In this document: positions 1 to 64,000 of the stretch, piece after piece | How the letters are laid out: the number at the start of each line of letters is the position of its first letter | Numbering within the stretch: the first letter of the stretch is position 1 | From: Elusimicrobiaceae bacterium | GTDB taxonomy: Bacteria > Elusimicrobiota > Elusimicrobia > Elusimicrobiales > Elusimicrobiaceae | Length of the DNA stretch: 64,000 nucleotides | NCBI GenBank assembly: GCA_017618215.1 | Contig: JAFZUQ010000004.1 | Span: 62,001 to 126,000 of the forward strand | Direction of reading: 5' to 3' | Position numbers and translations under genes: made by a program | The notes under the pieces: generated by a model | What the model saw: only the letters and a program-made list of their open reading frames with translations | What the model was told of the DNA's origin: nothing | The model's database searches: none

Positions 1-1
1 A

Positions 2-373
2 CGTAATACAGAAGCACAGATAATTTTAAAACCGCTTTCACATTTAATAAGTTATAAGCCCAAAACCGAATATAGAACGGATTTAGGTCCTAGAGATTTA
101 ATTACTATGAATTTTGATGGCGCTTCATGGAATGAAGATAATACTCGCTATCAAACGAGTATGCACGCAGTAACTGCAAGTTGTACGGTTTCACCTAGGG
201 AATGTGTAGGGGAAATATTTTACCCGGCAACCGGTACGGCAAAATATAGCTTAAGATTGTCTGCTACCGATGACACACCATTAGTAAAAACATGTATCTA
301 CAATGTCCCTAAATTTGAAAAAATCTGTGATTATATGACTACTTTTGGCTTTATAAAACAGGCCGGAGAATAA
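2..373 (+). CDS. Type IV pilin-like protein, 3' end only
   Basis: The reading frame is open from the first bases of the window, so this is the C-terminal ~123 residues of a longer gene whose start lies outside; the ATG at 107 is internal. The visible part is soluble, has cysteines at the start of a segment (ASCTVSPREC), then a pair later (KTCIYN and EKICDY), and ends in a short FGFIKQ tail. A paired-cysteine C-terminal loop after a small hydrophilic domain resembles the globular heads of pilin-like proteins in diderm bacteria, and two other pilin-like genes lie at 50135-51123, but the N-terminal pilin signal is not in the window. The family call is therefore an inference. A terminator follows directly. 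Confidence 0.4.
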   Translation, partial: RNTEAQIILKPLSHLISYKPKTEYRTDLGPRDLITMNFDGASWNEDNTRYQTSMHAVTASCTVSPRECVGEIFYPATGTAKYSLRLSATDDTPLVKTCIYNVPKFEKICDYMTTFGFIKQAGE

Positions 374-404
374 AAAACCCTACTTTTAATAGTAGGGTTT
401 TAGT
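374..404. terminator. Bidirectional intrinsic terminator
   Basis: Perfect 10-bp stem (374-383 with 392-401, core CCCTAC/GTAGGG) and an 8-base loop, with A-runs on the left and T-runs on the right. It lies between two convergent genes and can end transcription from both sides. Confidence 0.85.
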
Positions 405-420
405 TTAAAAAATTTATAAT

Positions 421-900
421 TTATCTTGCTGCAGTCCTGAAGAAATTATTTTTATTTCTCCCTCCTGATAAAGTTGGTTTACCAATCATTTTATCTGCAA
501 CAATCAAAATATCCTGGCTGCCGGAAGAATATTCCTGCACACCTGAACCGAAAATATCACCGCTCTTTAAAACGCCTAAAGAACCATGTGAATTTATTTG
601 AACTTCCATCTTGATTTTGCCTTCATAAGAATCAATAAGCAAATCATCTTTTGTTACTTCAAAATCTAATGGGAATGTCGGGTTTATAATGCGTTTGATT
701 GCAATTGGTACATCCGCCTCATTCTTAGCAATGATTGAACAAGTTACATTATTTGCCTCAGCATTTTTTTGCAATCTGCTAATGACCTCAACATGCCCCG
801 CAAGTACAAATTTTTTAGGCGGAACAACACCGGTATGCTTATAAAAATAGATACCAAGCCCCAAAGTCGCGAGTAAAAAGGCTGTTACAAAATACTTCAT
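421..900 (-). CDS. Membrane-anchored protein similar to the C-terminal domain of CcmI
   Basis: 159 residues: one N-terminal membrane segment (about 3-20), then a small beta-rich domain. The stretch GHVEVISRL ... VPIAIKRI ... FPLDFEVTKDDL ... GSLGVLKSGDIFGSG follows the order of conserved elements in the C-terminal domain of cytochrome c maturation protein CcmI/CycH, in which a value-added segment reads P-x-A-[VI]-x-R, then FP-x-x-F, then S-x-G and GD-x-x-G. The TPR part of CcmI is absent and no other ccm gene is in the window, so a role in haem attachment is not established. It starts 2 bases after the stop of the SH3 gene and is the last gene of the long minus-strand block. Similarity was judged by eye. 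Confidence 0.5.
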   Translation of the reverse strand: MKYFVTAFLLATLGLGIYFYKHTGVVPPKKFVLAGHVEVISRLQKNAEANNVTCSIIAKNEADVPIAIKRIINPTFPLDFEVTKDDLLIDSYEGKIKMEVQINSHGSLGVLKSGDIFGSGVQEYSSGSQDILIVADKMIGKPTLSGGRNKNNFFRTAAR

Positions 901-902
901 AA

Positions 903-1358
903 TTATTTTCTATATTGCAAGAAGCCCCATACAACTGAAGAATGTACCCAGCCTTTCAAACCGGCATCATCAGCTACTTGAAGCCAAGAACCTTGTTTTT
1001 TAATAAATTTTAGAGGATAACCCTTTTCAACAATCCACACCACTTCTGAAGATGCACTAGGTTGTTTGCGAACATTAATATCAGTTTTTGCAACTAACGC
1101 AGGCGTTTCACCAAGCAAATCACTGTGAATCCAACCGGCATAACCCTCAAAATCTTTTACTTGAACCCATTGGCGGTTCTTGCTTACCCCAAACATCTCA
1201 AGCGGAGTATATTTCCAAACCAAAAACTTCTTTGAGCATTTTGTGCTTGGGCAACTGCGGATTTTACCCTCTTTTACTACGACGCTCGCATAACGCGCAA
1301 CTGCAAATGCATTGCAGGATAAGAATAAAGTTAAAGAAATAAGAAATAATTTTTTCAT
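903..1358 (-). CDS. Secreted protein with two bacterial SH3 domains
   Basis: About 151 residues from the ATG at 1358. That start is chosen over the upstream one at 1412 because it is preceded by AAAGGAGATGCT and opens a normal signal peptide (MKKLFLISLTLFLSCNAFA). Two SH3b repeats follow: about residues 24-80 (GKIRSCPSTKCSKK ... WVQVKDFEGYAGWIH) and about 90-145 (INVRKQPSASSEVV ... WLQVADDAGLKGWVH). Both end in the GW[IV]H motif typical of SH3_3 domains, which commonly bind cell-wall peptides. No catalytic domain is attached, so a periplasmic binding or scaffolding role at peptidoglycan is the best inference. The gene sits 56 bases downstream of nnrD. Confidence 0.8.
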   Translation of the reverse strand: MKKLFLISLTLFLSCNAFAVARYASVVVKEGKIRSCPSTKCSKKFLVWKYTPLEMFGVSKNRQWVQVKDFEGYAGWIHSDLLGETPALVAKTDINVRKQPSASSEVVWIVEKGYPLKFIKKQGSWLQVADDAGLKGWVHSSVVWGFLQYRK

Positions 1359-1414
1359 AGCATCTCCTTTATATTTAGTATAGCATATTTGAATAAAAAA
1401 TGAAACACACAAAT

Positions 1415-2266
1415 TTATTTTAGCAAATTTTTTATTAAAAAGGGCATTTTATGTATAACATCAGTTGCAAGTAAAGAGGTTTTGCCTGTTTCTTTTGCAG
1501 CTAAATCTGCTGCCGTACCATGCAAATAACAACCCAAAGCCGCTGCTGTAAATGCCGCTTGTTTTTTGTCTTTATTTTGCGTGAGCAAGCGCGCATATAA
1601 AGCAGCAATTATTCCGCCTAAAACATCACCGCTGCCGGCTTTGGCTAGGCCGCAATTTCCGGCATGGCTTTCATAAATTTTTGTACCGTTACTTATATAA
1701 GTGATAGGCCCTTTAAGCAAACAAATTGCACCTGTTTTTTGCGCTAAATTTTTTGCGGCGGTTTTTGTGTTTATTGTTTTTTGCTTGAGCAACTTTTTCA
1801 TTTCCCCAACATGCGGTGTTAAAATATAAGGCCCGCCGGCCTTTGGCAGTTTTGTATTTTTGCTTGCCAAAAAAGTTAAGGAACTTGCATCAATTACCGC
1901 CGGGAGTTTGGCAAAATCTAAAATTTCCAAAGTATGTTTTGCCAACTCCGCAAGGCCGCTGCCGATAAGTAAAACATCAGGTTTAAAAGTTTTAATATAT
2001 TTTTTAATTTCGGCTATTTGATTTTTTTCAAACGGTAAAACAAGCGCTTGCGGAACTGTGCAAACTGTGGCTTTTATCACTTCTGGAATTGAAGCAAGCG
2101 CCACCATCCCCGCTCCGCAAAAATACGCGCCCAAAACATTTAAGACTGCCGCGCCCTGCATAGTTTTTGAACCGGCAATAATTAAAATTTTACCGTTAAT
2201 ATTTTTATAAGAATCTTTTTCAATTTTAGGGAAATTATTTTTAAAAAACTTTTTCGTTATTTTCAT
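1415..2266 (-). CDS. nnrD: ADP-dependent NAD(P)H-hydrate dehydratase
   Basis: 283 residues, the ribokinase-like (YjeF C-terminal) domain only. It repairs hydrated NADH/NADPH by ATP- or ADP-driven dehydration. Visible motifs are GKILIIAGSKTMQGAA near residue 24 (nucleotide/substrate loop), ILTPHVGEM near 147 and the anion-hole signature AGSGDVLGG near 210 with the catalytic aspartate. The N-terminal epimerase half (NnrE) found fused in many bacteria is missing here. Its ATG overlaps the acpS stop as ATGA, indicating coupled translation; the acpS-nnrD pairing is common in bacteria. Confidence 0.92.
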   Translation of the reverse strand: MKITKKFFKNNFPKIEKDSYKNINGKILIIAGSKTMQGAAVLNVLGAYFCGAGMVALASIPEVIKATVCTVPQALVLPFEKNQIAEIKKYIKTFKPDVLLIGSGLAELAKHTLEILDFAKLPAVIDASSLTFLASKNTKLPKAGGPYILTPHVGEMKKLLKQKTINTKTAAKNLAQKTGAICLLKGPITYISNGTKIYESHAGNCGLAKAGSGDVLGGIIAALYARLLTQNKDKKQAAFTAAALGCYLHGTAADLAAKETGKTSLLATDVIHKMPFLIKNLLK

Positions 2267-2607
2267 TTTTTATAAACTAAAACGACGGCTTGCGCGAAAT
2301 TTTTGGTGTGCGAAAGTGATATTTTAAAACATAAATCTTTGGCGCGTTTGTCTTTAACAGTTACTTTTGGCGCACCGGATTTATCATTTAAAACTTGAAT
2401 TTTTTTGAAGGCAATTTTATCAAAAGGCAAGGCTTTGTAAACTGCTTCTTTTGCACAGTAGCGAACAGCTAAGTGTTCGGCCTTATTTTTTTTAGCATCG
2501 GAATATTTAAGTTCTTCCTCGGTAAACAAACGGTTTAGGACCTTTGTATCAAGGTCTTTAAAACGGGAAACTTCTTCTATATCAGTTCCGATATTTATAA
2601 TTTCCAT
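2263..2607 (-). CDS. acpS: Holo-[acyl-carrier-protein] synthase
   Basis: 114 residues from the ATG at 2607; a TTG three codons earlier (2616) is possible but less likely. It transfers 4'-phosphopantetheine from CoA to apo-ACP, needed for fatty-acid synthesis. The start IINIGTDIEEVSRF carries the metal-binding Asp, RYCAKEAVYKAL is the second conserved block (Glu and Lys) and KISLSHTKNFAQAVV is the third. Length matches the AcpS family. It overlaps or abuts glmS upstream and nnrD downstream. Confidence 0.95.
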   Translation of the reverse strand: MEIINIGTDIEEVSRFKDLDTKVLNRLFTEEELKYSDAKKNKAEHLAVRYCAKEAVYKALPFDKIAFKKIQVLNDKSGAPKVTVKDKRAKDLCFKISLSHTKNFAQAVVLVYKK

Positions 2608-2608
2608 A

Positions 2609-4408
2609 TTATTCAACGGTTACGCTTTTGGCAAGGTTTCTTGGTTTATCAATTTCCCTGCCCAAAAATTTTGCAATAAAGTAAGCGTAAAATTGCAAGA
2701 CAGTTGCCGCAAGCAAAGGAAACAAGTATTCATTTGTATAAGGCACTTCCAAAGCATTTTTTGACGGCGTATTTGTTACCACTATAACACGGGCGCCGCG
2801 CGCAGAAACCTCTTGGCAAGAGGATAACATCTTTTCATACAAACTGCTTTTCGGCGCTAAAGCAACGACGGGGATACCAGTGTCAATTATAGCTATCGGG
2901 CCATGTTTAATTTCGCCAGCCGCAAAGCCCTCGGCATGTTTATAAGAAATTTCTTTCAATTTAAGCGCGCCTTCCAAAGCAAGCGGGAAACTTGCATTGC
3001 GCGCAATAAAAATAAATGACGGGCTTTTGTAAACTTTTGCGGCAATTTTTTTAACCTCATTTTCAAGCTTTAAAGTTTGTTTTAAAAGTTCAGGTATTGT
3101 TAAAAGTTCTTGATATAAATCTTCAAACTCCGCTTTTGTAATAGCACCTTGCACGTATGCAAGTTGCAAAGCAAGCGCATATAAAACCGTTAATTGGCAA
3201 GTAAAAGCTTTTGTGGAGGCAACGCTGATTTCCGGCCCGCAATGCGTGAAAACGGAGTAATCACTTTCCCGTACTATTGCTGAACCTACGACATTACAAA
3301 CACTCAAAACTTTTAAGCCGTTTGATTTTGCATTTTTTAAAGCGGCTAAAGTATCGGCAGTTTCACCCGATTGGCTGACTGCCACAAAAAGCCAATTCTT
3401 TTTAAAATGTATCGGCCTATATTTAAACTCTGAAGCCATTTCAACTTCCACGGGAATTTTTGCAAAATGTTCAATAACATATTTCGCTATTAATGAAGCA
3501 TGATAAGCAGTGCCGCAAGCAACAATATATAAGCCTTCAATTTTTTTAGCCTCTTTTAAAGGAAGCCCGAAAGCCTTTGTAATATCAGGCGGCAAGGTTT
3601 GCAAAGTATCTTTAACATTTTGCGGTTCATCATGAATTTCTTTAAGCATAAAATGCTCAAAACCGCCCTTTTCCGCTGCGGAAATATCCCAAGAAATTGT
3701 GTGAATTTTACGTGTTGTTTTGCGGAAATCACCATCATAAATTTCAATATTATCTGCGGTAATTTTAACGGTATCACCGTCTTCAAAAAATATTGCTTTG
3801 TTTGTATGGTTTAAAAATGCAGGAATATCAGAAGCAAGAAAAAACCCTTTTTTACCGATACCGGCAACAAGCGGGCTTTGCCTTTTTGCCGCCACCATCA
3901 CGCCGGGTAATTTCGCATTTAAAGCAACTAATGCAAATGCACCTTTTAATTTGCGAGTAGTTTTTTGAAAGGCTTTAAAAAAATCTTTTTCATGCCTTAA
4001 TTCTTCTTCAAGCAAATGGGCAATGACTTCGGTATCTGTTTCAGATTTAAATTTATGGCCTTTTTTGATCAAGGTATTTTTGAGCTCCAAATAATTTTCA
4101 ATAATACCGTTGTGAACTAAAGCGACATTACCGCTGCAATCTGTATGGGGATGGCTGTTAATCAAAGAGGGTTTACCATGCGTGGCCCAACGTGTATGTG
4201 CAATACCAAGATGCGAATTCTTGCCGGATTTTTTGACTAAATCTTCCAAATTTTTAACTTGGCCTACAGACTTCAAAATTGTAATTTTATTTTTGCCTTC
4301 CAAAGCAATACCGGCTGAATCATAACCGCGGTACTCAAGTTTCTTAAGGCCGGAAATTAACAGTTCGGCGCAGTTATATTTACCGCAAAAACCGACAATT
4401 CCGCACAT
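2609..4408 (-). CDS. glmS: Glutamine-fructose-6-phosphate aminotransferase (isomerizing)
   Basis: 599 residues, full length. It makes glucosamine-6-phosphate from fructose-6-phosphate and glutamine, the first step to UDP-GlcNAc. The catalytic Cys2 follows the start Met (MCGIVGFCG), YRGYDSAGIAL and HTRWATHGKPS mark the class II glutaminase domain (about 1-225), and two SIS isomerase domains follow (VACGTAYHAS near 295; IFIARNASFPLALEGALKLKEISY near 460-485, split here for description). It ends in KSVTVE, the conserved active-site tail. There is no glmS ribozyme in front: the start codon overlaps the pdxJ stop (TAATG). It sits in the same block as glmM, so two GlmS-pathway steps are co-transcribed. 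Confidence 0.97.
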   Translation of the reverse strand: MCGIVGFCGKYNCAELLISGLKKLEYRGYDSAGIALEGKNKITILKSVGQVKNLEDLVKKSGKNSHLGIAHTRWATHGKPSLINSHPHTDCSGNVALVHNGIIENYLELKNTLIKKGHKFKSETDTEVIAHLLEEELRHEKDFFKAFQKTTRKLKGAFALVALNAKLPGVMVAAKRQSPLVAGIGKKGFFLASDIPAFLNHTNKAIFFEDGDTVKITADNIEIYDGDFRKTTRKIHTISWDISAAEKGGFEHFMLKEIHDEPQNVKDTLQTLPPDITKAFGLPLKEAKKIEGLYIVACGTAYHASLIAKYVIEHFAKIPVEVEMASEFKYRPIHFKKNWLFVAVSQSGETADTLAALKNAKSNGLKVLSVCNVVGSAIVRESDYSVFTHCGPEISVASTKAFTCQLTVLYALALQLAYVQGAITKAEFEDLYQELLTIPELLKQTLKLENEVKKIAAKVYKSPSFIFIARNASFPLALEGALKLKEISYKHAEGFAAGEIKHGPIAIIDTGIPVVALAPKSSLYEKMLSSCQEVSARGARVIVVTNTPSKNALEVPYTNEYLFPLLAATVLQFYAYFIAKFLGREIDKPRNLAKSVTVE

Positions 4409-5127
4409 TATTTGACACCTATCAAGAGTCTCATATCAAGCAAGGCTTGAGGAAGACCACGGAAGACGGACCTGGCAATTATTGCATGCCCGATATTTAA
4501 GGCTTCCATACCGTTAATTTTGGCGATATCTTCCACATTTTTATAGTTAAGACCGTGGCCGGAGTGAACTTCCAAATCAAGTTCTTTTGCCAAGATTGTA
4601 GCCATTTCTATACGCTCAAGTTCTGCCTTACGTGCTTTTTCATTTTTTGCTTCACTGTAAGTTTTTGTGCAAAGTTCTACAATATCAGCTTCTAAACGTT
4701 TTGCTGCACGTATATTTGAAGGTTCCGGATCGACAAATAAACTGACTTTTATTCCTGCCTTATGTAAAGCCTTTATGGTACGAACTATTGCCGGTAAATT
4801 ACGTTTGTTTAATTTTAGGCCACCGGAAGTTGTAAGTTCATTAGGAAATTCCGGCACCAAACATACTGAACCGCATCTAATGGAAGTAGCAAAATCAACC
4901 ATTTCTTTAGTTGCCGCCATTTCTAAATGAATTTTTTCACGTGCGATTTTTGCCAATTTTTTAAGGTCTGTTTCTTGAACATGGCGCCTATCCCCACGTA
5001 AGTGCATAACTATATAATCTGCCCCTAAAGCAAGGCAAATTTCCGCCGCTTTAATGGGGCTTGGATCAACACCTCCGCGTACTTGGCGAAGTGTTGCAAT
5101 ATGATCTAAATTAACACCTAATTTCAT
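4408..5127 (-). CDS. pdxJ: Pyridoxine 5'-phosphate synthase
   Basis: 239 residues from the ATG at 5127, which has an AGAGGTG site; the frame extends five codons upstream without one. It condenses 1-deoxyxylulose-5-phosphate with 3-amino-2-oxopropyl phosphate in the DXP-dependent vitamin B6 pathway. Motifs: MKLGVNLDHIATLRQ at the N terminus, DYIVMHLRGDRRHVQ, SLFVDPEP, EVHSGHGLNY and LNIGHAIIARSVF, all standard for PdxJ, a TIM barrel. No pdxA is in the window. PLP made here would serve many enzymes; the clustering with glmM and glmS is probably only operon economy. Confidence 0.97.
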   Translation of the reverse strand: MKLGVNLDHIATLRQVRGGVDPSPIKAAEICLALGADYIVMHLRGDRRHVQETDLKKLAKIAREKIHLEMAATKEMVDFATSIRCGSVCLVPEFPNELTTSGGLKLNKRNLPAIVRTIKALHKAGIKVSLFVDPEPSNIRAAKRLEADIVELCTKTYSEAKNEKARKAELERIEMATILAKELDLEVHSGHGLNYKNVEDIAKINGMEALNIGHAIIARSVFRGLPQALLDMRLLIGVK

Positions 5128-5135
5128 AGTCACCT

Positions 5136-6491
5136 CTAGCAAGTTTTAACCTTGCTTTTATAAAATGTTACTACTTTTTGACAAATATCTTCTACGTTTT
5201 CCTTGTTTTCATCTTCAACTAAAACGCGGAGTAAAGGCTCTGTTCCTGAATAACGTACGACTATGCGCCCCTTTTCACCCATAGATTTTTCAAGTTCTTT
5301 AAGATATGGGCAAAAACCGTCAATTTTTTCTAATGGAATCTTCTTTTCGACTCTAACAGGTACAAGTTTTAAAGGGTATTTTTGCCATAAATTTCTGAAA
5401 TAACTTAACTTTTTACCGGAACTTTTTACAATACCAAGTAATTGCAAGGCAGTTAAAATACCGTCACCAGCAGGGGCAATATCTCTGAAAATAATATGGC
5501 CGGAAGTTTCCCCCCCGACAGACAGATTATTTTTTGTAAGTTCCTCAAAAACATATTTATCACCGACTTTGGTTAAAACCGGTTCAATACCGTTTGCTTT
5601 TAAATAATTAATTAAACCCAAATTTGCCATAATGGTTAAAACGGCTTTATTACCTTTTAGTCTACCATTATTTTTCAGATATAAAGCAACAGTTGAAATA
5701 ACATTATCCCCGTCAAAAACCGTACCTTCTTCTGTTACGGCGATAAGGCGATCAGCATCACCATCAAAAGAAAGGCCGATATCTGCTTTAAATTTCTTAA
5801 CTGCTTCTTGTAAACCTTCAGTATGCAAAGCACCGGCATTTTTGTTTATATTAAACCCATCGGGACTATTATTTATTACAGTTACTTTAGCACCAAGGTC
5901 TTCAAAAACTTTAGGTGCGATTTTTGATGCAGCACCATTTGCACAATCAAGTACAATATGCAATTTTTTTAAATCAGCGGCTTCAGTTAAAGTACTCTTT
6001 AGGAAAGTAATATATTCTTCCACCTTTTCCGGTACTTCACAAAATCTTGTATTATTTTGAGGTAAGGGAATCGCAGTTACATTTTCAATCTCACGCTCGA
6101 TATTATCCTCAATAGTTTCATTAAGTTTTGTACCTTGAGCAGAAAAGAATTTTATTCCGTTAAATTCAGCCGGATTATGGCTGGCTGAAATTACAATTCC
6201 GCAAATATTTTTATATTTTTGCGTGAGCAAGGAAACACTGGGTGTTGTGGAAATACCCAAAGACAAGACATTATATCCAGCTGCTCTTATCCCTTTTGTA
6301 AGACATTCCAAAATGGCTTTACCGCTTGCACGGGAATCTTGCGCAATAAAAATATTTTTATTTGTATTGTTCGGTTCTCGTTTCGAGAGTTCCTTTAAAG
6401 CGCAGTAACCAAGTTTTGTAACAAAGTCCTCAGTTAATGGGTATTTACCCCAAACGGAACGTATTCCATCGGTACCAAAATATTTAGGCAT
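5136..6491 (-). CDS. glmM: Phosphoglucosamine mutase
   Basis: 451 residues from the ATG at 6491; the four-codon upstream extension is dropped because GGGGGG lies just before this ATG. It interconverts glucosamine-6-phosphate and glucosamine-1-phosphate. YFGTDGIR opens the protein, the phosphoserine loop is ISASHNPAEFNG near residue 100, the metal loop is FDGDADR near 243, the sugar loop GGETSGHI near 325, and RYSGTEPLLRV near 425 binds phosphate. It overlaps the ftsH stop by 8 bases and is followed 8 bases later by pdxJ. Together with glmS it forms the UDP-GlcNAc precursor route. Confidence 0.96.
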   Translation of the reverse strand: MPKYFGTDGIRSVWGKYPLTEDFVTKLGYCALKELSKREPNNTNKNIFIAQDSRASGKAILECLTKGIRAAGYNVLSLGISTTPSVSLLTQKYKNICGIVISASHNPAEFNGIKFFSAQGTKLNETIEDNIEREIENVTAIPLPQNNTRFCEVPEKVEEYITFLKSTLTEAADLKKLHIVLDCANGAASKIAPKVFEDLGAKVTVINNSPDGFNINKNAGALHTEGLQEAVKKFKADIGLSFDGDADRLIAVTEEGTVFDGDNVISTVALYLKNNGRLKGNKAVLTIMANLGLINYLKANGIEPVLTKVGDKYVFEELTKNNLSVGGETSGHIIFRDIAPAGDGILTALQLLGIVKSSGKKLSYFRNLWQKYPLKLVPVRVEKKIPLEKIDGFCPYLKELEKSMGEKGRIVVRYSGTEPLLRVLVEDENKENVEDICQKVVTFYKSKVKTC

Positions 6492-8451
6492 CTTGCCCCC
6501 CAAATAAATCCCCGATTTGTTCTGCCGGTTTATCTTCCTTTTTAGGCTTTACCTGTTTTTTAGTTTCTTCTTTAATAGGTTCTGCCACAGGTTTTATTTC
6601 TTCCTTTTTTTCTTCTTTCTTCTCTTCTTTAACTTCGGCAGGTTTTAAACCCAAAATTTCGTCGATTTCTTTAGCATCTACCACCTCTTTTTCAAGCAAG
6701 CGGTCAATCAAAGTATGCATTTCTTTTAAATGGTCTTTAATAACATCTTTTGCTTTTTGGTAAGAATCGCGAATAAGTTTTGAAACTTCTTCATCAATAG
6801 CACGGGCTAAATCTTCGGAAATATTTTTGTGCCTTGAAATATCCCGGCCTAAAAATACTTCATCTTCTTCGGTATGTACTGATATCGGGCCAAGGCGGTC
6901 ACTCATACCAAGTTGTGCTACCATCTTCCTTGCATAAGCGGTTGCACGGGATAAATCGTCAGATGCACCGGTTGTAATTTCCTCAAACAAAATTTCTTCT
7001 GCAGCACGTCCGCCAAGTAAGATTACAAGTTTATCTAAAATTTCGCTCTTGGATGTTAAATATTTATCTTCCAAAGGAAGTTGCATTGTGTAACCTAAAG
7101 CAGGCCCCCTAGGTATAATAGAAACTTTATGTACCGGGTCCCCGTTTTTAGAAAGCTTTGCAATAATTGTGTGGCCTGATTCATGCGCGGCAATAATGCG
7201 TTTTTCTTTATCGGAAATCACGCGGCTTTTACGTTGAGGGCCGGCCATAACACGCTCTACAGCTTCTTCAATATCTGCATTAGTAACGGCAGGCTTATCT
7301 TGGCGCGCAGCTAAAATTGCGGCCTCGTTTATGACGTTTGCTAAATCAGCACCTACAAAACCAGGTGTGCTTTTGGCGATAACGGAAAGGTCAACTTCTT
7401 TTGCCATTTTAACTTTTTTAGCATGTACTTTTAAGATTTCTTCGCGCCCTTTCATATCGGGGGAAGGTACATTTATGTGCCTATCAAAACGGCCGGGCCT
7501 TGTTAATGCAGGGTCTAAAACATCAGGGCGGTTTGTTGAACCCATTAAAATAATACCGCTTTGTGATTCAAAACCATCAAGTTCAATTAAAAGTTGGTTT
7601 AAAGTTTGCTCGCGTTCATCATGCCCACCGCCAATACCGGCAAAACGGCGACGGCCTACGGCATCAAGTTCATCAATAAAAATTATGGCAGGTGCATTTT
7701 TCTTGGCATTTGCAAATAAATCCCTAACACGTGCAGCACCGACACCCACAAACATTTCCACAAACTCAGATGCTGAAGCGGAGAAAAATGATACCTTAGC
7801 CTCCCCGGCTACTGCTTTGGCAAGAAGGGTTTTACCTGTACCGGGTGCACCATACAAAAGCACGCCTTTTGGAAGTTTTGCACCAAGTTTTTTAAATTCA
7901 GCAGGGCTTTTAAGGAATTTAATAATATCCTGCATTTCTTCTTTGGCTTCATCACAACCGGCGACATCTTTAAATGTTACGGTTTGCTTTGTCGGATCTT
8001 GAAGTTTTGCTTTAGAACGGGCGAAATTTAAAGCGCTTTTTCCGTCATTTCTCTGCGGACGTATAAATAAAAACCACCACGCAAAAACAAATAATAAAAC
8101 AAGACCGATATTAAATAGGACATTAAAAATCCAGCTCTTATCTTGTTCTGCTTTAAAAGGAACTTTGGCAGCCATAAGTTCGCTAACAAGTGCGGAATCT
8201 TCAATTTTAACTGTACTGAATTTTTGCTCCTTACCATCGTCTTTATAAACGCCGGTTATAAGTTCCGGTGTAATGGTAACGTCAAGCAAATCGCCGCTTG
8301 CAATTTTGGCTTTAAAGGCAGAATAGTCAATATTTTTGACTTTACCTGTATCAGCAAATTTTGAAAAGAGTACAACTAAAATTATAAAAGACACTATCCA
8401 CATTACCACTTGCTTAAATGGTATTTGCGGAACTTTATTTCTTGGTTTCAT
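6484..8451 (-). CDS. ftsH: ATP-dependent zinc metalloprotease FtsH
   Basis: 655 residues from the ATG at 8451 (preceded by AGGAG, 6-base spacing); a TTG one codon earlier is unlikely. Two membrane segments (about 13-30 and 108-130) flank a small periplasmic domain. The AAA module has Walker A GAPGTGKT, Walker [15 protein letters not shown] and the second region of homology [10 protein letters not shown]. The zinc site is HESGH, a small variant of the usual HEAGH but still HExxH. The last ~55 residues are a Lys/Glu-rich tail (repeated KEEKKEE). It degrades membrane and regulatory proteins. It overlaps hpt by 17 bases, the hpt-ftsH order being common in bacteria. Confidence 0.97.
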
Positions 8452-8971
8452 CAAAAACTCCTACATAAGGTAAATTGCGATATAATTCATTATAATCTAA
8501 ACCATAACCAACGACGAACTCATTTTGTATAGTAAAACCTATATATTTCGGCTTTATTTCGACTTTACGGTTTTGGGGCTTATCTAAAAGAGCGCAAAAT
8601 TCTATAGAAGCAGGCTTACGGGCGGTGAGCATATCCTTCAAATATACACCTGTAAGGCCGGTATCGACAATATCTTCAACGATAATAACAGGCCTATCTT
8701 TGATATCGTCCCTGATATCAAGCAACATACGCACTTTGCCACTTGAGCTTGTACCTTGGTAAGAGGATAAACTCATGAAGTCTATTGTACAATCAATTTC
8801 CAAATTTTTAACAAGATTTGCAAAAAATATTGATGCACCCCTTAAAATACAGACAATCAATGGTTTTTTCTCGGCATAATCTGCCGAAATCTGTTGGGCA
8901 AGTTCTTTAACCCTTGCATTAATTTGTTCTTCAGAAATCAAAACCCTTTTAATAGGCACCTGGTAAGCCAT
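8435..8971 (-). CDS. hpt: Hypoxanthine (guanine) phosphoribosyltransferase
   Basis: 178 residues. It salvages hypoxanthine and guanine to IMP and GMP using PRPP. The PRPP-binding loop VIIVEDIVDTGLT is near residue 97-109, LIVCILRGASIFFANL is the pyrophosphate loop near 40, and the C-terminal YIGFTIQNEFVVGYGLDYN is characteristic of bacterial HPRT. Start supported by AAGGAGAG seven bases upstream. It follows the MntP-like gene by 24 bases and overlaps ftsH. apt and guaC elsewhere in the window complete a purine-salvage set. Confidence 0.96.
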   Translation of the reverse strand: MAYQVPIKRVLISEEQINARVKELAQQISADYAEKKPLIVCILRGASIFFANLVKNLEIDCTIDFMSLSSYQGTSSSGKVRMLLDIRDDIKDRPVIIVEDIVDTGLTGVYLKDMLTARKPASIEFCALLDKPQNRKVEIKPKYIGFTIQNEFVVGYGLDYNELYRNLPYVGVFDETKK

Positions 8972-8995
8972 AAACTCTCCTTTTAAAAATACAAA

Positions 8996-9562
8996 TTAAA
9001 TATTAATTTGCAATAAAAATCTTATTGTAACAATAAGCATGATAATACCGGCAATAAGTTGCATACGGCTATGCAAAACCGTTTGATTAAAAGTATTGCC
9101 ATGTACTATGCCAAATAGAACAGTAAAAAATGTAAATAAGGCAGATAATAAAAGTGCTGCCGCTAAATAACCGGTTCTTATCATGGCAATAGCAAAACCA
9201 AAAAAGAAAGACGGTAAAGCGGTTTGAATAGCGACTTTAATCATATATGTATTTTGTACAATATCAGTAAAGTTTAAACTAGGGGACCTTTCAATAGATT
9301 CCAAAATTAACTGTATGGAAATTAAAAACAGCATTACAAAAACAAGCCAATGCGGTGAATTGTATAGCCATGGAAAAAGCAAACGTCCGATAATAAAAGC
9401 CAAAGCCATGGCAAGAACATTCATTATAGCAAAGACAAAAGATGTCTTCAAAGCAGCATCTTTTTTATAAGAACTGCCGAGTTTGCGCCCGGTCATTACA
9501 CCTAGGGCAAAAGTACCTGTAGCGATACAGATTAGAGAGATGATTAATGTTAATATTCCCAT
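8996..9562 (-). CDS. MntP-like six-helix membrane protein lacking the metal aspartates
   Basis: 188 residues, about six membrane segments arranged as two repeats of three, split by a short loop near residue 100. Half one (GTFALGVMTGRKLG ... HWLVFVMLFLISIQLILES) and half two (FFFGFAIAMIRTG ... RMQLIAGIIMLIVTIRFLL) follow the layout of the MntP/DUF204 manganese exporters. In MntP each half has a conserved Asp within its first helix (DAF-A and SIDA-type motifs); here those positions read GTFA and LPSFF, with no acidic residue. Manganese export is therefore doubtful. Its ATG lies 8 bases after a TATAAT box, so it heads the long minus-strand operon leading to hpt-ftsH. Confidence 0.5.
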   Translation of the reverse strand: MGILTLIISLICIATGTFALGVMTGRKLGSSYKKDAALKTSFVFAIMNVLAMALAFIIGRLLFPWLYNSPHWLVFVMLFLISIQLILESIERSPSLNFTDIVQNTYMIKVAIQTALPSFFFGFAIAMIRTGYLAAALLLSALFTFFTVLFGIVHGNTFNQTVLHSRMQLIAGIIMLIVTIRFLLQINI

Positions 9563-9570
9563 ATATATAC

Positions 9571-9579
9571 ATTATAACA
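9571..9579 (-). promoter_or_regulatory. Extended -10 promoter, near-leaderless start
   Basis: On the minus strand the sequence reads TGT-TATAAT, followed by 8 bases and then the ATG at 9562. No Shine-Dalgarno site fits in the remaining space. There is no good -35 hexamer at the usual distance, as expected for an extended -10 promoter. Confidence 0.7.
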
Positions 9580-9605
9580 TATCAATAGGAAGTTTGGGCC
9601 CTTTA

Positions 9606-9778
9606 TTTGTGTGCTGGCTAATTCTTTTGGGCTAATTTAAATTTTTCTTTTTCTAGAGTACCGCAAACTCACTTCGTTCGTTTTACTTCTTGGTACTCGT
9701 CGTCAAAGAAAAATTTAAATTATCTTCAAAATACTTGCCAGGTATTGCGCACGATTTGGTCTTATGTCAAAAGTATCT
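9606..9778. repeat. Dispersed palindromic element, copy 1
   Basis: Long imperfect hairpin: AATTTAAATTTTTCTTT pairs perfectly with AAAGAAAAATTTAAATT, and inside it GAGTACC (9656-9662) pairs with GGTACTC (9692-9698). The outer arms TGGCTAATTCTTTTG and its counterpart near 9725-9745 also pair imperfectly. Related copies lie at 16536-16725 (same orientation) and 46590-46725 (opposite). The right end, similar to copy 2 up to about 9778, overlaps the stop and last codons of the TPR gene. Confidence 0.8.
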
Positions 9779-10226
9779 TGGGGCTTTGCATTTGTTTGCT
9801 TGGTTTATCTTCTTCTTTCAATTCTTTAATTATTGCCTTTTTCATTTCTAGAATTAATTTGTTATTTGGTGATATTTCTAAAATACTCTCACAATCTGCC
9901 AGTGCTTTCTTGTTTTCACCCATAGTCCTATAAAAACGCGCTCTGCTTATGTAATTTACCACATTATTTTTGTCTTTATTTACCTTTTGTGTATACAGCC
10001 TTTCAATTTCCCCACTTAAATTATGCCTCATGCATACAGCAATAATATCATAAATATGGTCTTCATGTGCTGTTTCATAATCTTTAACGGCTTTTTCATA
10101 TTCCCCGATTTTTGCATATAAAACAGCCCTGCCTATATACAATTCTGCTATATGTGGATATTTGTTTATTAGTTTATTAAATTCTTTTATTTCTTCTTTG
10201 ATTTCTGCTTGAATATTTTCCGGCAT
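9762..10226 (-). CDS. TPR-repeat protein of unknown function
   Basis: 154 residues with no signal peptide or membrane segment. At least two tetratricopeptide units can be seen: about residues 24-57 (AELYIGRAVLYAKIGEYEKAVKDYETA) and about 88-121 (VVNYISRARFYRTMGENKKALADCESIL), both shortened here in description, with the G-Y/A-x-x-A spacing typical of TPRs. The product is cytoplasmic and probably a protein-protein adaptor. GAGGACAAATT precedes the ATG. Upstream lies a structured RNA ending in an intrinsic terminator only ~25 bases before the start, so expression may depend on read-through. The last codons overlap repeat copy 1. Confidence 0.75.
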   Translation of the reverse strand: MPENIQAEIKEEIKEFNKLINKYPHIAELYIGRAVLYAKIGEYEKAVKDYETAHEDHIYDIIAVCMRHNLSGEIERLYTQKVNKDKNNVVNYISRARFYRTMGENKKALADCESILEISPNNKLILEMKKAIIKELKEEDKPSKQMQSPKILLT

Positions 10227-10252
10227 AATTTGTCCTCATTATTTAATTTAGC

Positions 10253-10310
10253 CATAAAAAAACGGCTAATTTGTATTATGAGCAAACAAGTCCATAAAAC
10301 AAATAGCCGT
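10253..10310 (-). terminator. Intrinsic terminator at the end of the candidate attenuator
   Basis: On the minus strand ACGGCTATTTGT pairs with ACAAATTAGCCGT across a 24-base loop and is followed by seven Ts. The 5' arm also belongs to the competing upstream pairing. Confidence 0.75.
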
Positions 10311-10421
10311 AGTCCCATAAGGGACATTAAGACATAAAAAAAAGAGTAATTAATTCTTTTCAATTATGCCTCACAGGCTATTTCTGGATTGTTTGCTATT
10401 TAAGATATAATCTTAAATGAC
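10253..10421 (-). ncRNA. Candidate structured leader RNA with attenuator architecture
   Basis: Minus-strand RNA between the thiamine pyrophosphokinase gene and the TPR gene. The segment 10376-10397 can pair over ~20 positions with 10281-10308 (for example AGCAAACAA with TTGTTTGCT, TCCA with TGGA, AAATAGCC with GGCTATTT). The same 10299-10310 strand can instead pair with 10261-10274 to form a terminator hairpin ending in TTTTTTT. Between the arms are a GTCCC-ATAA-GGGAC hairpin (10312-10325) and an AT-rich hairpin with an eight-T run. Two near-perfect palindromes sit at its 5' end (10399-10417 and 10422-10439). It matches no riboswitch class I recognise. Confidence 0.55.
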
Positions 10422-10524
10422 ATCTTTTTTAAAAAAGATTCCAAAAATATTTAAATTTTTTAGGGGTATTAGCCCTACATTTCAAATATACCTCTAAACT
10501 TAGTATATCATTTTTTGGTATGGT

Positions 10525-11145
10525 TTAATATTTTTCCACATATACCAAAAGTTTGCCACGCTTGAAATTAATTATAAAATTGCCTAAAGCGATATTGCTA
10601 AGCCCACGTTGACCCAGACCTAAAGTTTCATCTTTTAATGGATAAAGTAAATTATGCGTACTTATATTTTTAATTTCTTCAAACGGAATTATGCTCACGC
10701 GCGCACCTTTTTTTGCTTTAATTTCAGCACCTTTTGAAAGCAAATAAACTATGGCCTTTGGGAATAGAAAACAAATATCAAAATATTTTAAATAATTGCT
10801 TGCGGTCAAAAAATTGCTTAAACCAAAATCAATCCGCCCACCGTAAAAAAGTGCAATATCTACCTGTTTTGGTTTTAGGGTTTTTAAGTAATCAAGTGCC
10901 TTTTCAAAATCACTGTTATCTTGGCGTAAAACTTGCTTTAAGCGGCCGCGTAAAAGTGTTTTGTTTTTGGAGGTAATACTGTCTAAATCGCCGACAACCA
11001 AACTTGGTTTAACCCCTGCTTTTAAACATTTATTTGCGCCACCGTCAGCCGCTAAAATAAAAGAATATTTTTTGGCTTCTGCTACCAAAAATTTTTTGTT
11101 TAAAGTACCGTTTAAAACAAGTAAAACTTTATTTAATCTTGCCAT
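10525..11145 (-). CDS. thiN: Thiamine pyrophosphokinase
   Basis: 206 residues, usual family length. It converts thiamine to thiamine pyrophosphate with ATP. The catalytic N-terminal domain shows ILAADGGANKCLKAG near residue 31 and PSLVVGDLDSI near 47, and DNSDFEKALDYL near 76, all hallmark acidic motifs of thiamine pyrophosphokinases; the C-terminal beta domain (about 135-206) binds thiamine. It overlaps the end of the upstream SSS symporter gene by 17 bases, which strongly suggests that the symporter brings in thiamine or a related compound. It is followed by a structured RNA. Confidence 0.9.
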   Translation of the reverse strand: MARLNKVLLVLNGTLNKKFLVAEAKKYSFILAADGGANKCLKAGVKPSLVVGDLDSITSKNKTLLRGRLKQVLRQDNSDFEKALDYLKTLKPKQVDIALFYGGRIDFGLSNFLTASNYLKYFDICFLFPKAIVYLLSKGAEIKAKKGARVSIIPFEEIKNISTHNLLYPLKDETLGLGQRGLSNIALGNFIINFKRGKLLVYVEKY

Positions 11146-12544
11146 ATTTATCCCTCAGCAAAATTGCGCCTAAACACATTATATTAACTATTAAGCCGAT
11201 ATAAAAGCCCTCAACTTCTGCCCAAAAACCTGTGCGCGGCAAAATATTCCAAACAGTAACAATTAAAGCTGAAGACCATACGCAAAAAACGAATTGCCTA
11301 CCAGTAATTTTTTTAGGGAAAAAGTACCCGCACATTATCGGCACAAGCAAACAAGCCGCCATATAAGAGCCCAAAACAAACCAGATTTTTTTAAAACTAC
11401 CATCAAAAAACAAAGCTAGTATTATAGAAATTCCACCGATTATAAAGAAAAATATTTGGTTTGCAAGCACTTGATTCTTAAATTTATTTTTAAGTAAATC
11501 ATAAGCCAAAGTGTTTGAGGCAATAAATAAAAATGAATCTAAAGTTGATAAAATTATACACAAATTACCTACAACAAAAAAGCCTCTTAAACCGCTCGGC
11601 AGAAGTTGAACTGCATATAGGAAGTATGAGTGCGCCGGCAAAGCATCTGGTAAAACCGCACGTGCATATAAAGTGCCGGAAGTAGTGCATAAATCAAAGC
11701 AAAACCAAATTAGGGTGCAAATTAAAATACCTGTTTTTGCAGTTTTGCCGTCTTTAGCAGCAAAACATCTTTGGTAAAAAGACGGGTCAATTAAAGTTGC
11801 CAAAGCAATACCTGCCCAAACAAAAGTGTTAAGCCAACTGTTACCACCGTTTATGGAAAAATGAGTTGCCGGCAAAGTGTTTTTTAAAAACTCAAGGCCG
11901 CCGAAAGTTTGGAAAGACATCAACGCAACTAGCAAAACCGATAAACACATAACGCTAAACTGTATTATGTCTGAAAAAACTACGGCGCGAAGGCCGCTCC
12001 ACGCTGTATATAAACAAACAATAAAAGTACCAAGCGCCATGGCAGGCAATAAATCAAAACCGAAAATGAGTTGCAAAAATATGCCTAAACTTAGCACATA
12101 AGAAATCGGCAAAATATTAAAGAAAGTAAAAACGGCGGCGGTTTTGCGGGCGCGATCCCCAAACATTTGCCCGACAGCTTGCGGCAAAGTTACACTTTGG
12201 TAACTTTTAATTTTGTCTACTAAAAACAAAGCAAAAATAATATAAGCAATATACCAAAACACACCTTGCGTAACAAAATTATAAATGCCGTAATTAAAAG
12301 TTATTTCGTTTACTCCGAAAATGCCGCCGTACCAAGTTGCGGCAAGCGTGGCAACAAACATCGGCAGGGTTAACTGCCTGCCCATAAGCATATAATCAAG
12401 GAATTTATTTGTATTTTGCGGCCTTCTTAAATGCCCGTACAACACGCTTGCAAAAGTGAGCAACAAAACCGCAATTATTACCGCCAAATCAAGCCGGGTA
12501 ATAAGCGCAGATACCGCCAAATTTGCCGTAAAATTCCCTTCCAT
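11129..12544 (-). CDS. Sodium:solute symporter (SSS family), candidate thiamine transporter
   Basis: 471 residues, about 13 membrane helices. SSS-family features are the early AATWYGGIFGVNE segment (unwound first core helix), ITFNYGIYNFV, GFDLLPAMALGTFIVCLYTAWSGLRAVVFSD split across helices 5-6, and STLDSFLFIASNTLAYDL near residue 335. Members carry sugars, amino acids, vitamins or other solutes with Na+. The substrate cannot be read from sequence, but the gene overlaps thiN by 17 bases; SSS proteins linked to thiamine genes (called ThiV in comparative-genomics work) are known. It starts 12 bases after the YfcC-like gene stop. Confidence 0.8.
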   Translation of the reverse strand: MEGNFTANLAVSALITRLDLAVIIAVLLLTFASVLYGHLRRPQNTNKFLDYMLMGRQLTLPMFVATLAATWYGGIFGVNEITFNYGIYNFVTQGVFWYIAYIIFALFLVDKIKSYQSVTLPQAVGQMFGDRARKTAAVFTFFNILPISYVLSLGIFLQLIFGFDLLPAMALGTFIVCLYTAWSGLRAVVFSDIIQFSVMCLSVLLVALMSFQTFGGLEFLKNTLPATHFSINGGNSWLNTFVWAGIALATLIDPSFYQRCFAAKDGKTAKTGILICTLIWFCFDLCTTSGTLYARAVLPDALPAHSYFLYAVQLLPSGLRGFFVVGNLCIILSTLDSFLFIASNTLAYDLLKNKFKNQVLANQIFFFIIGGISIILALFFDGSFKKIWFVLGSYMAACLLVPIMCGYFFPKKITGRQFVFCVWSSALIVTVWNILPRTGFWAEVEGFYIGLIVNIMCLGAILLRDKYGKIK

Positions 12545-12556
12545 AAAACTACTTAA

Positions 12557-13984
12557 TTATTGCCAATTTATATAATTTGCAATTGCCAAAAAACCGAAAG
12601 AAAGCAAAAACCAAACCGTAACAAGCGGCAAAATAAATTTAAACCATTTCTGAAACGGTATCTTTGCCATACCGATAACGGCAATCACAATCGGGCTGGT
12701 GGGGATGCAGACATTTGTCCACCCGTCGCCGAACTGATAGGCTAAAACCATTGTTTGACGGCTGATACCAATTAAATCAGACAAAGGGGCAAGTATCGGC
12801 ATAGTTAAAACTGCTTTGCTAGAGCCGGACGGTATAAAAAAGTTAATAATTGCCTGCATTATAAAAGCCGCCCAACTTGCCAAAGTGGAATTTAATTTGG
12901 AAATTATGCCTGCCATAAAATTGAGAGCAGTATCCAAAATGTTTCCGTTTTCCGCAATAATTATAATTGAGGTAGCGAGGGCAAGCAAAAATACAATTTC
13001 CGCCATACCGCGGACGCCATCGTAAAAAGCAGTACAAGCTTCTTGCACTTTTAAGCGGCCGCAAATTGTTGCCACTAAAGCTAAACCGAAAAATAATGCG
13101 CCGATTTCGGTTATATACCACTCATATTTTAATACACCGAAAACCAAAAGGACCATCGTTGCGGCAAAAGCAAGCAAAACAAATTCGTGTGAAGTTGTAA
13201 AAACAACTTCTTCGGAATTTGCGGAAGTAAGTTCCTTTTTCTTTTCCTGATCAAATTCGTAAGTCAAACTTGCTTTAGGGTCTTTTTCAATTTTGTGTGC
13301 ATAACGCATAATGAAAATAATTGCAGCAGCCGTACAAATAACCCACATTACAAGACGGAATTTAAAACCGGAGTACATAGGAAGTTCGGCAATACCTTGT
13401 GCAATACCTAAAGTGAAAGGGTTCATAAATGCACTGGCAAAACCTGCTGCTGCCCCGATAAACGGAACTGTTACCCCTACTAAAGAATCATACCCAAGCG
13501 ACAAAGACAGCGGTATAAAAATAGGTATAAAAATTAAAACTTCTTCGGACATCCCAAAAGTTGCCCCGCCGATAGAAAATAAAATCATACTTAATGGGAT
13601 ATATAAATTTCTCAAACTTGGGTGATCTAAAAACACGCGGCTTAAACGTTTAATAAATGCGGTAATTGCACCTGTTTTTTCCACCACCATAAATGCACCG
13701 CCGATAATCAAAAGGAAGGCCATAATTTCCGCGGTAGTGGAACGCAAAAAAGCTTGCATGGGGGCTTTCAAGACATCAAATAAATTTTGCGGGGTTGAGT
13801 CTACATAGTGGAAAGAACCTTCAACAAGAACATTTCTTCCGTCTTTTAAAACTGTATCGAATTTACCTGCCGGAATTAACCACGTAGCGATAGCGGTTAA
13901 GGCAATGATTGTGAGCAAAATAACAGTAGTATTTAACTTCAAGTCTTTGAGTTTTTTTACAGACATTTTAAGCGTTTGTGTCAT
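12557..13984 (-). CDS. YfcC/DcuC-type inner-membrane transporter
   Basis: 475 residues, about 11-12 membrane helices. Family features include the start TWLIPAGKFD near residue 38, the repeated hairpin segments FSIGGATFGMSEEVLIFIP near 150 and FFIPSGSSKAVLTMPILAPLSD near 385, and GDGWTNVCIPTSP near 430. YfcC-family proteins belong to the ion-transporter superfamily with DcuC and ArcD-like antiporters, and are usually annotated as basic amino acid or C4-dicarboxylate carriers; the substrate here is not determinable. GGGAGGTG precedes the ATG by 11 bases. It heads the transcript that continues into the SSS symporter and thiN. Confidence 0.8.
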   Translation of the reverse strand: MTQTLKMSVKKLKDLKLNTTVILLTIIALTAIATWLIPAGKFDTVLKDGRNVLVEGSFHYVDSTPQNLFDVLKAPMQAFLRSTTAEIMAFLLIIGGAFMVVEKTGAITAFIKRLSRVFLDHPSLRNLYIPLSMILFSIGGATFGMSEEVLIFIPIFIPLSLSLGYDSLVGVTVPFIGAAAGFASAFMNPFTLGIAQGIAELPMYSGFKFRLVMWVICTAAAIIFIMRYAHKIEKDPKASLTYEFDQEKKKELTSANSEEVVFTTSHEFVLLAFAATMVLLVFGVLKYEWYITEIGALFFGLALVATICGRLKVQEACTAFYDGVRGMAEIVFLLALATSIIIIAENGNILDTALNFMAGIISKLNSTLASWAAFIMQAIINFFIPSGSSKAVLTMPILAPLSDLIGISRQTMVLAYQFGDGWTNVCIPTSPIVIAVIGMAKIPFQKWFKFILPLVTVWFLLSFGFLAIANYINWQ

Positions 13985-14050
13985 TAGTGTTTAAACACCT
14001 CCCAAATTAATTGTGATACTTATATATTTTATAAAATTATGCTATATATT

Positions 14051-14059
14051 TGGTAAAAT
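14051..14059 (+). promoter_or_regulatory. Extended -10 promoter of rsmI, leaderless start
   Basis: TGG-TAAAAT is followed by six bases and then the rsmI ATG at 14066, placing the expected transcription start at the start codon. No Shine-Dalgarno site is present. Confidence 0.65.
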
Positions 14060-14065
14060 ATTTCT

Positions 14066-14758
14066 ATGTTATATATCGTACCAACACCTATTGGGAATTT
14101 GCAGGATATAACTTTGCGTGCTTTGGATATTCTAAAACAAGCAGATTTTGTATTGTGCGAAGATACACGCCAAACAAAAAAATTGCTTGATAATTTCGGC
14201 ATACCAACAAAAACCTTAAGATATAATGAACAAAACGAACACAGTTTCCCCCCGTTTATAAAAATGTTGAAAGAGGGTAAAAACCTGGCATTAGTATCAG
14301 ATGCGGGAACACCTTGTGTGTCTGACCCTGGATGGAAACTTGTTAAACTTGCACGTCAAGAAAATATTCCAGTTACCGCTTTGCCGGGCGCAAGTGCCGC
14401 AACTTGTGCTTTAAGTGCATCAGGTTTAAGCGGCGGCGGTTTTTGCTTCCTTGGGTTTTTACCGAAGAAAAAGGGCAAAGCCCAAAAGCAAATTGAGGCC
14501 GCACTATTACTTGAAAAACCTGTTATTATTTATGAATCACCTTATCGCATAATTAAATTTTTGGAGTTTTTAGATACAACTTTCCCCCACATAAAAGTTT
14601 TTATAGGACGTGAAATAACCAAAACTTTTGAAGAGTATTTAAGCGGAACACCAAAAGAACTTTTGGAAAATTTTAAAGCACGCAAAAAAATTCTTGGCGA
14701 ATTTGTTGTAATTTTAGACGGCCGCAAAACCGATATTGAGGAAGATGATGAAGACTGA
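14066..14758 (+). CDS. rsmI: 16S rRNA 2'-O-ribose C1402 methyltransferase
   Basis: 230 residues. It methylates the ribose of C1402 in the ribosomal P-site using SAM. The tetrapyrrole-methylase fold is shown by LYIVPTPIGNLQDITLRAL at the N terminus, LCEDTRQTKKLL near 32, LVSDAGTPCVSDPG near 78 and GASAATCALSASGL near 110; VFIGREITKTFEEY near 175 is typical of RsmI. It ends in an acidic tail (EEDDED). The gene appears to be translated from a leaderless mRNA and overlaps tsaC by about 11 bases. Confidence 0.95.
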   Translation: MLYIVPTPIGNLQDITLRALDILKQADFVLCEDTRQTKKLLDNFGIPTKTLRYNEQNEHSFPPFIKMLKEGKNLALVSDAGTPCVSDPGWKLVKLARQENIPVTALPGASAATCALSASGLSGGGFCFLGFLPKKKGKAQKQIEAALLLEKPVIIYESPYRIIKFLEFLDTTFPHIKVFIGREITKTFEEYLSGTPKELLENFKARKKILGEFVVILDGRKTDIEEDDED

Positions 14759-15320
14759 AGTTTTCCATTTATCAAAAATAACAAAAAAGCAATTAACGCT
14801 TTTAAAAACCGCTTTACTTAGCGGCGCCCCTTGCATTTTGCCGACTGATACCGTTTACGGCCTTGTCGTTTTAGGGCGTGCAACAAATGCACGCGATATT
14901 TTAAACAAAACCAAACAAAACCCGGAAAATAAACCGGCGCAAATTTTATGTACTTTAAAACAAGCAGCAATTTTAGCGGCAGATCAAAATCAACTTGAAC
15001 AGGCAAAAAAATTTTGGCCCGGTGCATTAACTGCAATTATGGCGGCAAGCAAAGAGGGCAAAAGGTACAGCGGAATTGATACCGTAGGTTTGCGCATACC
15101 AAACAGTCAATTTTTGCTTGATTTAATGGAAAGCCTAATTTCCCCCCTGCTTGCAACAAGTGCAAATTTACACGGCAAAGCACCCTGTAAAAATACTGCT
15201 GAACTTTTAGCGGTTTTTGACGGTATCGTTTCTTGTATTGTACTAGATGATAACGCAAAGAAAAATACACCGTCAAAAATTATTGATTACACAAAAAATT
15301 CACCGCAAGTTATAAGATAA
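14748..15320 (+). CDS. tsaC: L-threonylcarbamoyladenylate synthase (TsaC/YrdC/Sua5 type)
   Basis: 190 residues from the second of two adjacent ATGs, chosen because GAGGA ends five bases before it; a TTG at 14736 is unlikely. It makes threonylcarbamoyl-AMP, the activated intermediate for t6A37 on ANN-decoding tRNAs. Motifs are ALLSGAPCILPTDTVYGLV near the N terminus, KFWPGALTAIM near 85, IDTVGLRIPNS near 107 and LLATSANLHGKAP near 135. Only the YrdC domain is present. It overlaps the end of rsmI, so two translation-fidelity genes form one transcription unit that ends at the terminator at 15341. Confidence 0.93.
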   Translation: MKTEVFHLSKITKKQLTLLKTALLSGAPCILPTDTVYGLVVLGRATNARDILNKTKQNPENKPAQILCTLKQAAILAADQNQLEQAKKFWPGALTAIMAASKEGKRYSGIDTVGLRIPNSQFLLDLMESLISPLLATSANLHGKAPCKNTAELLAVFDGIVSCIVLDDNAKKNTPSKIIDYTKNSPQVIR

Positions 15321-15340
15321 ATAAAAGAAAATTTTAAAAT

Positions 15341-15376
15341 AAAAAACCGGGGTGCTTAAAACACCTCGGTTTTGTA
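15341..15376. terminator. Bidirectional intrinsic terminator
   Basis: AAAACCGGGGTG pairs with CACCTCGGTTTT with one G-T wobble, flanked by A-rich and T-rich runs. It lies between convergent tsaC and rpmB. Confidence 0.85.
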
Positions 15377-15392
15377 AATAATCTTGCGTAAA

Positions 15393-15587
15393 TTATTTGC
15401 TCGGTTTTACGACCTTACCACCCTTCAAGCACTTAGAGCAAACATAAGCTGTCTGGGTTTTGCCGTTTAAAACAATTTTTTGTTTATGTAAATTGGGTTT
15501 GAAAGTCCTGTTTGTTTTTAAATGGCTGTGGCTGACGCTTTTACCTGTTGTTGATTTTTTACCGCAAATTTCACATTTATAAGACAT
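15393..15587 (-). CDS. rpmB: 50S ribosomal protein L28
   Basis: 64 residues from the ATG at 15587, which AGGTGGA precedes; the GTG three codons upstream is rejected. The N terminus YKCEICGKKSTTG and the C-terminal YVCSKCLKGGKV supply four cysteines of a zinc ribbon, and VSHSHLKTNRTFKPNL is the conserved L28 core. It belongs to the zinc-binding (C+) form of L28. It stands alone between terminator and protease gene. Confidence 0.97.
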   Translation of the reverse strand: MSYKCEICGKKSTTGKSVSHSHLKTNRTFKPNLHKQKIVLNGKTQTAYVCSKCLKGGKVVKPSK

Positions 15588-15635
15588 AATTTCCACCTAA
15601 CATTAATTTTCTATATTGTACCAAAATTAAAGCAA

Positions 15636-16388
15636 TTAAGCAAATTTACTTTTGAAAATACGCCAGCATTTACGTATATATTCAATAATATCCTGGAAGT
15701 ATTTTTGCACTTTCGTTGGCTCTTTACCTTTTGCAATTTGTGGGGTGATTTTGGCTTCACTCATCATCTGTAAAAGATAATTTGAAGGCAGGGCAAAATT
15801 AATATTTTGCACATTTTGCTCTTCCAAACTTGAAATTGCTATACCTACAACATGCCCGTCCTCATTAAAAACCGGGCTGCCGCTGCTTGATGGCGAAATA
15901 GGCGCACTTATTTGGAAAAATGTGACATCATCGACATTTCTAAGTTGTGAAACAAGCCCATTTGTTATACTGTTTTGAAGTCTTTTTGGGCTACCGATAA
16001 CCGCAATTTGTTGCCCTGCTTGTACAGTATTTGAATTTTTAAAAGTAACGCTTGGCAAATAATTTACAGATACTTGCAAAATTGCCAAATCAATACGCGG
16101 TTTTTGGGAAAGACTGACAACTCTTGCTTCTTCCGAGATAGCACCGTTACTGAAAGTTAAATTAATCAATTTTGCATTTTCCAAAGTATGCGCCGCAGTT
16201 GCAATATATCCTTGCGGGGAAATAACAAAACCAGTAGCACTTGCGGTTTTACCATCCGCTCTCAAAACATTAACGGTAACAACTGTGTTTTGGTTTAACT
16301 TGGAAATTTCTTCTAAAGATAAGGCCCAAGTGGCTTCCAGTCCACAAAAAATGAAAATAAAAGAAATGATAAGAAATCTTTTAATCAT
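15636..16388 (-). CDS. Trypsin-like (S1C) periplasmic serine protease
   Basis: 250 residues from the ATG at 16388. The frame continues upstream through the tRNA-Thr gene, but that extension is an artefact. A signal peptide (about 1-23, MIKRFLIISFIFIFCG) is followed by a DegP-like protease fold: His in IATAAHTLENAK, Asp in PRIDLAILQV and Ser in SPSSSGSPVFNEDG, a variant of the usual GNSGGP. No PDZ domain is present; the last ~40 residues are basic and Tyr-rich. There is no Shine-Dalgarno site, and only eight bases separate the tRNA 3' end from the ATG. The protease probably handles periplasmic quality control. Confidence 0.85.
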   Translation of the reverse strand: MIKRFLIISFIFIFCGLEATWALSLEEISKLNQNTVVTVNVLRADGKTASATGFVISPQGYIATAAHTLENAKLINLTFSNGAISEEARVVSLSQKPRIDLAILQVSVNYLPSVTFKNSNTVQAGQQIAVIGSPKRLQNSITNGLVSQLRNVDDVTFFQISAPISPSSSGSPVFNEDGHVVGIAISSLEEQNVQNINFALPSNYLLQMMSEAKITPQIAKGKEPTKVQKYFQDIIEYIRKCWRIFKSKFA

Positions 16389-16396
16389 AAGCAAAA

Positions 16397-16468
16397 AGCC
16401 GAGGATGGGACTCGAACCCACAACCTACGGTTTACAAAACCGTTGCTCAACCATTGAGCTACCTCGGC
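16397..16468 (-). tRNA. tRNA-Thr (anticodon UGU)
   Basis: 72 bases forming a complete cloverleaf: acceptor GCCGAGG/CCTCGGC, D stem GCTC/GAGC, anticodon stem ACGGT/ACCGT with loop TTTGTAA, T arm GTGGG-TTCGAGT-CCCAT. The discriminator base is T and CCA is not encoded. The protease ATG is eight bases downstream, so the tRNA and mRNA are probably one primary transcript. Confidence 0.95.
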
Positions 16469-16535
16469 AATACTGTATAAATAGATTATAACAATTTTTG
16501 ATAAACTCTGCAAATAAGGAAATCTGAAATTTACA

Positions 16536-16725
16536 TTTTGTGCCGGCTAATTCTTTTTGGTAAATTTTGATTTTTCTACGGGTAGAATTACCCTGCTCCT
16601 AGAGTACCGAGATGTCGCTTCGCTCCACGTTCTTCGCGGTACTCGTCGTCGCAGAGAAAATCAAAATTTCCTCAAAAATACTTGCCGAGATATTGCGCAT
16701 GGTTTGGCTTTATTTAAAAATACCT
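16536..16725. repeat. Dispersed palindromic element, copy 2
   Basis: AAATTTTGATTTTTCT (16562-16577) pairs with AGAGAAAATCAAAATTT (16653-16669), and inside, GAGTACCG (16602-16609) pairs with CGGTACTC (16637-16644). The loop contains TCGCTTCGCTCC and the stem is followed by GTCGTC, as in the other copies. Compared with copy 1 there is a ~21-base insertion that itself forms a GGGTAGAATTACCC hairpin. Confidence 0.8.
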
Positions 16726-16735
16726 GCATATAATG

Positions 16736-16741
16736 TATAAT
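16736..16741 (+). promoter_or_regulatory. -10 box, leaderless start of the 16748 gene
   Basis: TATAAT followed by six bases and the ATG at 16748. The in-frame ATG at 16733 overlaps this box and is rejected as a start. Confidence 0.65.
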
Positions 16742-16747
16742 CTATTT

Positions 16748-17548
16748 ATGCAAACAACATGGAATTTTTTTGTCTTTTTGGGGAAATTGCCTTATCTTTT
16801 TGCCCTTGTCGTAATGGCATATATCTTTATAAAGGCCCTTAAAGCTTTTTGGGAACATTGTTCTTGCACCGAAGAGCCGCTTTTAAAAGGAATATATAAC
16901 TTTTTTGATCCTTATCATCAAAGTATTTTTTGTTATAAATATAAGTGGTATACAATTTTGTTGCTTATCGGCGTAATTTATTTAGTATGTAAAATTTATA
17001 TTCCGCCGGAATTACCGGAAAGCCCAAAAGGTCTTACATTTCCTTCAAATCTATTTTGCAATTGTATTACATATTTTTTCAATTATTTGGTACATGAAAA
17101 TTTAGGGCATAATACATTCTGTAAATTTACTAATGATTGGTTTTGTTCTTTTTCAGGCAACTTTATAGAAACGCTTGTACCTTGCGTAATATATATGTTT
17201 TCATTACAATTACGCGGTGGTATGTTTTTTAGTCCTGTTCTGCTTTATTGGCTTTCAAGTACTTTTTACGAAGCCGGTATTTATGCAAGTGATGCCGCCG
17301 TAAATAAACTTGCACTTACTTCGGCAGACATGGTATCCGATTTCGCCGCCGGCGGTTCGGTTAAAGGCGATTGGTATTATATTTTAGGTCCGTTTGATGC
17401 TATAGAATACGGCGAAACTATCGGTATGATTTTTGAAATTATTGCCTGCATTATATTTGTTTTGGCTATATATAGTTTTGTAGAATATATTATACGATTA
17501 TCAAGAACAGGTATTACACACGATTTTAATAAATTAGGAGAACGATAA
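16748..17548 (+). CDS. Integral membrane protein of unknown function
   Basis: 266 residues with about five or six membrane segments (roughly 7-30, 63-83, 145-180 and 225-250 the clearest). I do not recognise the family. A segment LVHENLGHNTFCKF near residue 115 has two histidines and a glutamate spaced HExxxH, one residue longer than a zinc-protease HExxH, so no protease call is made. Many cysteines lie near the membrane (CSC, FCNC, FCKF, FCSF). It overlaps the next gene as TAATG and opens a three-gene set of membrane proteins. Confidence 0.7.
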   Translation: MQTTWNFFVFLGKLPYLFALVVMAYIFIKALKAFWEHCSCTEEPLLKGIYNFFDPYHQSIFCYKYKWYTILLLIGVIYLVCKIYIPPELPESPKGLTFPSNLFCNCITYFFNYLVHENLGHNTFCKFTNDWFCSFSGNFIETLVPCVIYMFSLQLRGGMFFSPVLLYWLSSTFYEAGIYASDAAVNKLALTSADMVSDFAAGGSVKGDWYYILGPFDAIEYGETIGMIFEIIACIIFVLAIYSFVEYIIRLSRTGITHDFNKLGER

Positions 17549-18501
17549 TGAATACAAAAAAATCTATAAATGAACTTATCGGGGATTCTTTTGCAACCCT
17601 CAAGGAATCTTTTTGGGGGCTTTGTGCGACTTTTTGTGTTCTTATCTTTTTTGCCATCGTTCTTGTCTTCTTAAGTAAAGCTCTCAATATACCGTTAAAG
17701 GATATGCAGCATAACCCCGGTAATTTAGGGCCCATGGCAATTTTAATTAATCTGTTCTTTGCATTAATCAGCCTCGTACTTTATATTTGGCAAATTTTAA
17801 TTATCAAAAATAATATCTTTACCGCTACAAGCCAATTTGGGGATGCTCTTAAGGCGGCTTTTGTTAAAACGCCTAAAGTTATTTTGGTTATGGTACCGAT
17901 GGTTGTGCTTTTCATATTAATTTTATTACCGATAGGTTTAGTTGCGCAAGGCCGCTCAGCAGTAGCTCTTTTATTACCGCTTATCACTTTTTTGTCTTAT
18001 CCATTTTTCATTATGATTCCTCTGGGAATAATTTTGCAAGATACAAATTTGAAAAGTTCTTTGGTTAATGCTTTTAATACAACAATTACTTATTATTTCC
18101 AAATATTACTTCGCTTGCTTGCTCTTGTACTTTTATATATTCTACTCATGATACCTTTAATAATTCTTGGCATTGTCTTCGGTTTTACTATATTAAGAGG
18201 CCCTCTTTTCTTGTTTATAGCAGTAGCATTCTTGTTGTTATATGTATTTATGTATGCTTTTACTTTTTGTTATTTCGTGGAAATGTACTTGGATCTTGCA
18301 ACGGAAGAACAATCTGATTTGGATATAAATAATGATGATGTCCAAAATGTAAATTTAGATTATGATGAACTCCCATCAAAAAACGGAAAACCAGAAGTGC
18401 AAGGACCGCTAAATCCGGAAAGTGCTCCGCAACAAACTTATAAAGAGGAACCTCCGGAAGGTTTACGCCCTCTTGGTGGCAATTACGAAGATAAAAATTA
18501 A
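17548..18501 (+). CDS. Membrane protein with conserved PEGL-LGGNYEDK tail (1)
   Basis: 317 residues. About five to six membrane segments between residues 20 and 255 are followed by an acidic, Asn/Asp-rich cytoplasmic tail ending PEGLRPLGGNYEDKN. The body resembles glycerophosphodiester-phosphodiesterase membrane-domain or DUF975-type proteins only in layout (LYIWQILIIKN ... FGDALKAAFVKTPKVILV ... CYFVEMYLDLATEE), so no function is given. The next gene is a clear paralogue with the same tail. Confidence 0.7.
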   Translation: MNTKKSINELIGDSFATLKESFWGLCATFCVLIFFAIVLVFLSKALNIPLKDMQHNPGNLGPMAILINLFFALISLVLYIWQILIIKNNIFTATSQFGDALKAAFVKTPKVILVMVPMVVLFILILLPIGLVAQGRSAVALLLPLITFLSYPFFIMIPLGIILQDTNLKSSLVNAFNTTITYYFQILLRLLALVLLYILLMIPLIILGIVFGFTILRGPLFLFIAVAFLLLYVFMYAFTFCYFVEMYLDLATEEQSDLDINNDDVQNVNLDYDELPSKNGKPEVQGPLNPESAPQQTYKEEPPEGLRPLGGNYEDKN

Positions 18502-18509
18502 AATTTATT

Positions 18510-19367
18510 ATGAAAACTAAAAGAACTTTTTCAGAACTCGTAGAGGATGCAAGAGCAAATTTTGAAAGTTCTTTTGTTAATGTTTTTCGTGCTGAATATT
18601 TAGTACTCATTATTGCATTACTTTTGTATTGGTGCTCGAAAAACGGTTATATTTCCGAAGAGTATTTAAAAAATATACTTCAAAATATACCCGAACCCAT
18701 ACTGATAACAATAGCAATTATTCTACCAATTATATTCAGTTATATCGGTACTTTAATTTATATTTGGCATATTTCAGTAATAAAAAATAGTATGATGTAC
18801 GGTAAGGTTGATTCGTGGAATACTTTTAAAGAGGCATTATCCAAATCCCCAAAAATTTATGCAATTAGCATGCTTGAATTTATACCTTACTTGGTTTTAT
18901 TCATTTTATTTTTTTTATTTTGGCGTAACTCGCTTTTTATTACAATACTAATATTATTGACTTTGCTTTGGGCCATACTTGCATCACCGAGAAAAATAAT
19001 AATTATAGGTCTAATTTTGGAAGACGGGAATTTCAAGGATGTTTTAAAACATTCCATAAAAATATGTTTTGATAATTATTTTAAAATACTTTGGTTTTTA
19101 ACATTCCGAAGATGCTTTGTAGTTTACTTTCCTCGTGATAATTTTCTTATAGAACTCTACTTAGACCTCCTACCGGAAGAATATGAAGGTTTAGATAAAG
19201 GTGAAGACTTAAACGATTTATTAAAATCTTACCCGGATGTTATTGATGTTAATCAACAAGAATTAACAAAAACAGAAAACATTCAGCGACAAGAGCAACC
19301 TGTTCATAAAAATGAAGTACCCGAAGGCTTACAACAACTTGGCGGTAATTACGAAGATAAGGAATAA
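18510..19367 (+). CDS. Membrane protein with conserved PEGL-LGGNYEDK tail (2), paralogue
   Basis: 285 residues, a tandem paralogue of the previous protein: LIYIWHISVIKNSM, WNTFKEALSKSPKIYAI and FLIELYLDLLPEE align with its counterparts, and the tail ends PEGLQQLGGNYEDKE. Between FKILWFLTF and LIELYLDL it lacks about 40 residues (one or two membrane helices) present in the first copy and has the basic stretch RRCFVVYFPRD instead. This looks like an internal deletion, so it may be decaying or specialised. The gap to the previous gene is eight bases. Confidence 0.7.
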   Translation: MKTKRTFSELVEDARANFESSFVNVFRAEYLVLIIALLLYWCSKNGYISEEYLKNILQNIPEPILITIAIILPIIFSYIGTLIYIWHISVIKNSMMYGKVDSWNTFKEALSKSPKIYAISMLEFIPYLVLFILFFLFWRNSLFITILILLTLLWAILASPRKIIIIGLILEDGNFKDVLKHSIKICFDNYFKILWFLTFRRCFVVYFPRDNFLIELYLDLLPEEYEGLDKGEDLNDLLKSYPDVIDVNQQELTKTENIQRQEQPVHKNEVPEGLQQLGGNYEDKE

Positions 19368-19402
19368 TCAGAGCACATAAAGCAGAAAAAATCACGCAAA
19401 AA

Positions 19403-19411
19403 TGTTATACT
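19403..19411 (+). promoter_or_regulatory. Extended -10 promoter of a tiny transcription unit
   Basis: TGT-TATACT lies about 38 bases ahead of a Shine-Dalgarno-like GGGGG and an 11-codon frame. Expected start of transcription is near 19418. Confidence 0.5.
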
Positions 19412-19449
19412 TATTATACCGGACCTATCACCGGCAAGGGGGTATGATT

Positions 19450-19485
19450 ATGGGTTGCGGATGTGGAAATAAACCAAAAAAATAA
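19450..19485 (+). CDS. Candidate 11-residue Cys/Gly peptide
   Basis: MGCGCGNKPKK. GGGGG ends seven bases before this ATG, an ideal spacing; an ATG at 19444 and a longer frame from 19402 are alternatives. The unit has its own extended -10 promoter and its own terminator, with no other gene in between, so it is either a microprotein (two Cys, basic tail, perhaps metal binding) or a small RNA. No family is recognised. Confidence 0.4.
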   Translation: MGCGCGNKPKK

Positions 19486-19498
19486 TTTAGCAATAGCT

Positions 19499-19530
19499 AA
19501 AATACCTCGTGAAAACGAGGTATTTTTATT
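19499..19530. terminator. Intrinsic terminator, bidirectional
   Basis: AAAATACCTCGT pairs with ACGAGGTATTTT around a GAAA tetraloop, followed by TATTTT. It serves the tiny unit and, from the other side, pth. Confidence 0.9.
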
Positions 19531-19537
19531 TTCAAAA

Positions 19538-20104
19538 TTATTTTGTATTTGCAAATTGTTGGGCGGAGTTAAAATCTTCTTTTAATAATTTTTCTATCGT
19601 TAAACAAGCTTTATCTAATACACTATGTAAGAGTTCTTCCTGCGTATTTGGAAATTTACCTAAAACATAATTTTTTGCATCTATAAATTCAGGCTTGGGG
19701 CCAATACCTAAACGCAGGCGCATACAATTATCAGTACCCAGTAAAGTAATAATATTTTCAAGCCCTTTTTGACCGCCGCTAGAGCCTTTTTGCCGCAAAC
19801 GCAGCGTGCCAAGTTCCAAACTTAAGTCATCACAAATAACTAAAATATTTTGCAACGGTATTTTATAAAAATTTGTTGCTGCAACAACTGCTTGACCGGA
19901 TAAATTCATATAAGTTTGCGGTTTTAACAAAAGCACGCTTTGGCCATGCAAATTAACTTTGGCGACATGTGCTTTAAAAGGGTGGTTTTCTTCAAAAGAA
20001 AAACCTTCTGTGTTCGCTAACTTATCAAGCACCATGAAACCTATATTATGGCGTGTTTTTTGATATTCTTGACCGGGATTACCAAGGCCGACAACAAGGA
20101 ACAC
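19538..20104 (-). CDS. pth: Peptidyl-tRNA hydrolase
   Basis: 188 residues with a GTG start directly after the response-regulator stop (TAAGTG). It frees tRNA from peptidyl-tRNAs dropped by ribosomes. VVGLGNPGQEYQKTRHNIGFMVLD carries the catalytic His in RHNIGF (shown here as part of the N-terminal block), and VICDDLSLELGTLRLRQ holds the catalytic Asp near residue 93; KGSSGGQKGLENI is also conserved. It is probably co-transcribed with the upstream response regulator. Confidence 0.95.
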   Translation of the reverse strand: MFLVVGLGNPGQEYQKTRHNIGFMVLDKLANTEGFSFEENHPFKAHVAKVNLHGQSVLLLKPQTYMNLSGQAVVAATNFYKIPLQNILVICDDLSLELGTLRLRQKGSSGGQKGLENIITLLGTDNCMRLRLGIGPKPEFIDAKNYVLGKFPNTQEELLHSVLDKACLTIEKLLKEDFNSAQQFANTK

Positions 20105-20482
20105 TTAATTATCACCCATTAGTTTTTTGACTTTTTGAAGTAATACAGAAGTTCTAAACGGTTTGTAACAGAAATCTTTTACAATAGGGTTCCCGGCAAA
20201 CATTTGGCCGGCCTGCTCTAAAGCGGAAGTTACCATTACAGGTGTACCGAAAATTTCTTCATCTTTTGCCATTTCTTCTACTATGGCACGCCCGTCAAGA
20301 CCTGGTAACATAAGATCAAGAATTATTAAATGCGGACGAATTTTTTTAATTAACGGAATAGCATTTCTGCCGTTATCACAAGCGTGAACTTCGTAACCAG
20401 CACGAACTAAAATTAAATTTAAAAGCTGAAGAATATCCCTTTCATCTTCTACTATAACTATTCTTTTTTTCATTTCTTCCAT
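20105..20482 (-). CDS. Single-domain response regulator (CheY-like receiver)
   Basis: 125 residues, receiver domain only. Acidic pocket VEDERD near 11, phospho-acceptor Asp in IILDLMLPG near 55, conserved Thr/Ser in VTSA near 85 and Lys in CYKPF near 107. No DNA-binding or enzymatic output domain is attached, so it signals by protein contact. No histidine kinase lies nearby. GGGG five bases upstream supports the start. Adjacent pth suggests shared transcription rather than shared function. Confidence 0.9.
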   Translation of the reverse strand: MEEMKKRIVIVEDERDILQLLNLILVRAGYEVHACDNGRNAIPLIKKIRPHLIILDLMLPGLDGRAIVEEMAKDEEIFGTPVMVTSALEQAGQMFAGNPIVKDFCYKPFRTSVLLQKVKKLMGDN

Positions 20483-20537
20483 AAGTACCCCGTAAATATA
20501 CTATAATTAATTATATTATACTTTTTAATGGGAATTT

Positions 20538-21269
20538 ATGCAAAGTACTTCTTTTCAGGCAAAAATTTGGCAAAAACTTATAAAGTTTGATAGGGAAAAT
20601 AAATTTTTTAAAACAAAACAAAATGTTTTAATTGCACTTTCAGGTGGGGCAGATTCTGTTGCCTTACTTCATTTCGCTTGTGCGCTTGGCAAAAAAATGC
20701 AGTTTAAGGTTTACGCTTGCCACGTAAATCATAACTTACGCTCCACAGCTAAACGTGACGAAAATCTGGCCATTAATTTATGCAAGGAATTAAATGTTCC
20801 AATAATTGTAAAAAAAGTCGCTGTAAAAACTTTAGTTAAAAAAGAAAAATTAAGTTTAGAACATGCTGCCCGTAAATTACGATATAAAGCCATTGAAAAT
20901 GCAGCAAAAGAATTTAATTGTAAGGTTATAATCTTTGCCCATCACGCAGATGATAATGTGGAAACATTTTTATTAAACCTACTCCGCGGAACACAGTTAA
21001 AAGGCTTGGGAGGTATCCCGGCTAAACGCCCTCTTGGTACACTTGAAATTATCAGGCCGTTTTTATGTTTAAGCAAACAAGAAATTCTGGAATATTGCAA
21101 ATATCACAATTTACCGTACGAAAATGATGAAACAAATTTTGATGATATTTACACGCGCAATTTTATCCGCTTAAATTTACTGCCGATACTTGAAGAAAAA
21201 CAACCGCAAATACGTAAACATATTTTGTCTCTATGCTCACAAGTACAAAAAATTTTTGAAGAAAAATAA
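20538..21269 (+). CDS. tilS: tRNA(Ile)-lysidine synthase, short form
   Basis: 243 residues. It converts C34 of tRNA-Ile(CAU) to lysidine so that it reads AUA. The PP-loop signature ALSGGADSVALLHF is near residue 33, HVNHNLR near 65, FAHHADDNVETFLLNLLRG near 133, and FDDIYTRNFIRLNLLP near 205. It lacks the C-terminal tRNA-binding domains of long TilS proteins such as that of E. coli, as in other compact forms. AUA codons are used in this window, so it should be essential. It meets coaD tail to tail. Confidence 0.92.
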   Translation: MQSTSFQAKIWQKLIKFDRENKFFKTKQNVLIALSGGADSVALLHFACALGKKMQFKVYACHVNHNLRSTAKRDENLAINLCKELNVPIIVKKVAVKTLVKKEKLSLEHAARKLRYKAIENAAKEFNCKVIIFAHHADDNVETFLLNLLRGTQLKGLGGIPAKRPLGTLEIIRPFLCLSKQEILEYCKYHNLPYENDETNFDDIYTRNFIRLNLLPILEEKQPQIRKHILSLCSQVQKIFEEK

Positions 21270-21270
21270 T

Positions 21271-21753
21271 TTACTTTTTGAATTTATTTTTTAGGGCCTT
21301 ATCAATTAAAGGCGGCACACTTTCCTTTAACTGCCCACCGAAACTGTATACTTCTTTAACTACAGAGGAACTTAAATAAGTGTTCTTTTCACTAGGCATA
21401 AAAAATATAGTTTCCATTTTAGAATTCAATTTTTTATTTATACTCGCAAGTGAAAATTCGTACTCCAAATCTGTTACAGCTCGCAGACCGCGCACACAGG
21501 CATTTGCTTTTGTTTTTAACATATAATCTGCAAGAAGGCCGTCAAAAAAATCTACTTTAACATTTTTAAATTTTTTGGTAAGTTGTGCAATTTGTGCTTT
21601 TCTTTCTGCAACAGTAAACAAAGAATTCTTTGAGTTATTATTTAAAATTGCGACGATAACTGTATCAAATAATGCCGCTGCCCTTTCAATAATATCAAGG
21701 TGGCCGTTGGTTATAGGATCAAAGGAACCGGGGTATACTGCAAGTTTTTTCAT
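21271..21753 (-). CDS. coaD: Phosphopantetheine adenylyltransferase
   Basis: 160 residues, typical length. It makes dephospho-CoA from 4'-phosphopantetheine and ATP. YPGSFDPITNGHLDIIERA carries the (T/H)xGH nucleotidyltransferase motif, ACVRGLRAVTDLEYEF is the substrate loop near residue 88, and TYLSSSVVKEV near 128 is the conserved ISS-type motif. GGAGGT lies 11 bases before the ATG. It is divergent from dgt, with promoters in the 37-base gap. Confidence 0.97.
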   Translation of the reverse strand: MKKLAVYPGSFDPITNGHLDIIERAAALFDTVIVAILNNNSKNSLFTVAERKAQIAQLTKKFKNVKVDFFDGLLADYMLKTKANACVRGLRAVTDLEYEFSLASINKKLNSKMETIFFMPSEKNTYLSSSVVKEVYSFGGQLKESVPPLIDKALKNKFKK

Positions 21754-21776
21754 GGAAAAATACCTCCTATATTTAT

Positions 21777-21782
21777 TATAAT
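21777..21782 (+). promoter_or_regulatory. -10 box of dgt, near-leaderless start
   Basis: TATAAT, then eight AT-rich bases, then the dgt ATG at 21791. No Shine-Dalgarno site precedes it, whereas the divergent coaD has a perfect one. Confidence 0.65.
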
Positions 21783-21790
21783 AAAATTAT

Positions 21791-22909
21791 ATGATAAAAA
21801 ACCCGTTTAGTGAAGATCTTTATAAAAAACGTACCCATCCGCAAACACCGGATTTCCGTGGTGAATATTTTAGGGACCAAACTAAAATTATTCACAGCCA
21901 ACCTTTTAGGCGTTTAAAAAGTAAAACGCAAGTTTTTGCCGCTCCTGAAAATGACCATATTTGCACACGTATTGAACATGTTTTGCATGTGGCGACTATC
22001 GCTGTTTCTATTTGCAAAGGTTTAAAAAATACAGGTACCTGGCAACTCGATGAGGAACTTGCTTTTGCTATAGGACTTGCACATGATTTAGGGCATGCGC
22101 CTTTTGGACATGAAGGTGAAAGTGCCTTGGCAAAAAAGCTCGCTCCGAAACCTTTCATGCATGAACTAAACGGTTATAGAGTTGTTGAACATTTAACAAA
22201 TTACGGAATGGGGCTTAATTTAACTTATGCAGTTAAAGACGGAATTATCTGCCATTGCGGTGAGGATTTTAGGAATAATGCTCTAAAACCGTCTGCTAAA
22301 CCAAATGATTTGGAAAATATTAAAAACAGACGGAATTTACCTTCAACTTATGAGGGCTGCATTGTACGTATAGCAGATAAGATTGCATACCTTGGGCGTG
22401 ATATTGAAGATGCCGTACGTGCTGAAATTATTACTAAAGAACAAGTACCTGCTTTGATAAAAAAAGAACTTGGCGAGAATAACGGGGAAATAATAAATAC
22501 TTTGGTTTTAGATTTAATTGAAAATTCCAAAGATAAAGATTGTTTAGGGTTTTCAGACGAAAAATTTGAAATAATTACTATCCTTAAAGAATTTAATTAT
22601 AAAAACATTTACGGTCACCCAAAACTTACGCAACAACGAAATATTTTATTTAATGCAATAAGTGCCTTGTTTGATTATTATCTTGCATTGTTTGAAAAAT
22701 ATGGTTTTAGCGATGCTTACAAACAACCTGAACTTAAAATAAGTGCGCAAAAATTCGGCCGATATTTGCATGCAATGCAATCGATATATTCCAAAGAAAA
22801 TACTGATGCAAGAACTATTGTTACCGATTATATCGCCGGCATGACAGACTTGTTTGCACAAGACAATATTCAGGATGCACTCGGTCTAAAAGTTAATTTT
22901 GATTATTAA
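21791..22909 (+). CDS. dgt: Deoxyguanosinetriphosphate triphosphohydrolase-like HD protein
   Basis: 372 residues. HD-domain dNTPase: RPFRRL-type start (QPFRRLKSKTQVF), TRIEHVLHVATIA gives the first metal His, GLAHDLGHAPFGHEGE the HD doublet near 98-110, and CIVRIADKIAYLGRDIEDA the last Asp near 190. Dgt-type enzymes split dNTPs into nucleoside and tripolyphosphate; short forms like this (DgtP-like type 2) often prefer allosteric dNTP control. The exact substrate is not resolvable. Confidence 0.9.
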   Translation: MIKNPFSEDLYKKRTHPQTPDFRGEYFRDQTKIIHSQPFRRLKSKTQVFAAPENDHICTRIEHVLHVATIAVSICKGLKNTGTWQLDEELAFAIGLAHDLGHAPFGHEGESALAKKLAPKPFMHELNGYRVVEHLTNYGMGLNLTYAVKDGIICHCGEDFRNNALKPSAKPNDLENIKNRRNLPSTYEGCIVRIADKIAYLGRDIEDAVRAEIITKEQVPALIKKELGENNGEIINTLVLDLIENSKDKDCLGFSDEKFEIITILKEFNYKNIYGHPKLTQQRNILFNAISALFDYYLALFEKYGFSDAYKQPELKISAQKFGRYLHAMQSIYSKENTDARTIVTDYIAGMTDLFAQDNIQDALGLKVNFDY

Positions 22910-22926
22910 TTTTAACCTTCAACATT

Positions 22927-22955
22927 TTGCCTATCATCTATAAAAATGGTATAAT
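22927..22955 (+). promoter_or_regulatory. Promoter of the initiator tRNA gene
   Basis: TTGCCT at 22927-22932, 17-base spacer, TATAAT at 22950-22955. The tRNA begins only six bases later, so the primary transcript should have little or no 5' leader. Confidence 0.85.
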
Positions 22956-22960
22956 AGCTT

Positions 22961-23034
22961 TGCGGGGTAGAGAAGCCTGGTATCTCGCAAGGCCCATAAC
23001 CTTGAGATCACTGGTTCAAATCCAGTCCCCGCAA
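22961..23034 (+). tRNA. Initiator tRNA-fMet (CAU) with unusual bases
   Basis: 74 bases, complete cloverleaf. A11-U24 in the D stem and the AGCCTGGTA D loop are bacterial initiator hallmarks, and the rest follows the E. coli initiator closely. Differences are notable: position 1-72 is U-A rather than the C-A mismatch; the anticodon-stem pair 29-41 is A-U, leaving two of the three G-C pairs; and the anticodon loop reads CCCATAA, with C at position 33 where U33 is nearly universal. CCA is not encoded. Confidence 0.9.
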
Positions 23035-23056
23035 TAAAGTCCACTCAAAAGAGTGG
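23017..23056 (+). repeat. 40-base direct repeat, copy A (tRNA-fMet 3' end plus terminator hairpin)
   Basis: Identical to 23210-23249. It covers the last 18 bases of the tRNA and the terminator hairpin. Confidence 0.95.
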
Positions 23057-23069
23057 ACTTTAGTTTTTT
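23036..23069 (+). terminator. Intrinsic terminator of tRNA-fMet
   Basis: AAAGTCCACTC pairs with GAGTGGACTTT around AAAA, followed by AGTTTTTT. The inner core CCACTC-AAAA-GAGTGG recurs at 23234-23249 and 43957-43974. Confidence 0.9.
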
Positions 23070-23249
23070 GCGGGGAAGAAAGCAAACTGCTTTGCTTTCG
23101 TCTGGATTTGAAGGCGGAGCAATGTTTTTGTTTGAGGTACGAAGTACCGAAAGGCAAAAACCGCGAGCCAGGGGTGGAGGAAAATTTCGTCACAAATTTT
23201 ACCGTAACCCAAATCCAGTCCCCGCAATAAAGTCCACTCAAAAGAGTGG
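23068..23249 (+). repeat. Insert flanked by tRNA-fMet 3'-end copies, with an inverted split copy
   Basis: The block starts with an inverted copy of the tRNA 3' end, TTGCGGGGA at 23068 and CTGGATTTGAA at 23102, interrupted by 25 bases that form a GAAAGCAAA/TTTGCTTTC hairpin. It ends with copy B of the direct repeat (23210-23249). Between these are nested hairpins (GGTAC-GAA-GTACC; AAAATTT/AAATTTT). It codes for nothing convincing. It may be the relic of an insertion at the tRNA or a palindromic mobile element. Confidence 0.7.
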
Positions 23250-23363
23250 GTTTTGTTGTTTGGAGAAGAAAGCTAAACATTTTATCAATAGAAAACCTCC
23301 TAATTTGATATAATAATTAGTGGGGGAAATATTGCAAAAAACATAAAATTTGCCAAAATTTTT

Positions 23364-26300
23364 ATGAGTTCAGAAAATTTATTTTTAGGTATAGATGTCG
23401 GCTCCACTACCGTAAAAGTAGTGATAATTAATGCAAACGGGGAAATATTATTTTCTACTTACCAACGCCATATGTCCGACGTGCGCCGTAAAATAATTTC
23501 CATTTTAAATGAAGTTTCCCAAAAATTCCCAGGTAAAATTTTTAAATTAGCATTAACAGGTTCGGGTGCCTTATCTTTATGCACGCGCTTGAACTTAAGT
23601 TTTGTGCAAGAAGTAATAGCCTCAAGTTTAAGCATAAAAAACAAAATACCGAACGCTGATGTTATTATAGAACTCGGCGGGGAAGATGCTAAACTTACCT
23701 TCCTAACAAGCGGCATTGACTTGCGCATGAATGAAACTTGCGCCGGCGGAACAGGCGCTTTTATTGACCAAATGGCCTCTTTCTTAAACATGGATATAGG
23801 GGAAATGGACCGCCTGGCTTTAACATCAAAAACTATTTACCCGATTGCCTCGCGCTGCGGTGTTTTTGCAAAAACCGATATTGTGCCGTTAATAAACGAA
23901 GGTTGTGCAAAAAGTGATATCGCAATGTCCATTATGCAGGCGGTTGTAAATCAATTTATCGGCGGCCTTTCACGTGGACGTGATATTACAGGTACAGTAG
24001 TTTTTTTAGGCGGGCCTTTGGCCTTTATTAAATCTTTAAGAAAGTGCTTTATACAAACATTAAAATTAGATGAAACCCATGCAATATTACCGGAAAATGC
24101 AGAAATTTTTGTGGCACTGGGCGCTGCTTTATATGCTTTAAAATCCGAAGAGAAAGATTATAAATTAAATGATCTTATAAATTCCTTGGAAAATTTAGGC
24201 GAAGAAAACGATATTCAAAAATTACCTCCTTTATTTAAAAACAAAAAAGAGCGCGAAGATTTTTTGGAACGCCATCGCAAAACAAATGTAGAAAATTTTC
24301 CGCTTGAAGATTATGAGGGCCCGGCTTATTTGGGTATAGACAGCGGTTCTACCACCTTAAAAGCAACACTTATCGACGACCAAAACCGCCTTTTATATTC
24401 CTATTACGGCTCTAATAACGGGGACCCTTTTAGTTTAGCTTTAAATATTTTAAAAGAGATTTATACGCGCAAAAAACCGGGGCTTGAAATAAAAGCCGCA
24501 GCCGCAACAGGTTACGGAAGTGCCTTATTAAAAGCCGGTTTAAAATTAGATATCGACGAAGTTGAAACCGTTGCTCATTGTACCGCCTCCACATTTTTTG
24601 CACCTAAAGCAACTTTCGTTTTGGATATAGGTGGACAAGATATCAAATGCATGTCATTAAAAAACGGGGTAATTGAACGTATTGGTTTAAATGAAGCATG
24701 TAGCGCCGGTTGCGGATCATTTATTGAAAATTTTGCAAAATCTCTGCACATGAAATTACCTGATTTTGTTGAAGCGGCTTTAACTGCACAACATCCTGTG
24801 GACCTAGGTACACGTTGCACGGTTTTTATGAACTCCAAAGTAAAGCAAGCGCAAAAAGAAGGTGCAAAAGTCGGGGATATTGCGGCTGGCTTATCTTATT
24901 CTGTAATCAAAAATGCTTGTTATAAAGTTATAAAAATACATAATGTTGAAGAGCTCGGTGATTGTATAGTTGCGCAAGGCGGCTCATTTTTAAATGATGC
25001 TTTACTTAGGGCTTTGGAAATACAAGTCGGTAAACCTGTAATACGCCCGGGGCTTTCGGGTTTAATGGGCGCTTTTGGGGCAGCTTTGCTTGCCAAAAAA
25101 CGCGGACCGGAAGACGGTAAAAAAACAAAATTAATAACTACTGAAGAAATTGCCGAACTTAAAATCACAACAAAAAATATACGTTGCCAAGGTTGTTCAA
25201 ACCATTGTATGTTAACTATTACAAATTTTGGCGGTAAACAAAATTTCGTTTCTGGTAACCGCTGCGAACGCGGTGCCGGCATGGCAAAAAATAAACATAT
25301 AAACCTATACGAATATAAATATAACCGCCTATTTAATTATTACACACCTTTAGCAAAAGAAAAAGCAAAACGCGGAACTGTAGGTTTACCGCGCGCACTT
25401 GGTATGTTTGAAACTTATCCGCTTTGGTTTACGCTTTTAACGGAACTTGGGTTTAGGGTAGAATTATCAGCACCGTCCTCTAAAAATTTATTTTTTAGCG
25501 GTTACAGTTCCATCCCTTCGCAAACAGTTTGTTATCCGGCAAAAATTGCACACGGGCATATAATAGATTTAATTAACAAAAAAGTAAATAATATTTTCTT
25601 TCCATGTTTACCAAAAAGCCAAAAAGAGTTCGCCTCCCAAGAAGATTTTTATAATTGCCCAATTGTAACGAGTTACCCGGAATTACTTTCAAAGAATATT
25701 ACCGAGGTTATACAAAGCGGTATACCTTACTATTCGCCATTTTTACCGTTAGATGAAAAGATTTTGCCACAACGTTTACGCAAAATTAAATTGTTTAGAC
25801 GCATCACTTTAAAAACTTTAAAACAAGCAGTAAAAAAAGCTTTTGCCGAACAGAAAAAGTTTAGGGAAGATATTCGCAAAGCCGGGGAAGCCGCCCTAAA
25901 AGAACTTGAGGGAAAAAATGAGTTTGGCATAATTTTAGCAGGGCATCCTTATCATATTGACCCGGCGATTAACCATGGTATACCGGAACTTGTAAATGCT
26001 TGTGGGCTTGCGGTTTTAACAGAAGATTCCGTTTCCCACTTGCACTCCAATTTTGATAAACTTTGGGCGCGTGATCAATGGACTTTCCATTCCCGTATGT
26101 ATCACGCCGGTTCTTTTACGGAAAATACTGATAATTTAGCCGTCTTACAATTAGTTTCTTTCGGTTGCGGTGTTGATGCAATTACGGCAGAACAGCTTGA
26201 AGATATCGTCAATTCCAAAGGCCGTTTATATGCACAAATTAAAATTGATGAAGGGGAAAATTTGGGCCCGGCAAAAATTCGTATACGCTCTTTGCTTGCC

Positions 26301-27584
26301 GCAATGCGCGATATGAAACACGACAATATTGTGAAAGAAAAAAAGGAAAACGCCCCAGCGCAATTTACGCCGGAAATGAAAAAGACGCATACAATTTTAG
26401 TTCCGCAAATGTCGCCGATTCACTTTCAATTTCTTGAAGCTATGTTTGAAAGTGAAGGTTATAAAGTTGTGCAACTACCAACGGTTAGTAAAGAAGCAAT
26501 AGAACTCGGTTTAAAAAATGTTAATAATGATGTTTGTTATCCGGCAATTGTTGTTATCGGGCAAATATTACAAGCAATAAAAGACGGTAAATTTGATACT
26601 CATAAAATTGCAATACTTGTAAGCCAAACAAACGGCGGTTGCCGCGCATCAAATTATGCCGGGTTACTCCGCCGCGCTTTGGCACAATGCAATATGGAAT
26701 ATATTCCCGTACTTACTTTAAATGTGAGCGGAAATACTGCAAATCAAACAGGGTTTTCTTTAGGTTATAAAGTTTTAATACGAGGTTTAATGGTTGCATG
26801 TTACGGAGATGTTTTAATGCAAACAATGTACCGCACACGCCCTTATGAAAAAGTTGCAGGTTCTGCACAAAAATTGGCAGATGATTGGGCTGTGCGTATT
26901 AAAAAGAATTTAAAGAGCGGTAACTTAATAAAATTTGCCTGGAATATTTTTAAGATAATAAGAGATTTTGATAAACTACCGCTTAAACGTATGAAACGCA
27001 AACCGCGTGTCGGGCTTGTTGGGGAAATTTTATTAAAATTCCACCCAGATGCAAATAATCAAGCCGTATCAATAGTTGAGCAAGAGGGTGGGGAAGCCGT
27101 TGTGCCTTGCCTGATGGACTTCATGCTTTACGGTTTTTATGACCACATTTTTAATTACCGTAATATGAAGGGCACTTGGCGCAGTTTCGCCTTTAGTTAT
27201 TTGTGTATTTGGGCCTTTGAACTTTTTAGATTTCCTCAACGCTTGGGGTTTTGGCTTTCAAAGCGTTTTGAAGCACCGATTTATTTCAAAAAACTACGCC
27301 AAAAAGCGCGTGATGTTATTTCTCTTGGTCATCAAACCGGGGAAGGTTGGCTGCTGACTGCGGAAATTATTGAACTTTTAGGCAGCGGTGTACGAAACGT
27401 ACTTTGTATGCAACCTTTTGGGTGTTTACCGAATCACATTGTCGGTAAGGGTTTTATTAAGGAAATTAAGAAGAAATACCCAACTGCCAATATTATTGCC
27501 GTAGATTATGACCCGGGTGCAAGCGAAACAAACCAAATAAACCGCATAAAACTTATGATGTCTATTGCAAAACAAGAAAATTAA
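23364..27584 (+). CDS. Large acyl-CoA dehydratase activase-like protein (two BadF/BcrA ATPase domains, Fe-S and HgdB-like regions)
   Basis: 1406 residues. Two tandem ASKHA ATPase domains begin with LGIDVGSTTVKVVI (about 5) and LGIDSGSTTLKATLI (about 317); each has the activase cysteine motif, NETCAGGTGAFID and NEACSAGCGSFIE. RCQGCSNHC (about 606-614) with a later GNRCERG looks like an Fe-S ligand set. A DUF2229-type part begins near GLPRALGMFETYPLW (about 673), and a dehydratase-subunit-like part near LVPQMSPIHFQFLEA (about 1011). Such fusions are common in anaerobes; relatives activate 2-hydroxyacyl-CoA or benzoyl-CoA enzymes by ATP-driven electron transfer. The substrate is unknown. An extended -10 (TGATATAAT) is at 23306-23314. 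Confidence 0.88.
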   Translation: MSSENLFLGIDVGSTTVKVVIINANGEILFSTYQRHMSDVRRKIISILNEVSQKFPGKIFKLALTGSGALSLCTRLNLSFVQEVIASSLSIKNKIPNADVIIELGGEDAKLTFLTSGIDLRMNETCAGGTGAFIDQMASFLNMDIGEMDRLALTSKTIYPIASRCGVFAKTDIVPLINEGCAKSDIAMSIMQAVVNQFIGGLSRGRDITGTVVFLGGPLAFIKSLRKCFIQTLKLDETHAILPENAEIFVALGAALYALKSEEKDYKLNDLINSLENLGEENDIQKLPPLFKNKKEREDFLERHRKTNVENFPLEDYEGPAYLGIDSGSTTLKATLIDDQNRLLYSYYGSNNGDPFSLALNILKEIYTRKKPGLEIKAAAATGYGSALLKAGLKLDIDEVETVAHCTASTFFAPKATFVLDIGGQDIKCMSLKNGVIERIGLNEACSAGCGSFIENFAKSLHMKLPDFVEAALTAQHPVDLGTRCTVFMNSKVKQAQKEGAKVGDIAAGLSYSVIKNACYKVIKIHNVEELGDCIVAQGGSFLNDALLRALEIQVGKPVIRPGLSGLMGAFGAALLAKKRGPEDGKKTKLITTEEIAELKITTKNIRCQGCSNHCMLTITNFGGKQNFVSGNRCERGAGMAKNKHINLYEYKYNRLFNYYTPLAKEKAKRGTVGLPRALGMFETYPLWFTLLTELGFRVELSAPSSKNLFFSGYSSIPSQTVCYPAKIAHGHIIDLINKKVNNIFFPCLPKSQKEFASQEDFYNCPIVTSYPELLSKNITEVIQSGIPYYSPFLPLDEKILPQRLRKIKLFRRITLKTLKQAVKKAFAEQKKFREDIRKAGEAALKELEGKNEFGIILAGHPYHIDPAINHGIPELVNACGLAVLTEDSVSHLHSNFDKLWARDQWTFHSRMYHAGSFTENTDNLAVLQLVSFGCGVDAITAEQLEDIVNSKGRLYAQIKIDEGENLGPAKIRIRSLLAAMRDMKHDNIVKEKKENAPAQFTPEMKKTHTILVPQMSPIHFQFLEAMFESEGYKVVQLPTVSKEAIELGLKNVNNDVCYPAIVVIGQILQAIKDGKFDTHKIAILVSQTNGGCRASNYAGLLRRALAQCNMEYIPVLTLNVSGNTANQTGFSLGYKVLIRGLMVACYGDVLMQTMYRTRPYEKVAGSAQKLADDWAVRIKKNLKSGNLIKFAWNIFKIIRDFDKLPLKRMKRKPRVGLVGEILLKFHPDANNQAVSIVEQEGGEAVVPCLMDFMLYGFYDHIFNYRNMKGTWRSFAFSYLCIWAFELFRFPQRLGFWLSKRFEAPIYFKKLRQKARDVISLGHQTGEGWLLTAEIIELLGSGVRNVLCMQPFGCLPNHIVGKGFIKEIKKKYPTANIIAVDYDPGASETNQINRIKLMMSIAKQEN

Positions 27585-27589
27585 TATTG

Positions 27590-27910
27590 TTAATTACGGA
27601 CACCGTATTTGGCAGTAAATTCCATATCGGACATTGTCAAATATATAACTGCTTCAACTATGCCGATAATAAACGGAATACCTGTCCAACAAAAAAGCAA
27701 ATAAAGCACACCTAAACTTGTACGGCCCAAATAAAATTTATGTGCGCCAAAACCGCCTATGAAAAATGCCAAAAATATTGCTATCCATTTGTTTTTCTTC
27801 CCGGTTGATAAATCTGTACCAATAGTATTTAAACTGTTTTTCTGAGCACCGCATTGCGGGCAAATATTACTTTCTTGCATATCTGTACCGCATTTTTCAC
27901 AAAAAGCCAT
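27590..27910 (-). CDS. TM2-domain protein with N-terminal zinc ribbon
   Basis: 106 residues. CEKCGTDMQESNICPQCG is a four-cysteine zinc ribbon (about 4-21). The TM2 domain follows at about 40-100: AIFLAFFIGGFGAHKFYLGR, then a second helix YLLFCWTGIPFIIGIVEAV, which is the standard two-helix pattern with the DRF-like loop. Function is unknown for the family. AAGGAGTTT precedes the start. Convergent with the activase-like gene with only five bases between. Confidence 0.9.
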   Translation of the reverse strand: MAFCEKCGTDMQESNICPQCGAQKNSLNTIGTDLSTGKKNKWIAIFLAFFIGGFGAHKFYLGRTSLGVLYLLFCWTGIPFIIGIVEAVIYLTMSDMEFTAKYGVRN

Positions 27911-28103
27911 AATAAACTCCTTTAGTAATTTACTTTATTATATAAAATATATTTTAACAATAAAAGTGTTTCGTTTAAAAATTGTCATAAATATTTAAAT
28001 TAAAAATAAAAGACGCTGTCGGCTAATAATTAAGGATATACTTACCTATATTATATTTTACTTATTTTTATAAAAATGCTATTCTTGATTATGTAGGGGA
28101 TTT

Positions 28104-29120
28104 ATGCAAAATACAAAAAAATCTTTACTTGAAAAATACGCACCCGTCAATAATGTGTGCTTAATGATTTTGGCGGCAACTGCCGTAACCGCCATGCTAG
28201 TTTATGCAAAAGTGGTACTATTGCCGTTTATGCTGGCTGTATTTATTTCAATGGTGTCAAACACTATTGCTAATTGGCTGAACAGGAAATTTAAGTTATC
28301 AAAAGCAATTTCACTCGCTTTTATTTTGACATTATTTATAAGTTTTATATTTTTATCTGTTTTATTCATATCAAGTTCTATAGAAAGTTTTATAAGAAGT
28401 GCCGATATTTATTCCCAAAAACTTACTTATGCACTTGATTGGTTTATAGGTATATTACAAAAAATCGGCATTAAAGCGGACGAAGCCCTACTTATGGAAT
28501 ATGCTAAAGAAATACCTGTCATGGGCATGATCCAAAAAATGGGCAGCAATATTTTTGCTTTGTTTACAAATGCTTTTTTGGTGACTTTATTTTTGGTATT
28601 TATGTTTATAGGCAGAGGACAGAGTTCAACCCCATTCATCATGTCTGTGGAAAAAAATATTTCTTTCTATTTGATTGTTAAAATCGCTGTTTCAATACTT
28701 GCGGCAATTTGTGTATGGGTCGTATTATCTGCCCTTAGTACAGAACTTGCATCAATGTTCGCTTTGCTTACTTTCCTATTGAATTTCATCCCAAATATCG
28801 GGCCAAGCATTGCCACGGTTTTACCTTTGCCGGTTTTGTTTTTGCAATATGGTTTTGATTGGCATTTGTGGTGCGCTTTGATTTTAGTAACAGCCGTACA
28901 CTTTATTGTCGGTAATATTTTGGAAACAAAGTGGCTCGGTAAGAGTATGGATTTAAACCCTCTTGTAGTTATCGGTAGTTTAATTTTCTGGGCTTTGGTT
29001 TGGGGTGTAATGGGTGCTTTGCTTGCCGTACCGCTAACGGCAATTTTAAAAATGATCTTGGAAAGGTCAGAAACTACCAAACCACTTGCTGATTTTATAT
29101 CCGGCAATAAAAATAAATAA
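28104..29120 (+). CDS. AI-2E family transporter (PerM/TqsA-like)
   Basis: 338 residues, about eight membrane helices in the typical PerM pattern: an N-terminal pair (ATAVTAMLVYAKVVLLPFMLAVF split across two helices), a middle region with little membrane content (about 100-150), and a C-terminal set including FIPNIGPSIATVLPLP near 232 and GNILETKWLGKSMDLNPLVV near 275-295. Members export small molecules or ions (AI-2, Na+/H+). AGGGG before the ATG and an extended -10 TGCTATTCT at 28077. Convergent with deoB. Confidence 0.85.
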   Translation: MQNTKKSLLEKYAPVNNVCLMILAATAVTAMLVYAKVVLLPFMLAVFISMVSNTIANWLNRKFKLSKAISLAFILTLFISFIFLSVLFISSSIESFIRSADIYSQKLTYALDWFIGILQKIGIKADEALLMEYAKEIPVMGMIQKMGSNIFALFTNAFLVTLFLVFMFIGRGQSSTPFIMSVEKNISFYLIVKIAVSILAAICVWVVLSALSTELASMFALLTFLLNFIPNIGPSIATVLPLPVLFLQYGFDWHLWCALILVTAVHFIVGNILETKWLGKSMDLNPLVVIGSLIFWALVWGVMGALLAVPLTAILKMILERSETTKPLADFISGNKNK

Positions 29121-29122
29121 GG

Positions 29123-30316
29123 TTATAAAAAACTTTTTCCCGTTAATGTCGGCGGAATTTTGAGCCATGTTGCGGCACTTTGACCAAGGTCGGCATAAGT
29201 ATCGCGCTCTCCGATAAATTCCGGTTTAATATTTTTTCCAAAAGCCATTACAGGTACATTTTCACGTGTGTGATCACTACCCTTAAAAGTGGGGTCACAA
29301 CCATGGTCTGCCGTTATAAAAACAATGTCATCATCTTTTAAAATTGCGGCAAGTTCGGGAAGGCGGCTATCAAAATATTCAAGGCCTTGCGCATAACCTT
29401 TTATATCGCGCCTATGGCCCCAAACCATATCAAAATCAACAAAATTGGTAAACACAATGCTGCCATCCGGCGCTTGTTTAACTTGCTCTAAAGTTGCATT
29501 AAAAAGTTCTTCAAGCCCGCTTGCTTTAACCGCTTTTGTTATGCCTTGATGCGCAAAAATATCAGCAATTTTGCCGATAGAAATTACTTGGCGGCCATTA
29601 TCTTTGGCAATATCTAATAAAGTTTTATTTGGCGGTTTAACGGAATAATCATGCCTGTTTTTTGTGCGCACAAAACCGCCTTTGCCGTCGTCCTCAAAGG
29701 GGCGGGCAATAACGCGCGCGATATTATAAGGTTTTAAATGTTTAAAAGCAATTTCGCAAAGTTTATAAAGCCTGTCTAGACCAAAATATTTTTCATGTGC
29801 GGCAATTTGGAAAACGCTGTCTGCCGAAGTATAACAAATCGGTTTCCCTGTTTTTACATGCTCAGCACCAAGTTCGTTTATTATGACAGTTCCCGACGCC
29901 GCTTTATTGCCCAAAATGCCGGGGAGGTTTGCCTCTTTACAAATTGCATCAATTAAATCTTTAGGAAAAGACGGATAATTTGGCGAGAAGTAACCCCAAT
30001 CAAATAAGACAGGGACACCTGCCATTTCCCAATGGCCTGAGGATGTATCTTTACCTTTGCTGACCTCGCGCATAAAGCCGTATTTTGACGGCAAATTTAT
30101 TTTTGCCTCGGTCATTTTGCCGGCAGGGTTTTCCGCGCCGCAACTTGCTTGCCCGGCTTTTAACAAACCGAGCGCGGCCATATTCGGTACATTTAAACCG
30201 CCGTTTTTTTGTGCGATATGCAAGAGTGTATTTGCCCCCTCGTCACCGAACGCGGCGGCATCTTTAGCACCGCCCACGCCGAAACTGTCTAACATTAAGA
30301 TTACTACTCTACCCAT
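29123..30316 (-). CDS. deoB: Phosphopentomutase
   Basis: 397 residues. It interconverts ribose-1- and ribose-5-phosphate, and the deoxy forms, in nucleoside salvage. [21 protein letters not shown] holds the first metal Asp, SGHWEMAG near 92, [16 protein letters not shown] near 285 and [21 protein letters not shown] near 333 the remaining metal ligands of the alkaline-phosphatase superfamily. GGGGG is the likely ribosome site, nine bases before the ATG. It lies 51 bases after atpC and may be read through from the atp operon. Confidence 0.95.
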
Positions 30317-30367
30317 ATAATCATACCCCCGTAATTAATATGATTTTTATTTTTACTCCAATAAAAT

Positions 30368-30796
30368 TTATTTCTTTTTGTTTTTAAGTTTACCGCTTTG
30401 TAATTTTTTTACTTTTAGTAAAAGTAAAGCCTCTTTGATTTCTTGATCTGCTTGCTCAAGATCAATTGCTTTGTCATTTTGCAAACGCGCGGACTTTGCT
30501 TTTTCAAGTTGCTGGCGCGCGGTTTCTTCGTCAATTTCATCTTGCAAAACTGCGCCCTCGGCAAAAACGCTGACATTGTTATTTGCAATTTCCGCAATAC
30601 CACCAAGCACGGCAAAAGTTTGCGTTTCTTCCCCAATTTTATAGCGCAAAACACCGTATTTTAAAGTTGCAATATACTCCGTATGTCCCGGCAAAATACC
30701 AAGTTCGCCCTTGCTGGCAGGGAGAACAACAAAATCAACTTCCTTATCTAACACAGGCTTTTGCGGTGTAATAATTTGCAAACGGATTTTCGCCAT
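30368..30796 (-). CDS. atpC: F1Fo ATP synthase subunit epsilon
   Basis: 142 residues. N-terminal beta sandwich (about 1-85) with LPASKGELGILPGHTEYIATL, the typical LPG-H motif, and C-terminal helical hairpin (about 90-135) that can inhibit rotation. Last gene of the atp set; its ATG directly follows the atpD stop. Confidence 0.95.
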   Translation of the reverse strand: MAKIRLQIITPQKPVLDKEVDFVVLPASKGELGILPGHTEYIATLKYGVLRYKIGEETQTFAVLGGIAEIANNNVSVFAEGAVLQDEIDEETARQQLEKAKSARLQNDKAIDLEQADQEIKEALLLLKVKKLQSGKLKNKKK

Positions 30797-32224
<1,428 letters not shown>

Positions 32225-33124
32225 CTAATTATTTAAAGCATTTGCGCCGCCGACGATTTCATTAATCTCATTAGTTATGCCTTCTTGGCGCACTTTATTT
32301 AATTTAACACTTAAATTATCTGCAATTTCCTGTGCATTATTTGCGGCGGACTCCATAGCATTCATGCGCGCCGCAAGTTCTGCCGCCTGCGATTCAAGCA
32401 AAAACCTGTAAATATTTGCACCGATATAACGCGGAAGTAAAGTTATAAGAACTTCCATAATACCGGGTTCAAAAATAAAATTTTGCAAATCATCTTCGCC
32501 TTCAATTTCATCAAAATCAAAAGGCAAAAAGGTTTTATTTACAAGCTCTTGCGATGCGACAGATTTAAAATTGTTATAAATCAAATCTACTTTTGAAAGA
32601 TTTTCTTCCAATGTACATTGTTCTAACTTTTCTTTAATAAGCGACGCATGTACATAAGAAATATGCGGGAAAATATTTATAAGCTCACAAACAATATGCA
32701 AATTGGGCATTTTTATGCGGCGCACGAAATCAGCACCCTTTTTGCCGATAATAAAAACATATTTTTCTTTATCTTTATTTTCCCTAATCCAACGAAGTGC
32801 TTCTCGCAAAGTAACCGCATTAAAAGCCCCGCAAAGGCCTTTATCGCCTGTAATTAAAATTAGGCCGACTTTGTTTTTGTCGCCCAAACTATTGTCAAAA
32901 TACCTATAATATTTATTTTGCCTAAAGGGGTTTTCTCCATCTTGGATATCTTTACGCAAATTATCAATTAAGGATGCCATCTTCTGTGCGAATGGTCTGC
33001 CGTTAAGCATGGTTTGTTGGGCGGACCTTATGCGCGCAGATGATACCATCTTCATCGTAAGCATCATTTGCTTAGTTGAATTTATGGCCTTAATTTGTTG
33101 TTTAATATCGCGTAAACTTTCCAT
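32225..33124 (-). CDS. atpG: F1Fo ATP synthase subunit gamma
   Basis: 299 residues. N-terminal helix ESLRDIKQQIKAINSTKQMMLTMKMV contains the standard start of gamma (shown as two pieces in the family: R-I-x-S-x-x-x-T-x-Q-I-T-x-A-M-x-M-V), and the C-terminal helix has SQAAELAARMNAMESAA ... LSVKLNKVRQEGITNEI with the conserved RQ-x-x-IT-E-x-x-E end. It lies between atpD and hldD. Confidence 0.96.
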   Translation of the reverse strand: MESLRDIKQQIKAINSTKQMMLTMKMVSSARIRSAQQTMLNGRPFAQKMASLIDNLRKDIQDGENPFRQNKYYRYFDNSLGDKNKVGLILITGDKGLCGAFNAVTLREALRWIRENKDKEKYVFIIGKKGADFVRRIKMPNLHIVCELINIFPHISYVHASLIKEKLEQCTLEENLSKVDLIYNNFKSVASQELVNKTFLPFDFDEIEGEDDLQNFIFEPGIMEVLITLLPRYIGANIYRFLLESQAAELAARMNAMESAANNAQEIADNLSVKLNKVRQEGITNEINEIVGGANALNN

Positions 33125-34060
33125 TTATTTTTTATTCTGGCTCTCTAAATATTTTACGTAATCAGCTATACCTGTTTCCAAAGTATAATCAGGGGTATAA
33201 CCGAGTTTTTCTGTCGTTAAAGAAATATCCGCTTGCGTTTTAAGTTGGTAAAAAGCGCTGTATGGATTATCAATATATTCCGGTTGCAAATTGGTACCTA
33301 GTTCTTTATTTAAGCAAGCAACCATATCATTAAAACTGCGTGCAATACCTGTGCCGGCATTATAAACACCGCTCTCTTTACCGTTATTTAAAGCACACAT
33401 ATTTGCTTTAACAATATCTTTAATATAAACAAAATCTCTTTGTTGTTCACCCATCTTAAAAATGCGCGGGCGGTGGCCCATCTTCATTTGGTTATAAAGG
33501 TGGAACACCATGCTTGCCGTTACGCCGGATTTATATGTTTCACCGGGCCCGTAAACATTAAAGTAACGTAAACCGATAATTTTCATATCATGGTTTTCTT
33601 CGGCAAAATCGCGTGCTACATTATCCATGATTGCTTTTGAAAAGCCGTACACATTTGCTGGTGTAGGCATTTGAGTAACTTTCATCGGGCAAGGGCTGTT
33701 ACCATAAGTTGCTGCTGAAGAGGCATAAATAACTTTTTTAATTTCGTGTTCGGCAGCATAATACAAAATATTTTTAAATGCTTCCACGTTAATTTCCATC
33801 ATCTTTTTTTGATCATGGACGTTCGTATCCGTTATTGCGGCTTCGTGGAAAATTGCATCATAATAATTATCTAAAGGGATTTCCTCAAAAATATTTGCAG
33901 CAACAACATCGCCTTTAAAACCGATTAAGTTTTTAAAATTTGATGTAGAAAAGTCATCAATAATTGTAACTTCATGCCCTTGATTTTGAAGTTCAAAAGC
34001 GATATTGCTGCCTACAAATCCGGCACCACCGGTTATCAAAAATTTCTTTTTATTTTGCAT
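33125..34060 (-). CDS. hldD: ADP-L-glycero-D-manno-heptose 6-epimerase-like protein, inside the atp operon
   Basis: 311 residues, short-chain dehydrogenase (extended SDR) fold. [12 protein letters not shown] near 10 binds [14 protein letters not shown] near 75, catalytic YGFSKA near 137-142 (YxxxK), and [11 protein letters not shown] near 168 are typical of HldD/RfaD, which makes the heptose precursor of LPS core. It begins within the last 11 bases of atpA and ends directly before atpG, so it is embedded in the ATP synthase operon, an unusual location. Other NAD-dependent sugar epimerases are the main alternative. Its presence suggests an LPS outer membrane. Confidence 0.85.
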
Positions 34061-35579
34061 TGTTACTCTCCTTAAAAATAGGTTTAAAAGCTTCTATTAC
34101 TTTCTTTAATTTTTCCTCCGTTCCTTCTTCTATAAGGCCGGTTTTTGTAATTTCATCAACGATATCCTTATTATTTGCTTTAATATGAGCCAAAAGTTTA
34201 TTTTGGAAATTTAAAATATCGCTTACTTCAATGCTGTCCATATAACCTTTTGTCCCTGCATATAAAGAAATTACCTGTTCCCAAACTTGCATGGGGCTGT
34301 ATTGAGGTTGTTTTAAAAGTTCGCGTAAACGTTGCCCACGTGAAAGTTGTGCTTGTGATTCTTTATCAAGTTCTGAACCGAATTGTGCAAAACTTTCAAG
34401 TTCCTGATACTGTGCGAGGTCAATCCTTAAAGTACCGGAAACTTTACGCATAGCCTTTTTTTGTGCGCTGCCGCCAACGCGGGAAACTGATAGACCAACA
34501 TCAATTGCCGGTTTTATACCGGACCTAAATAAACGCGTATCCAAATAAATTTGTCCGTCGGTAATTGAAATAACATTTGTCGGAATATAAGCAGAAATAT
34601 CATTGGCTTGCGTTTCAATAATCGGGAGTGCAGTTAAAGAACCACCGCCGTTTTCCTTACTTAATTTGCAAGCGCGTTCTAGTAAACGGGAGTGTAAATA
34701 AAAGACATCCCCGGGGTATGCCTCGCGGCCTGGCGGACGTCTTAAAAGCAAGGACATTTGCCTATATGCTTGTGCGTGTTTTGAAAGGTCATCATAAATA
34801 ATTAAAACATCTTTACCTTTCCACATAAAATATTCGCCCATCGCGCAACCTGCATAAGGGGCTGCGTAAAGTAAAGAGGCAGGATCAGATGCACTTGCGG
34901 AAACAACTATTGTATATCCCATAGCACCGGCATCTTCCAAAGTTTTGACTACTTGCGCTATCGTGCTTTGTTTTTGCCCGATAGCAACGTAAATACAAAT
35001 TACACCGCTTTTTTCTTGTTTCTGGTTAATAATGGTATCAATGGCAATAGCGGTTTTGCCGGTTTGCCTGTCACCGATAATAAGTTCGCGTTGGCCGCGG
35101 CCGATTGGAACCATGGCATCAATGGCTTTAAGCCCTGTTTGCAAAGGCTCTTTAACGGGTTGCCTTTCAACAACACCGGGGGCAATAACTTCCATAGGGC
35201 GGGTTTCGGTTGTTTTAATTGCACCGCGCCCGTCAAGAGGTTGCCCAAGTGGATTAACAACACGGCCGAGTAAAGCATCGCCAACTGGGATAGAAATAAC
35301 TTTGCCGGTCCTTGTAACAACATCACCTTCTTTTACTTTTGTGTCATCACCTAAAAGAACGCAGCCGATATTATCGTATTCAAGGTTCATTACCATACCT
35401 TGCACGCCGCCCGGGAAAGTTAAAAGTTCGCCGGCAAGTGCATTATTAAGGCCGTAAATACGGGCAATACCGTCGCCGACACTTATTACCGTGCCTTCTT
35501 CGCCGAGTTTGGCACTTGGTACAAAATTTGTAATTTTTTCTTTGATTATAGAAGTTATTTCCTCTGGTCTGATTGCCAT
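34050..35579 (-). CDS. atpA: F1Fo ATP synthase subunit alpha
   Basis: 509 residues. Non-catalytic nucleotide-binding subunit: Walker [14 protein letters not shown] near 170, [17 protein letters not shown] near 265, [23 protein letters not shown] near 285-305, and [13 protein letters not shown] near 368. It overlaps the hldD start by 11 bases. Confidence 0.98.
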
Positions 35580-35581
35580 AA

Positions 35582-36106
35582 TTACTCCGTTAAAACATTT
35601 TCCAACTCACGCAAGCGCGAGCGGGAAGAATCTTCAATATAAAAATCCCCCACTTTAATTTTTAGGCCTGTAATAAGGCTATTATCTTCTTTAAAACTGA
35701 GGGTTAATTTTGTTTTAAAATAATTTTCAAGCGTAGTTTGAATTTGCGTTTTTGTTGAATCTTCTAACTTGGCGGCACTTGTAACTTGCGCCCTTTTAAT
35801 ACCGCGCCGCACATCAAGCAAAACATTTAATTGCTTTAAAATTTCATCCGCTAAATCAAAACGCTTTTCTTTGATTAAAACTAATAATAGTGCCCTTGCG
35901 ATATTGTCCGGTAAAGATTTTTCTATTAAACTTTCTTTAACTTTACTGTTTATTGTCGGGTTTGCTAAATAGGCGGAAATATCTTGAAGGTTTTTTAAAC
36001 TTTCTTCAAAACTTGCTAAATTATGCGTGGCCTCGTCCGTATTTTTCGCAATACGGTCAAAAGCCTTGGCATAACGCTGGGCAAGAATTAAAGTGCCTGT
36101 TTTCAT
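35582..36106 (-). CDS. atpH: F1Fo ATP synthase subunit delta
   Basis: 174 residues. [12 protein letters not shown] at the N terminus, [17 protein letters not shown] near 108 and the C-terminal [23 protein letters not shown] are the standard OSCP/delta motifs. It forms the stator link between F1 and subunit b. ATGA-type overlap with atpF. Confidence 0.95.
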
Positions 36107-36594
36107 TTTTTAATCTCGTTTAAAAGTTCTTCCACCATTGCCTTATTTGTTTGCATATTGCTTTCTTTTGCTACAAGTTTTTTAGCGGCAAGTAAAGCAG
36201 TATCAGCAAGTTCTTTCTTTACTTCGGCGATGGCTTTTTGGGTTTCAAGGTTTATTTCCTCTTTAGCGCGGGCAACAAGGTTTTGTGCCTGATTTTGTGC
36301 ATCTTGCAAAATTTGTTCCCTTTCTTTTTGGGCTGCTTTTGTTGCCTCCTCAAGGCGCAAAGCCGCATTTTTTGAGGAATTTTCCAACTCGCGTTTTAAA
36401 TTTTCCTCAATTTGTTTAGCTTCGTCTTTGGCACTTTGGGCGGCTATAATATCGTCGGCAATTTTCTTTTCCCTAGCCTCTATTGCGGAAATTATGGGTT
36501 TCCACGCAAATTTAGCAAGCAATAAAGCAAGCAAAGTAAAATTGACGATGGTCCAAAAAATCAGCCCAAGGTCCGGCTGTAAAAGTTTTTCCAT
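36103..36594 (-). CDS. atpF: F1Fo ATP synthase subunit b
   Basis: 163 residues. One N-terminal membrane helix (about 10-28, LIFWTIVNFTLLALLLAKFAW) and then a long, highly charged coiled coil forming the peripheral stalk. Only one b-type gene is present, so a b2 homodimer is expected rather than b/b'. Confidence 0.95.
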   Translation of the reverse strand: MEKLLQPDLGLIFWTIVNFTLLALLLAKFAWKPIISAIEAREKKIADDIIAAQSAKDEAKQIEENLKRELENSSKNAALRLEEATKAAQKEREQILQDAQNQAQNLVARAKEEINLETQKAIAEVKKELADTALLAAKKLVAKESNMQTNKAMVEELLNEIKK

Positions 36595-36598
36595 ATAT

Positions 36599-37552
<954 letters not shown>

Positions 37553-37563
<11 letters not shown>

Positions 37564-37789
37564 TTTTTATCCCTTTATTCTGTTCGTCTAATTTTTTGCC
37601 GTAATTTAGAGCCGTTTTTACCAAAATATATAAACCTACGGCAAAACCACTTGCAACTCCAAGTAAAACACAAAGCGGAGATGTATCAAATTTCTTATCT
37701 AAAAAATATCCGGCATAAGTTCCAATGAGCATAATCAAGCAAAATTCTATGCCAAGACCAATAGCTATAATATGGTCTTCTTTCCTCAT
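37553..37789 (-). CDS. AtpZ/AtpI-like two-helix protein
   Basis: 78 residues, two membrane segments (about 8-28 and 40-60), the second in GVASGFAVGLYILVKTAL. Proteins of this sort begin many atp operons and help c-ring assembly or Mg2+ supply. It is the first gene of the operon and appears to be translated from the 5' end of the message. Confidence 0.75.
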
Positions 37790-37795
37790 AAATAC

Positions 37796-37824
37796 ATTGT
37801 AACACTTTTAGAGATAAAATGTAA
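37796..37824 (-). promoter_or_regulatory. Promoter of the atp operon, leaderless start
   Basis: On the minus strand TTACAT, 17-base spacer ending TGT, TACAAT (37801-37796), six bases, then the ATG at 37789. The expected transcription start coincides with the start codon. Confidence 0.7.
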
Positions 37825-37835
37825 GAGAAAATTCA

Positions 37836-37870
37836 TAAAAAAAGAGGAAGTATTAAAACTTCCCCTTTTC
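37836..37870 (-). terminator. Terminator after guaC
   Basis: On the minus strand GGGGAAGT pairs with ACTTCCTC around TTTAAT, followed by TTTTTTT. Confidence 0.85.
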
Positions 37871-37893
37871 AAGTAACAATTATTCAAAACAAC

Positions 37894-38991
37894 TTAATCA
37901 AAAATTGTGTTGAGCTGCCTGGAAACGCGGTAAAAAGTTGCGCATTTTGGCATATCTTTTAAGCGCTTTGCACCAATATAAGTCATGCAACTTCTTATGC
38001 CACCCAAGATGCTCAAAATTGTCGGTTCCAAAGGCCCGCGTAAAGGTAAATTAACTTCTTTACCCTCGCTTGCGCGGTACTTTTTCATGCCGCCGTAATG
38101 TTCTTCCTGGGCATATTGGGAACTCATACCATAAAACTTTTTATATGTTTTTTCTTCCAATTTTACCTGGTAAGCATTTGGGCCCACAGGTTCAAGTTCA
38201 TTTGTTTGGAAGGTTTTTGTGCAAACTACACCGCCGCTTTCATCATGCCCGGCAAGCATACCGCCAAGCATAATAAAATCAGCACCTGCGCAAAAACTTT
38301 TGCATAAATCGCCGGCAACAGTGCAACCACCGTCAGCGCAAACCATACCACCGACGCCATGTGCGGCATCTGCGCAATCAACAACTGTGGAAAATTGCGG
38401 CCTGCCAACACCGGTTAATTTGCGTGTTGTGCAAACAGAACCGGGGCCAATACCTACTTTAACGATATCGGCACCACTGATAATTAAGTCCTCACACATA
38501 TCACCTGTTACGACATTGCCTGCCATAATTAAACAGTCGGGATAAGTTTTGCGAACGCGCTTAACGTAATCTATCAAATAAGGTGAATAACCGTTTGCGA
38601 CATCAATACAAATATTATTTACGAGTTTGCTTTTCATGATAACTTTTAATTTTTCAAAATCTTTATCATTAACCCCGGTGGAAATAAACATCAAATCATT
38701 ATTACCATGTTCTTTCTTATTTTGTTTTAAAAATTTTAAAAGTTCTTCAGTAGAATAATGTTTATGCAAAGCGGTAAATAAATTATTTGCCTGCATAACC
38801 TTGGCGATTTCAAAAGTACCTGTTGTTGCCATATTGGCAGCAACTATACCTGTTGCTTTAATTGTTTTGGGGCACCATTTAAAAGTGTATTCTCTTATAA
38901 TATTAACTTCAGAGCGTGATGTTAAGGCTGAACGTTTGGGCCTGAGTAAAACATCACAATAGTCTAATTGTAGATCATCATAGATACGCAT
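37894..38991 (-). CDS. guaC: GMP reductase
   Basis: 365 residues from the ATG at 38991 (AGGAGG upstream); an 18-codon extension lacks a site and is rejected. It reduces GMP to IMP with NADPH and ammonia release. The catalytic Cys loop GIGPGSVCTTRKLTGVG is near 186, ICIDVANGYS near 130, MAGNVVTGDM near 153, and MLGGMLAGHDESGG near 238. There is no CBS pair, as in GMP reductases. It has its own promoter and terminator between the autotransporter and the atp operon. Confidence 0.94.
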   Translation of the reverse strand: MRIYDDLQLDYCDVLLRPKRSALTSRSEVNIIREYTFKWCPKTIKATGIVAANMATTGTFEIAKVMQANNLFTALHKHYSTEELLKFLKQNKKEHGNNDLMFISTGVNDKDFEKLKVIMKSKLVNNICIDVANGYSPYLIDYVKRVRKTYPDCLIMAGNVVTGDMCEDLIISGADIVKVGIGPGSVCTTRKLTGVGRPQFSTVVDCADAAHGVGGMVCADGGCTVAGDLCKSFCAGADFIMLGGMLAGHDESGGVVCTKTFQTNELEPVGPNAYQVKLEEKTYKKFYGMSSQYAQEEHYGGMKKYRASEGKEVNLPLRGPLEPTILSILGGIRSCMTYIGAKRLKDMPKCATFYRVSRQLNTIFD

Positions 38992-39016
38992 AAGTCCTCC
39001 TAGGGCATATATATAG

Positions 39017-39045
39017 ATTTTATAAAATAATGCGCTATTGTGCAA
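39017..39045 (-). promoter_or_regulatory. Promoter of guaC
   Basis: TTGCAC (39045-39040), 17-base spacer, TAAAAT (39022-39017) on the minus strand. Confidence 0.8.
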
Positions 39046-39050
39046 AGGAA

Positions 39051-39092
39051 TTAAAAGAACCGCCCAATATTTATCTATTGAGCGGTCCTTTA
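39051..39092 (-). terminator. Terminator after the autotransporter gene
   Basis: On the minus strand GGACCGCTCAATA pairs with TATTGGGCGGTTC (one wobble and one mismatch) around a six-base loop, followed by TTTTAATT. Confidence 0.85.
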
Positions 39093-39128
39093 TCTTATTA
39101 AAGCCGGTAGCAATTTATTAATATATCA

Positions 39129-42100
39129 CTACTTATTCTCCTTTTTTGCATTAGCATTGTTTCCGCCAAAACTTATTCTTACTCCGGCATTAAGGCCCCA
39201 ACCGCTTATTTTATTGCCGGACTCATAAGTTCCTAAAGCATGCCAATATAAATTATCGGCTAATTGCATATTTATACCTGTGGCTATTTCAAAACTGCCG
39301 CCATTAAGTGAGGTTTTAGCTGTGGCACCGTCATATCTTACTTTACCTCTTCCGGCAAATTCTTGATTATATGCAAGTTCCAAAAGTGGTTGTATCAGTA
39401 ATTTACTATTCATTTCTTTTGTATACGTAAACATGATGGCTGCTTTACCTGCAAAATAATTCACTGAATCATAAGTTAAATTGCCGACACCGTTTGTAAC
39501 AGGAGTACTATCTTTGTTTGCGTTCATATAAGAAATTTCCGCTTTTGGTTGTAATTTAAAATCTGTTTCAATATCTATATTTTTACCGACTTCAAGGCTT
39601 GTTGTAAACAAATTGCGTTTTACATCAAAATTAAGAAATGTATCGCTTGCTGTATGGACTGTATTTTCTATTTTTGTCCAGAAATTTCGTGCAGCAAGGT
39701 CAATAAACCATCCCTTTTCGTTCGTCATTGTAGCGTAAATGCCAATACTTGGGGCATTACCTTTGCCATTATTGTTATTTCCGGAACTGTTTTTGGTTTT
39801 TATCGAGTCTGACTGTAAATATCCTATCATTACACCGGCATATAATTTTGTCGGCTCATCTGCTTTGAACAACCAGTCATAACCTGCTTCTACGCCAAAT
39901 AAAGACATATCTGTTTTGATTAAATCATCTACTGTCATATCTTTATAATAAATCCTTGACCAAACACCCTGTTTTTTGTTTGGGTTATTCATATCATGCA
40001 GTTCTCCCATACGTTTATTGAGGGAGTTCATGCCGGTTCTTGCCATTACGGCATTTAGTGACGGGATATTCAACATAGTTTTAAAGGTATCGGTCAATTC
40101 TCCGGTAGATCTCAAATAATAATCCGGGTCATTTTCATTTTGGAAAAGTTTATATATGTAAGCCCCTTCATCCCATTTACCACCACGTAAGGAGAATGTT
40201 CCTCCGCCTGTATTAGCAGAGTCAAAATCTATTAAAAGGATACCGTCTCCCGTTGTTTGATTTGCGGTGTTGCCGAGATTTGTAAGAGTCAATATAGAAT
40301 TACCCGTATAAGTACCAGTTATCGAAATTTGGTCTGCGGTTTGATCTTCTAAATTAACACCCATGGAAATATTTGCATTGTTTGCAGAAAGATTTTTGAA
40401 TCCTACTGAAAAAGGAGAATTGCCTTCATGATTAAATATAAGATTTCCATTATCTAACGCGGTTGTTCCCTGCAAAGTATTCGAATCGGCAATTTGCAAA
40501 GTACCATTAGCTCCGGTGTTAGTATAATCTTCCAAATATCCACCGGAAGCCAAAATTACTGTACCTCCATTGTTAGATGTGTTCAAAGAAACGCCGGTAC
40601 TTCCAATATATTGCTGTCCACTGTTGATGGTTGTATTTACTGCCGAACCATGCTCAATTTGTTGATAGCCACCATTATCAACGATAGTATCTGTCGCAGT
40701 TCCTCCAAGTGAGATAACTTGTGTGCCGCCGCTGGCAACAGTTATACTTGTTGCAGAACCCCAAACGGTTTGTAAACCGCCGCTATTAACTGTTGTGTCT
40801 ATTGATGAGCCGCCCAGTAAAATTCTTTGTTCTCCGCCGGAATTAACGATGGTAGTTATTGCATTGCCGCCTTCGTATACATATTGCGTAGCACTGTTAC
40901 CAATAGTTGTACTTGTTGCAGAAGCATTGTCGTAAATATACTGTCTACCGTAGGAAGTAATATCTGTATTCATTGCAGAACCGCCAGAGTTGATATATTG
41001 TCTGCCAGCACTGTCAATAAAAGTGTTTGTCGCCGAACCGTCTTCATAAATGTATTGATAACCGCCATCAATGTATGTATCTGACACATTGGCGGAATAA
41101 ACATGTTGATAACTGGCGGAATTGATTGTTGTGTCACTAGCATAACCACCGCTATAAACATATTGATAACTGCTGGAATTGATTATTGTGCCACTAGCAT
41201 AACCGCTATCATAAACATATTGATAGGTAGCACCATTTATAGTCGTACTGATTGCAGTACCGCCATTATAAACATCTTGATGACCGCTTTCAATGATTGT
41301 ATTTACAGCAGAACCCGTGCCATAAACCAATTGAACACCGCCATTAATGATTGTATTTGTGGCTAAACCGTTATCTTCAATATATTGTGTCCCACCATTA
41401 ACGATTGTACTGTTTACAGTACCCCCTCCATAAACATATTGTACAGCAGAATCATTTAGTGAAGTATTTATGACACTACCGTAATAGTGAACAATCTGTA
41501 AGCCGTTATCATTAATGGTCGTATTTATAGCAGAACCATTAACGACATACTGCGAACCATTGTTATTAATGGTCGTATCTTCTGCTATAGCGCCACTTTG
41601 GACTTCTTGTATACTATTATCGTTAATGGTTGTACTTGTTGCGGAAGCACTACTAACAAGGTATTGACTACCATTTCCATTAATGGTTGTGTTCGTTACA
41701 ACCCCACCGCTAACGTATTGAAAACCGCCATTAATGTTCGTATCCGTGGCCGAACCGCCACTTATTCGTTGGTGTCCTTCTTCTAGTGTAGTATTCGTTG
41801 CTAAACCATCTTGTAAAATTACTTGACTACCGTTAGAATTAATAGTTGCATTTATTGAAGAACCGCCATCATAAATATTTTCTGTGCCTCCTGAATTAAT
41901 TGTAGTAGATATTGTTGTTCCATAATTATCTAAAGTGCTAACCACACTGTTTCCCGTTTCAATACCTACGGTTAAACCTGTTGAAGTTTCCCCTGCACTT
42001 ACGATTAAATTTGCATAAGCAGGCACCGTGTTATTTAAAAGCATACCTGTCATTGCTGCGGTATAAAGGATTTTTTTGCCACCATTTATAATGCGCATCG

Positions 42101-42203
42101 GTAGGTTTACTGAGCAGCTACTAAGCTCGGCTTCACTTGTAACTACACTGCGGCTATGGCAGTAAATATCTTCTAATTCTTGTACATAACGGCTAGTGTT
42201 CAT
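39129..42203 (-). CDS. AIDA-type autotransporter
   Basis: 1024 residues. A long signal region (about 1-64: 40 polar residues, then ILYTAAMTGMLL ... VPAYA) recalls extended autotransporter signals. The passenger (about 90-565) has ~23 tandem units of about 20 residues, such as INSGGTQYIEDNGLATNT, of the AIDA/TibA type that form a beta-helix and are often adhesins. A pertactin-like junction (about 590-740) leads to a C-terminal beta-barrel (about 760-1012). The barrel's usual final Phe is internal (VRISF) and followed by a 13-residue basic/Asn tail, which is odd. GAGGA precedes the start. Confidence 0.9.
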   Translation of the reverse strand: MNTSRYVQELEDIYCHSRSVVTSEAELSSCSVNLPMRIINGGKKILYTAAMTGMLLNNTVPAYANLIVSAGETSTGLTVGIETGNSVVSTLDNYGTTISTTINSGGTENIYDGGSSINATINSNGSQVILQDGLATNTTLEEGHQRISGGSATDTNINGGFQYVSGGVVTNTTINGNGSQYLVSSASATSTTINDNSIQEVQSGAIAEDTTINNNGSQYVVNGSAINTTINDNGLQIVHYYGSVINTSLNDSAVQYVYGGGTVNSTIVNGGTQYIEDNGLATNTIINGGVQLVYGTGSAVNTIIESGHQDVYNGGTAISTTINGATYQYVYDSGYASGTIINSSSYQYVYSGGYASDTTINSASYQHVYSANVSDTYIDGGYQYIYEDGSATNTFIDSAGRQYINSGGSAMNTDITSYGRQYIYDNASATSTTIGNSATQYVYEGGNAITTIVNSGGEQRILLGGSSIDTTVNSGGLQTVWGSATSITVASGGTQVISLGGTATDTIVDNGGYQQIEHGSAVNTTINSGQQYIGSTGVSLNTSNNGGTVILASGGYLEDYTNTGANGTLQIADSNTLQGTTALDNGNLIFNHEGNSPFSVGFKNLSANNANISMGVNLEDQTADQISITGTYTGNSILTLTNLGNTANQTTGDGILLIDFDSANTGGGTFSLRGGKWDEGAYIYKLFQNENDPDYYLRSTGELTDTFKTMLNIPSLNAVMARTGMNSLNKRMGELHDMNNPNKKQGVWSRIYYKDMTVDDLIKTDMSLFGVEAGYDWLFKADEPTKLYAGVMIGYLQSDSIKTKNSSGNNNNGKGNAPSIGIYATMTNEKGWFIDLAARNFWTKIENTVHTASDTFLNFDVKRNLFTTSLEVGKNIDIETDFKLQPKAEISYMNANKDSTPVTNGVGNLTYDSVNYFAGKAAIMFTYTKEMNSKLLIQPLLELAYNQEFAGRGKVRYDGATAKTSLNGGSFEIATGINMQLADNLYWHALGTYESGNKISGWGLNAGVRISFGGNNANAKKENK
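40520..41920 (-). repeat. Tandem ~60-base coding repeats of the autotransporter passenger
   Basis: About 23 degenerate units of roughly 57-63 bases encode the AIDA-like repeats; DNA identity between units is low except for short motifs, so expansion is old, or selection diversified the units. Confidence 0.75.
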
Positions 42204-42247
42204 AACATATCCTCACGTGTTTGAGAATTTTAGTAAATAAAATCTTT

Positions 42248-42283
42248 TGTTCCCGATTTTTCTCTTATAATTTTTAGGGAACA
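42248..42283 (-). promoter_or_regulatory. Hairpin in the autotransporter mRNA leader
   Basis: TGTTCCC pairs with GGGAACA around a 22-base AT-rich loop, near the 5' end of an ~80-base leader, immediately downstream of the promoter. It may control stability or translation. Confidence 0.5.
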
Positions 42284-42290
42284 CACCGAC

Positions 42291-42319
42291 ATTATAGAAA
42301 ATACTTCGTTAATATTCAA
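42291..42319 (-). promoter_or_regulatory. Promoter of the autotransporter
   Basis: TTGAAT (42319-42314), 17-base spacer, TATAAT (42296-42291), predicting a leader of about 80 bases. Confidence 0.8.
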
Positions 42320-42330
42320 GTTAAAAAATA

Positions 42331-42360
42331 TTACCTTTAATACTTTAAATTTGCTATCAT
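42331..42360 (+). promoter_or_regulatory. Promoter of the sigma factor gene, near-leaderless start
   Basis: TTACCT, 18-base spacer ending TGC, TATCAT (42355-42360), then eight bases and the ATG at 42369. Confidence 0.65.
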
Positions 42361-42368
42361 TATGATAT

Positions 42369-43409
42369 ATGGATAAAAGCATTGATTCAGTAAATGAATA
42401 TTTCAAAGAAGTAGGCACCCTCGTCAAACAAATTGATAGGGAAAAGGAGGCCGTCCTTTGGAAGAGATACAAAAAAGGGGACCTTTCCGCGCGTGATGAA
42501 TTATTTAAATTACACTTACGCCTTGTTATACCTACAGCCCGTCGTTTTTTACGCCCAGGCTGTGATTTGATGGACCTTGTGGAAGAAGGTAATCTGGGTT
42601 TACTTCAGGCAATAGAGAAATTTGATTACAAATTAGGTTATCGCTTTTCCACTTATGCGATACATTGGATAGAGCAATTTATCCGCCGATCTGTCGAAGA
42701 GCAAGCAACAAATATTAAAATTCCGCAACATGCTTGGGAAAATTTAAGGACATGGAGCAAAGCTTTAGAAAAGTTAAAATCAAAACTTAACCGCGAACCT
42801 ACATTGAATGAAATTGCCCATGAACTTGATATAACGGCAAAACAAGTGGTGTCCATTTTAAACACCTTAAATGCTGCTTACGGTATTGATTCGCTGTCCA
42901 ACTTAGTGCAGAGCGATGAAGACAGTCTAACACTTGAAGAAACGTTAAGTGACGAGAGCAGGAGCAATCCGGACCATTTAATACTTATGCAATCTTCTAA
43001 GGAAGAAATCAAAAAAATCTTGGAAGATTTACCGGAACGCGACAGGGAAATATTACTCTTGCGCTACGGCCTTTCGGCAGAAAGCCCTGATACTTTGGCA
43101 GATATTGCAGATAAATTAAAAATTTCCAGGGAACGCGTTAGGCAAATTGAAGAACGCGCCGTTCGCAAAGTGCGCCAAAAAGCATTGGAACTAGGTTTGA
43201 TTGAGGAAGAGAAAAAACAAAATAAAGCCATCAATTTCCATACTGGTACACAAATTAAACAAGCAACTGATATTTTAGGTAACGAAATTGCAAGGAGTCC
43301 GCTTGCCAAATTAATCAAGAAGGCGAAAAAACTTGCAAAAGATGTCATGTCAAAAAAGATTTCAAAAAATACCAAAACAAAAAAGAAAAACAAAAAAAGT
43401 AAGAGGTAA
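42369..43409 (+). CDS. Sigma-70 family RNA polymerase sigma factor with basic C-terminal tail
   Basis: 346 residues. Region 1.2 start (VNEYFKEVGTL), region 2 with HLRLVIPTARRF ... DLVEEGNLGLLQAIEKFD and GYRFSTYAIHWIEQFIRRSVEEQA, region 3 (about 130-190) and region 4 with RDREILLLRYGL ... TLADIADKLKISRERVRQIEERAVRKVRQ near 225-275. No region 1.1 or non-conserved region is present, so it is a group 2 (RpoS-like) or compact primary factor. The final ~60 residues are unusual: Lys-rich, ending in a run of KK repeats. The message seems near-leaderless. apt follows after two bases. Confidence 0.88.
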   Translation: MDKSIDSVNEYFKEVGTLVKQIDREKEAVLWKRYKKGDLSARDELFKLHLRLVIPTARRFLRPGCDLMDLVEEGNLGLLQAIEKFDYKLGYRFSTYAIHWIEQFIRRSVEEQATNIKIPQHAWENLRTWSKALEKLKSKLNREPTLNEIAHELDITAKQVVSILNTLNAAYGIDSLSNLVQSDEDSLTLEETLSDESRSNPDHLILMQSSKEEIKKILEDLPERDREILLLRYGLSAESPDTLADIADKLKISRERVRQIEERAVRKVRQKALELGLIEEEKKQNKAINFHTGTQIKQATDILGNEIARSPLAKLIKKAKKLAKDVMSKKISKNTKTKKKNKKSKR

Positions 43410-43411
43410 TT

Positions 43412-43933
43412 ATGTCTAAACAGGAAGAAGTTTTAAATATTATACGTGCAATACCGGACTATCCGAAACAAGGTATAATTTTCCGTGATATTACACCTTT
43501 ACTCGGGCATGCGGAACTTTTTAAATATGTAATTGATGAACTTGCCGATTTTTGTAAAAATCAGGGCATAACAAAAATTGTGGGGATTGAATCCCGCGGT
43601 TTTATTTTCGGCGCACCTTTGGCTTATGCTTTGGGTATCGGTTTTGTACCAATACGTAAGAAAGGTAAACTGCCTTACAAAAAAATTGCAGCCAGTTTTA
43701 CGCTTGAATACGGTACAGATACCATTGAAATGCATGAAGATGCCTTAACCAAAGACGATAAAGTTATCTTGATTGATGACCTCCTTGCTACCGGCGGTAC
43801 AACCCGCGCCGGGCTTGAACTTATAAATAAACTCGGTGCGAAAACTGCTTTTTGCTTATACGTAATTGAACTTACTGCCTTGCAAGGCGGCAAAACTTTA
43901 AATGTTCCGTATAAGAGTTTAATTAAGTATTAA
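43412..43933 (+). CDS. apt: Adenine phosphoribosyltransferase
   Basis: 173 residues. It converts adenine and PRPP to AMP. IPDYPKQGIIFRDITPLL at the N terminus, VGIESRGFIFGAPLAYALG near 50, GKLPYKKIAASFTLEYGTD near 88 and the PRPP loop KVILIDDLLATGGTT near 118 are diagnostic. AGAGGTAATT precedes the ATG. Co-transcribed with the sigma factor. Confidence 0.97.
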   Translation: MSKQEEVLNIIRAIPDYPKQGIIFRDITPLLGHAELFKYVIDELADFCKNQGITKIVGIESRGFIFGAPLAYALGIGFVPIRKKGKLPYKKIAASFTLEYGTDTIEMHEDALTKDDKVILIDDLLATGGTTRAGLELINKLGAKTAFCLYVIELTALQGGKTLNVPYKSLIKY

Positions 43934-43953
43934 TTTTATTAACTTAAATGACG

Positions 43954-43980
43954 AAACCCACTCAAAAGAGTGGGTTTTTT
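43954..43980. terminator. Intrinsic terminator after apt
   Basis: AAACCCACTC pairs with GAGTGGGTTT around AAAA, followed by TTT. Also serves the convergent DUF2238 gene. Shares its core hairpin with the tRNA-fMet terminator. Confidence 0.9.
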
Positions 43981-43997
43981 ATTAGTTTAATATAGTT

Positions 43998-44600
43998 TTA
44001 CCTTGCAGAACTTTTACGGAATTTAAAAAAGAAAATTATACTTCCCAAACAAGCACCCAAAGTATCCATTAACATATCTTTTTGGGCATCCCAAATATCA
44101 CCCTGTGAGCCTAAAAAAGCAAGGCCGACATCCCCCCCATCAACGACAGCATATATCCATTCCAATAATTCCCAGAAATTTGCCAAAGCCATAATGAATA
44201 TTATTCCAAAAAACGCTGCAAATTTAAGTGATGATATAAGGTGTTTCCTATATACGAACTCACAAGCCAAAAAGGAACTTATCCCAATTATAAAATGAGC
44301 AAATCTATCAAAATTATTCCTTTCTATTCCAAAAAATTCCATTACATTTAAGAAAGGCACTCTTTCAAAAGTGTAACATGCCCCTATTGTATGCAAGAAA
44401 ATCCATAAAAACACGATAAAATAAGCTAAATTAGAAAACCGAAATTTTTTATAAGTTAAGCTTAATAACAAAACTGCAAAAACAACGCTGGAAATTTCCA
44501 CGTACCAAACATTTACATCATAGGCATAAAAATAAGACCATAAAAACTCAAGAAACCAAATACATAATAGTACTAAAGGAAAATTGAAATATTTTTTCAT
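43998..44600 (-). CDS. DUF2238 (YjdF-like) membrane protein
   Basis: 200 residues, about six membrane helices. Family motifs: HTIGACYTFERVPF near 70, RNNFDRFAHFIIG near 94, NFWELLEWIY near 140, and GSQGDIWDAQKDMLMDTLGA near 163-182, which are the conserved Asp/Gln-rich features of DUF2238. The function is not known. AAGAGGTG precedes the ATG. It is divergent from the putative precursor gene. Confidence 0.85.
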   Translation of the reverse strand: MKKYFNFPLVLLCIWFLEFLWSYFYAYDVNVWYVEISSVVFAVLLLSLTYKKFRFSNLAYFIVFLWIFLHTIGACYTFERVPFLNVMEFFGIERNNFDRFAHFIIGISSFLACEFVYRKHLISSLKFAAFFGIIFIMALANFWELLEWIYAVVDGGDVGLAFLGSQGDIWDAQKDMLMDTLGACLGSIIFFFKFRKSSAR

Positions 44601-44676
44601 AGCACACCTCTTTTATCTTAATAAAACGAGTATTGGAATAATTTAATTTTAGCATTTTCAAAAAACAAATATATAG

Positions 44677-44682
44677 TATAAT
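44677..44682 (+). promoter_or_regulatory. -10 box of the precursor/radical SAM unit
   Basis: TATAAT, about 36 bases before the GTG start at 44718; a weak -35 (TTTTCA) lies 16 bases upstream. Transcription would start near 44689, giving a ~29-base leader with AGGAG. Confidence 0.6.
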
Positions 44683-44717
44683 ATGGGTATTAGATAAAAA
44701 TGGTATAGGAGATAAGT

Positions 44718-45188
44718 GTGAGCAGAAAAATATTAAAAGTATTGATTTCTATTTTATTTTTGGCGGCAGCTGCCGTCGCGGCTGTCTTTTCTATAAAAAG
44801 TTTTTTTCCGGAATTATTTGAGCAAGTGAAATACGGAGTAAAACGTATTGTAGGAGAACCTGCCCGCAAAACACCTGCCTTTAAAAAAGATAACCTGGAA
44901 AATAACAACGAAGTAAAACCTGTTGGGGTACAAACCTCAAGTCCTAATACACTTAAAAGACCACCTTATCGCCGAGATGTGACAGGTGCATACGGTGTTG
45001 CTCCTGTTCGTCCAATAGATGTCGGAAGGGCTAAATACGGTGTTGCGCCTGTGCGCCCGATACCCGTATATGACGATAATACGGAAAAATATGGTGTTGC
45101 TCATATTCAAAAACTGGAACAAGAAAATTTGCTGAAAAATCAAATTGTTTACGATGTAGAAGAATTAGGCCAAGATCTAAAAAAATAA
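44718..45188 (+). CDS. Membrane-anchored repeat peptide, putative radical SAM substrate
   Basis: 156 residues with a GTG start, AGGAG six bases upstream. An N-terminal membrane segment (about 5-27, ILKVLISILFLAAAAVAAVF) is followed by a charged stretch and then tandem units: AYGVAPVRPIDVGR (91-104), KYGVAPVRPIPVYDD (106-120) and KYGVAHIQKLE (124-134), with a fourth KYGVKRI at 38-44. The tail is acidic (VEELGQDLKK). There are no cysteines. It is not a recognised family, but a small repeat protein ending right before a SPASM radical SAM gene (TAA-ATG) is the usual layout of a peptide modified by that enzyme. Confidence 0.6.
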   Translation: MSRKILKVLISILFLAAAAVAAVFSIKSFFPELFEQVKYGVKRIVGEPARKTPAFKKDNLENNNEVKPVGVQTSSPNTLKRPPYRRDVTGAYGVAPVRPIDVGRAKYGVAPVRPIPVYDDNTEKYGVAHIQKLEQENLLKNQIVYDVEELGQDLKK

Positions 45189-46403
45189 ATGCCGATATTT
45201 CCTAAAAAATTATATAGCGTTGTGTGGGAGTTAACTTTAAAATGTAATGCACATTGTCAGCATTGCGGCTCTTCCGCCGGAAAAACAAGGGAAAAAGAGT
45301 TAACCCTAGAAGAAAATCTCCGTATCTGCGACCAACTTATAGAGTTAAAATGTGAAAGAATCAATCTTATGGGCGGGGAATTATTTTTGAACCCGGACTG
45401 GAAAAAGATTGCCGCGTACCTCTCAAAAAACGGTGTTTTGGTTTCAATTATCACTAACGGAATTTTATTAAATCAAGAAAATCTTGATTTCCTTAAAAAA
45501 ATAAATACCGAAACTATCGGCCTAAGCATTGACGGCGGCCTTGCGCAAACGCATGACGATGTCAGGCGCGTTCCGGGCTTGTTTAACAAGATTTTTGAAA
45601 ATATGCCAAATATTTTAAAAGCCGGCATACCCGTCGTAGCAATAACCACTTTAACAAAAAAGAATATTTTAGAATTAAATATTTTAAAACAAAAACTTTT
45701 GGATGCCGGTTTTAGGGGGTGGCAATTCCAGATGGCGGTTCCTTATGGCAGAATGGCAGAAAAGTTTTTGTTAAGTAAAGAAGAATATTATATTGCAGGG
45801 CTTTTCGGCGCAAAAAATAAATTGGCTATTCCGCAAAGTAAATTTCAAATAACTTGTATGCACGATTTCGGTTATTATTCAAAAGTAATTCCAATTAGGC
45901 AAAAACTTTTTGCTTGGAAGGGTTGCCCTGCCGGAAAATCGGGCCTTGGTATACGCAGCGACGGCAAAATACACGGCTGCTTATCTATGCAAAATGATAA
46001 ATTTGCGGAAAGAGATTTTAGAAAAGAAACCCTAAAAGAAATTTTTTATTCCAAAAATTTTTGCACTTGGAACAAACGTTTTAGTAAATATAAAAAACTG
46101 GGCGGCTTTTGCAAAGAATGTGAATACGGTTTAATTTGTTTGGGCGGTTGTTCCGACACCGCACATTCGGTAACCGGGAATGTAGGTGATAATCCTTTTT
46201 GTTATCATGCAATAGAAGTTGCCTACAAAAACTTAAAACCCACAAATGATTTTGAGGCGATATTTAAAAGCATTACCCAAGGCAAATTGGCGGACGACGG
46301 TAAATTTTACCTTAGTACAAAGGAAGAACTGACAACTGACTTAATTGACAAACTTAATATAACTGCCCAGCAAAAACAACTTCTAAAATTACTGACGGAT
46401 TGA
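45189..46403 (+). CDS. Radical SAM/SPASM domain enzyme
   Basis: 404 residues. The radical SAM cluster motif CNAHCQHC lies at about residues 19-26 (CxxxCxxC), GGELF near 58 and SIDGG near 112 are standard. A SPASM region with auxiliary cluster cysteines follows at about 245-330: GCPAG, GCLSM, CKECEYGLICLGGC and FCYHA. A ~65-residue C-terminal extension is not recognised. SPASM enzymes mature ribosomally made peptides (for example PqqE, thioether-forming enzymes) or activate sulfatases. It directly follows the repeat peptide gene, its probable substrate, with no separate Shine-Dalgarno site. Confidence 0.9.
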   Translation: MPIFPKKLYSVVWELTLKCNAHCQHCGSSAGKTREKELTLEENLRICDQLIELKCERINLMGGELFLNPDWKKIAAYLSKNGVLVSIITNGILLNQENLDFLKKINTETIGLSIDGGLAQTHDDVRRVPGLFNKIFENMPNILKAGIPVVAITTLTKKNILELNILKQKLLDAGFRGWQFQMAVPYGRMAEKFLLSKEEYYIAGLFGAKNKLAIPQSKFQITCMHDFGYYSKVIPIRQKLFAWKGCPAGKSGLGIRSDGKIHGCLSMQNDKFAERDFRKETLKEIFYSKNFCTWNKRFSKYKKLGGFCKECEYGLICLGGCSDTAHSVTGNVGDNPFCYHAIEVAYKNLKPTNDFEAIFKSITQGKLADDGKFYLSTKEELTTDLIDKLNITAQQKQLLKLLTD

Positions 46404-46406
46404 AAT

Positions 46407-46435
46407 TTGCGTTAAACCAATAAAAAAGATATAAT
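46407..46435 (+). promoter_or_regulatory. Promoter of tRNA-Asp
   Basis: TTGCGT, 17-base spacer, TATAAT; the tRNA begins 13 bases after the -10 box. Confidence 0.85.
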
Positions 46436-46448
46436 ATTAGTACAGATT

Positions 46449-46526
46449 GGAGTCATGGTGTAGCCTGGTTAACACGCTGCCCTGTCAAGGCAGAGACCGC
46501 GGGTTCAAATCCCGTTGACTCCGCCA
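46449..46526 (+). tRNA. tRNA-Asp (anticodon GUC)
   Basis: Complete cloverleaf: acceptor GGAGTCA/TGACTCC, anticodon arm CTGCC-CTGTCAA-GGCAG, T arm CGGG-TTCAAAT-CCCG. Discriminator G and the 3' CCA is encoded, in contrast to the other two tRNAs of the window. Confidence 0.97.
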
Positions 46527-46529
46527 TTT

Positions 46530-46556
46530 AAAAGCACCCTTTTGGGTGCTTTTTGA
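46530..46556 (+). terminator. Terminator of tRNA-Asp
   Basis: AAAAGCACCC pairs with GGGTGCTTTT around TTTT, followed by a further T and GATTTTTT. Confidence 0.92.
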
Positions 46557-46589
46557 TTTTTTAACATAAAATTGTAGTGCAAGAGTATA

Positions 46590-46725
46590 GTTTCGCATTG
46601 CGCAGCAAATTTAAGATGATTTTTGATTTTCTCTTTGACGACGAATACCAAGAAGTATAGGAGCGAAGCGATTTTCGGTATTCTAGGAAAAGAAAAATAA
46701 AAAAGGGCTTAAATTTGCAAGCACG
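46590..46725. repeat. Dispersed palindromic element, copy 3 (inverted orientation)
   Basis: GCAAATTTAAG (46605-46615) pairs with CTTAAATTTGC (46708-46718); GAATACC (46643-46649) pairs with GGTATTC (46677-46683). On the opposite strand it shares with copies 1 and 2 the order stem, TCGCTTCGCTCC loop, CTTCTT, stem, GTCGTC, AAAGAGAAAATCAAAA. The rest of 46557-46790 holds nothing else I can identify. Confidence 0.75.
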
Positions 46726-46787
46726 TTATATGCGTACGACAATATAATGCGGAAACACAACACGTAAAAATATTACATCTTTATATT

Positions 46788-46796
46788 TGCTAAAAT
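46788..46796 (+). promoter_or_regulatory. Extended -10 promoter of purB, near-leaderless start
   Basis: TGC-TAAAAT, then eight bases and the ATG at 46805. A TTG at 46787 in frame overlaps this promoter and is rejected. Confidence 0.65.
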
Positions 46797-46804
46797 ATAT
46801 ATGT

Positions 46805-48199
46805 ATGGACAATCCAGACTTCCTTAGTCCTCTTGATGCGCGCTACCAAAGCGCTCTTCTGCCGCTTTCAAAATGTTGCGGACAGAATTGTTTAATAAAA
46901 AATCGTGTTAAAGTTGAAACGGAATATTTTATTTTGCTTTCTTCATTAGGTTTACCTGACTTAAAGTTAAATAAACAGGAAATCGACTATATTCGCGATT
47001 TACAAAATTTAAGTGCGCAAGATCTAGGTATTATCAATGCTATTGAAAATACCGGTTATAAAAATATCCCGGCAACACACCACGATGTAAAAGCAATAGA
47101 ATATTTTTTAAAAATTAAATTTCAGGTACATAAAACTTTAAAAAACAAAACGGAGTGGTTACATTTTGCAATAACTTCGGAGGATACAAACTCCCCGGCA
47201 CATGCTTTGATTTTAGCAGACGGTTTGCAAAATGTTTTAATACCTACATTAGAAAATTTACTCAAAAATTTAAAAACTCTTGCGCGCAAAGAAGCTAATA
47301 GCCCCATGCTTGCAAGGACACATGGCCAAGCGGCAGTGCCGACTACATTTGGAAAAGAAGTCGCTGTTTTTGCAAGCCGTTTGCAAAAACAAATTGCAAC
47401 TTTAAAGAATTCAAAACCCACTTGCAAATTCAGCGGCGCGGTAGGGAATTTTAATGCACATTATGCCGTTTTCCCAAATATAAATTGGCAAAAAATTGCG
47501 CAAAATTTAATCAAAAAATTAAATGAAGAGCGCGAAATTAAGATTGAACTTTCCCACTTAACAACACAAATTGATAATTATGACAATTTCGCTGAAATTT
47601 TTGATAATATTACACGTATAAACAATATTTTGCTTGATTTATCCCAAGATTTTTGGCGTTATATTAGTGACGGCTGGATTAAACAACAAATTGTTAAAGG
47701 CGAAATCGGCTCATCTACCATGCCACAAAAAATTAACCCGATTTTCTTTGAAAATGCCGAAGGCAATTTGGGGCTTTCAAATGCTATACTAAAATTTTTA
47801 AGTACAAAATTACCTGTTAGTCGCTTGCAACGAGATCTTTCAGGCTCAACGGTAATACGCAATATTCCCGTTGCTTTAGCGCATAGCTTACTTGCCTATC
47901 AAAATTTAATAAAAGGTCTAAATCGCATTGTTTTTGACCATCAAAAAGCCCTTGAAACTTTAAAACAAAACCCGCAAATACTTGCGGAATATTTCCAAAC
48001 TTTACTTCGGGCAAACGGCATAGATAATGCTTACGAAATAATTAAAGACTTAACAAGAACTTATAAATTTTCAAAAGAAGATTTAGATAATTTTTTAGCA
48101 AAACAAAAATTAAATAAAGATTTAAAAAATAAAATTAAACAAGCAAAAGCGGAAAACTATTTGGGTATTTCCCCTTTGCTTGCTAAGGAGATAAAATGA
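46805..48199 (+). CDS. purB: Adenylosuccinate lyase
   Basis: 464 residues. It cleaves SAICAR and adenylosuccinate in AMP synthesis. The N terminus DNPDFLSPLDARY and the length match the E. coli-type PurB. TSEDTNSPAHAL near 118 and ARTHGQAAVPTTFGKE near 162 contribute catalytic residues, and the signature GSSTMPQKINPIFFENAEGN near 293-312 holds the catalytic Ser loop. Its stop overlaps the purA start (ATGA), so the two AMP-branch enzymes are translationally coupled. Confidence 0.95.
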   Translation: MDNPDFLSPLDARYQSALLPLSKCCGQNCLIKNRVKVETEYFILLSSLGLPDLKLNKQEIDYIRDLQNLSAQDLGIINAIENTGYKNIPATHHDVKAIEYFLKIKFQVHKTLKNKTEWLHFAITSEDTNSPAHALILADGLQNVLIPTLENLLKNLKTLARKEANSPMLARTHGQAAVPTTFGKEVAVFASRLQKQIATLKNSKPTCKFSGAVGNFNAHYAVFPNINWQKIAQNLIKKLNEEREIKIELSHLTTQIDNYDNFAEIFDNITRINNILLDLSQDFWRYISDGWIKQQIVKGEIGSSTMPQKINPIFFENAEGNLGLSNAILKFLSTKLPVSRLQRDLSGSTVIRNIPVALAHSLLAYQNLIKGLNRIVFDHQKALETLKQNPQILAEYFQTLLRANGIDNAYEIIKDLTRTYKFSKEDLDNFLAKQKLNKDLKNKIKQAKAENYLGISPLLAKEIK

Positions 48200-49215
48200 T
48201 TGATATAGTTTGCGGCGGCCAAGCCGGCGACGAAGGAAAAGGCAAAATCGCGGCCTATTTATCTTATAAAGGCAATTATGCATATTGTGTACGCGTGGGC
48301 GGCCCAAATGCCGGGCATACCGTTGAACAAGATGGCCATAAATATACTTTAAAAAATATTCCCTCCGGTTTCTTGAATCCAAACACTAAGCTTGTTTTAG
48401 GTGCAGGCGCTTATACAAAAACCGACTGGCTTTTAAAAGAAGTTGAACTCACTAACACTAGAGACCGCCTTATAATTGACCCTTATGCCGTTTTAATTAC
48501 CGATGAAGAAACCAAAGCCGAACAAGATGCCGCACACTTTATGAAACATATCGGCAGTGTAGGTACAGGCCTTGGGCAAGCAGTAAAAAACCGCATTGAA
48601 AGAAGACAAGTTAAATTTGCAAAAGATGAACCTTTACTTAAAGATTTTATTTGTGAAGTACCGGAGCTTTTAAACAAAGCTTTAGATAAAGGTGAACACA
48701 TTTTGCTTGAAGGCACACAAGGTATAAAACTGTCTTTACTTCACGGGGAATATCCTTTTGTCACTTCACGCGACACAACCGCTTCAACATTCCTTGGTGA
48801 AGCAGGCCTTGGACCAAAAAGTGTTCGTGATGTCTATGTAGTGTTTAAACCCTATATTACACGCGTCGGACCGGGTCCTCTTGAAAAAGAAATTTTTGAT
48901 GAATCAGACCTTGAAATTTACCATACAAAAGGACGCGAAATCGGCTCAGTCAGCAAAAGGCTGCGCCGTGTAGGTGCTTTTGAAAAGCGCAGTGCAGCAC
49001 GCGCTATTATGATAAATAATGCTACCAAAATCGCAATTACACATATTGACATGTTTGAAGGCAATAATGCAGTAAAAAAATATGAAGATTTTACCGCAGA
49101 AGCCAAACAATTTTTGGAAAACATTAAAGAACTTTCAAAGGAAATATATCCACACCCGGCACTCAGCATAATTTCCACCGGTGCTGATATGGAAGATACT
49201 TTGGTTTTAAATTAA
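48196..49215 (+). CDS. purA: Adenylosuccinate synthetase, short form
   Basis: 339 residues. It makes adenylosuccinate from IMP, Asp and GTP. The P-loop start CGGQAGDEGKGK is near 6-17, GGPNAGHTVE holds the catalytic His near 40, GTGLGQAVKNR near 117, LLEGTQGIKLSLLHGEYPFVTSRD near 167-190, and TRVGPGPL near 225. Usual bacterial enzymes have about 420-430 residues; this matches the short form best known from archaea such as Pyrococcus, lacking ~90 residues of loops. Paired with an E. coli-type purB. Confidence 0.92.
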   Translation: MIDIVCGGQAGDEGKGKIAAYLSYKGNYAYCVRVGGPNAGHTVEQDGHKYTLKNIPSGFLNPNTKLVLGAGAYTKTDWLLKEVELTNTRDRLIIDPYAVLITDEETKAEQDAAHFMKHIGSVGTGLGQAVKNRIERRQVKFAKDEPLLKDFICEVPELLNKALDKGEHILLEGTQGIKLSLLHGEYPFVTSRDTTASTFLGEAGLGPKSVRDVYVVFKPYITRVGPGPLEKEIFDESDLEIYHTKGREIGSVSKRLRRVGAFEKRSAARAIMINNATKIAITHIDMFEGNNAVKKYEDFTAEAKQFLENIKELSKEIYPHPALSIISTGADMEDTLVLN

Positions 49216-49226
49216 AAGGAGAATAT

Positions 49227-50027
49227 ATGGCAAATTACACAACAACAAAATATGTCCCAAGCGGTTTTATTTTGGGAAAAGTATTGGCGGCAATATTTGT
49301 TTTATTGCTTGTAATAACTGCATTTAGCAGTTATTTTACTGTTGATGCAGGGCAATCTGCAATCAAACTGCGCTTCGGTAAAATTGTGGGTTCTTATGAA
49401 GAAGGTTTACATTTTAAAATTCCCTTCGTTGATACAATTGAAAAATTTTCCACCCGCGTTAATAAAGATACTATTGATACAGAGGCATTTTCTCGCGATT
49501 TGCAGACAATCAAGGTCGGCTTGGCCGTAAACCATAGAATTTTGCCGGAAACGGTTGTTTCTATTTACCGCAACTTGGGCAGAAACTATGTGCAAACCGT
49601 TTTAACACCTATGGTGGAAGAATGGATTAAAGCCATTGTTTCCAAATATTCTGCGGAAAGTTTAATTTCAAACCGCGTCGAAGTAGCCCGTGAACTTGAT
49701 ACAATTTTAAAAGAAAAAATGCAGGAAAAGCAGGTAATAGTCTCTGATATAGCTATTGTTAATTTTGATTTTTCCCCGCAATTTTTAAAAGCAGTAGAAG
49801 ATAAACAAATCGCCGAACAAGAGGCAAAACGCGCAACAAACTTAGTTGAAAAAGTTAAAAAGGAAGCCGAACAACAGGTTTTAAAAGCCAAAGCAGAAGC
49901 GGAAAGTTTAAAACTTCAAAGGCAAGTTATTACACCGGAACTTTTAAAACTCAAAACTATTGAAAAATGGAACGGTCAATTACCGACATATAACGGCGGT
50001 GATTTGCCTTTCATAATGGTTAAATAA
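49227..50027 (+). CDS. Prohibitin-like (SPFH/Band 7) membrane protein
   Basis: 266 residues. One N-terminal membrane helix (about 15-38) is followed by an SPFH domain (about 40-190: VDAGQSAIKLRFGKIVG, GLHFKIPFVDTIEKFSTRV) and a coiled coil rich in Glu/Ala/Lys (about 190-235). Related to prohibitins and HflC, which form large ring assemblies around membrane proteases such as FtsH, also encoded in this window (6484-8451). AAGGAG precedes the ATG, 11 bases after purA. Confidence 0.88.
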   Translation: MANYTTTKYVPSGFILGKVLAAIFVLLLVITAFSSYFTVDAGQSAIKLRFGKIVGSYEEGLHFKIPFVDTIEKFSTRVNKDTIDTEAFSRDLQTIKVGLAVNHRILPETVVSIYRNLGRNYVQTVLTPMVEEWIKAIVSKYSAESLISNRVEVARELDTILKEKMQEKQVIVSDIAIVNFDFSPQFLKAVEDKQIAEQEAKRATNLVEKVKKEAEQQVLKAKAEAESLKLQRQVITPELLKLKTIEKWNGQLPTYNGGDLPFIMVK

Positions 50028-50040
50028 ATATTAGCTATAA

Positions 50041-50073
50041 AAAAAATCCTCCGCAAAAACGGGGGATTTTTTA
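50041..50073. terminator. Intrinsic terminator after the prohibitin-like gene
   Basis: AAAATCCTCCG pairs with CGGGGGATTTT (one G-T wobble), followed by TT and AT-rich sequence. Confidence 0.9.
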
Positions 50074-50134
50074 TTTAAATTAAAACGAACATTCATATCG
50101 TTAAGGTAAATGTGCCAAAATTTTACTCAACGAC

Positions 50135-50386
50135 CTATGGATTTTCTTCTTCAAGGAATTCGATATCTAGGTCTTGAAAATCTTCTGCATACTCACCATG
50201 TTCGTTAGCGTACCTTTGTTGGGCCTGAGCTATCGCTGATAATTGCTCCTCCACTTCGGCATATTTTGCTCTCTCAACTGCCTTCATATATTGAGGAACG
50301 GCAATCGCAACCAAAATACTTATTATCAAAATTGCTACTAAAAGTTCCAGCAAGGTAAACCCTTTGTTCATACTATTTTTAAACAT
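50135..50386 (-). CDS. Short type IV pilin-like protein
   Basis: 83 residues. The prepilin leader MFKNSMNKG is cut before F in GFTLLELLVAILII, with Glu at mature position 5 and Pro in AIAVPQYMKAVERA. After the N-terminal helix only ~35 polar, acidic residues follow (ending FLEEENP), so there is no globular head of normal size. It could be a minor pseudopilin or a truncated pilin. GGAGG nine bases upstream supports the start. No pilus assembly genes are nearby. Confidence 0.9.
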   Translation of the reverse strand: MFKNSMNKGFTLLELLVAILIISILVAIAVPQYMKAVERAKYAEVEEQLSAIAQAQQRYANEHGEYAEDFQDLDIEFLEEENP

Positions 50387-50479
50387 AAAATGTATCCTCC
50401 ATTAATACTGCCACAATATAATTATAACGTAAAAAAAGATAAATTTCAATCCCATAGAGGTAATTCCCTTCAACCACAC

Positions 50480-50510
50480 AAAAAATATCCCCCGTAGGAA
50501 GGGGGATATT
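50480..50510 (-). terminator. Intrinsic terminator after the larger pilin-like gene
   Basis: AATATCCCCC pairs with GGGGGATATT around a seven-base loop; on the minus strand a run of six Ts follows. Confidence 0.9.
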
Positions 50511-50529
50511 GTTTAATTAAATACTTCTT

Positions 50530-51123
50530 TTATGGAAGTTCTTCTTTTTTGTCTTTTCCCTGGATGCTTATTACTTCTTCAAGTTTGTCCTTGACATCTT
50601 CCGGTATATTTATCTCTTTGTTGATTCCAGCTGATCCACAGCTTTTACAAGTTTCTAATGCTTTACAGCCTTCTTTACCGTCAAGACTTAAAATACCGCT
50701 ATCATCACAGGTGTAGGCTTTACCATCCAATTTAAACGATTCACACTTTACGTTGTCCTTTTCGTCAAGGTCTTCACAGAAACGTTTACCTGAGGATAAG
50801 TCTTCGTATATAGCATACAAAGATTTCCCGCCTTTAATTCTTTCAATCACAACAAAGTTATCCTTGTTGACACTTTCAATTGAAACAGCAAAGTTCCTAG
50901 TAGAAAACACAGGGCCTTTGACCGCTTTTAATTTGCCTTCTTCTTTAAGTTCTTTAAGCTCCTCTTTCTCTTTCTGTTTGAATTCCTCTGCTACTTTTTT
51001 ATCCTCTGATTTGCTCTGTGCCTTTGTCTGTGCTGCAGCAGGTACGACCAAAAGGCCTACCAACAACACTACTGCCATAAGTTCAATCAAATTGAACCCT
51101 TTTTTCATTTTATCTATAAACAT
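50530..51123 (-). CDS. Type IV pilin-like protein with Cys-rich C-terminal domain
   Basis: 197 residues from the ATG at 51123 (AAGGAGG upstream). Leader MFIDKMKKG, then FNLIELMAVVLLVGLLV with Glu5. The helix continues into a very charged coiled region (about 38-70, rich in Lys and Glu), and the C-terminal part has seven cysteines (RFCEDL, VKCESF, YTCDDS, GCKALETCKSCGS), probably disulphide-bonded. Such cysteine-laced heads are seen in diderm pilins. It stands between two terminators, alone. Confidence 0.85.
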   Translation of the reverse strand: MFIDKMKKGFNLIELMAVVLLVGLLVVPAAAQTKAQSKSEDKKVAEEFKQKEKEELKELKEEGKLKAVKGPVFSTRNFAVSIESVNKDNFVVIERIKGGKSLYAIYEDLSSGKRFCEDLDEKDNVKCESFKLDGKAYTCDDSGILSLDGKEGCKALETCKSCGSAGINKEINIPEDVKDKLEEVISIQGKDKKEELP

Positions 51124-51202
51124 ATGTATCTCCTCCTTTAAGACCATATTATTCCTACATAATAATTATAACGCAAAAATCGGAATTTTTCAAGCCCCCG
51201 CG

Positions 51203-51246
51203 TACAAATAAATATCCCCCGTTCTCATGGGGGATATTTATTTGTG
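51203..51246. terminator. Strong bidirectional intrinsic terminator
   Basis: A 17-bp near-perfect stem (AAATAAATATCCCCC with GGGGGATATTTATTT, plus flanks) around an eight-base loop, between mutL and the pilin-like gene. Confidence 0.9.
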
Positions 51247-51303
51247 CAATGGTTTTTAAGCAATATATCAAAATAAATGCTTATGTAGATAAAATAATTA
51301 AGA

Positions 51304-53139
51304 TTACCCGCGGCCGATTTTTTTAGATATTTCTGCTAAAGTTAGATTTAACATCGTCGGCCTGCCATGTGGGCAATGTAAGGCATCTTTACAGGTTTTT
51401 AAATTTTCAAGTAAGGCCTCAGCCTCTGTTTGTGTTAAATGCTCACCCGCTTTGACTGCTTTTTTACAAGCCTTTGTTGCAATAAATTTATGCCTAAATT
51501 CATTATCGGTTTTTAAAGGATTTCCGGCACTCTCGGCAAATGATACAATAAATTCTTTAATTTCCTTTTCCCCCATTTTAAGAAGGGCAGGGGTGGAACT
51601 TACAAGTAAAACCGTTCCGGAAAATTTGGAAACTTCAAAACCGGTTTCCTTTAAAAAACTTTCCCAATTCAAAACTGTTTCCAGTTTACTTGCCGGCAAA
51701 TCAATATTCAAAGGAAACATTAAAGGCTGACGCGCTACTTCCCCTTTTGAAATAAGTTCACAAAATTCCTCAAAATAAATACGTTCCTGTGCGGCGTGTT
51801 GGTCTATTATGAGCAAACCGTCGCATTCCTCAAAAAGCAAATAACTGTTACGAAGTTGCCCTAAATATCTATAAGGCCCATGCCACCAGGAAGGTTGATT
51901 TTTAGCAGGAACTGCGTGTACTTCTTCATTAGTTTCATGATTTTTAGGTTCATCAAAGTTATATAGAACAGGATCTTCATGCTCAAAAGTTTTAAGATTC
52001 GGCACCGGGGAAGTTTGAAGTAAAGTCGCTAATTCTGCCGCTACATTTAACTTCGGTTTATTTTCAAAAGTTTTTTGCGAAATGATATTTGCCTTCGGTA
52101 TTTGCGGAACAGTTACCGGCTTGGTTAAAGTAATTTCCGCTTTATCTTGAGTTTTTAACAAAGCTTGAGAAATCGTTTTATACAAGAAATTAAAAATATC
52201 ATTTTCAAAAGCAAATTTGACTTCGCGTTTTTGAGGATGAATATTAACATCAAAATCTGCCGGATTTAAAGTTAAATAAATTATTGCACAAGGATATTTA
52301 TTTTGAGCTCTGAAAGGCTGATAGGCTTTAAATAGTGCCTGATGCAAGACCTTACAAGTAACCGGGCGTTTGTTAATGAAAAAATATTGTAAATTCCTGC
52401 TTGCACAAAGTTTATGCGCCGGTGAAACAAGGGCTTTAAAACCAAAATTTTTATCTTCTAAATAAATTAAATCCTTTGCCGTTTCTTGGCCGATGATTTG
52501 ACTTACCCTTTGCCTAATACCTTCTTCTGTATCCTGTACGGTAGATAAATTGTAAACCGGTGTATTATCGGTTTTAACTTTTAATGTAACATTTAAATTC
52601 GCCAAGGCGACTTCTTCCACAATAGTTAAAAGATGGCTGCGTTCAACGGAATCGGATTTTAAAAATTTTAAACGTGCCGGGGTATTATAAAATAAATTTT
52701 CAACTTCTACGGTAGTACCTTTAATTTCAGGGGCAGCGGTTTGCTGCAAAATTTTGCCGCCTTCGGCTTTAATTTGAGCCCCTTTTGAACCTTCCTGAAA
52801 ACTTGTCAAAGTAAGTTTACTGACTGCTGCTATTGAAAATAGGGCTTCCCCCCTAAAACCGAAGGTATGCAAATTATTTAAGTCGTCAAACTTAGAAATT
52901 TTGCTTGTGGAATGCCTAAGCAATGCGGTTTTTAAATCTTCTTCTTTTATGCCACTTCCGTTATCATTCACACGTATCAGCTTTTTACCGGCATTAACAA
53001 TATCAATATTTATTGCAGTTGCACCGGCGTCAATAGAATTTTCAAGCAATTCTTTAAGAACACCTGCAGGGCGTTCAATAACTTCGCCTGCGGCGATTTT
53101 GCTTGAAGTTAAAAAATCTAGAACTTTAATATCACTCAT
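51304..53139 (-). CDS. mutL: DNA mismatch repair protein MutL with endonuclease motif
   Basis: 611 residues. The GHKL ATPase starts with IAAGEVIERPAGVLKELLEN, then DAGATAINIDI, DNGSGI and GFRGEALFSIAAVS. The C-terminal domain has the endonuclease motif DQHAAQERIYFEE (DQHAxxExxxxE) near residue 452, ACKKAVKAGEHL near 550 and CPHGRPTMLNL near 585. This is the nicking MutL of bacteria without MutH. It overlaps the mutS stop by 8 bases. Confidence 0.96.
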   Translation of the reverse strand: MSDIKVLDFLTSSKIAAGEVIERPAGVLKELLENSIDAGATAINIDIVNAGKKLIRVNDNGSGIKEEDLKTALLRHSTSKISKFDDLNNLHTFGFRGEALFSIAAVSKLTLTSFQEGSKGAQIKAEGGKILQQTAAPEIKGTTVEVENLFYNTPARLKFLKSDSVERSHLLTIVEEVALANLNVTLKVKTDNTPVYNLSTVQDTEEGIRQRVSQIIGQETAKDLIYLEDKNFGFKALVSPAHKLCASRNLQYFFINKRPVTCKVLHQALFKAYQPFRAQNKYPCAIIYLTLNPADFDVNIHPQKREVKFAFENDIFNFLYKTISQALLKTQDKAEITLTKPVTVPQIPKANIISQKTFENKPKLNVAAELATLLQTSPVPNLKTFEHEDPVLYNFDEPKNHETNEEVHAVPAKNQPSWWHGPYRYLGQLRNSYLLFEECDGLLIIDQHAAQERIYFEEFCELISKGEVARQPLMFPLNIDLPASKLETVLNWESFLKETGFEVSKFSGTVLLVSSTPALLKMGEKEIKEFIVSFAESAGNPLKTDNEFRHKFIATKACKKAVKAGEHLTQTEAEALLENLKTCKDALHCPHGRPTMLNLTLAEISKKIGRG

Positions 53140-55672
53140 CTATTCTCTTCTTCCAATTTTCAATTAAAGATAGTGCTTGAAGCGGTGTAATTTCATCAGT
53201 ACGTACCATTTTAATTTCTTCTAAAATGGGGCTTGAAAATAAATCCATAGAATTTTTTTCTTTTTCTACAATTCCGAAATTTTCACGCCCGCCCAAGTCT
53301 TTTAAAATTTTTCTTGCACGCAAAATACAACTTTGCGGTAAACCGGCAATTTCTGCGACATGTATACCATAAGATTTATCCGCAGCACCGGGTTTAACTT
53401 CAAACAGAAAATTAAGTTTTATTTCACCATCTGTAGTTTTAAATTCTTCTGCGCGAACATGAAAATTCTTAATTTTTGAATATTTCTTTTCAAGTTCAGT
53501 CAACTCAAAATAATGCGTTGCAAATAAAACTTTAGGGCCTTGGCCTTGGCTTTTGTATAAATATTCCGTTATAGCCCACGCAATAGAAATACCGTCAAAA
53601 GTGGATGTACCGCGGCCGACTTCATCAAGCAAAACTAAAGTTTTCGGCGTTGCACTTGCCAAAATATTTGCGGCCTCGCGCATTTCCACCATAAATGTTG
53701 AATCCCCGCGGCTTAGGGCATCTTGGGCGCCGATGCGGGTTAATATCTTATCTGTTATCGGTATTTGCGCTTCCAAAGCCGGTACAAAACTTCCCATTTG
53801 CGCCATCAAAACAATCAAAGCAGTTTGTTTTAAATAGACACTTTTACCGCCCATATTAGGGCCGGTTATTAAAATAATTTGCGGCCCGTCCCCGCCGATA
53901 AATAAATTATTTGGCACAAAACTGCCTGCCGGTATAACTTGTTCGACAAGCGGATGACGGCCCTTTTCTATAATCAAACCTTCATTACTGTCAACGATTT
54001 TTGGGCAAGTATAACCGCCGTTTTTTGCCGCGACTGCAAGGGAATAAAAACAATCAATCTCAGCAATATTTGCTGCTACTTCTTTTAAGAGTGCGGAATT
54101 TGTAAAAAGGTATTTTCTTATTTCATCAAAAATGGCACTTTCAAGCCTTAAAGATTTTTCTTCCGCTGATAATATTTGGCCTTCAAGTTGTTTTAACTCT
54201 TCCGTTATAAAGCGTTCGGCATTAACTAAAGTTTGTTTGCGTGTATAAGTTAAAGGTACTTTTTGTAAATGTGTTTTTGTAACTTCAATATAATACCCGA
54301 AAAGTGAATTAAAACCTATTTTTAGGGACGGTATGCCTGTTTTTTCCCTTTCGCGATTTGCAATTTGTTCTAAAACTGCAGAAGAATTTTGTTTTAAATC
54401 TCTGAGTTTATCAAGTTCCGCATTATAGCCGGCACGAATAATCCCCCCTTCGCTCATCTTTATAGGTGGGGCTTCATTTATAGCAGTAAAAAGCAAAGCG
54501 GAAATTTCTTTGAGTTTAACTAAATTTGATAAAAAAACTTGCTTAAATTTTGGCATTAAATCCGGGTATTTTTTAAACCAATTTTCAAAAGCAAGCAAAT
54601 TAAATAAAGCTTTTCTTAAACCAGCCGCTTCACGCGGTGTTAAAGAGGAATTTACAACACGTGTCATAATACGCTGAATATCGCAAATTTCACGTAAAAT
54701 TAACCCAAGGCCATTTTGCGCTTGTTCATTTTGAAGCAAGGACGATATTGCACTTTGCCTAAATATAATTTTCTCTTTATTAAGTAAAGGATGCAGGAGC
54801 CACTCCTTTAGTAAACGCGCACCCATTGGCGTCAAAGTATAATCTAAAATACCCCAAAGCGTACTGTTTCTATTTCCGCTTTTGCTGCGCACGAGTTCCA
54901 AAGTTTCCACAGCGCTTGCATCAAGTTGCATGTAGGAAGATATTTTACGATAAACGGGAACAAAATATTCTTTAAAACTTTTGTCCGATTGCTCAGCATA
55001 CTTTAAAGCCCCCAAAGCTGCTTTTAAGGCAAGGGGAGTCTCTTCAAAAACAGATGGCCAGGAATCAGGCATTTCAAGCCCCTCAACACTTGGTATTGAA
55101 GAAAATGTTACGCCTTCCGGTAAAAGTAACTTGGTTTGCAAAGTACCCAAATCCTGTTTTGATAAAATAATTTCACTTGGATTAACACTTGCAAGCAAAG
55201 AAGACAAATCAATTAAAGACGGATCTTTCTCCCCTTGTGTGAGCCAAAATTCCCCGGTTGAAAATTCAAGGCAGGCAGCGCCCCAAGAATTACGCGATAA
55301 AACCAAAGATATCAAAAAATTTGGGTTTTTTGCCTCTAAAATTGTATCTTCAAGCACGGTGCCTGGAGTAATAAAACGCACTATTTTACGCTCAAAAAGT
55401 TTGGTTTTAGGGTCAGTTATATTTGAAGTTTGTTCGCAAATTGCAATTTTTTTATTTGCTGCCAAAAGTTTAGCTATATAAGTGTTTGCAGCATGATATG
55501 GTACCCCACACATAGGCTCACCGGCACGCGCAGTTAAAGTAAGCCCTAGGATACGGCTGGCCTCTTTGGCATCATCACCAAACATCTCATAAAAATCACC
55601 CAGCCTAAAAAACAAAAAGGCATGCGAATAGTGCTTTTTTATATCATAATATTGTTGCATTAGGGGTGTCAT
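53132..55672 (-). CDS. mutS: DNA mismatch repair protein MutS
   Basis: 846 residues from the ATG at 55672; a 40-codon upstream extension lies in the upstream gene's end and is rejected. The mismatch wedge is GDFYEMF near 24-30 (Phe-x-Glu), followed by connector, lever and clamp. The ATPase has Walker A GPNMGGKSVYLKQ near 620, LVLLDEVGRGTSTFDG as Walker B near 690 and FATHYFELT. Its message starts at an extended -10 promoter six bases before the ATG, inside the short gap after the outer-membrane protein gene. With MutL it forms the mismatch repair pair. Confidence 0.97.
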   Translation of the reverse strand: MTPLMQQYYDIKKHYSHAFLFFRLGDFYEMFGDDAKEASRILGLTLTARAGEPMCGVPYHAANTYIAKLLAANKKIAICEQTSNITDPKTKLFERKIVRFITPGTVLEDTILEAKNPNFLISLVLSRNSWGAACLEFSTGEFWLTQGEKDPSLIDLSSLLASVNPSEIILSKQDLGTLQTKLLLPEGVTFSSIPSVEGLEMPDSWPSVFEETPLALKAALGALKYAEQSDKSFKEYFVPVYRKISSYMQLDASAVETLELVRSKSGNRNSTLWGILDYTLTPMGARLLKEWLLHPLLNKEKIIFRQSAISSLLQNEQAQNGLGLILREICDIQRIMTRVVNSSLTPREAAGLRKALFNLLAFENWFKKYPDLMPKFKQVFLSNLVKLKEISALLFTAINEAPPIKMSEGGIIRAGYNAELDKLRDLKQNSSAVLEQIANREREKTGIPSLKIGFNSLFGYYIEVTKTHLQKVPLTYTRKQTLVNAERFITEELKQLEGQILSAEEKSLRLESAIFDEIRKYLFTNSALLKEVAANIAEIDCFYSLAVAAKNGGYTCPKIVDSNEGLIIEKGRHPLVEQVIPAGSFVPNNLFIGGDGPQIILITGPNMGGKSVYLKQTALIVLMAQMGSFVPALEAQIPITDKILTRIGAQDALSRGDSTFMVEMREAANILASATPKTLVLLDEVGRGTSTFDGISIAWAITEYLYKSQGQGPKVLFATHYFELTELEKKYSKIKNFHVRAEEFKTTDGEIKLNFLFEVKPGAADKSYGIHVAEIAGLPQSCILRARKILKDLGGRENFGIVEKEKNSMDLFSSPILEEIKMVRTDEITPLQALSLIENWKKRIDE

Positions 55673-55678
55673 AGTTAA

Positions 55679-55687
55679 ATTATAACA
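55679..55687 (-). promoter_or_regulatory. Extended -10 promoter of mutS, leaderless start
   Basis: TGT-TATAAT on the minus strand, then six bases and the ATG at 55672. Confidence 0.7.
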
Positions 55688-55688
55688 T

Positions 55689-56918
55689 TTACAGAGTAAA
55701 CTTATAGAATAAATTTGCCTGTAACTTCTTGATTTTTTGCTTTTCCGTTGTAGTACCACCAAGGAAAAGTGCTTCCCCTTCAAATAAGCCACCGCTTAAT
55801 TTTAAACCCCAAGTATCGAATTTAAACCCGACATTTAAGTTAATTTCCTTAGCATAATAGTTGCGGTTATTAATATTATCTTTCCCGGAAGAATATACAA
55901 AAACACCAAGATCGCTATACAGAAATGAATATTTACTAAAATTAAAATCTAAAATTGCATAAAATATTTGTGGGCTTGCCGGCAAAACATTATCATAATT
56001 CATACCCCCATAAATAATGCCTGTTTGTAATTTATTTGGAAAAGAGTAGAACTTTTCTTTATCGGAAAAGACATAAAAACCTAATTTATTATTTAAAATC
56101 CCGGTTTTGTAAACATTTTGGGAATAGAATTCCCCATTGAAAGCATAACCTTTATATGGAATTTGACGTGTGATACTTGGTTTTATAGTTTCTTTTTCCC
56201 CTCCGTTTTTGGCACCGTAAAAATGAAGACCGGAAGTTTCAGTCAAAAACAAATCAATACCCGCCCCGAAAACAAAAAGTTTTGAATTTATTTTATCAGT
56301 ATTTTGCGAATACTTCTTGTTTTGATAGAAATAGAAACCGGATATATTTAACCAACTTAACGGTTTTGCAGTAATATTAGTACCGGACAGTTTGGCTTTG
56401 GTGTCATTTTCAATTTGTGACTCTTGCACCAAAAGCAAAGAATAATCTATATATTTACCGGTAAACTTATGCTTTAAACCATCTAAAGAAGTCGGAAGAG
56501 CGAGATCTGCAGATAAATTATCACCATAATATATGAAAGGAGCAAGTCTTTCATCAACGAAATCGAAACGACCGAGGTAAAAGTCAAAATTATTAATCTG
56601 ATAATTTAAATATGCCTGCCAAATTTTTATATCGGTTTGGGTTTTGTCCCTATGGATTGAATAATAAGAAGTCCTAGCATAAGGCAAAAAATTAAAAGAT
56701 AAATTTTCATTTACATGATAAGCAAAGTCTACATCAAGTTTTAGGTAAGCTGCTTTATAATCACTCAAAAAATTATTCGGCACATTAGCCTTACTGGCAA
56801 ACAATTTTAATTTTGTGTCAAATTCTATGTCATCATGCAAACCACCTGCCAGCAATGGGGTTGCCATAAACAACAATACCACAGCATAAAATTTAAATAG
56901 AATATGCTTTTTAGACAT
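55689..56918 (-). CDS. Outer-membrane beta-barrel protein
   Basis: 409 residues. A signal peptide (about 1-25, ending LLAG) is followed by alternating beta-strands with many aromatic residues, and the protein ends LFYKFTL, an outer-membrane targeting C terminus. Layout resembles alginate-export/porin-type barrels (WQAYLNYQINNFDFYLGRFDF near 115-135), with a substrate unknown. AGGTG precedes the ATG. It sits between murD and mutS, all on the minus strand. Confidence 0.8.
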   Translation of the reverse strand: MSKKHILFKFYAVVLLFMATPLLAGGLHDDIEFDTKLKLFASKANVPNNFLSDYKAAYLKLDVDFAYHVNENLSFNFLPYARTSYYSIHRDKTQTDIKIWQAYLNYQINNFDFYLGRFDFVDERLAPFIYYGDNLSADLALPTSLDGLKHKFTGKYIDYSLLLVQESQIENDTKAKLSGTNITAKPLSWLNISGFYFYQNKKYSQNTDKINSKLFVFGAGIDLFLTETSGLHFYGAKNGGEKETIKPSITRQIPYKGYAFNGEFYSQNVYKTGILNNKLGFYVFSDKEKFYSFPNKLQTGIIYGGMNYDNVLPASPQIFYAILDFNFSKYSFLYSDLGVFVYSSGKDNINNRNYYAKEINLNVGFKFDTWGLKLSGGLFEGEALFLGGTTTEKQKIKKLQANLFYKFTL

Positions 56919-56996
56919 TACACCTACACCAACTGAATATAGGTAAATTTTAGCATTTATATTGTGCTAGCGCACAAAATATTCGAGATAAAAAAT

Positions 56997-58373
56997 TTAT
57001 TTTTTCTTGCTTTTAATATAATCTAAAACTATTTTTTTGAATTTTCGGCCCCTGTCTTCAAAATCCTTAAATTGGTCAAAAGAAGAACATGCAGGCGAAA
57101 GTAGTAGAATATCCCCACGCTTTGCCTGGCTAAAAATATATTCAACGGCATTTTTCAAGTTGCCTTTTTCAATTACCGGGAAATAAGGGCCGATATCTTG
57201 CTTAATAATAGGGCTAGACTCGCCGATTAAAACCACTTGTTTACAATATCTTTGAAGATATGGAAGCAGAGGCGTATAAGGTGAACCTTTATGCCTGCCA
57301 CCCAAAATAAGCCAAATATTATTTGCGCCGTTAAAAGATTTTAAAGCCGGAATAGTACTTTCGATATTTGTTGCTTTGGAGTCATTATAACACTTAATTC
57401 CCTTAAACTCTGCAAAATATTCTATTCGGTGTTCAAGGCAATTAAAAATATCAAAACCTTTCTGGACTGCTTTTTGGCTAACACCTCCGGCAAATGCCAT
57501 TAAAGAGGCTGCCATAGCATTTTCAATATTATGAATACCGACAAGTAGCTTTGGGGGTTTTAAATGCGCACGTGAGGAAAATATAAGTTCATCTCCATCA
57601 TAAAAAACATCAACCCTAACACTATGTTTAACTTCGGATGAAAATGTTAAAACATGACTTTTTGCCTTTTTTATGAGGCTTACGCAAACAGTATCACCGC
57701 CATTGGTAATAAAGAAATCATTTTCGCCTTGTTGTTTAAAAACTTTGCTTTTTGCAAAAATATAATTATCAATACCTCCATGATGGTCTAGATGATCCGG
57801 CGTAATATTCAAAAGAGAGGAACAAAAAGGTTTAAAGTAAGTACTATCTTCAAGTTGATAGCTTGACACTTCCAAAACTATCAAAGAATTTTCTTCAATT
57901 TTATCTGCATAGCTTGTTAAAGGGGTGCCGATATTACCTGCAACATAAACTTTTTGCTTTGATTTAATTTCTTTTACATGCTCTTTTAAAATTTCACCTA
58001 GCATTACCGTAGTGGTACTTTTACCATTTGTACCTGTAACCGCAAAAACTTTGACGCTTTTAGGAATGAAAGCCAAAGCAATTTCAATTTCACTAAATAT
58101 CGGTTTTTTAAAATCTTTTATTTTCCTGATAACCGCGTCGAAATGGCTAACACCCGGGCTTTTAATAAAAAAATCACAGTCAAAAAATTGTTTTGGGAAA
58201 CCGCCAGTAAAAACTTCAATACCTTCAAGGCCTACCGGCAAAGGTAAATGACGAGAATCTGCTAAAATCACTTTAAAACCTTGCCTATGCAAAAATTTTG
58301 CAGCAGCCTGCCCGCTTTTGCCAAGCCCTATAACACCTGCGGTTTTACCTTTAAATTTTTTGAAACTAAACAT
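56997..58373 (-). CDS. murD: UDP-N-acetylmuramoyl-L-alanine-D-glutamate ligase
   Basis: 458 residues. It adds D-Glu in peptidoglycan precursor synthesis. The N-terminal Rossmann part GVIGLGKSGQAAAKFL, ATP loop VTGTNGKSTTTVML near 113, LNITPDHLDHHGG near 188 and YNDSKATNIESTIPAL near 322 are the standard Mur ligase motifs. It overlaps the murE stop by 8 bases. Confidence 0.96.
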   Translation of the reverse strand: MFSFKKFKGKTAGVIGLGKSGQAAAKFLHRQGFKVILADSRHLPLPVGLEGIEVFTGGFPKQFFDCDFFIKSPGVSHFDAVIRKIKDFKKPIFSEIEIALAFIPKSVKVFAVTGTNGKSTTTVMLGEILKEHVKEIKSKQKVYVAGNIGTPLTSYADKIEENSLIVLEVSSYQLEDSTYFKPFCSSLLNITPDHLDHHGGIDNYIFAKSKVFKQQGENDFFITNGGDTVCVSLIKKAKSHVLTFSSEVKHSVRVDVFYDGDELIFSSRAHLKPPKLLVGIHNIENAMAASLMAFAGGVSQKAVQKGFDIFNCLEHRIEYFAEFKGIKCYNDSKATNIESTIPALKSFNGANNIWLILGGRHKGSPYTPLLPYLQRYCKQVVLIGESSPIIKQDIGPYFPVIEKGNLKNAVEYIFSQAKRGDILLLSPACSSFDQFKDFEDRGRKFKKIVLDYIKSKKK

Positions 58374-59808
58374 AATTTTTAAGGGCTTTTAAGGCCTCTT
58401 CCTCATCTGAAAAATGTATTTTGCCGATTGGTAAAATCTGATAATCTTCGTGACCTTTACCGGCAATTAAAACTATATCGCCTGCTTTGGCTTGAGCTAT
58501 TGCTTTATTTATTGCTTTGCGCCTGTCAAGTTCCACTTCATAATTTTTATTTTCGCCGACACCTGCCAAAATATCTTTCAAAATATTTTGCGGATCTTCA
58601 CGGCGCGGATTATCGTTAGTAATAATAACCCAGTCGCTGTTTTTTACCGTGCAAGCACCCATTAAAGGACGTTTTGTTGTATCGCGCTCGCCACCGCAAC
58701 CAAAGACAGTTATAATTTTACCTCTTCTGTAAGGTTTAACGGTATCAAAAGCACGCAGTAAAGCCTCTTCCGTATAGGCAAAATCTACAAAAACATAAAA
58801 GGGCTGGCCTACTTTTATGGCTTGCATGCGGCCTGCAACACCCTGCAACTTTGCAATACCTTTGATTGCGGTTTCTAATTTTATTCCGTAAGTACTTGCC
58901 GCCGCAATTGCCGCCAAAGCATTATAAACATTATGTGCACCAAGTAAATTTATTTTGGCTTTTTGACCGTTTACTTCAAAAGTCACACCATCTAAAGACG
59001 GGCAAATATTTGTTGCCACAAAATCTGCTTTACACTTTTTTATTGAATAAGTTAAAACTTTGATTTTACCTTCAAGCATTTTATAAAGTTTTTGCCCATA
59101 CTCGTCGTCAATATTTATAATTGCCGTTTTGTTTTGTTTTGGGTTTTGGGGGTTAAGTAAACTTTCAAAAAGTTTATATTTTGCTTTAAAGTAATTTTCA
59201 AAAGTATGGTGAAAATCTAGGTGATCGCGTTGCAAATTTGTAAAAATTGCCGTGTCAAAATTAACGCCTTCAACGCGTTTTAACTCAAGCGCATGGGAAG
59301 AAACTTCCATAATGCAACTGTCCGCTTTCCGGTTAACCGCAGTATGTAAAATATTTTGCAAAGTTAATGCGGCAGGTGTCGTATTGGGGGCTTTGCTTAA
59401 AACTTGGCGGTTAATCCTGTAATTTATTGTACCCAAAACTGCCGGAATTTTACCTGCCTCAAGCAAAATGCTTTCAAGTAAATAAGAAATACTTGTTTTA
59501 CCTTTTGTGCCTGTTATGGCAAACATTTTGAGTTTATTAGACGGGTTATCATAAAATTTAAGTGCCGCAGCGGCCATAGATGCCTCAATATTTTCAACTA
59601 AAACCGCCTCTTTATAATCCAATTTTTCTTGGCTGATAATAGCGCAAGCGCCGTTTTGCAAAGCAGCGGGGATAAATTTATGACCGTCAACAGTATGCCC
59701 TTTAATTGCAAAAAATACAAAGCCCTTTTGCACTTTTTGGGAGTCTTGGGTTAAACCTAAAACCTCACAATCAAAAGTTGCGGTTGGAAAAAGTTCTCTA
59801 AGTTTCAT
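58366..59808 (-). CDS. murE: UDP-MurNAc-tripeptide ligase, meso-DAP type
   Basis: 480 residues from the ATG at 59808. Motifs: AITGTKGKTSISYLLES near 107 (ATP loop), TTPAALTLQ near 148, FTNLQRDHLDFH near 190 and ITNDNPRREDP near 400. The DNPR sequence indicates addition of meso-diaminopimelate rather than lysine. murE-murD are translationally overlapped. Its 5' region carries, on the other strand, the promoter of the gene at 59819. Confidence 0.95.
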   Translation of the reverse strand: MKLRELFPTATFDCEVLGLTQDSQKVQKGFVFFAIKGHTVDGHKFIPAALQNGACAIISQEKLDYKEAVLVENIEASMAAAALKFYDNPSNKLKMFAITGTKGKTSISYLLESILLEAGKIPAVLGTINYRINRQVLSKAPNTTPAALTLQNILHTAVNRKADSCIMEVSSHALELKRVEGVNFDTAIFTNLQRDHLDFHHTFENYFKAKYKLFESLLNPQNPKQNKTAIINIDDEYGQKLYKMLEGKIKVLTYSIKKCKADFVATNICPSLDGVTFEVNGQKAKINLLGAHNVYNALAAIAAASTYGIKLETAIKGIAKLQGVAGRMQAIKVGQPFYVFVDFAYTEEALLRAFDTVKPYRRGKIITVFGCGGERDTTKRPLMGACTVKNSDWVIITNDNPRREDPQNILKDILAGVGENKNYEVELDRRKAINKAIAQAKAGDIVLIAGKGHEDYQILPIGKIHFSDEEEALKALKNYV

Positions 59809-59813
59809 AAAAT
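59784..59813 (+). promoter_or_regulatory. Promoter of the TIGR02757 gene, inside murE, leaderless start
   Basis: TTGGAA, 18-base spacer, TAAAAT (59808-59813), then five bases and the ATG at 59819. It overlaps the first codons of murE on the opposite strand. Confidence 0.6.
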
Positions 59814-59818
59814 ATATT

Positions 59819-60601
59819 ATGCTCAAAAAATCTTTACTTGAAAAATTATATACAAAATATAACCACTTATGTTATGTTTCGCCGGACCCTTTACAGTTTT
59901 GCCGCCCTTATAAATACAGGGAACAACAAGAAGTTGTATGCCTTATTGCCGCATCATTTGCTTACGGCAATGTTAAGCAGATAATAAAGGCCGTTAATAA
60001 TATTTTACTTAATTTAGGGCCGCGTCCGAAAGACTTTCTTTTAAAAACCACTAAACCCGAACTTAAAAAAATGTTTAAAAACTTTAAATACCGCTTTACA
60101 ACAGGGGCGGAAACGGCTGATTTTTTGTGGGCAATCTCCCAAACTTTAAAAGAATACGGCAGTTTGGAAAATTTATTTTTAAAATTCTATAAACCGAATA
60201 AAGATTTTGTTTTTGCACTTAAAAGTTTTGCCGCACATTTAAGAAGTTACGGAAATATTAACACCCTTATACCTAACCCCGAAAAAAACAGCGCCTTAAA
60301 ACGTTTAAATTTATTCTTACGCTGGTGCGTTAGGTGCGATGAAGTGGATCTTGGTTGTTGGAAAGGTGTAGATTGCGCTGATTTGCTTATTCCCCTAGAT
60401 GTTCATATGCACCGCGCGGCAAAAAGTTTGGGGCTCACTAAACGCAATCAGGCGGACTTAAAAACTGCTTTGGAAATTTCCGCAAATTTAGCTAAAATTA
60501 ACCCAAAAGATCCTATAAAATATGATTTTTGCTTAACTCGTTTCGGCATTCGCCCCGACATGAGTGAAAAGGATTTGGAAGAATTGGCTAAAAAGTTGTA
60601 A
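59819..60601 (+). CDS. TIGR02757 (DUF2400) family protein
   Basis: 260 residues, usual length. Conserved segments seen are DPLQFCRPYKYREQQEVVCLIAASFAYGN near 22-50 (the D-P-x-x-F and FAYG parts), FKYRFTTGAETADF near 90-105, LRWCVRCDEVDLGCWKG near 165 and IPLDVHMHRAAKSLGL near 190, with DPIKYDFCLTRFGI near the end. The family has no established function; fold predictions suggest a helical, HhH-like protein. It opposes the acyltransferase gene. Confidence 0.88.
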   Translation: MLKKSLLEKLYTKYNHLCYVSPDPLQFCRPYKYREQQEVVCLIAASFAYGNVKQIIKAVNNILLNLGPRPKDFLLKTTKPELKKMFKNFKYRFTTGAETADFLWAISQTLKEYGSLENLFLKFYKPNKDFVFALKSFAAHLRSYGNINTLIPNPEKNSALKRLNLFLRWCVRCDEVDLGCWKGVDCADLLIPLDVHMHRAAKSLGLTKRNQADLKTALEISANLAKINPKDPIKYDFCLTRFGIRPDMSEKDLEELAKKL

Positions 60602-60614
60602 ATCCTATATCACT

Positions 60615-61781
60615 TTAAATCACAGGAAGTGCAGATTGTGAATTGCTTACTAAACAATATATGATATAAGATAATGATGAGATAATTAAAATTGCACCCA
60701 AAACTACCAGATAATAATAGTATCCTAATTTGCGAAATAAAATATTAGTAGGTTTTTCTATGAAATGATATGTAATAACTCCAACAATAATTACAGTTAA
60801 ACATAGCAATACAATAAATAATAGAGCATGATTAGCAATAAACGGGCTATTTAAATCTAACGAATATACAACTAAATATATAACCAAAATATGCGTTAAA
60901 AATATAGAATAAGAATATTTGCCTATTGCGACAGAAAAATTATTATTCAATAAATTTGATAGAAGCCCCTTATTTAATAAAAATACGTATAATAATGCCA
61001 AAAAAGATATAATAACTATCATTTCATTAGGCCATTTAGCACATGTTACTAAATAAATACTAAATATCAACAAAAAAGTTTCTATAAACCCATATATTAA
61101 CTTTCCATTATTATTTTTTTGTCTTACTAAGTTGTTTCTATTAAAATTGGAATAGGTATAAAACAAAAATATTCCTAACCCCATACCGCCTACAGCCCTC
61201 AATAAAGGAAGAGGCAATATTCCATAAAGGCCCTCATATCTTGAAGAAATAGTTCCAGTATTAATCAGTATAATATAAGAAAACAATACTATAATACTTA
61301 GCAATAAGTTCGCTGTTTTAGCAGTACAAGATTTATATAAATAAAAAAGAAATAAAGAAGAAAAAAATAAAGCAGATACAAACCAAGAAACACCTGTATC
61401 ACCTCTGGTTATACCTATACCGTTTAACAAAAACAAACTATATATCCTGTTATAGAAATTACCTTGCGCGGCAGGCATATGCCAACTATCCATACATACC
61501 AAACACAACGTATAAAAAGCTAATACCGGCCATAACCTTATTAATTTTTTCTTTATATATGCAAATATATCTTGATTGATATCCAAAGTATAAGAAAAGA
61601 AAAACCCGCTTAATATAAAGAAAAATTCCACAGCAAGACCCGGCGCATTTCTATGTGAGTTAATAAAACTAAATACAGGGTTTTGGTAAATAAAAGTAAA
61701 CAACCAAAAATGGCAATATACTATTACCATAGCGAAAACAAAACGTAAAAAATAAATATTTTTATATTGATGTTTTTCCAT
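60615..61781 (-). CDS. Acyltransferase 3 family membrane protein (OafA/YrhL-like)
   Basis: 388 residues, about 10 membrane helices. NIYFLRFVFAMVIVYCHFW at the N terminus with the family's Arg and His, RNAPGLAVEFFFILSGFFFSY near 40-62, and the C-terminal YSIFLTHILVIYLV near 300. Members add acetyl or other acyl groups to surface sugars. The coding sequence looks AT-richer and more rich in ATA/AAT codons than its neighbours, a possible sign of transfer. A start is clear; the operon position is isolated. Confidence 0.88.
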   Translation of the reverse strand: MEKHQYKNIYFLRFVFAMVIVYCHFWLFTFIYQNPVFSFINSHRNAPGLAVEFFFILSGFFFSYTLDINQDIFAYIKKKLIRLWPVLAFYTLCLVCMDSWHMPAAQGNFYNRIYSLFLLNGIGITRGDTGVSWFVSALFFSSLFLFYLYKSCTAKTANLLLSIIVLFSYIILINTGTISSRYEGLYGILPLPLLRAVGGMGLGIFLFYTYSNFNRNNLVRQKNNNGKLIYGFIETFLLIFSIYLVTCAKWPNEMIVIISFLALLYVFLLNKGLLSNLLNNNFSVAIGKYSYSIFLTHILVIYLVVYSLDLNSPFIANHALLFIVLLCLTVIIVGVITYHFIEKPTNILFRKLGYYYYLVVLGAILIISSLSYIIYCLVSNSQSALPVI

Positions 61782-61800
61782 ATAATAATTATATCAAAAT

Positions 61801-63645
61801 TTAAAAAGTTACAAATTGCCCGTTACTTCCAATAGCTTTTAAATTGGCGGCAGTATCAATTTTAGGTGTTTTAAAAGATAAATTATTGTTTGTGCCGGCC
61901 TGCTTTACACCGTCATATAAAACCCAGCCGTTTTCCACGCTAACACCACAATAATCTTGCTCCGCAAAAGCAGGTATAATTTTGGCATTGGTTTTTATCA
62001 AAAGCGGTTCAACTTCTTTGGAAATTTCCCCATATGGTATATAAATATTTTTGATTTCCAAATCGAAATCATGAAGCATATAAAAATAACTTTTTGAAAG
62101 TGAGTTTATAAATAAGCAATTTATTTCTTTAGTACCGAGTGCAAGTAAGGCCTTCCTTGCAGCACTTCCGCTAATACTTGCACCAAGCATTTTTGTTTGG
62201 CCGCCTTCCCGCAAAATAACATTTAAATTATAGCGGCCTTTTAGAACAGTAACTTCCTGCGGTTTAATAAAAACACCACAGCTGAAAACTAAAATTGCCA
62301 AAACAAGTACTATAATAAAACTTTTTAATTTCTTTTTAAACAAAGGTAAATTCAATACATAAAAAAGCAAAATATAATAGGCAATTATCGTTGTGCTTTT
62401 TAAAGCCGGAACCGTTATATTGGACATTGGCAAACCGGCAAAGAAATTAACCAAATACTCAAAGCAGAGCAGTAAAAATTTAATTACGGATAATACCGGT
62501 ACAAAAATATAATTAGCAAAAGAAGCGAGCCAAAGTATAAAACCACCCACCATCAAAACTGCACTTAGCGGTACCAAAAATAAATTTGAAAATACTGCAC
62601 TAAATGAAATTTTATAAAAGTAATTTGTGAATACAGGAACAAGTGCCGATTGCGCACATAAGGAAACAAATAATAGTTCCAAACTCCACCTTAACACCGG
62701 AGGAATTTTATAATTAATTTTGAAATTTGAAGTGAACAAAATTATTGCGCAAGTAGCTAAAATCGACATTTGAAAGCCAACTTCAAATAAACTTTGCGGG
62801 TTTACAATTAAAATGAAAAATGCCGCCAAAAGCAAACCTTGCATTATTCCGCTTTTACGCCCTAAAATAAAACCGATAGTTCCGGCAACCGTCATTAAGT
62901 AAGCACGAAGCAAAGGTGCATCTGCCCCGGCAATAAGCGTATAAACTAAAGCGGCAGCAAGTGCAGTAAAAGCAATCCTCTTGCGGCCGCCGATAAACAA
63001 AGAACATAAAAAATAAACTATCAGCGTAACAAAACCGACATTTCCACCCGATGCCACAAGTAAATGCATTGCACCGCTATCTTGAAATGCGGTGTATAAA
63101 GTATCTGAAATATCACCCTTTTCGCCAAGTGTAATGCCACTTAAGATTGCAGCGGAATTGGGTGGTAAATTTTTCCAAAACACATTTAAGATGCTTGTGC
63201 GGATTTTACCAAGATAAAACCAAAAGCTTTTTGGGCTTTCTATTTTTATAATTCGGTCAATATTTCCTTGTGTGAAAATATACTTGCGGGCAAGATATTT
63301 TTTCCATTTGAAAGAGCCGTAATTTTCACTATCTCCGGGGATAAACAAATCACCGTCAAAATTTATTATTTGACCGCGCAAAAGTTCGGGACAATCTTTG
63401 CAAGTTAAATAAACTTTGCCCTTTTGTTTTACACCGTTCAAAGTTAAAATATCAACGGTAAAAAGTTGTTTATCACCCTTTACACGAGGATAAGAATTTA
63501 TATATGCGCTAATTTCTGCTTTGGCAGGAATTTTATAAAAAATATCGTCTTGTTTTGGTTTTGGAACTTCCAAAAACAATGCAAGAAACAAAACATAAAC
63601 TAAAAATACTATTAGAAAAGGCCTTTTGTAAAAAGACGGGTGCAT
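61801..63645 (-). CDS. comEC: ComEC/Rec2-like DNA uptake channel protein, reduced C-terminal domain
   Basis: 614 residues. An N-terminal DUF4131-like OB region (about 30-125) is followed by the competence domain with about nine or ten membrane helices; GITLGEKGDISDTLYTAFQDSGAMHLL near 165-190 and VASGGNVGFV replace the usual SGLHV-type motif. The C-terminal ~130 residues resemble the position of the metallo-beta-lactamase domain but show no HxHxDH motif, so nuclease activity is unlikely. In competent bacteria ComEC carries single-stranded DNA across the inner membrane. TAATG overlap with recR. Confidence 0.85.
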   Translation of the reverse strand: MHPSFYKRPFLIVFLVYVLFLALFLEVPKPKQDDIFYKIPAKAEISAYINSYPRVKGDKQLFTVDILTLNGVKQKGKVYLTCKDCPELLRGQIINFDGDLFIPGDSENYGSFKWKKYLARKYIFTQGNIDRIIKIESPKSFWFYLGKIRTSILNVFWKNLPPNSAAILSGITLGEKGDISDTLYTAFQDSGAMHLLVASGGNVGFVTLIVYFLCSLFIGGRKRIAFTALAAALVYTLIAGADAPLLRAYLMTVAGTIGFILGRKSGIMQGLLLAAFFILIVNPQSLFEVGFQMSILATCAIILFTSNFKINYKIPPVLRWSLELLFVSLCAQSALVPVFTNYFYKISFSAVFSNLFLVPLSAVLMVGGFILWLASFANYIFVPVLSVIKFLLLCFEYLVNFFAGLPMSNITVPALKSTTIIAYYILLFYVLNLPLFKKKLKSFIIVLVLAILVFSCGVFIKPQEVTVLKGRYNLNVILREGGQTKMLGASISGSAARKALLALGTKEINCLFINSLSKSYFYMLHDFDLEIKNIYIPYGEISKEVEPLLIKTNAKIIPAFAEQDYCGVSVENGWVLYDGVKQAGTNNNLSFKTPKIDTAANLKAIGSNGQFVTF

Positions 63646-64000
63646 TAGAGATTAGTCCGCCCTTTGAGGGAGTGGGTTAAAGTCATTTCATCAATATAAT
63701 CAAGCTGCGCACCAAGCGGTACACCATAACCAAGGCGCGATATTTTGCCTACTAAACCGCGCAATAAATCTGCTAAATACAAAGCCGTCATTTCCCCCTC
63801 ACTGTCGGGGTTAGTGGCTAAGATGACTTCTTTAATTTCTATCGGGGAATTTTGCACGCGTTCCAAAAGTTCACGTACTTTTAAATTGTCAATATTTTTT
63901 CCTTCAAGCGGGGAAACCGCACCATGTAAAACATGGTAGACACCTTTGAAAACTTTTGTTTTTTCAAGCGCTTCAATATCTTTGGCTTCCTGCACAACGC
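63645..64000 (-). CDS. recR: Recombination protein RecR, C-terminal part
   Basis: The frame is open to the window edge; ~118 residues are visible. VVQEAKDIEALEKT, VYHVLHGAVSPLEG, ILATNPDSEGEMTALYLADLL and RLGYGVPLGAQLDYIDEMTL are the Toprim domain and C terminus of RecR. The N-terminal helix-hairpin-helix and zinc finger lie outside. RecR loads RecA with RecFO at gaps. Confidence 0.95.
   Translation of the reverse strand, partial: VVQEAKDIEALEKTKVFKGVYHVLHGAVSPLEGKNIDNLKVRELLERVQNSPIEIKEVILATNPDSEGEMTALYLADLLRGLVGKISRLGYGVPLGAQLDYIDEMTLTHSLKGRTNL

What the first reader, a model, noticed from the sequence alone, without database searches (positions are those of the whole stretch)
44718..46403. 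Two-gene unit: membrane-anchored YGVAPVRPI repeat peptide and a SPASM radical SAM enzyme
Seen: a 156-residue protein with one N-terminal membrane helix and repeated units (YGVAPVRPI twice, YGVAHIQKL, and an earlier KYGVKRI), followed with no gap (TAA-ATG) by a 404-residue enzyme with CxxxCxxC and a full SPASM cysteine set plus a ~65-residue C-terminal extension. Established: SPASM enzymes often modify short repeated cores in a peptide encoded next door. Inference: the Tyr, Val, Pro or Arg of each unit is modified, and since the substrate has a membrane helix instead of a soluble leader, the product may stay on the cell surface or periplasmic side. The nearest concept I know is the radical SAM/lipoprotein pairings described in Bacteroidetes and relatives, but this substrate lacks a lipobox and cysteine, so it may be a different class. 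Tandem units of 15-18 residues suggest several modifications per chain.
Basis: partly seen in the sequence, partly recalled or inferred. Interest (0 to 1): 0.82.

Follow-up and report, generated by a model that had tools for sequence, protein, structure and literature searches.

The report
Membrane-anchored peptide plus splicease-like enzyme
An Elusimicrobiota bacterium carries a two-gene unit whose small membrane-anchored protein bears four Lys/Ala-Tyr-Gly motifs and sits directly before a radical SAM enzyme; related units in three phyla, and the same motif beside the known tyramine-excising 'splicease' enzymes, suggest that the enzyme cuts tyrosine pieces out of the chain and leaves reactive keto-amides, a known chemistry in a new membrane-bound setting.

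Summary
In detail: a 156-aa single-helix protein (GTG 44718-45188) with four XYG sites (KYG, AYG, KYG, KYG) abuts, with zero gap, a 404-aa radical SAM/SPASM enzyme. It recurs. Seven enzymes forming one clade (support 100) from Elusimicrobiota, Melainabacteria and Alphaproteobacteria each have, directly upstream on the same strand, a small membrane or signal-peptide protein with XYG sites. Across 341 genomes of the phylum, strong precursor hits occur only in the three that have this enzyme. The genome also holds an orphan 50-aa second precursor (EKYGVAPSEHL). [quoted passage not shown] It is not filed as a PlpXY cluster: score far below the family cut-off, no Nif11 leader, no PlpY gene. The membrane anchor, own C-terminal extension and Lys/Arg at X (11 of 15 sites) make it a new variant of a known kind. 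The chemistry itself is untested.

The parts
44655..44682 (+). promoter-like site TTTTCA-16-TATAAT upstream of the unit
   Evidence: consensus match only; about as many are found in shuffled sequence
44708..44712 (+). Shine-Dalgarno AGGAG, 5 nt before GTG; the same AGGAGATAAGTGTGAGC stands before the orphan paralogue
44718..45188 (+). precursor protein, 156 aa, N-terminal membrane helix and four XYG sites
44739..44795 (+). membrane helix, about residues 8-26
   Evidence: hydropathy
44829..44837 (+). XYG site 1, K38-Y39-G40 (QVKYGVKRI)
44988..44996 (+). XYG site 2, A91-Y92-G93 (GAYGVAPVRPI)
45033..45041 (+). XYG site 3, K106-Y107-G108 (AKYGVAPVRPI)
45087..45095 (+). XYG site 4, K124-Y125-G126 (EKYGVAHIQKL)
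45189..46403 (+). radical SAM/SPASM enzyme, 404 aa, splicease-like
45243..45266 (+). radical SAM cluster motif C19-x3-C23-x2-C26
45924..46202 (+). SPASM region, C246 to C338 (seven invariant Cys)
46221..46400 (+). clade-specific C-terminal extension (residues 345-404), ordered in the model, no PDB match when folded alone
46449..46526 (+). tRNA-Asp(gtc) directly downstream, then terminator-like hairpin 46530-46553 (surroundings, not part of the mechanism)

Best explanation
The pair is a precursor and its splicease-like maturase. [quoted passage not shown] The N-terminal helix then holds the tail with up to four keto-amides on the outer side of the inner membrane, where they most likely act as protease-trapping groups with Lys in the P1 position. 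Shown: gene pair, motifs, recurrence, enzyme family relationship. Inferred: chemistry (from the PlpX family), order relative to export, sidedness (from the N-terminal Lys/Arg), inhibitor role.
For: (1) Best NCBIfam match is TIGR04103, 231.6 bits, E 1e-68; the other clade-1 enzymes scanned agree. PlpX, the enzyme shown to excise tyramine at Xaa-Tyr-Gly, is a member of IPR026482 (PMC11002830), which I take from memory to be this family. (2) Of 386 genomes drawn from the phylum of the Melainabacteria relative, 20 have TIGR04103 enzymes over cut-off; their adjacent small proteins carry the same cores (QPLYGVVWPP, RPMYGLPPD); weaker members have QPKYGLPMPI x5 and APMYGMPVRPP-type repeats x7. Published PlpA splice tags are PIRP-XYG-LPI and AVAA-XYG-VVFP (PMC10533398), close to the window's AKYGVAPVRPI and the Melainabacteria TKYGVYFPD. 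(3) Over all 400 dipeptides in small same-strand ORFs beside the enzyme, YG is the most over-represented in clade 1 (obs/exp 4.0, rank 1) and in the PlpX family (3.6, rank 1), but not beside Elusimicrobia clade 2 (rank 237) or Clostridia relatives (rank 228). (4) Seven of seven clade-1 loci, across three phyla, have the precursor directly upstream on the same strand, gaps -1 to 64 nt; 15 YG[VIL] sites against 0.55 in shuffles, maximum 6 in 20,000. (5) In 341 genomes of the phylum strong precursor hits (E 2e-18 or better) occur only in the three with a clade-1 enzyme (3/3 against 0/338, p 1.5e-7). (6) Lys/Arg at X in 11 of 15 sites, background 15%, p 8e-7. (7) The model is a SPASM peptide-maturase fold: SuiB Z 27.8, SkfB 27.0, anSME 25.8.
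Against: The enzyme is far below the TIGR04103 cut-off (231.6 of 725) and clade 1 lies outside the PlpX clade, nearer archaeal and Elusimicrobia enzymes, so the reaction could have changed. No PlpY gene is in the unit. The nearest large sister group, Elusimicrobia clade 2, has no XYG gene beside it. One clade-1 precursor (L011) has only VYGEVP, and those of L012 and L162 are larger multi-helix proteins with fewer sites. The inhibitor role rests only on literature statements that spliceotide products are protease inhibitors (PMC10373908, PMC11117315) and on Lys at X. No modified peptide has been seen. The precursor model in (5) was built from the same three genomes, so only its absence elsewhere is independent.
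Confidence: 0.62

Rival explanations
1. The pair is a genuine precursor and maturase, but this clade does other radical chemistry at the YG site, for example a Tyr cross-link, dehydrogenation or epimerisation, instead of tyramine excision.
For: Clade 1 is outside the PlpX clade and the window enzyme is 29-34% identical to PlpX-type enzymes; SPASM enzymes with the same fold do many reactions; no PlpY gene is present.
Against: Gly directly after Tyr is kept at every site, and the [VIL]..P surroundings match PlpX-family precursors; XYG is the reported splice motif.
Confidence: 0.22
2. The enzyme's substrate lies elsewhere, and the upstream gene is an accessory or membrane-tethering partner that merely shares an operon.
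For: In two Alphaproteobacteria the upstream gene is a larger multi-helix protein; one precursor copy lies on another contig, away from the enzyme.
Against: The XYG motif is the only thing the upstream proteins share across phyla; the orphan copy keeps the same motif and even the same ribosome-binding context.
Confidence: 0.1
3. No modification takes place; the repeats are structural and the small protein is a membrane or pilin-like protein of unrelated role.
For: The segment IKSFFPELFEQVK just after the helix resembles the Flp pilin of the same genome, IKNFMPELFEQIK.
Against: Perfect co-occurrence with the enzyme in the phylum and immediate linkage in three phyla; the pilin-like segment is missing in the G308, Melainabacteria and alphaproteobacterial precursors, while XYG stays.
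Confidence: 0.06

Closest known systems
PlpX/PlpY splicease and spliceotide precursors PlpA (Pleurocapsa), family TIGR04103/IPR026482
   Same: Radical SAM/SPASM enzyme of the best-matching family; precursor with repeated Xaa-Tyr-Gly sites in a [VIL]..P setting; several sites per chain
   Different: Score well under the family cut-off; no Nif11 or nitrile-hydratase leader but a membrane helix; no PlpY gene; own C-terminal extension; mostly Lys/Arg instead of Leu/Met at X
Radical SAM/SPASM and lipoprotein pair of Bacteroidetes (TIGR04133/TIGR04134)
   Same: SPASM enzyme next to a small exported protein
   Different: Enzyme scores only 124.9 bits to TIGR04133 (cut-off 425); no lipobox; TIGR04134 not found in the relatives; the single Bacteroidota TIGR04134 hit read here has no YG site
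GDL-motif peptide maturase TIGR03913
   Same: Second-best family, 185.8 bits
   Different: Far below its cut-off of 591.75; the precursor here shows no GDL motif
Anaerobic sulfatase-maturating enzymes (anSME)
   Same: SPASM fold (Z 25.8) and, from general knowledge, acts on proteins that are exported afterwards
   Different: The precursor has no Cys, so the Cys-type anSME site is absent; sulfatases in the genome were not looked for

Membership tests
TIGR04103 / PlpX-type splicease | Score over the curated cut-off (725 bits) | tested here: not met
   231.6 bits, best of all NCBIfam families
TIGR04103 / PlpX-type splicease | Radical SAM CxxxCxxC and SPASM cysteines | tested here: met
   Invariant over 31 sequences; Pfam hits
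Spliceotide system | Precursor with Xaa-Tyr-Gly site(s) encoded beside the enzyme | tested here: met
   Four sites, zero gap; recurs in 7 of 7 clade-1 loci
Spliceotide system (PlpXY type) | PlpY partner protein encoded with the enzyme | tested here: not met
   No further gene in the unit; neighbours are DUF2238, tRNA-Asp, purB. A PqqD search of seven clade-1 genomes found none over cut-off, but that model is not expected to see PlpY
Spliceotide system (PlpXY type) | Nif11- or nitrile-hydratase-like leader | tested here: not met
   No Pfam or NCBIfam family; membrane helix instead
Spliceotide system | Tyramine excision, -135.08 Da per site | not testable with these tools
   Needs co-expression and mass spectrometry
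rSAM/lipoprotein pair TIGR04133/TIGR04134 | Enzyme over TIGR04133 cut-off and lipoprotein of TIGR04134 | tested here: not met
   124.9 of 425 bits; TIGR04134 no hit in the precursor or in relatives' genomes

The most novel reading that the evidence does not exclude
A membrane-tethered class of splicease product: a PlpY-free splicease with a built-in C-terminal recognition part acts on short inner-membrane-anchored proteins and displays rows of Lys/Arg-derived keto-amides outside, as a fixed shield against trypsin-like proteases, with more than one substrate gene per genome.
Probability: 0.25. Interest if true: 0.75.

Novelty: new variant of a known kind. Interest (0 to 1): 0.52.

Why it matters
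If true, backbone splicing by radical SAM enzymes is used on membrane-anchored proteins in small-genome bacteria of the Elusimicrobiota, Melainabacteria and Alphaproteobacteria, without the helper protein and soluble leader known from cyanobacteria. It gives a compact two-gene system to test for making reactive keto-amides in proteins, and a clear guess at biological role (Lys-directed protease trapping at the cell envelope).

Tried and rejected
Rejected: the rSAM/lipoprotein pair as nearest kin (the Bacteroidota sample of 198 genomes gave one weak TIGR04134 hit without YG, so a wider link stays untested). Rejected: sulfatase activation as the main role, since family scores point elsewhere and the precursor has no Cys. 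Led nowhere: IMG/VR scan for relatives (none); Pfam and NCBIfam for the precursors (no family over its cut-off, apart from an acidic disulfide repeat in the myxobacterial L034 protein); weak precursor-model hits in other genomes, of which those read were Flp pilins (L130, L192) or an unrelated protein (L129); the C-terminal extension folded alone (mean pLDDT 84.8) has no PDB match (best E 1.4), which does not show a new fold. A PqqD/RRE search in seven genomes found nothing over cut-off. Papers central to the comparison could not be read: Scott et al. 2022 (Chem) and Richter et al. 2024 (Chem Sci) are not held, and Morinaka et al. 2018 is known here only through citing papers.

Full report
WHAT IS THERE. 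The window holds a two-gene unit at 44718-46403 on the + strand. Gene 1 starts with GTG, 5 nt after AGGAG, and encodes 156 aa with one N-terminal hydrophobic helix. Gene 2 starts directly after its TAA and encodes a 404-aa radical SAM/SPASM enzyme. The neighbours are a DUF2238 membrane protein on the other strand, a tRNA-Asp and purB. The window lies in an Elusimicrobiota genome of 1.34 Mb: two of its same-order relatives' enzymes are identical to enzymes in records named Elusimicrobium minutum isolate TT109 and uncultured Elusimicrobia MJ_bin-1308.

MORE THAN CHANCE. The 156-aa protein has four YGV triplets, preceded by K, A, K, K; 48 other window proteins (18,215 aa) have none. The two YGVAPVRPI copies differ at four third codon positions and at no amino acid, and no DNA tandem repeat is found: selection keeps the peptide.

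RECURRENCE. Enzyme relatives were collected from genome contigs and from whole genomes. Seven form a clade with full support: the window, G069 (same family, 59%), G308 (same phylum, other family, 59%), a Melainabacteria genome (59%) and three Alphaproteobacteria (43-45% for the two measured against the window; the third, L162, is 83% identical to one of them). In all seven the gene directly upstream on the same strand, gaps -1 to 64 nt, encodes a protein with a signal or membrane helix and XYG sites: VRYGVGVPR and LYGISVP in G069, plus a second 50-aa precursor TKYGLGG there; EKYGVLPPDERR in G308; TKYGVYFPD in Melainabacteria; EKYGVAYVTDYGVEWDE, AKYGVQPA and VYGEVP in the Alphaproteobacteria. 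The last group's upstream proteins are larger and the motif is thinner, above all in L011. Together the nine precursors have 15 YG[VIL] sites against 0.55 expected from shuffles (maximum 6 in 20,000).

ORPHAN COPY. A second precursor lies on another contig of the same genome, 50 aa, MSRKILKILISLLFLIVIALAAFAIKTFMPDLFDTVEKYGVAPSEHLSNI, with the same AGGAGATAAGTGTGAGC start region and a hairpin with T-run after the stop. Its divergent neighbour is a secreted trypsin-family protein (Pfam Trypsin 4e-13).

CO-OCCURRENCE. A model built from five precursors, run over 341 genomes of the phylum, gives strong hits (E 2e-18 or better) only in the three genomes that have the clade-1 enzyme; next best is 3e-6, an unrelated protein. 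The presence side is circular, the absence side is not.

WHAT THE ENZYME IS. NCBIfam's best match is TIGR04103 at 231.6 bits (cut-off 725), ahead of TIGR03913 (185.8) and TIGR04133 (124.9). [quoted passage not shown]); that IPR026482 corresponds to TIGR04103 is from memory. I therefore read 24 genomes with strong TIGR04103 enzymes. Most have Nif11-type precursors beside the enzyme with QPLYGVVWPP-like cores and, in two divergent cases, proteins with QPKYGLPMPI x5 and APMYGMPVRPP-type repeats x7. The published PlpA tags PIRP(X)YGLPI and AVAA(X)YGVVFP match the window's cores in kind. As an unbiased check, I ranked all 400 dipeptides in small same-strand ORFs beside each enzyme: YG is first in clade 1 and first in the PlpX family, second in a myxobacterial group, third in Methanosarcinales, fourth in Thermoplasmata, and about 230th beside Elusimicrobia clade 2 and Clostridia relatives. 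The predicted structure (mean pLDDT 92.1) is a SPASM peptide-maturase fold.

MECHANISM. Most likely the enzyme splices out tyramine at each XYG site, in the cytoplasm, before the tail crosses the membrane; anSME acting on proteins exported later is a precedent from general knowledge. Literature statements say spliceotide products inhibit proteases (PMC10373908, PMC11117315). In clade 1 the residue to be converted is Lys or Arg in 11 of 15 sites (background 15%, p 8e-7), which would give P1-Lys keto-amides; an inhibitor of trypsin-like enzymes is the natural guess, and it is only a guess. The trypsin-family neighbour of the orphan does not have Asp at the place of trypsin's specificity residue by eye, and no protease stands beside the G069 and G308 loci, so that link is weak.

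WHAT IS DIFFERENT. No Nif11 leader, no PlpY gene, a membrane anchor, and a clade-specific ordered C-terminal extension of about 55 residues that is truncated or changed in the Melainabacteria member. A published structural definition notes that PlpY is too small to be an RRE (PMC12710340), so the negative PqqD search says little about a helper elsewhere. The extension may take PlpY's role; this is inference. Because defining features of the PlpXY system were tested and not met, I do not file this as a member; I say it works like one.

LIMITS. Genome searches used all 12 allowed. The survey paper on the spread of spliceases (Scott et al. 2022) is not held, so members like this may already be listed there. 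No chemistry was tested.

Noticed in passing
L009:1501-1653 (G000:C11, near 77.65 kb; also in L158): Orphan 50-aa precursor paralogue, about 130 bp from a divergent secreted trypsin-family protease gene (L158:6609-7520, minus strand); a possible inhibitor and target pair.
   Followed up: partly
window 44718-44830; L192:494-703; L130:1393-1605: The segment after the precursor's helix (IKSFFPELFEQVK) closely resembles the Flp/Tad pilin of the same genome (IKNFMPELFEQIK); the anchor may derive from a pilin, though it lacks the pilin cleavage region.
   Followed up: partly
L016, L018, L020, L021 (Thermoplasmata), L019 (Thorarchaeota): Small, often tandem precursors ending in YYGTISINDF / KYGSISPND beside related radical SAM enzymes: XYG-type candidates in archaea.
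   Followed up: partly
L082, L087, L054, L067, L084 (Myxococcota): Proteins with repeated YGAPxP/YGSPxP sites (in L082 and L087 with a zinc-ribbon start and a hydrophobic segment) beside TIGR04103-like enzymes.
   Followed up: partly
L013:338-862: 174-aa signal-peptide protein with five YGVP(VARP) repeats directly before a divergent relative of the enzyme in an uncultured bacterium.
   Followed up: partly
L103-L125, L004 (Elusimicrobia clade 2): A common related enzyme with no XYG gene beside it; its substrate is unknown.
   Followed up: no
window 39129-42203, minus strand: 1024-aa autotransporter-like protein with many TTINSGG-type repeats.
   Followed up: no
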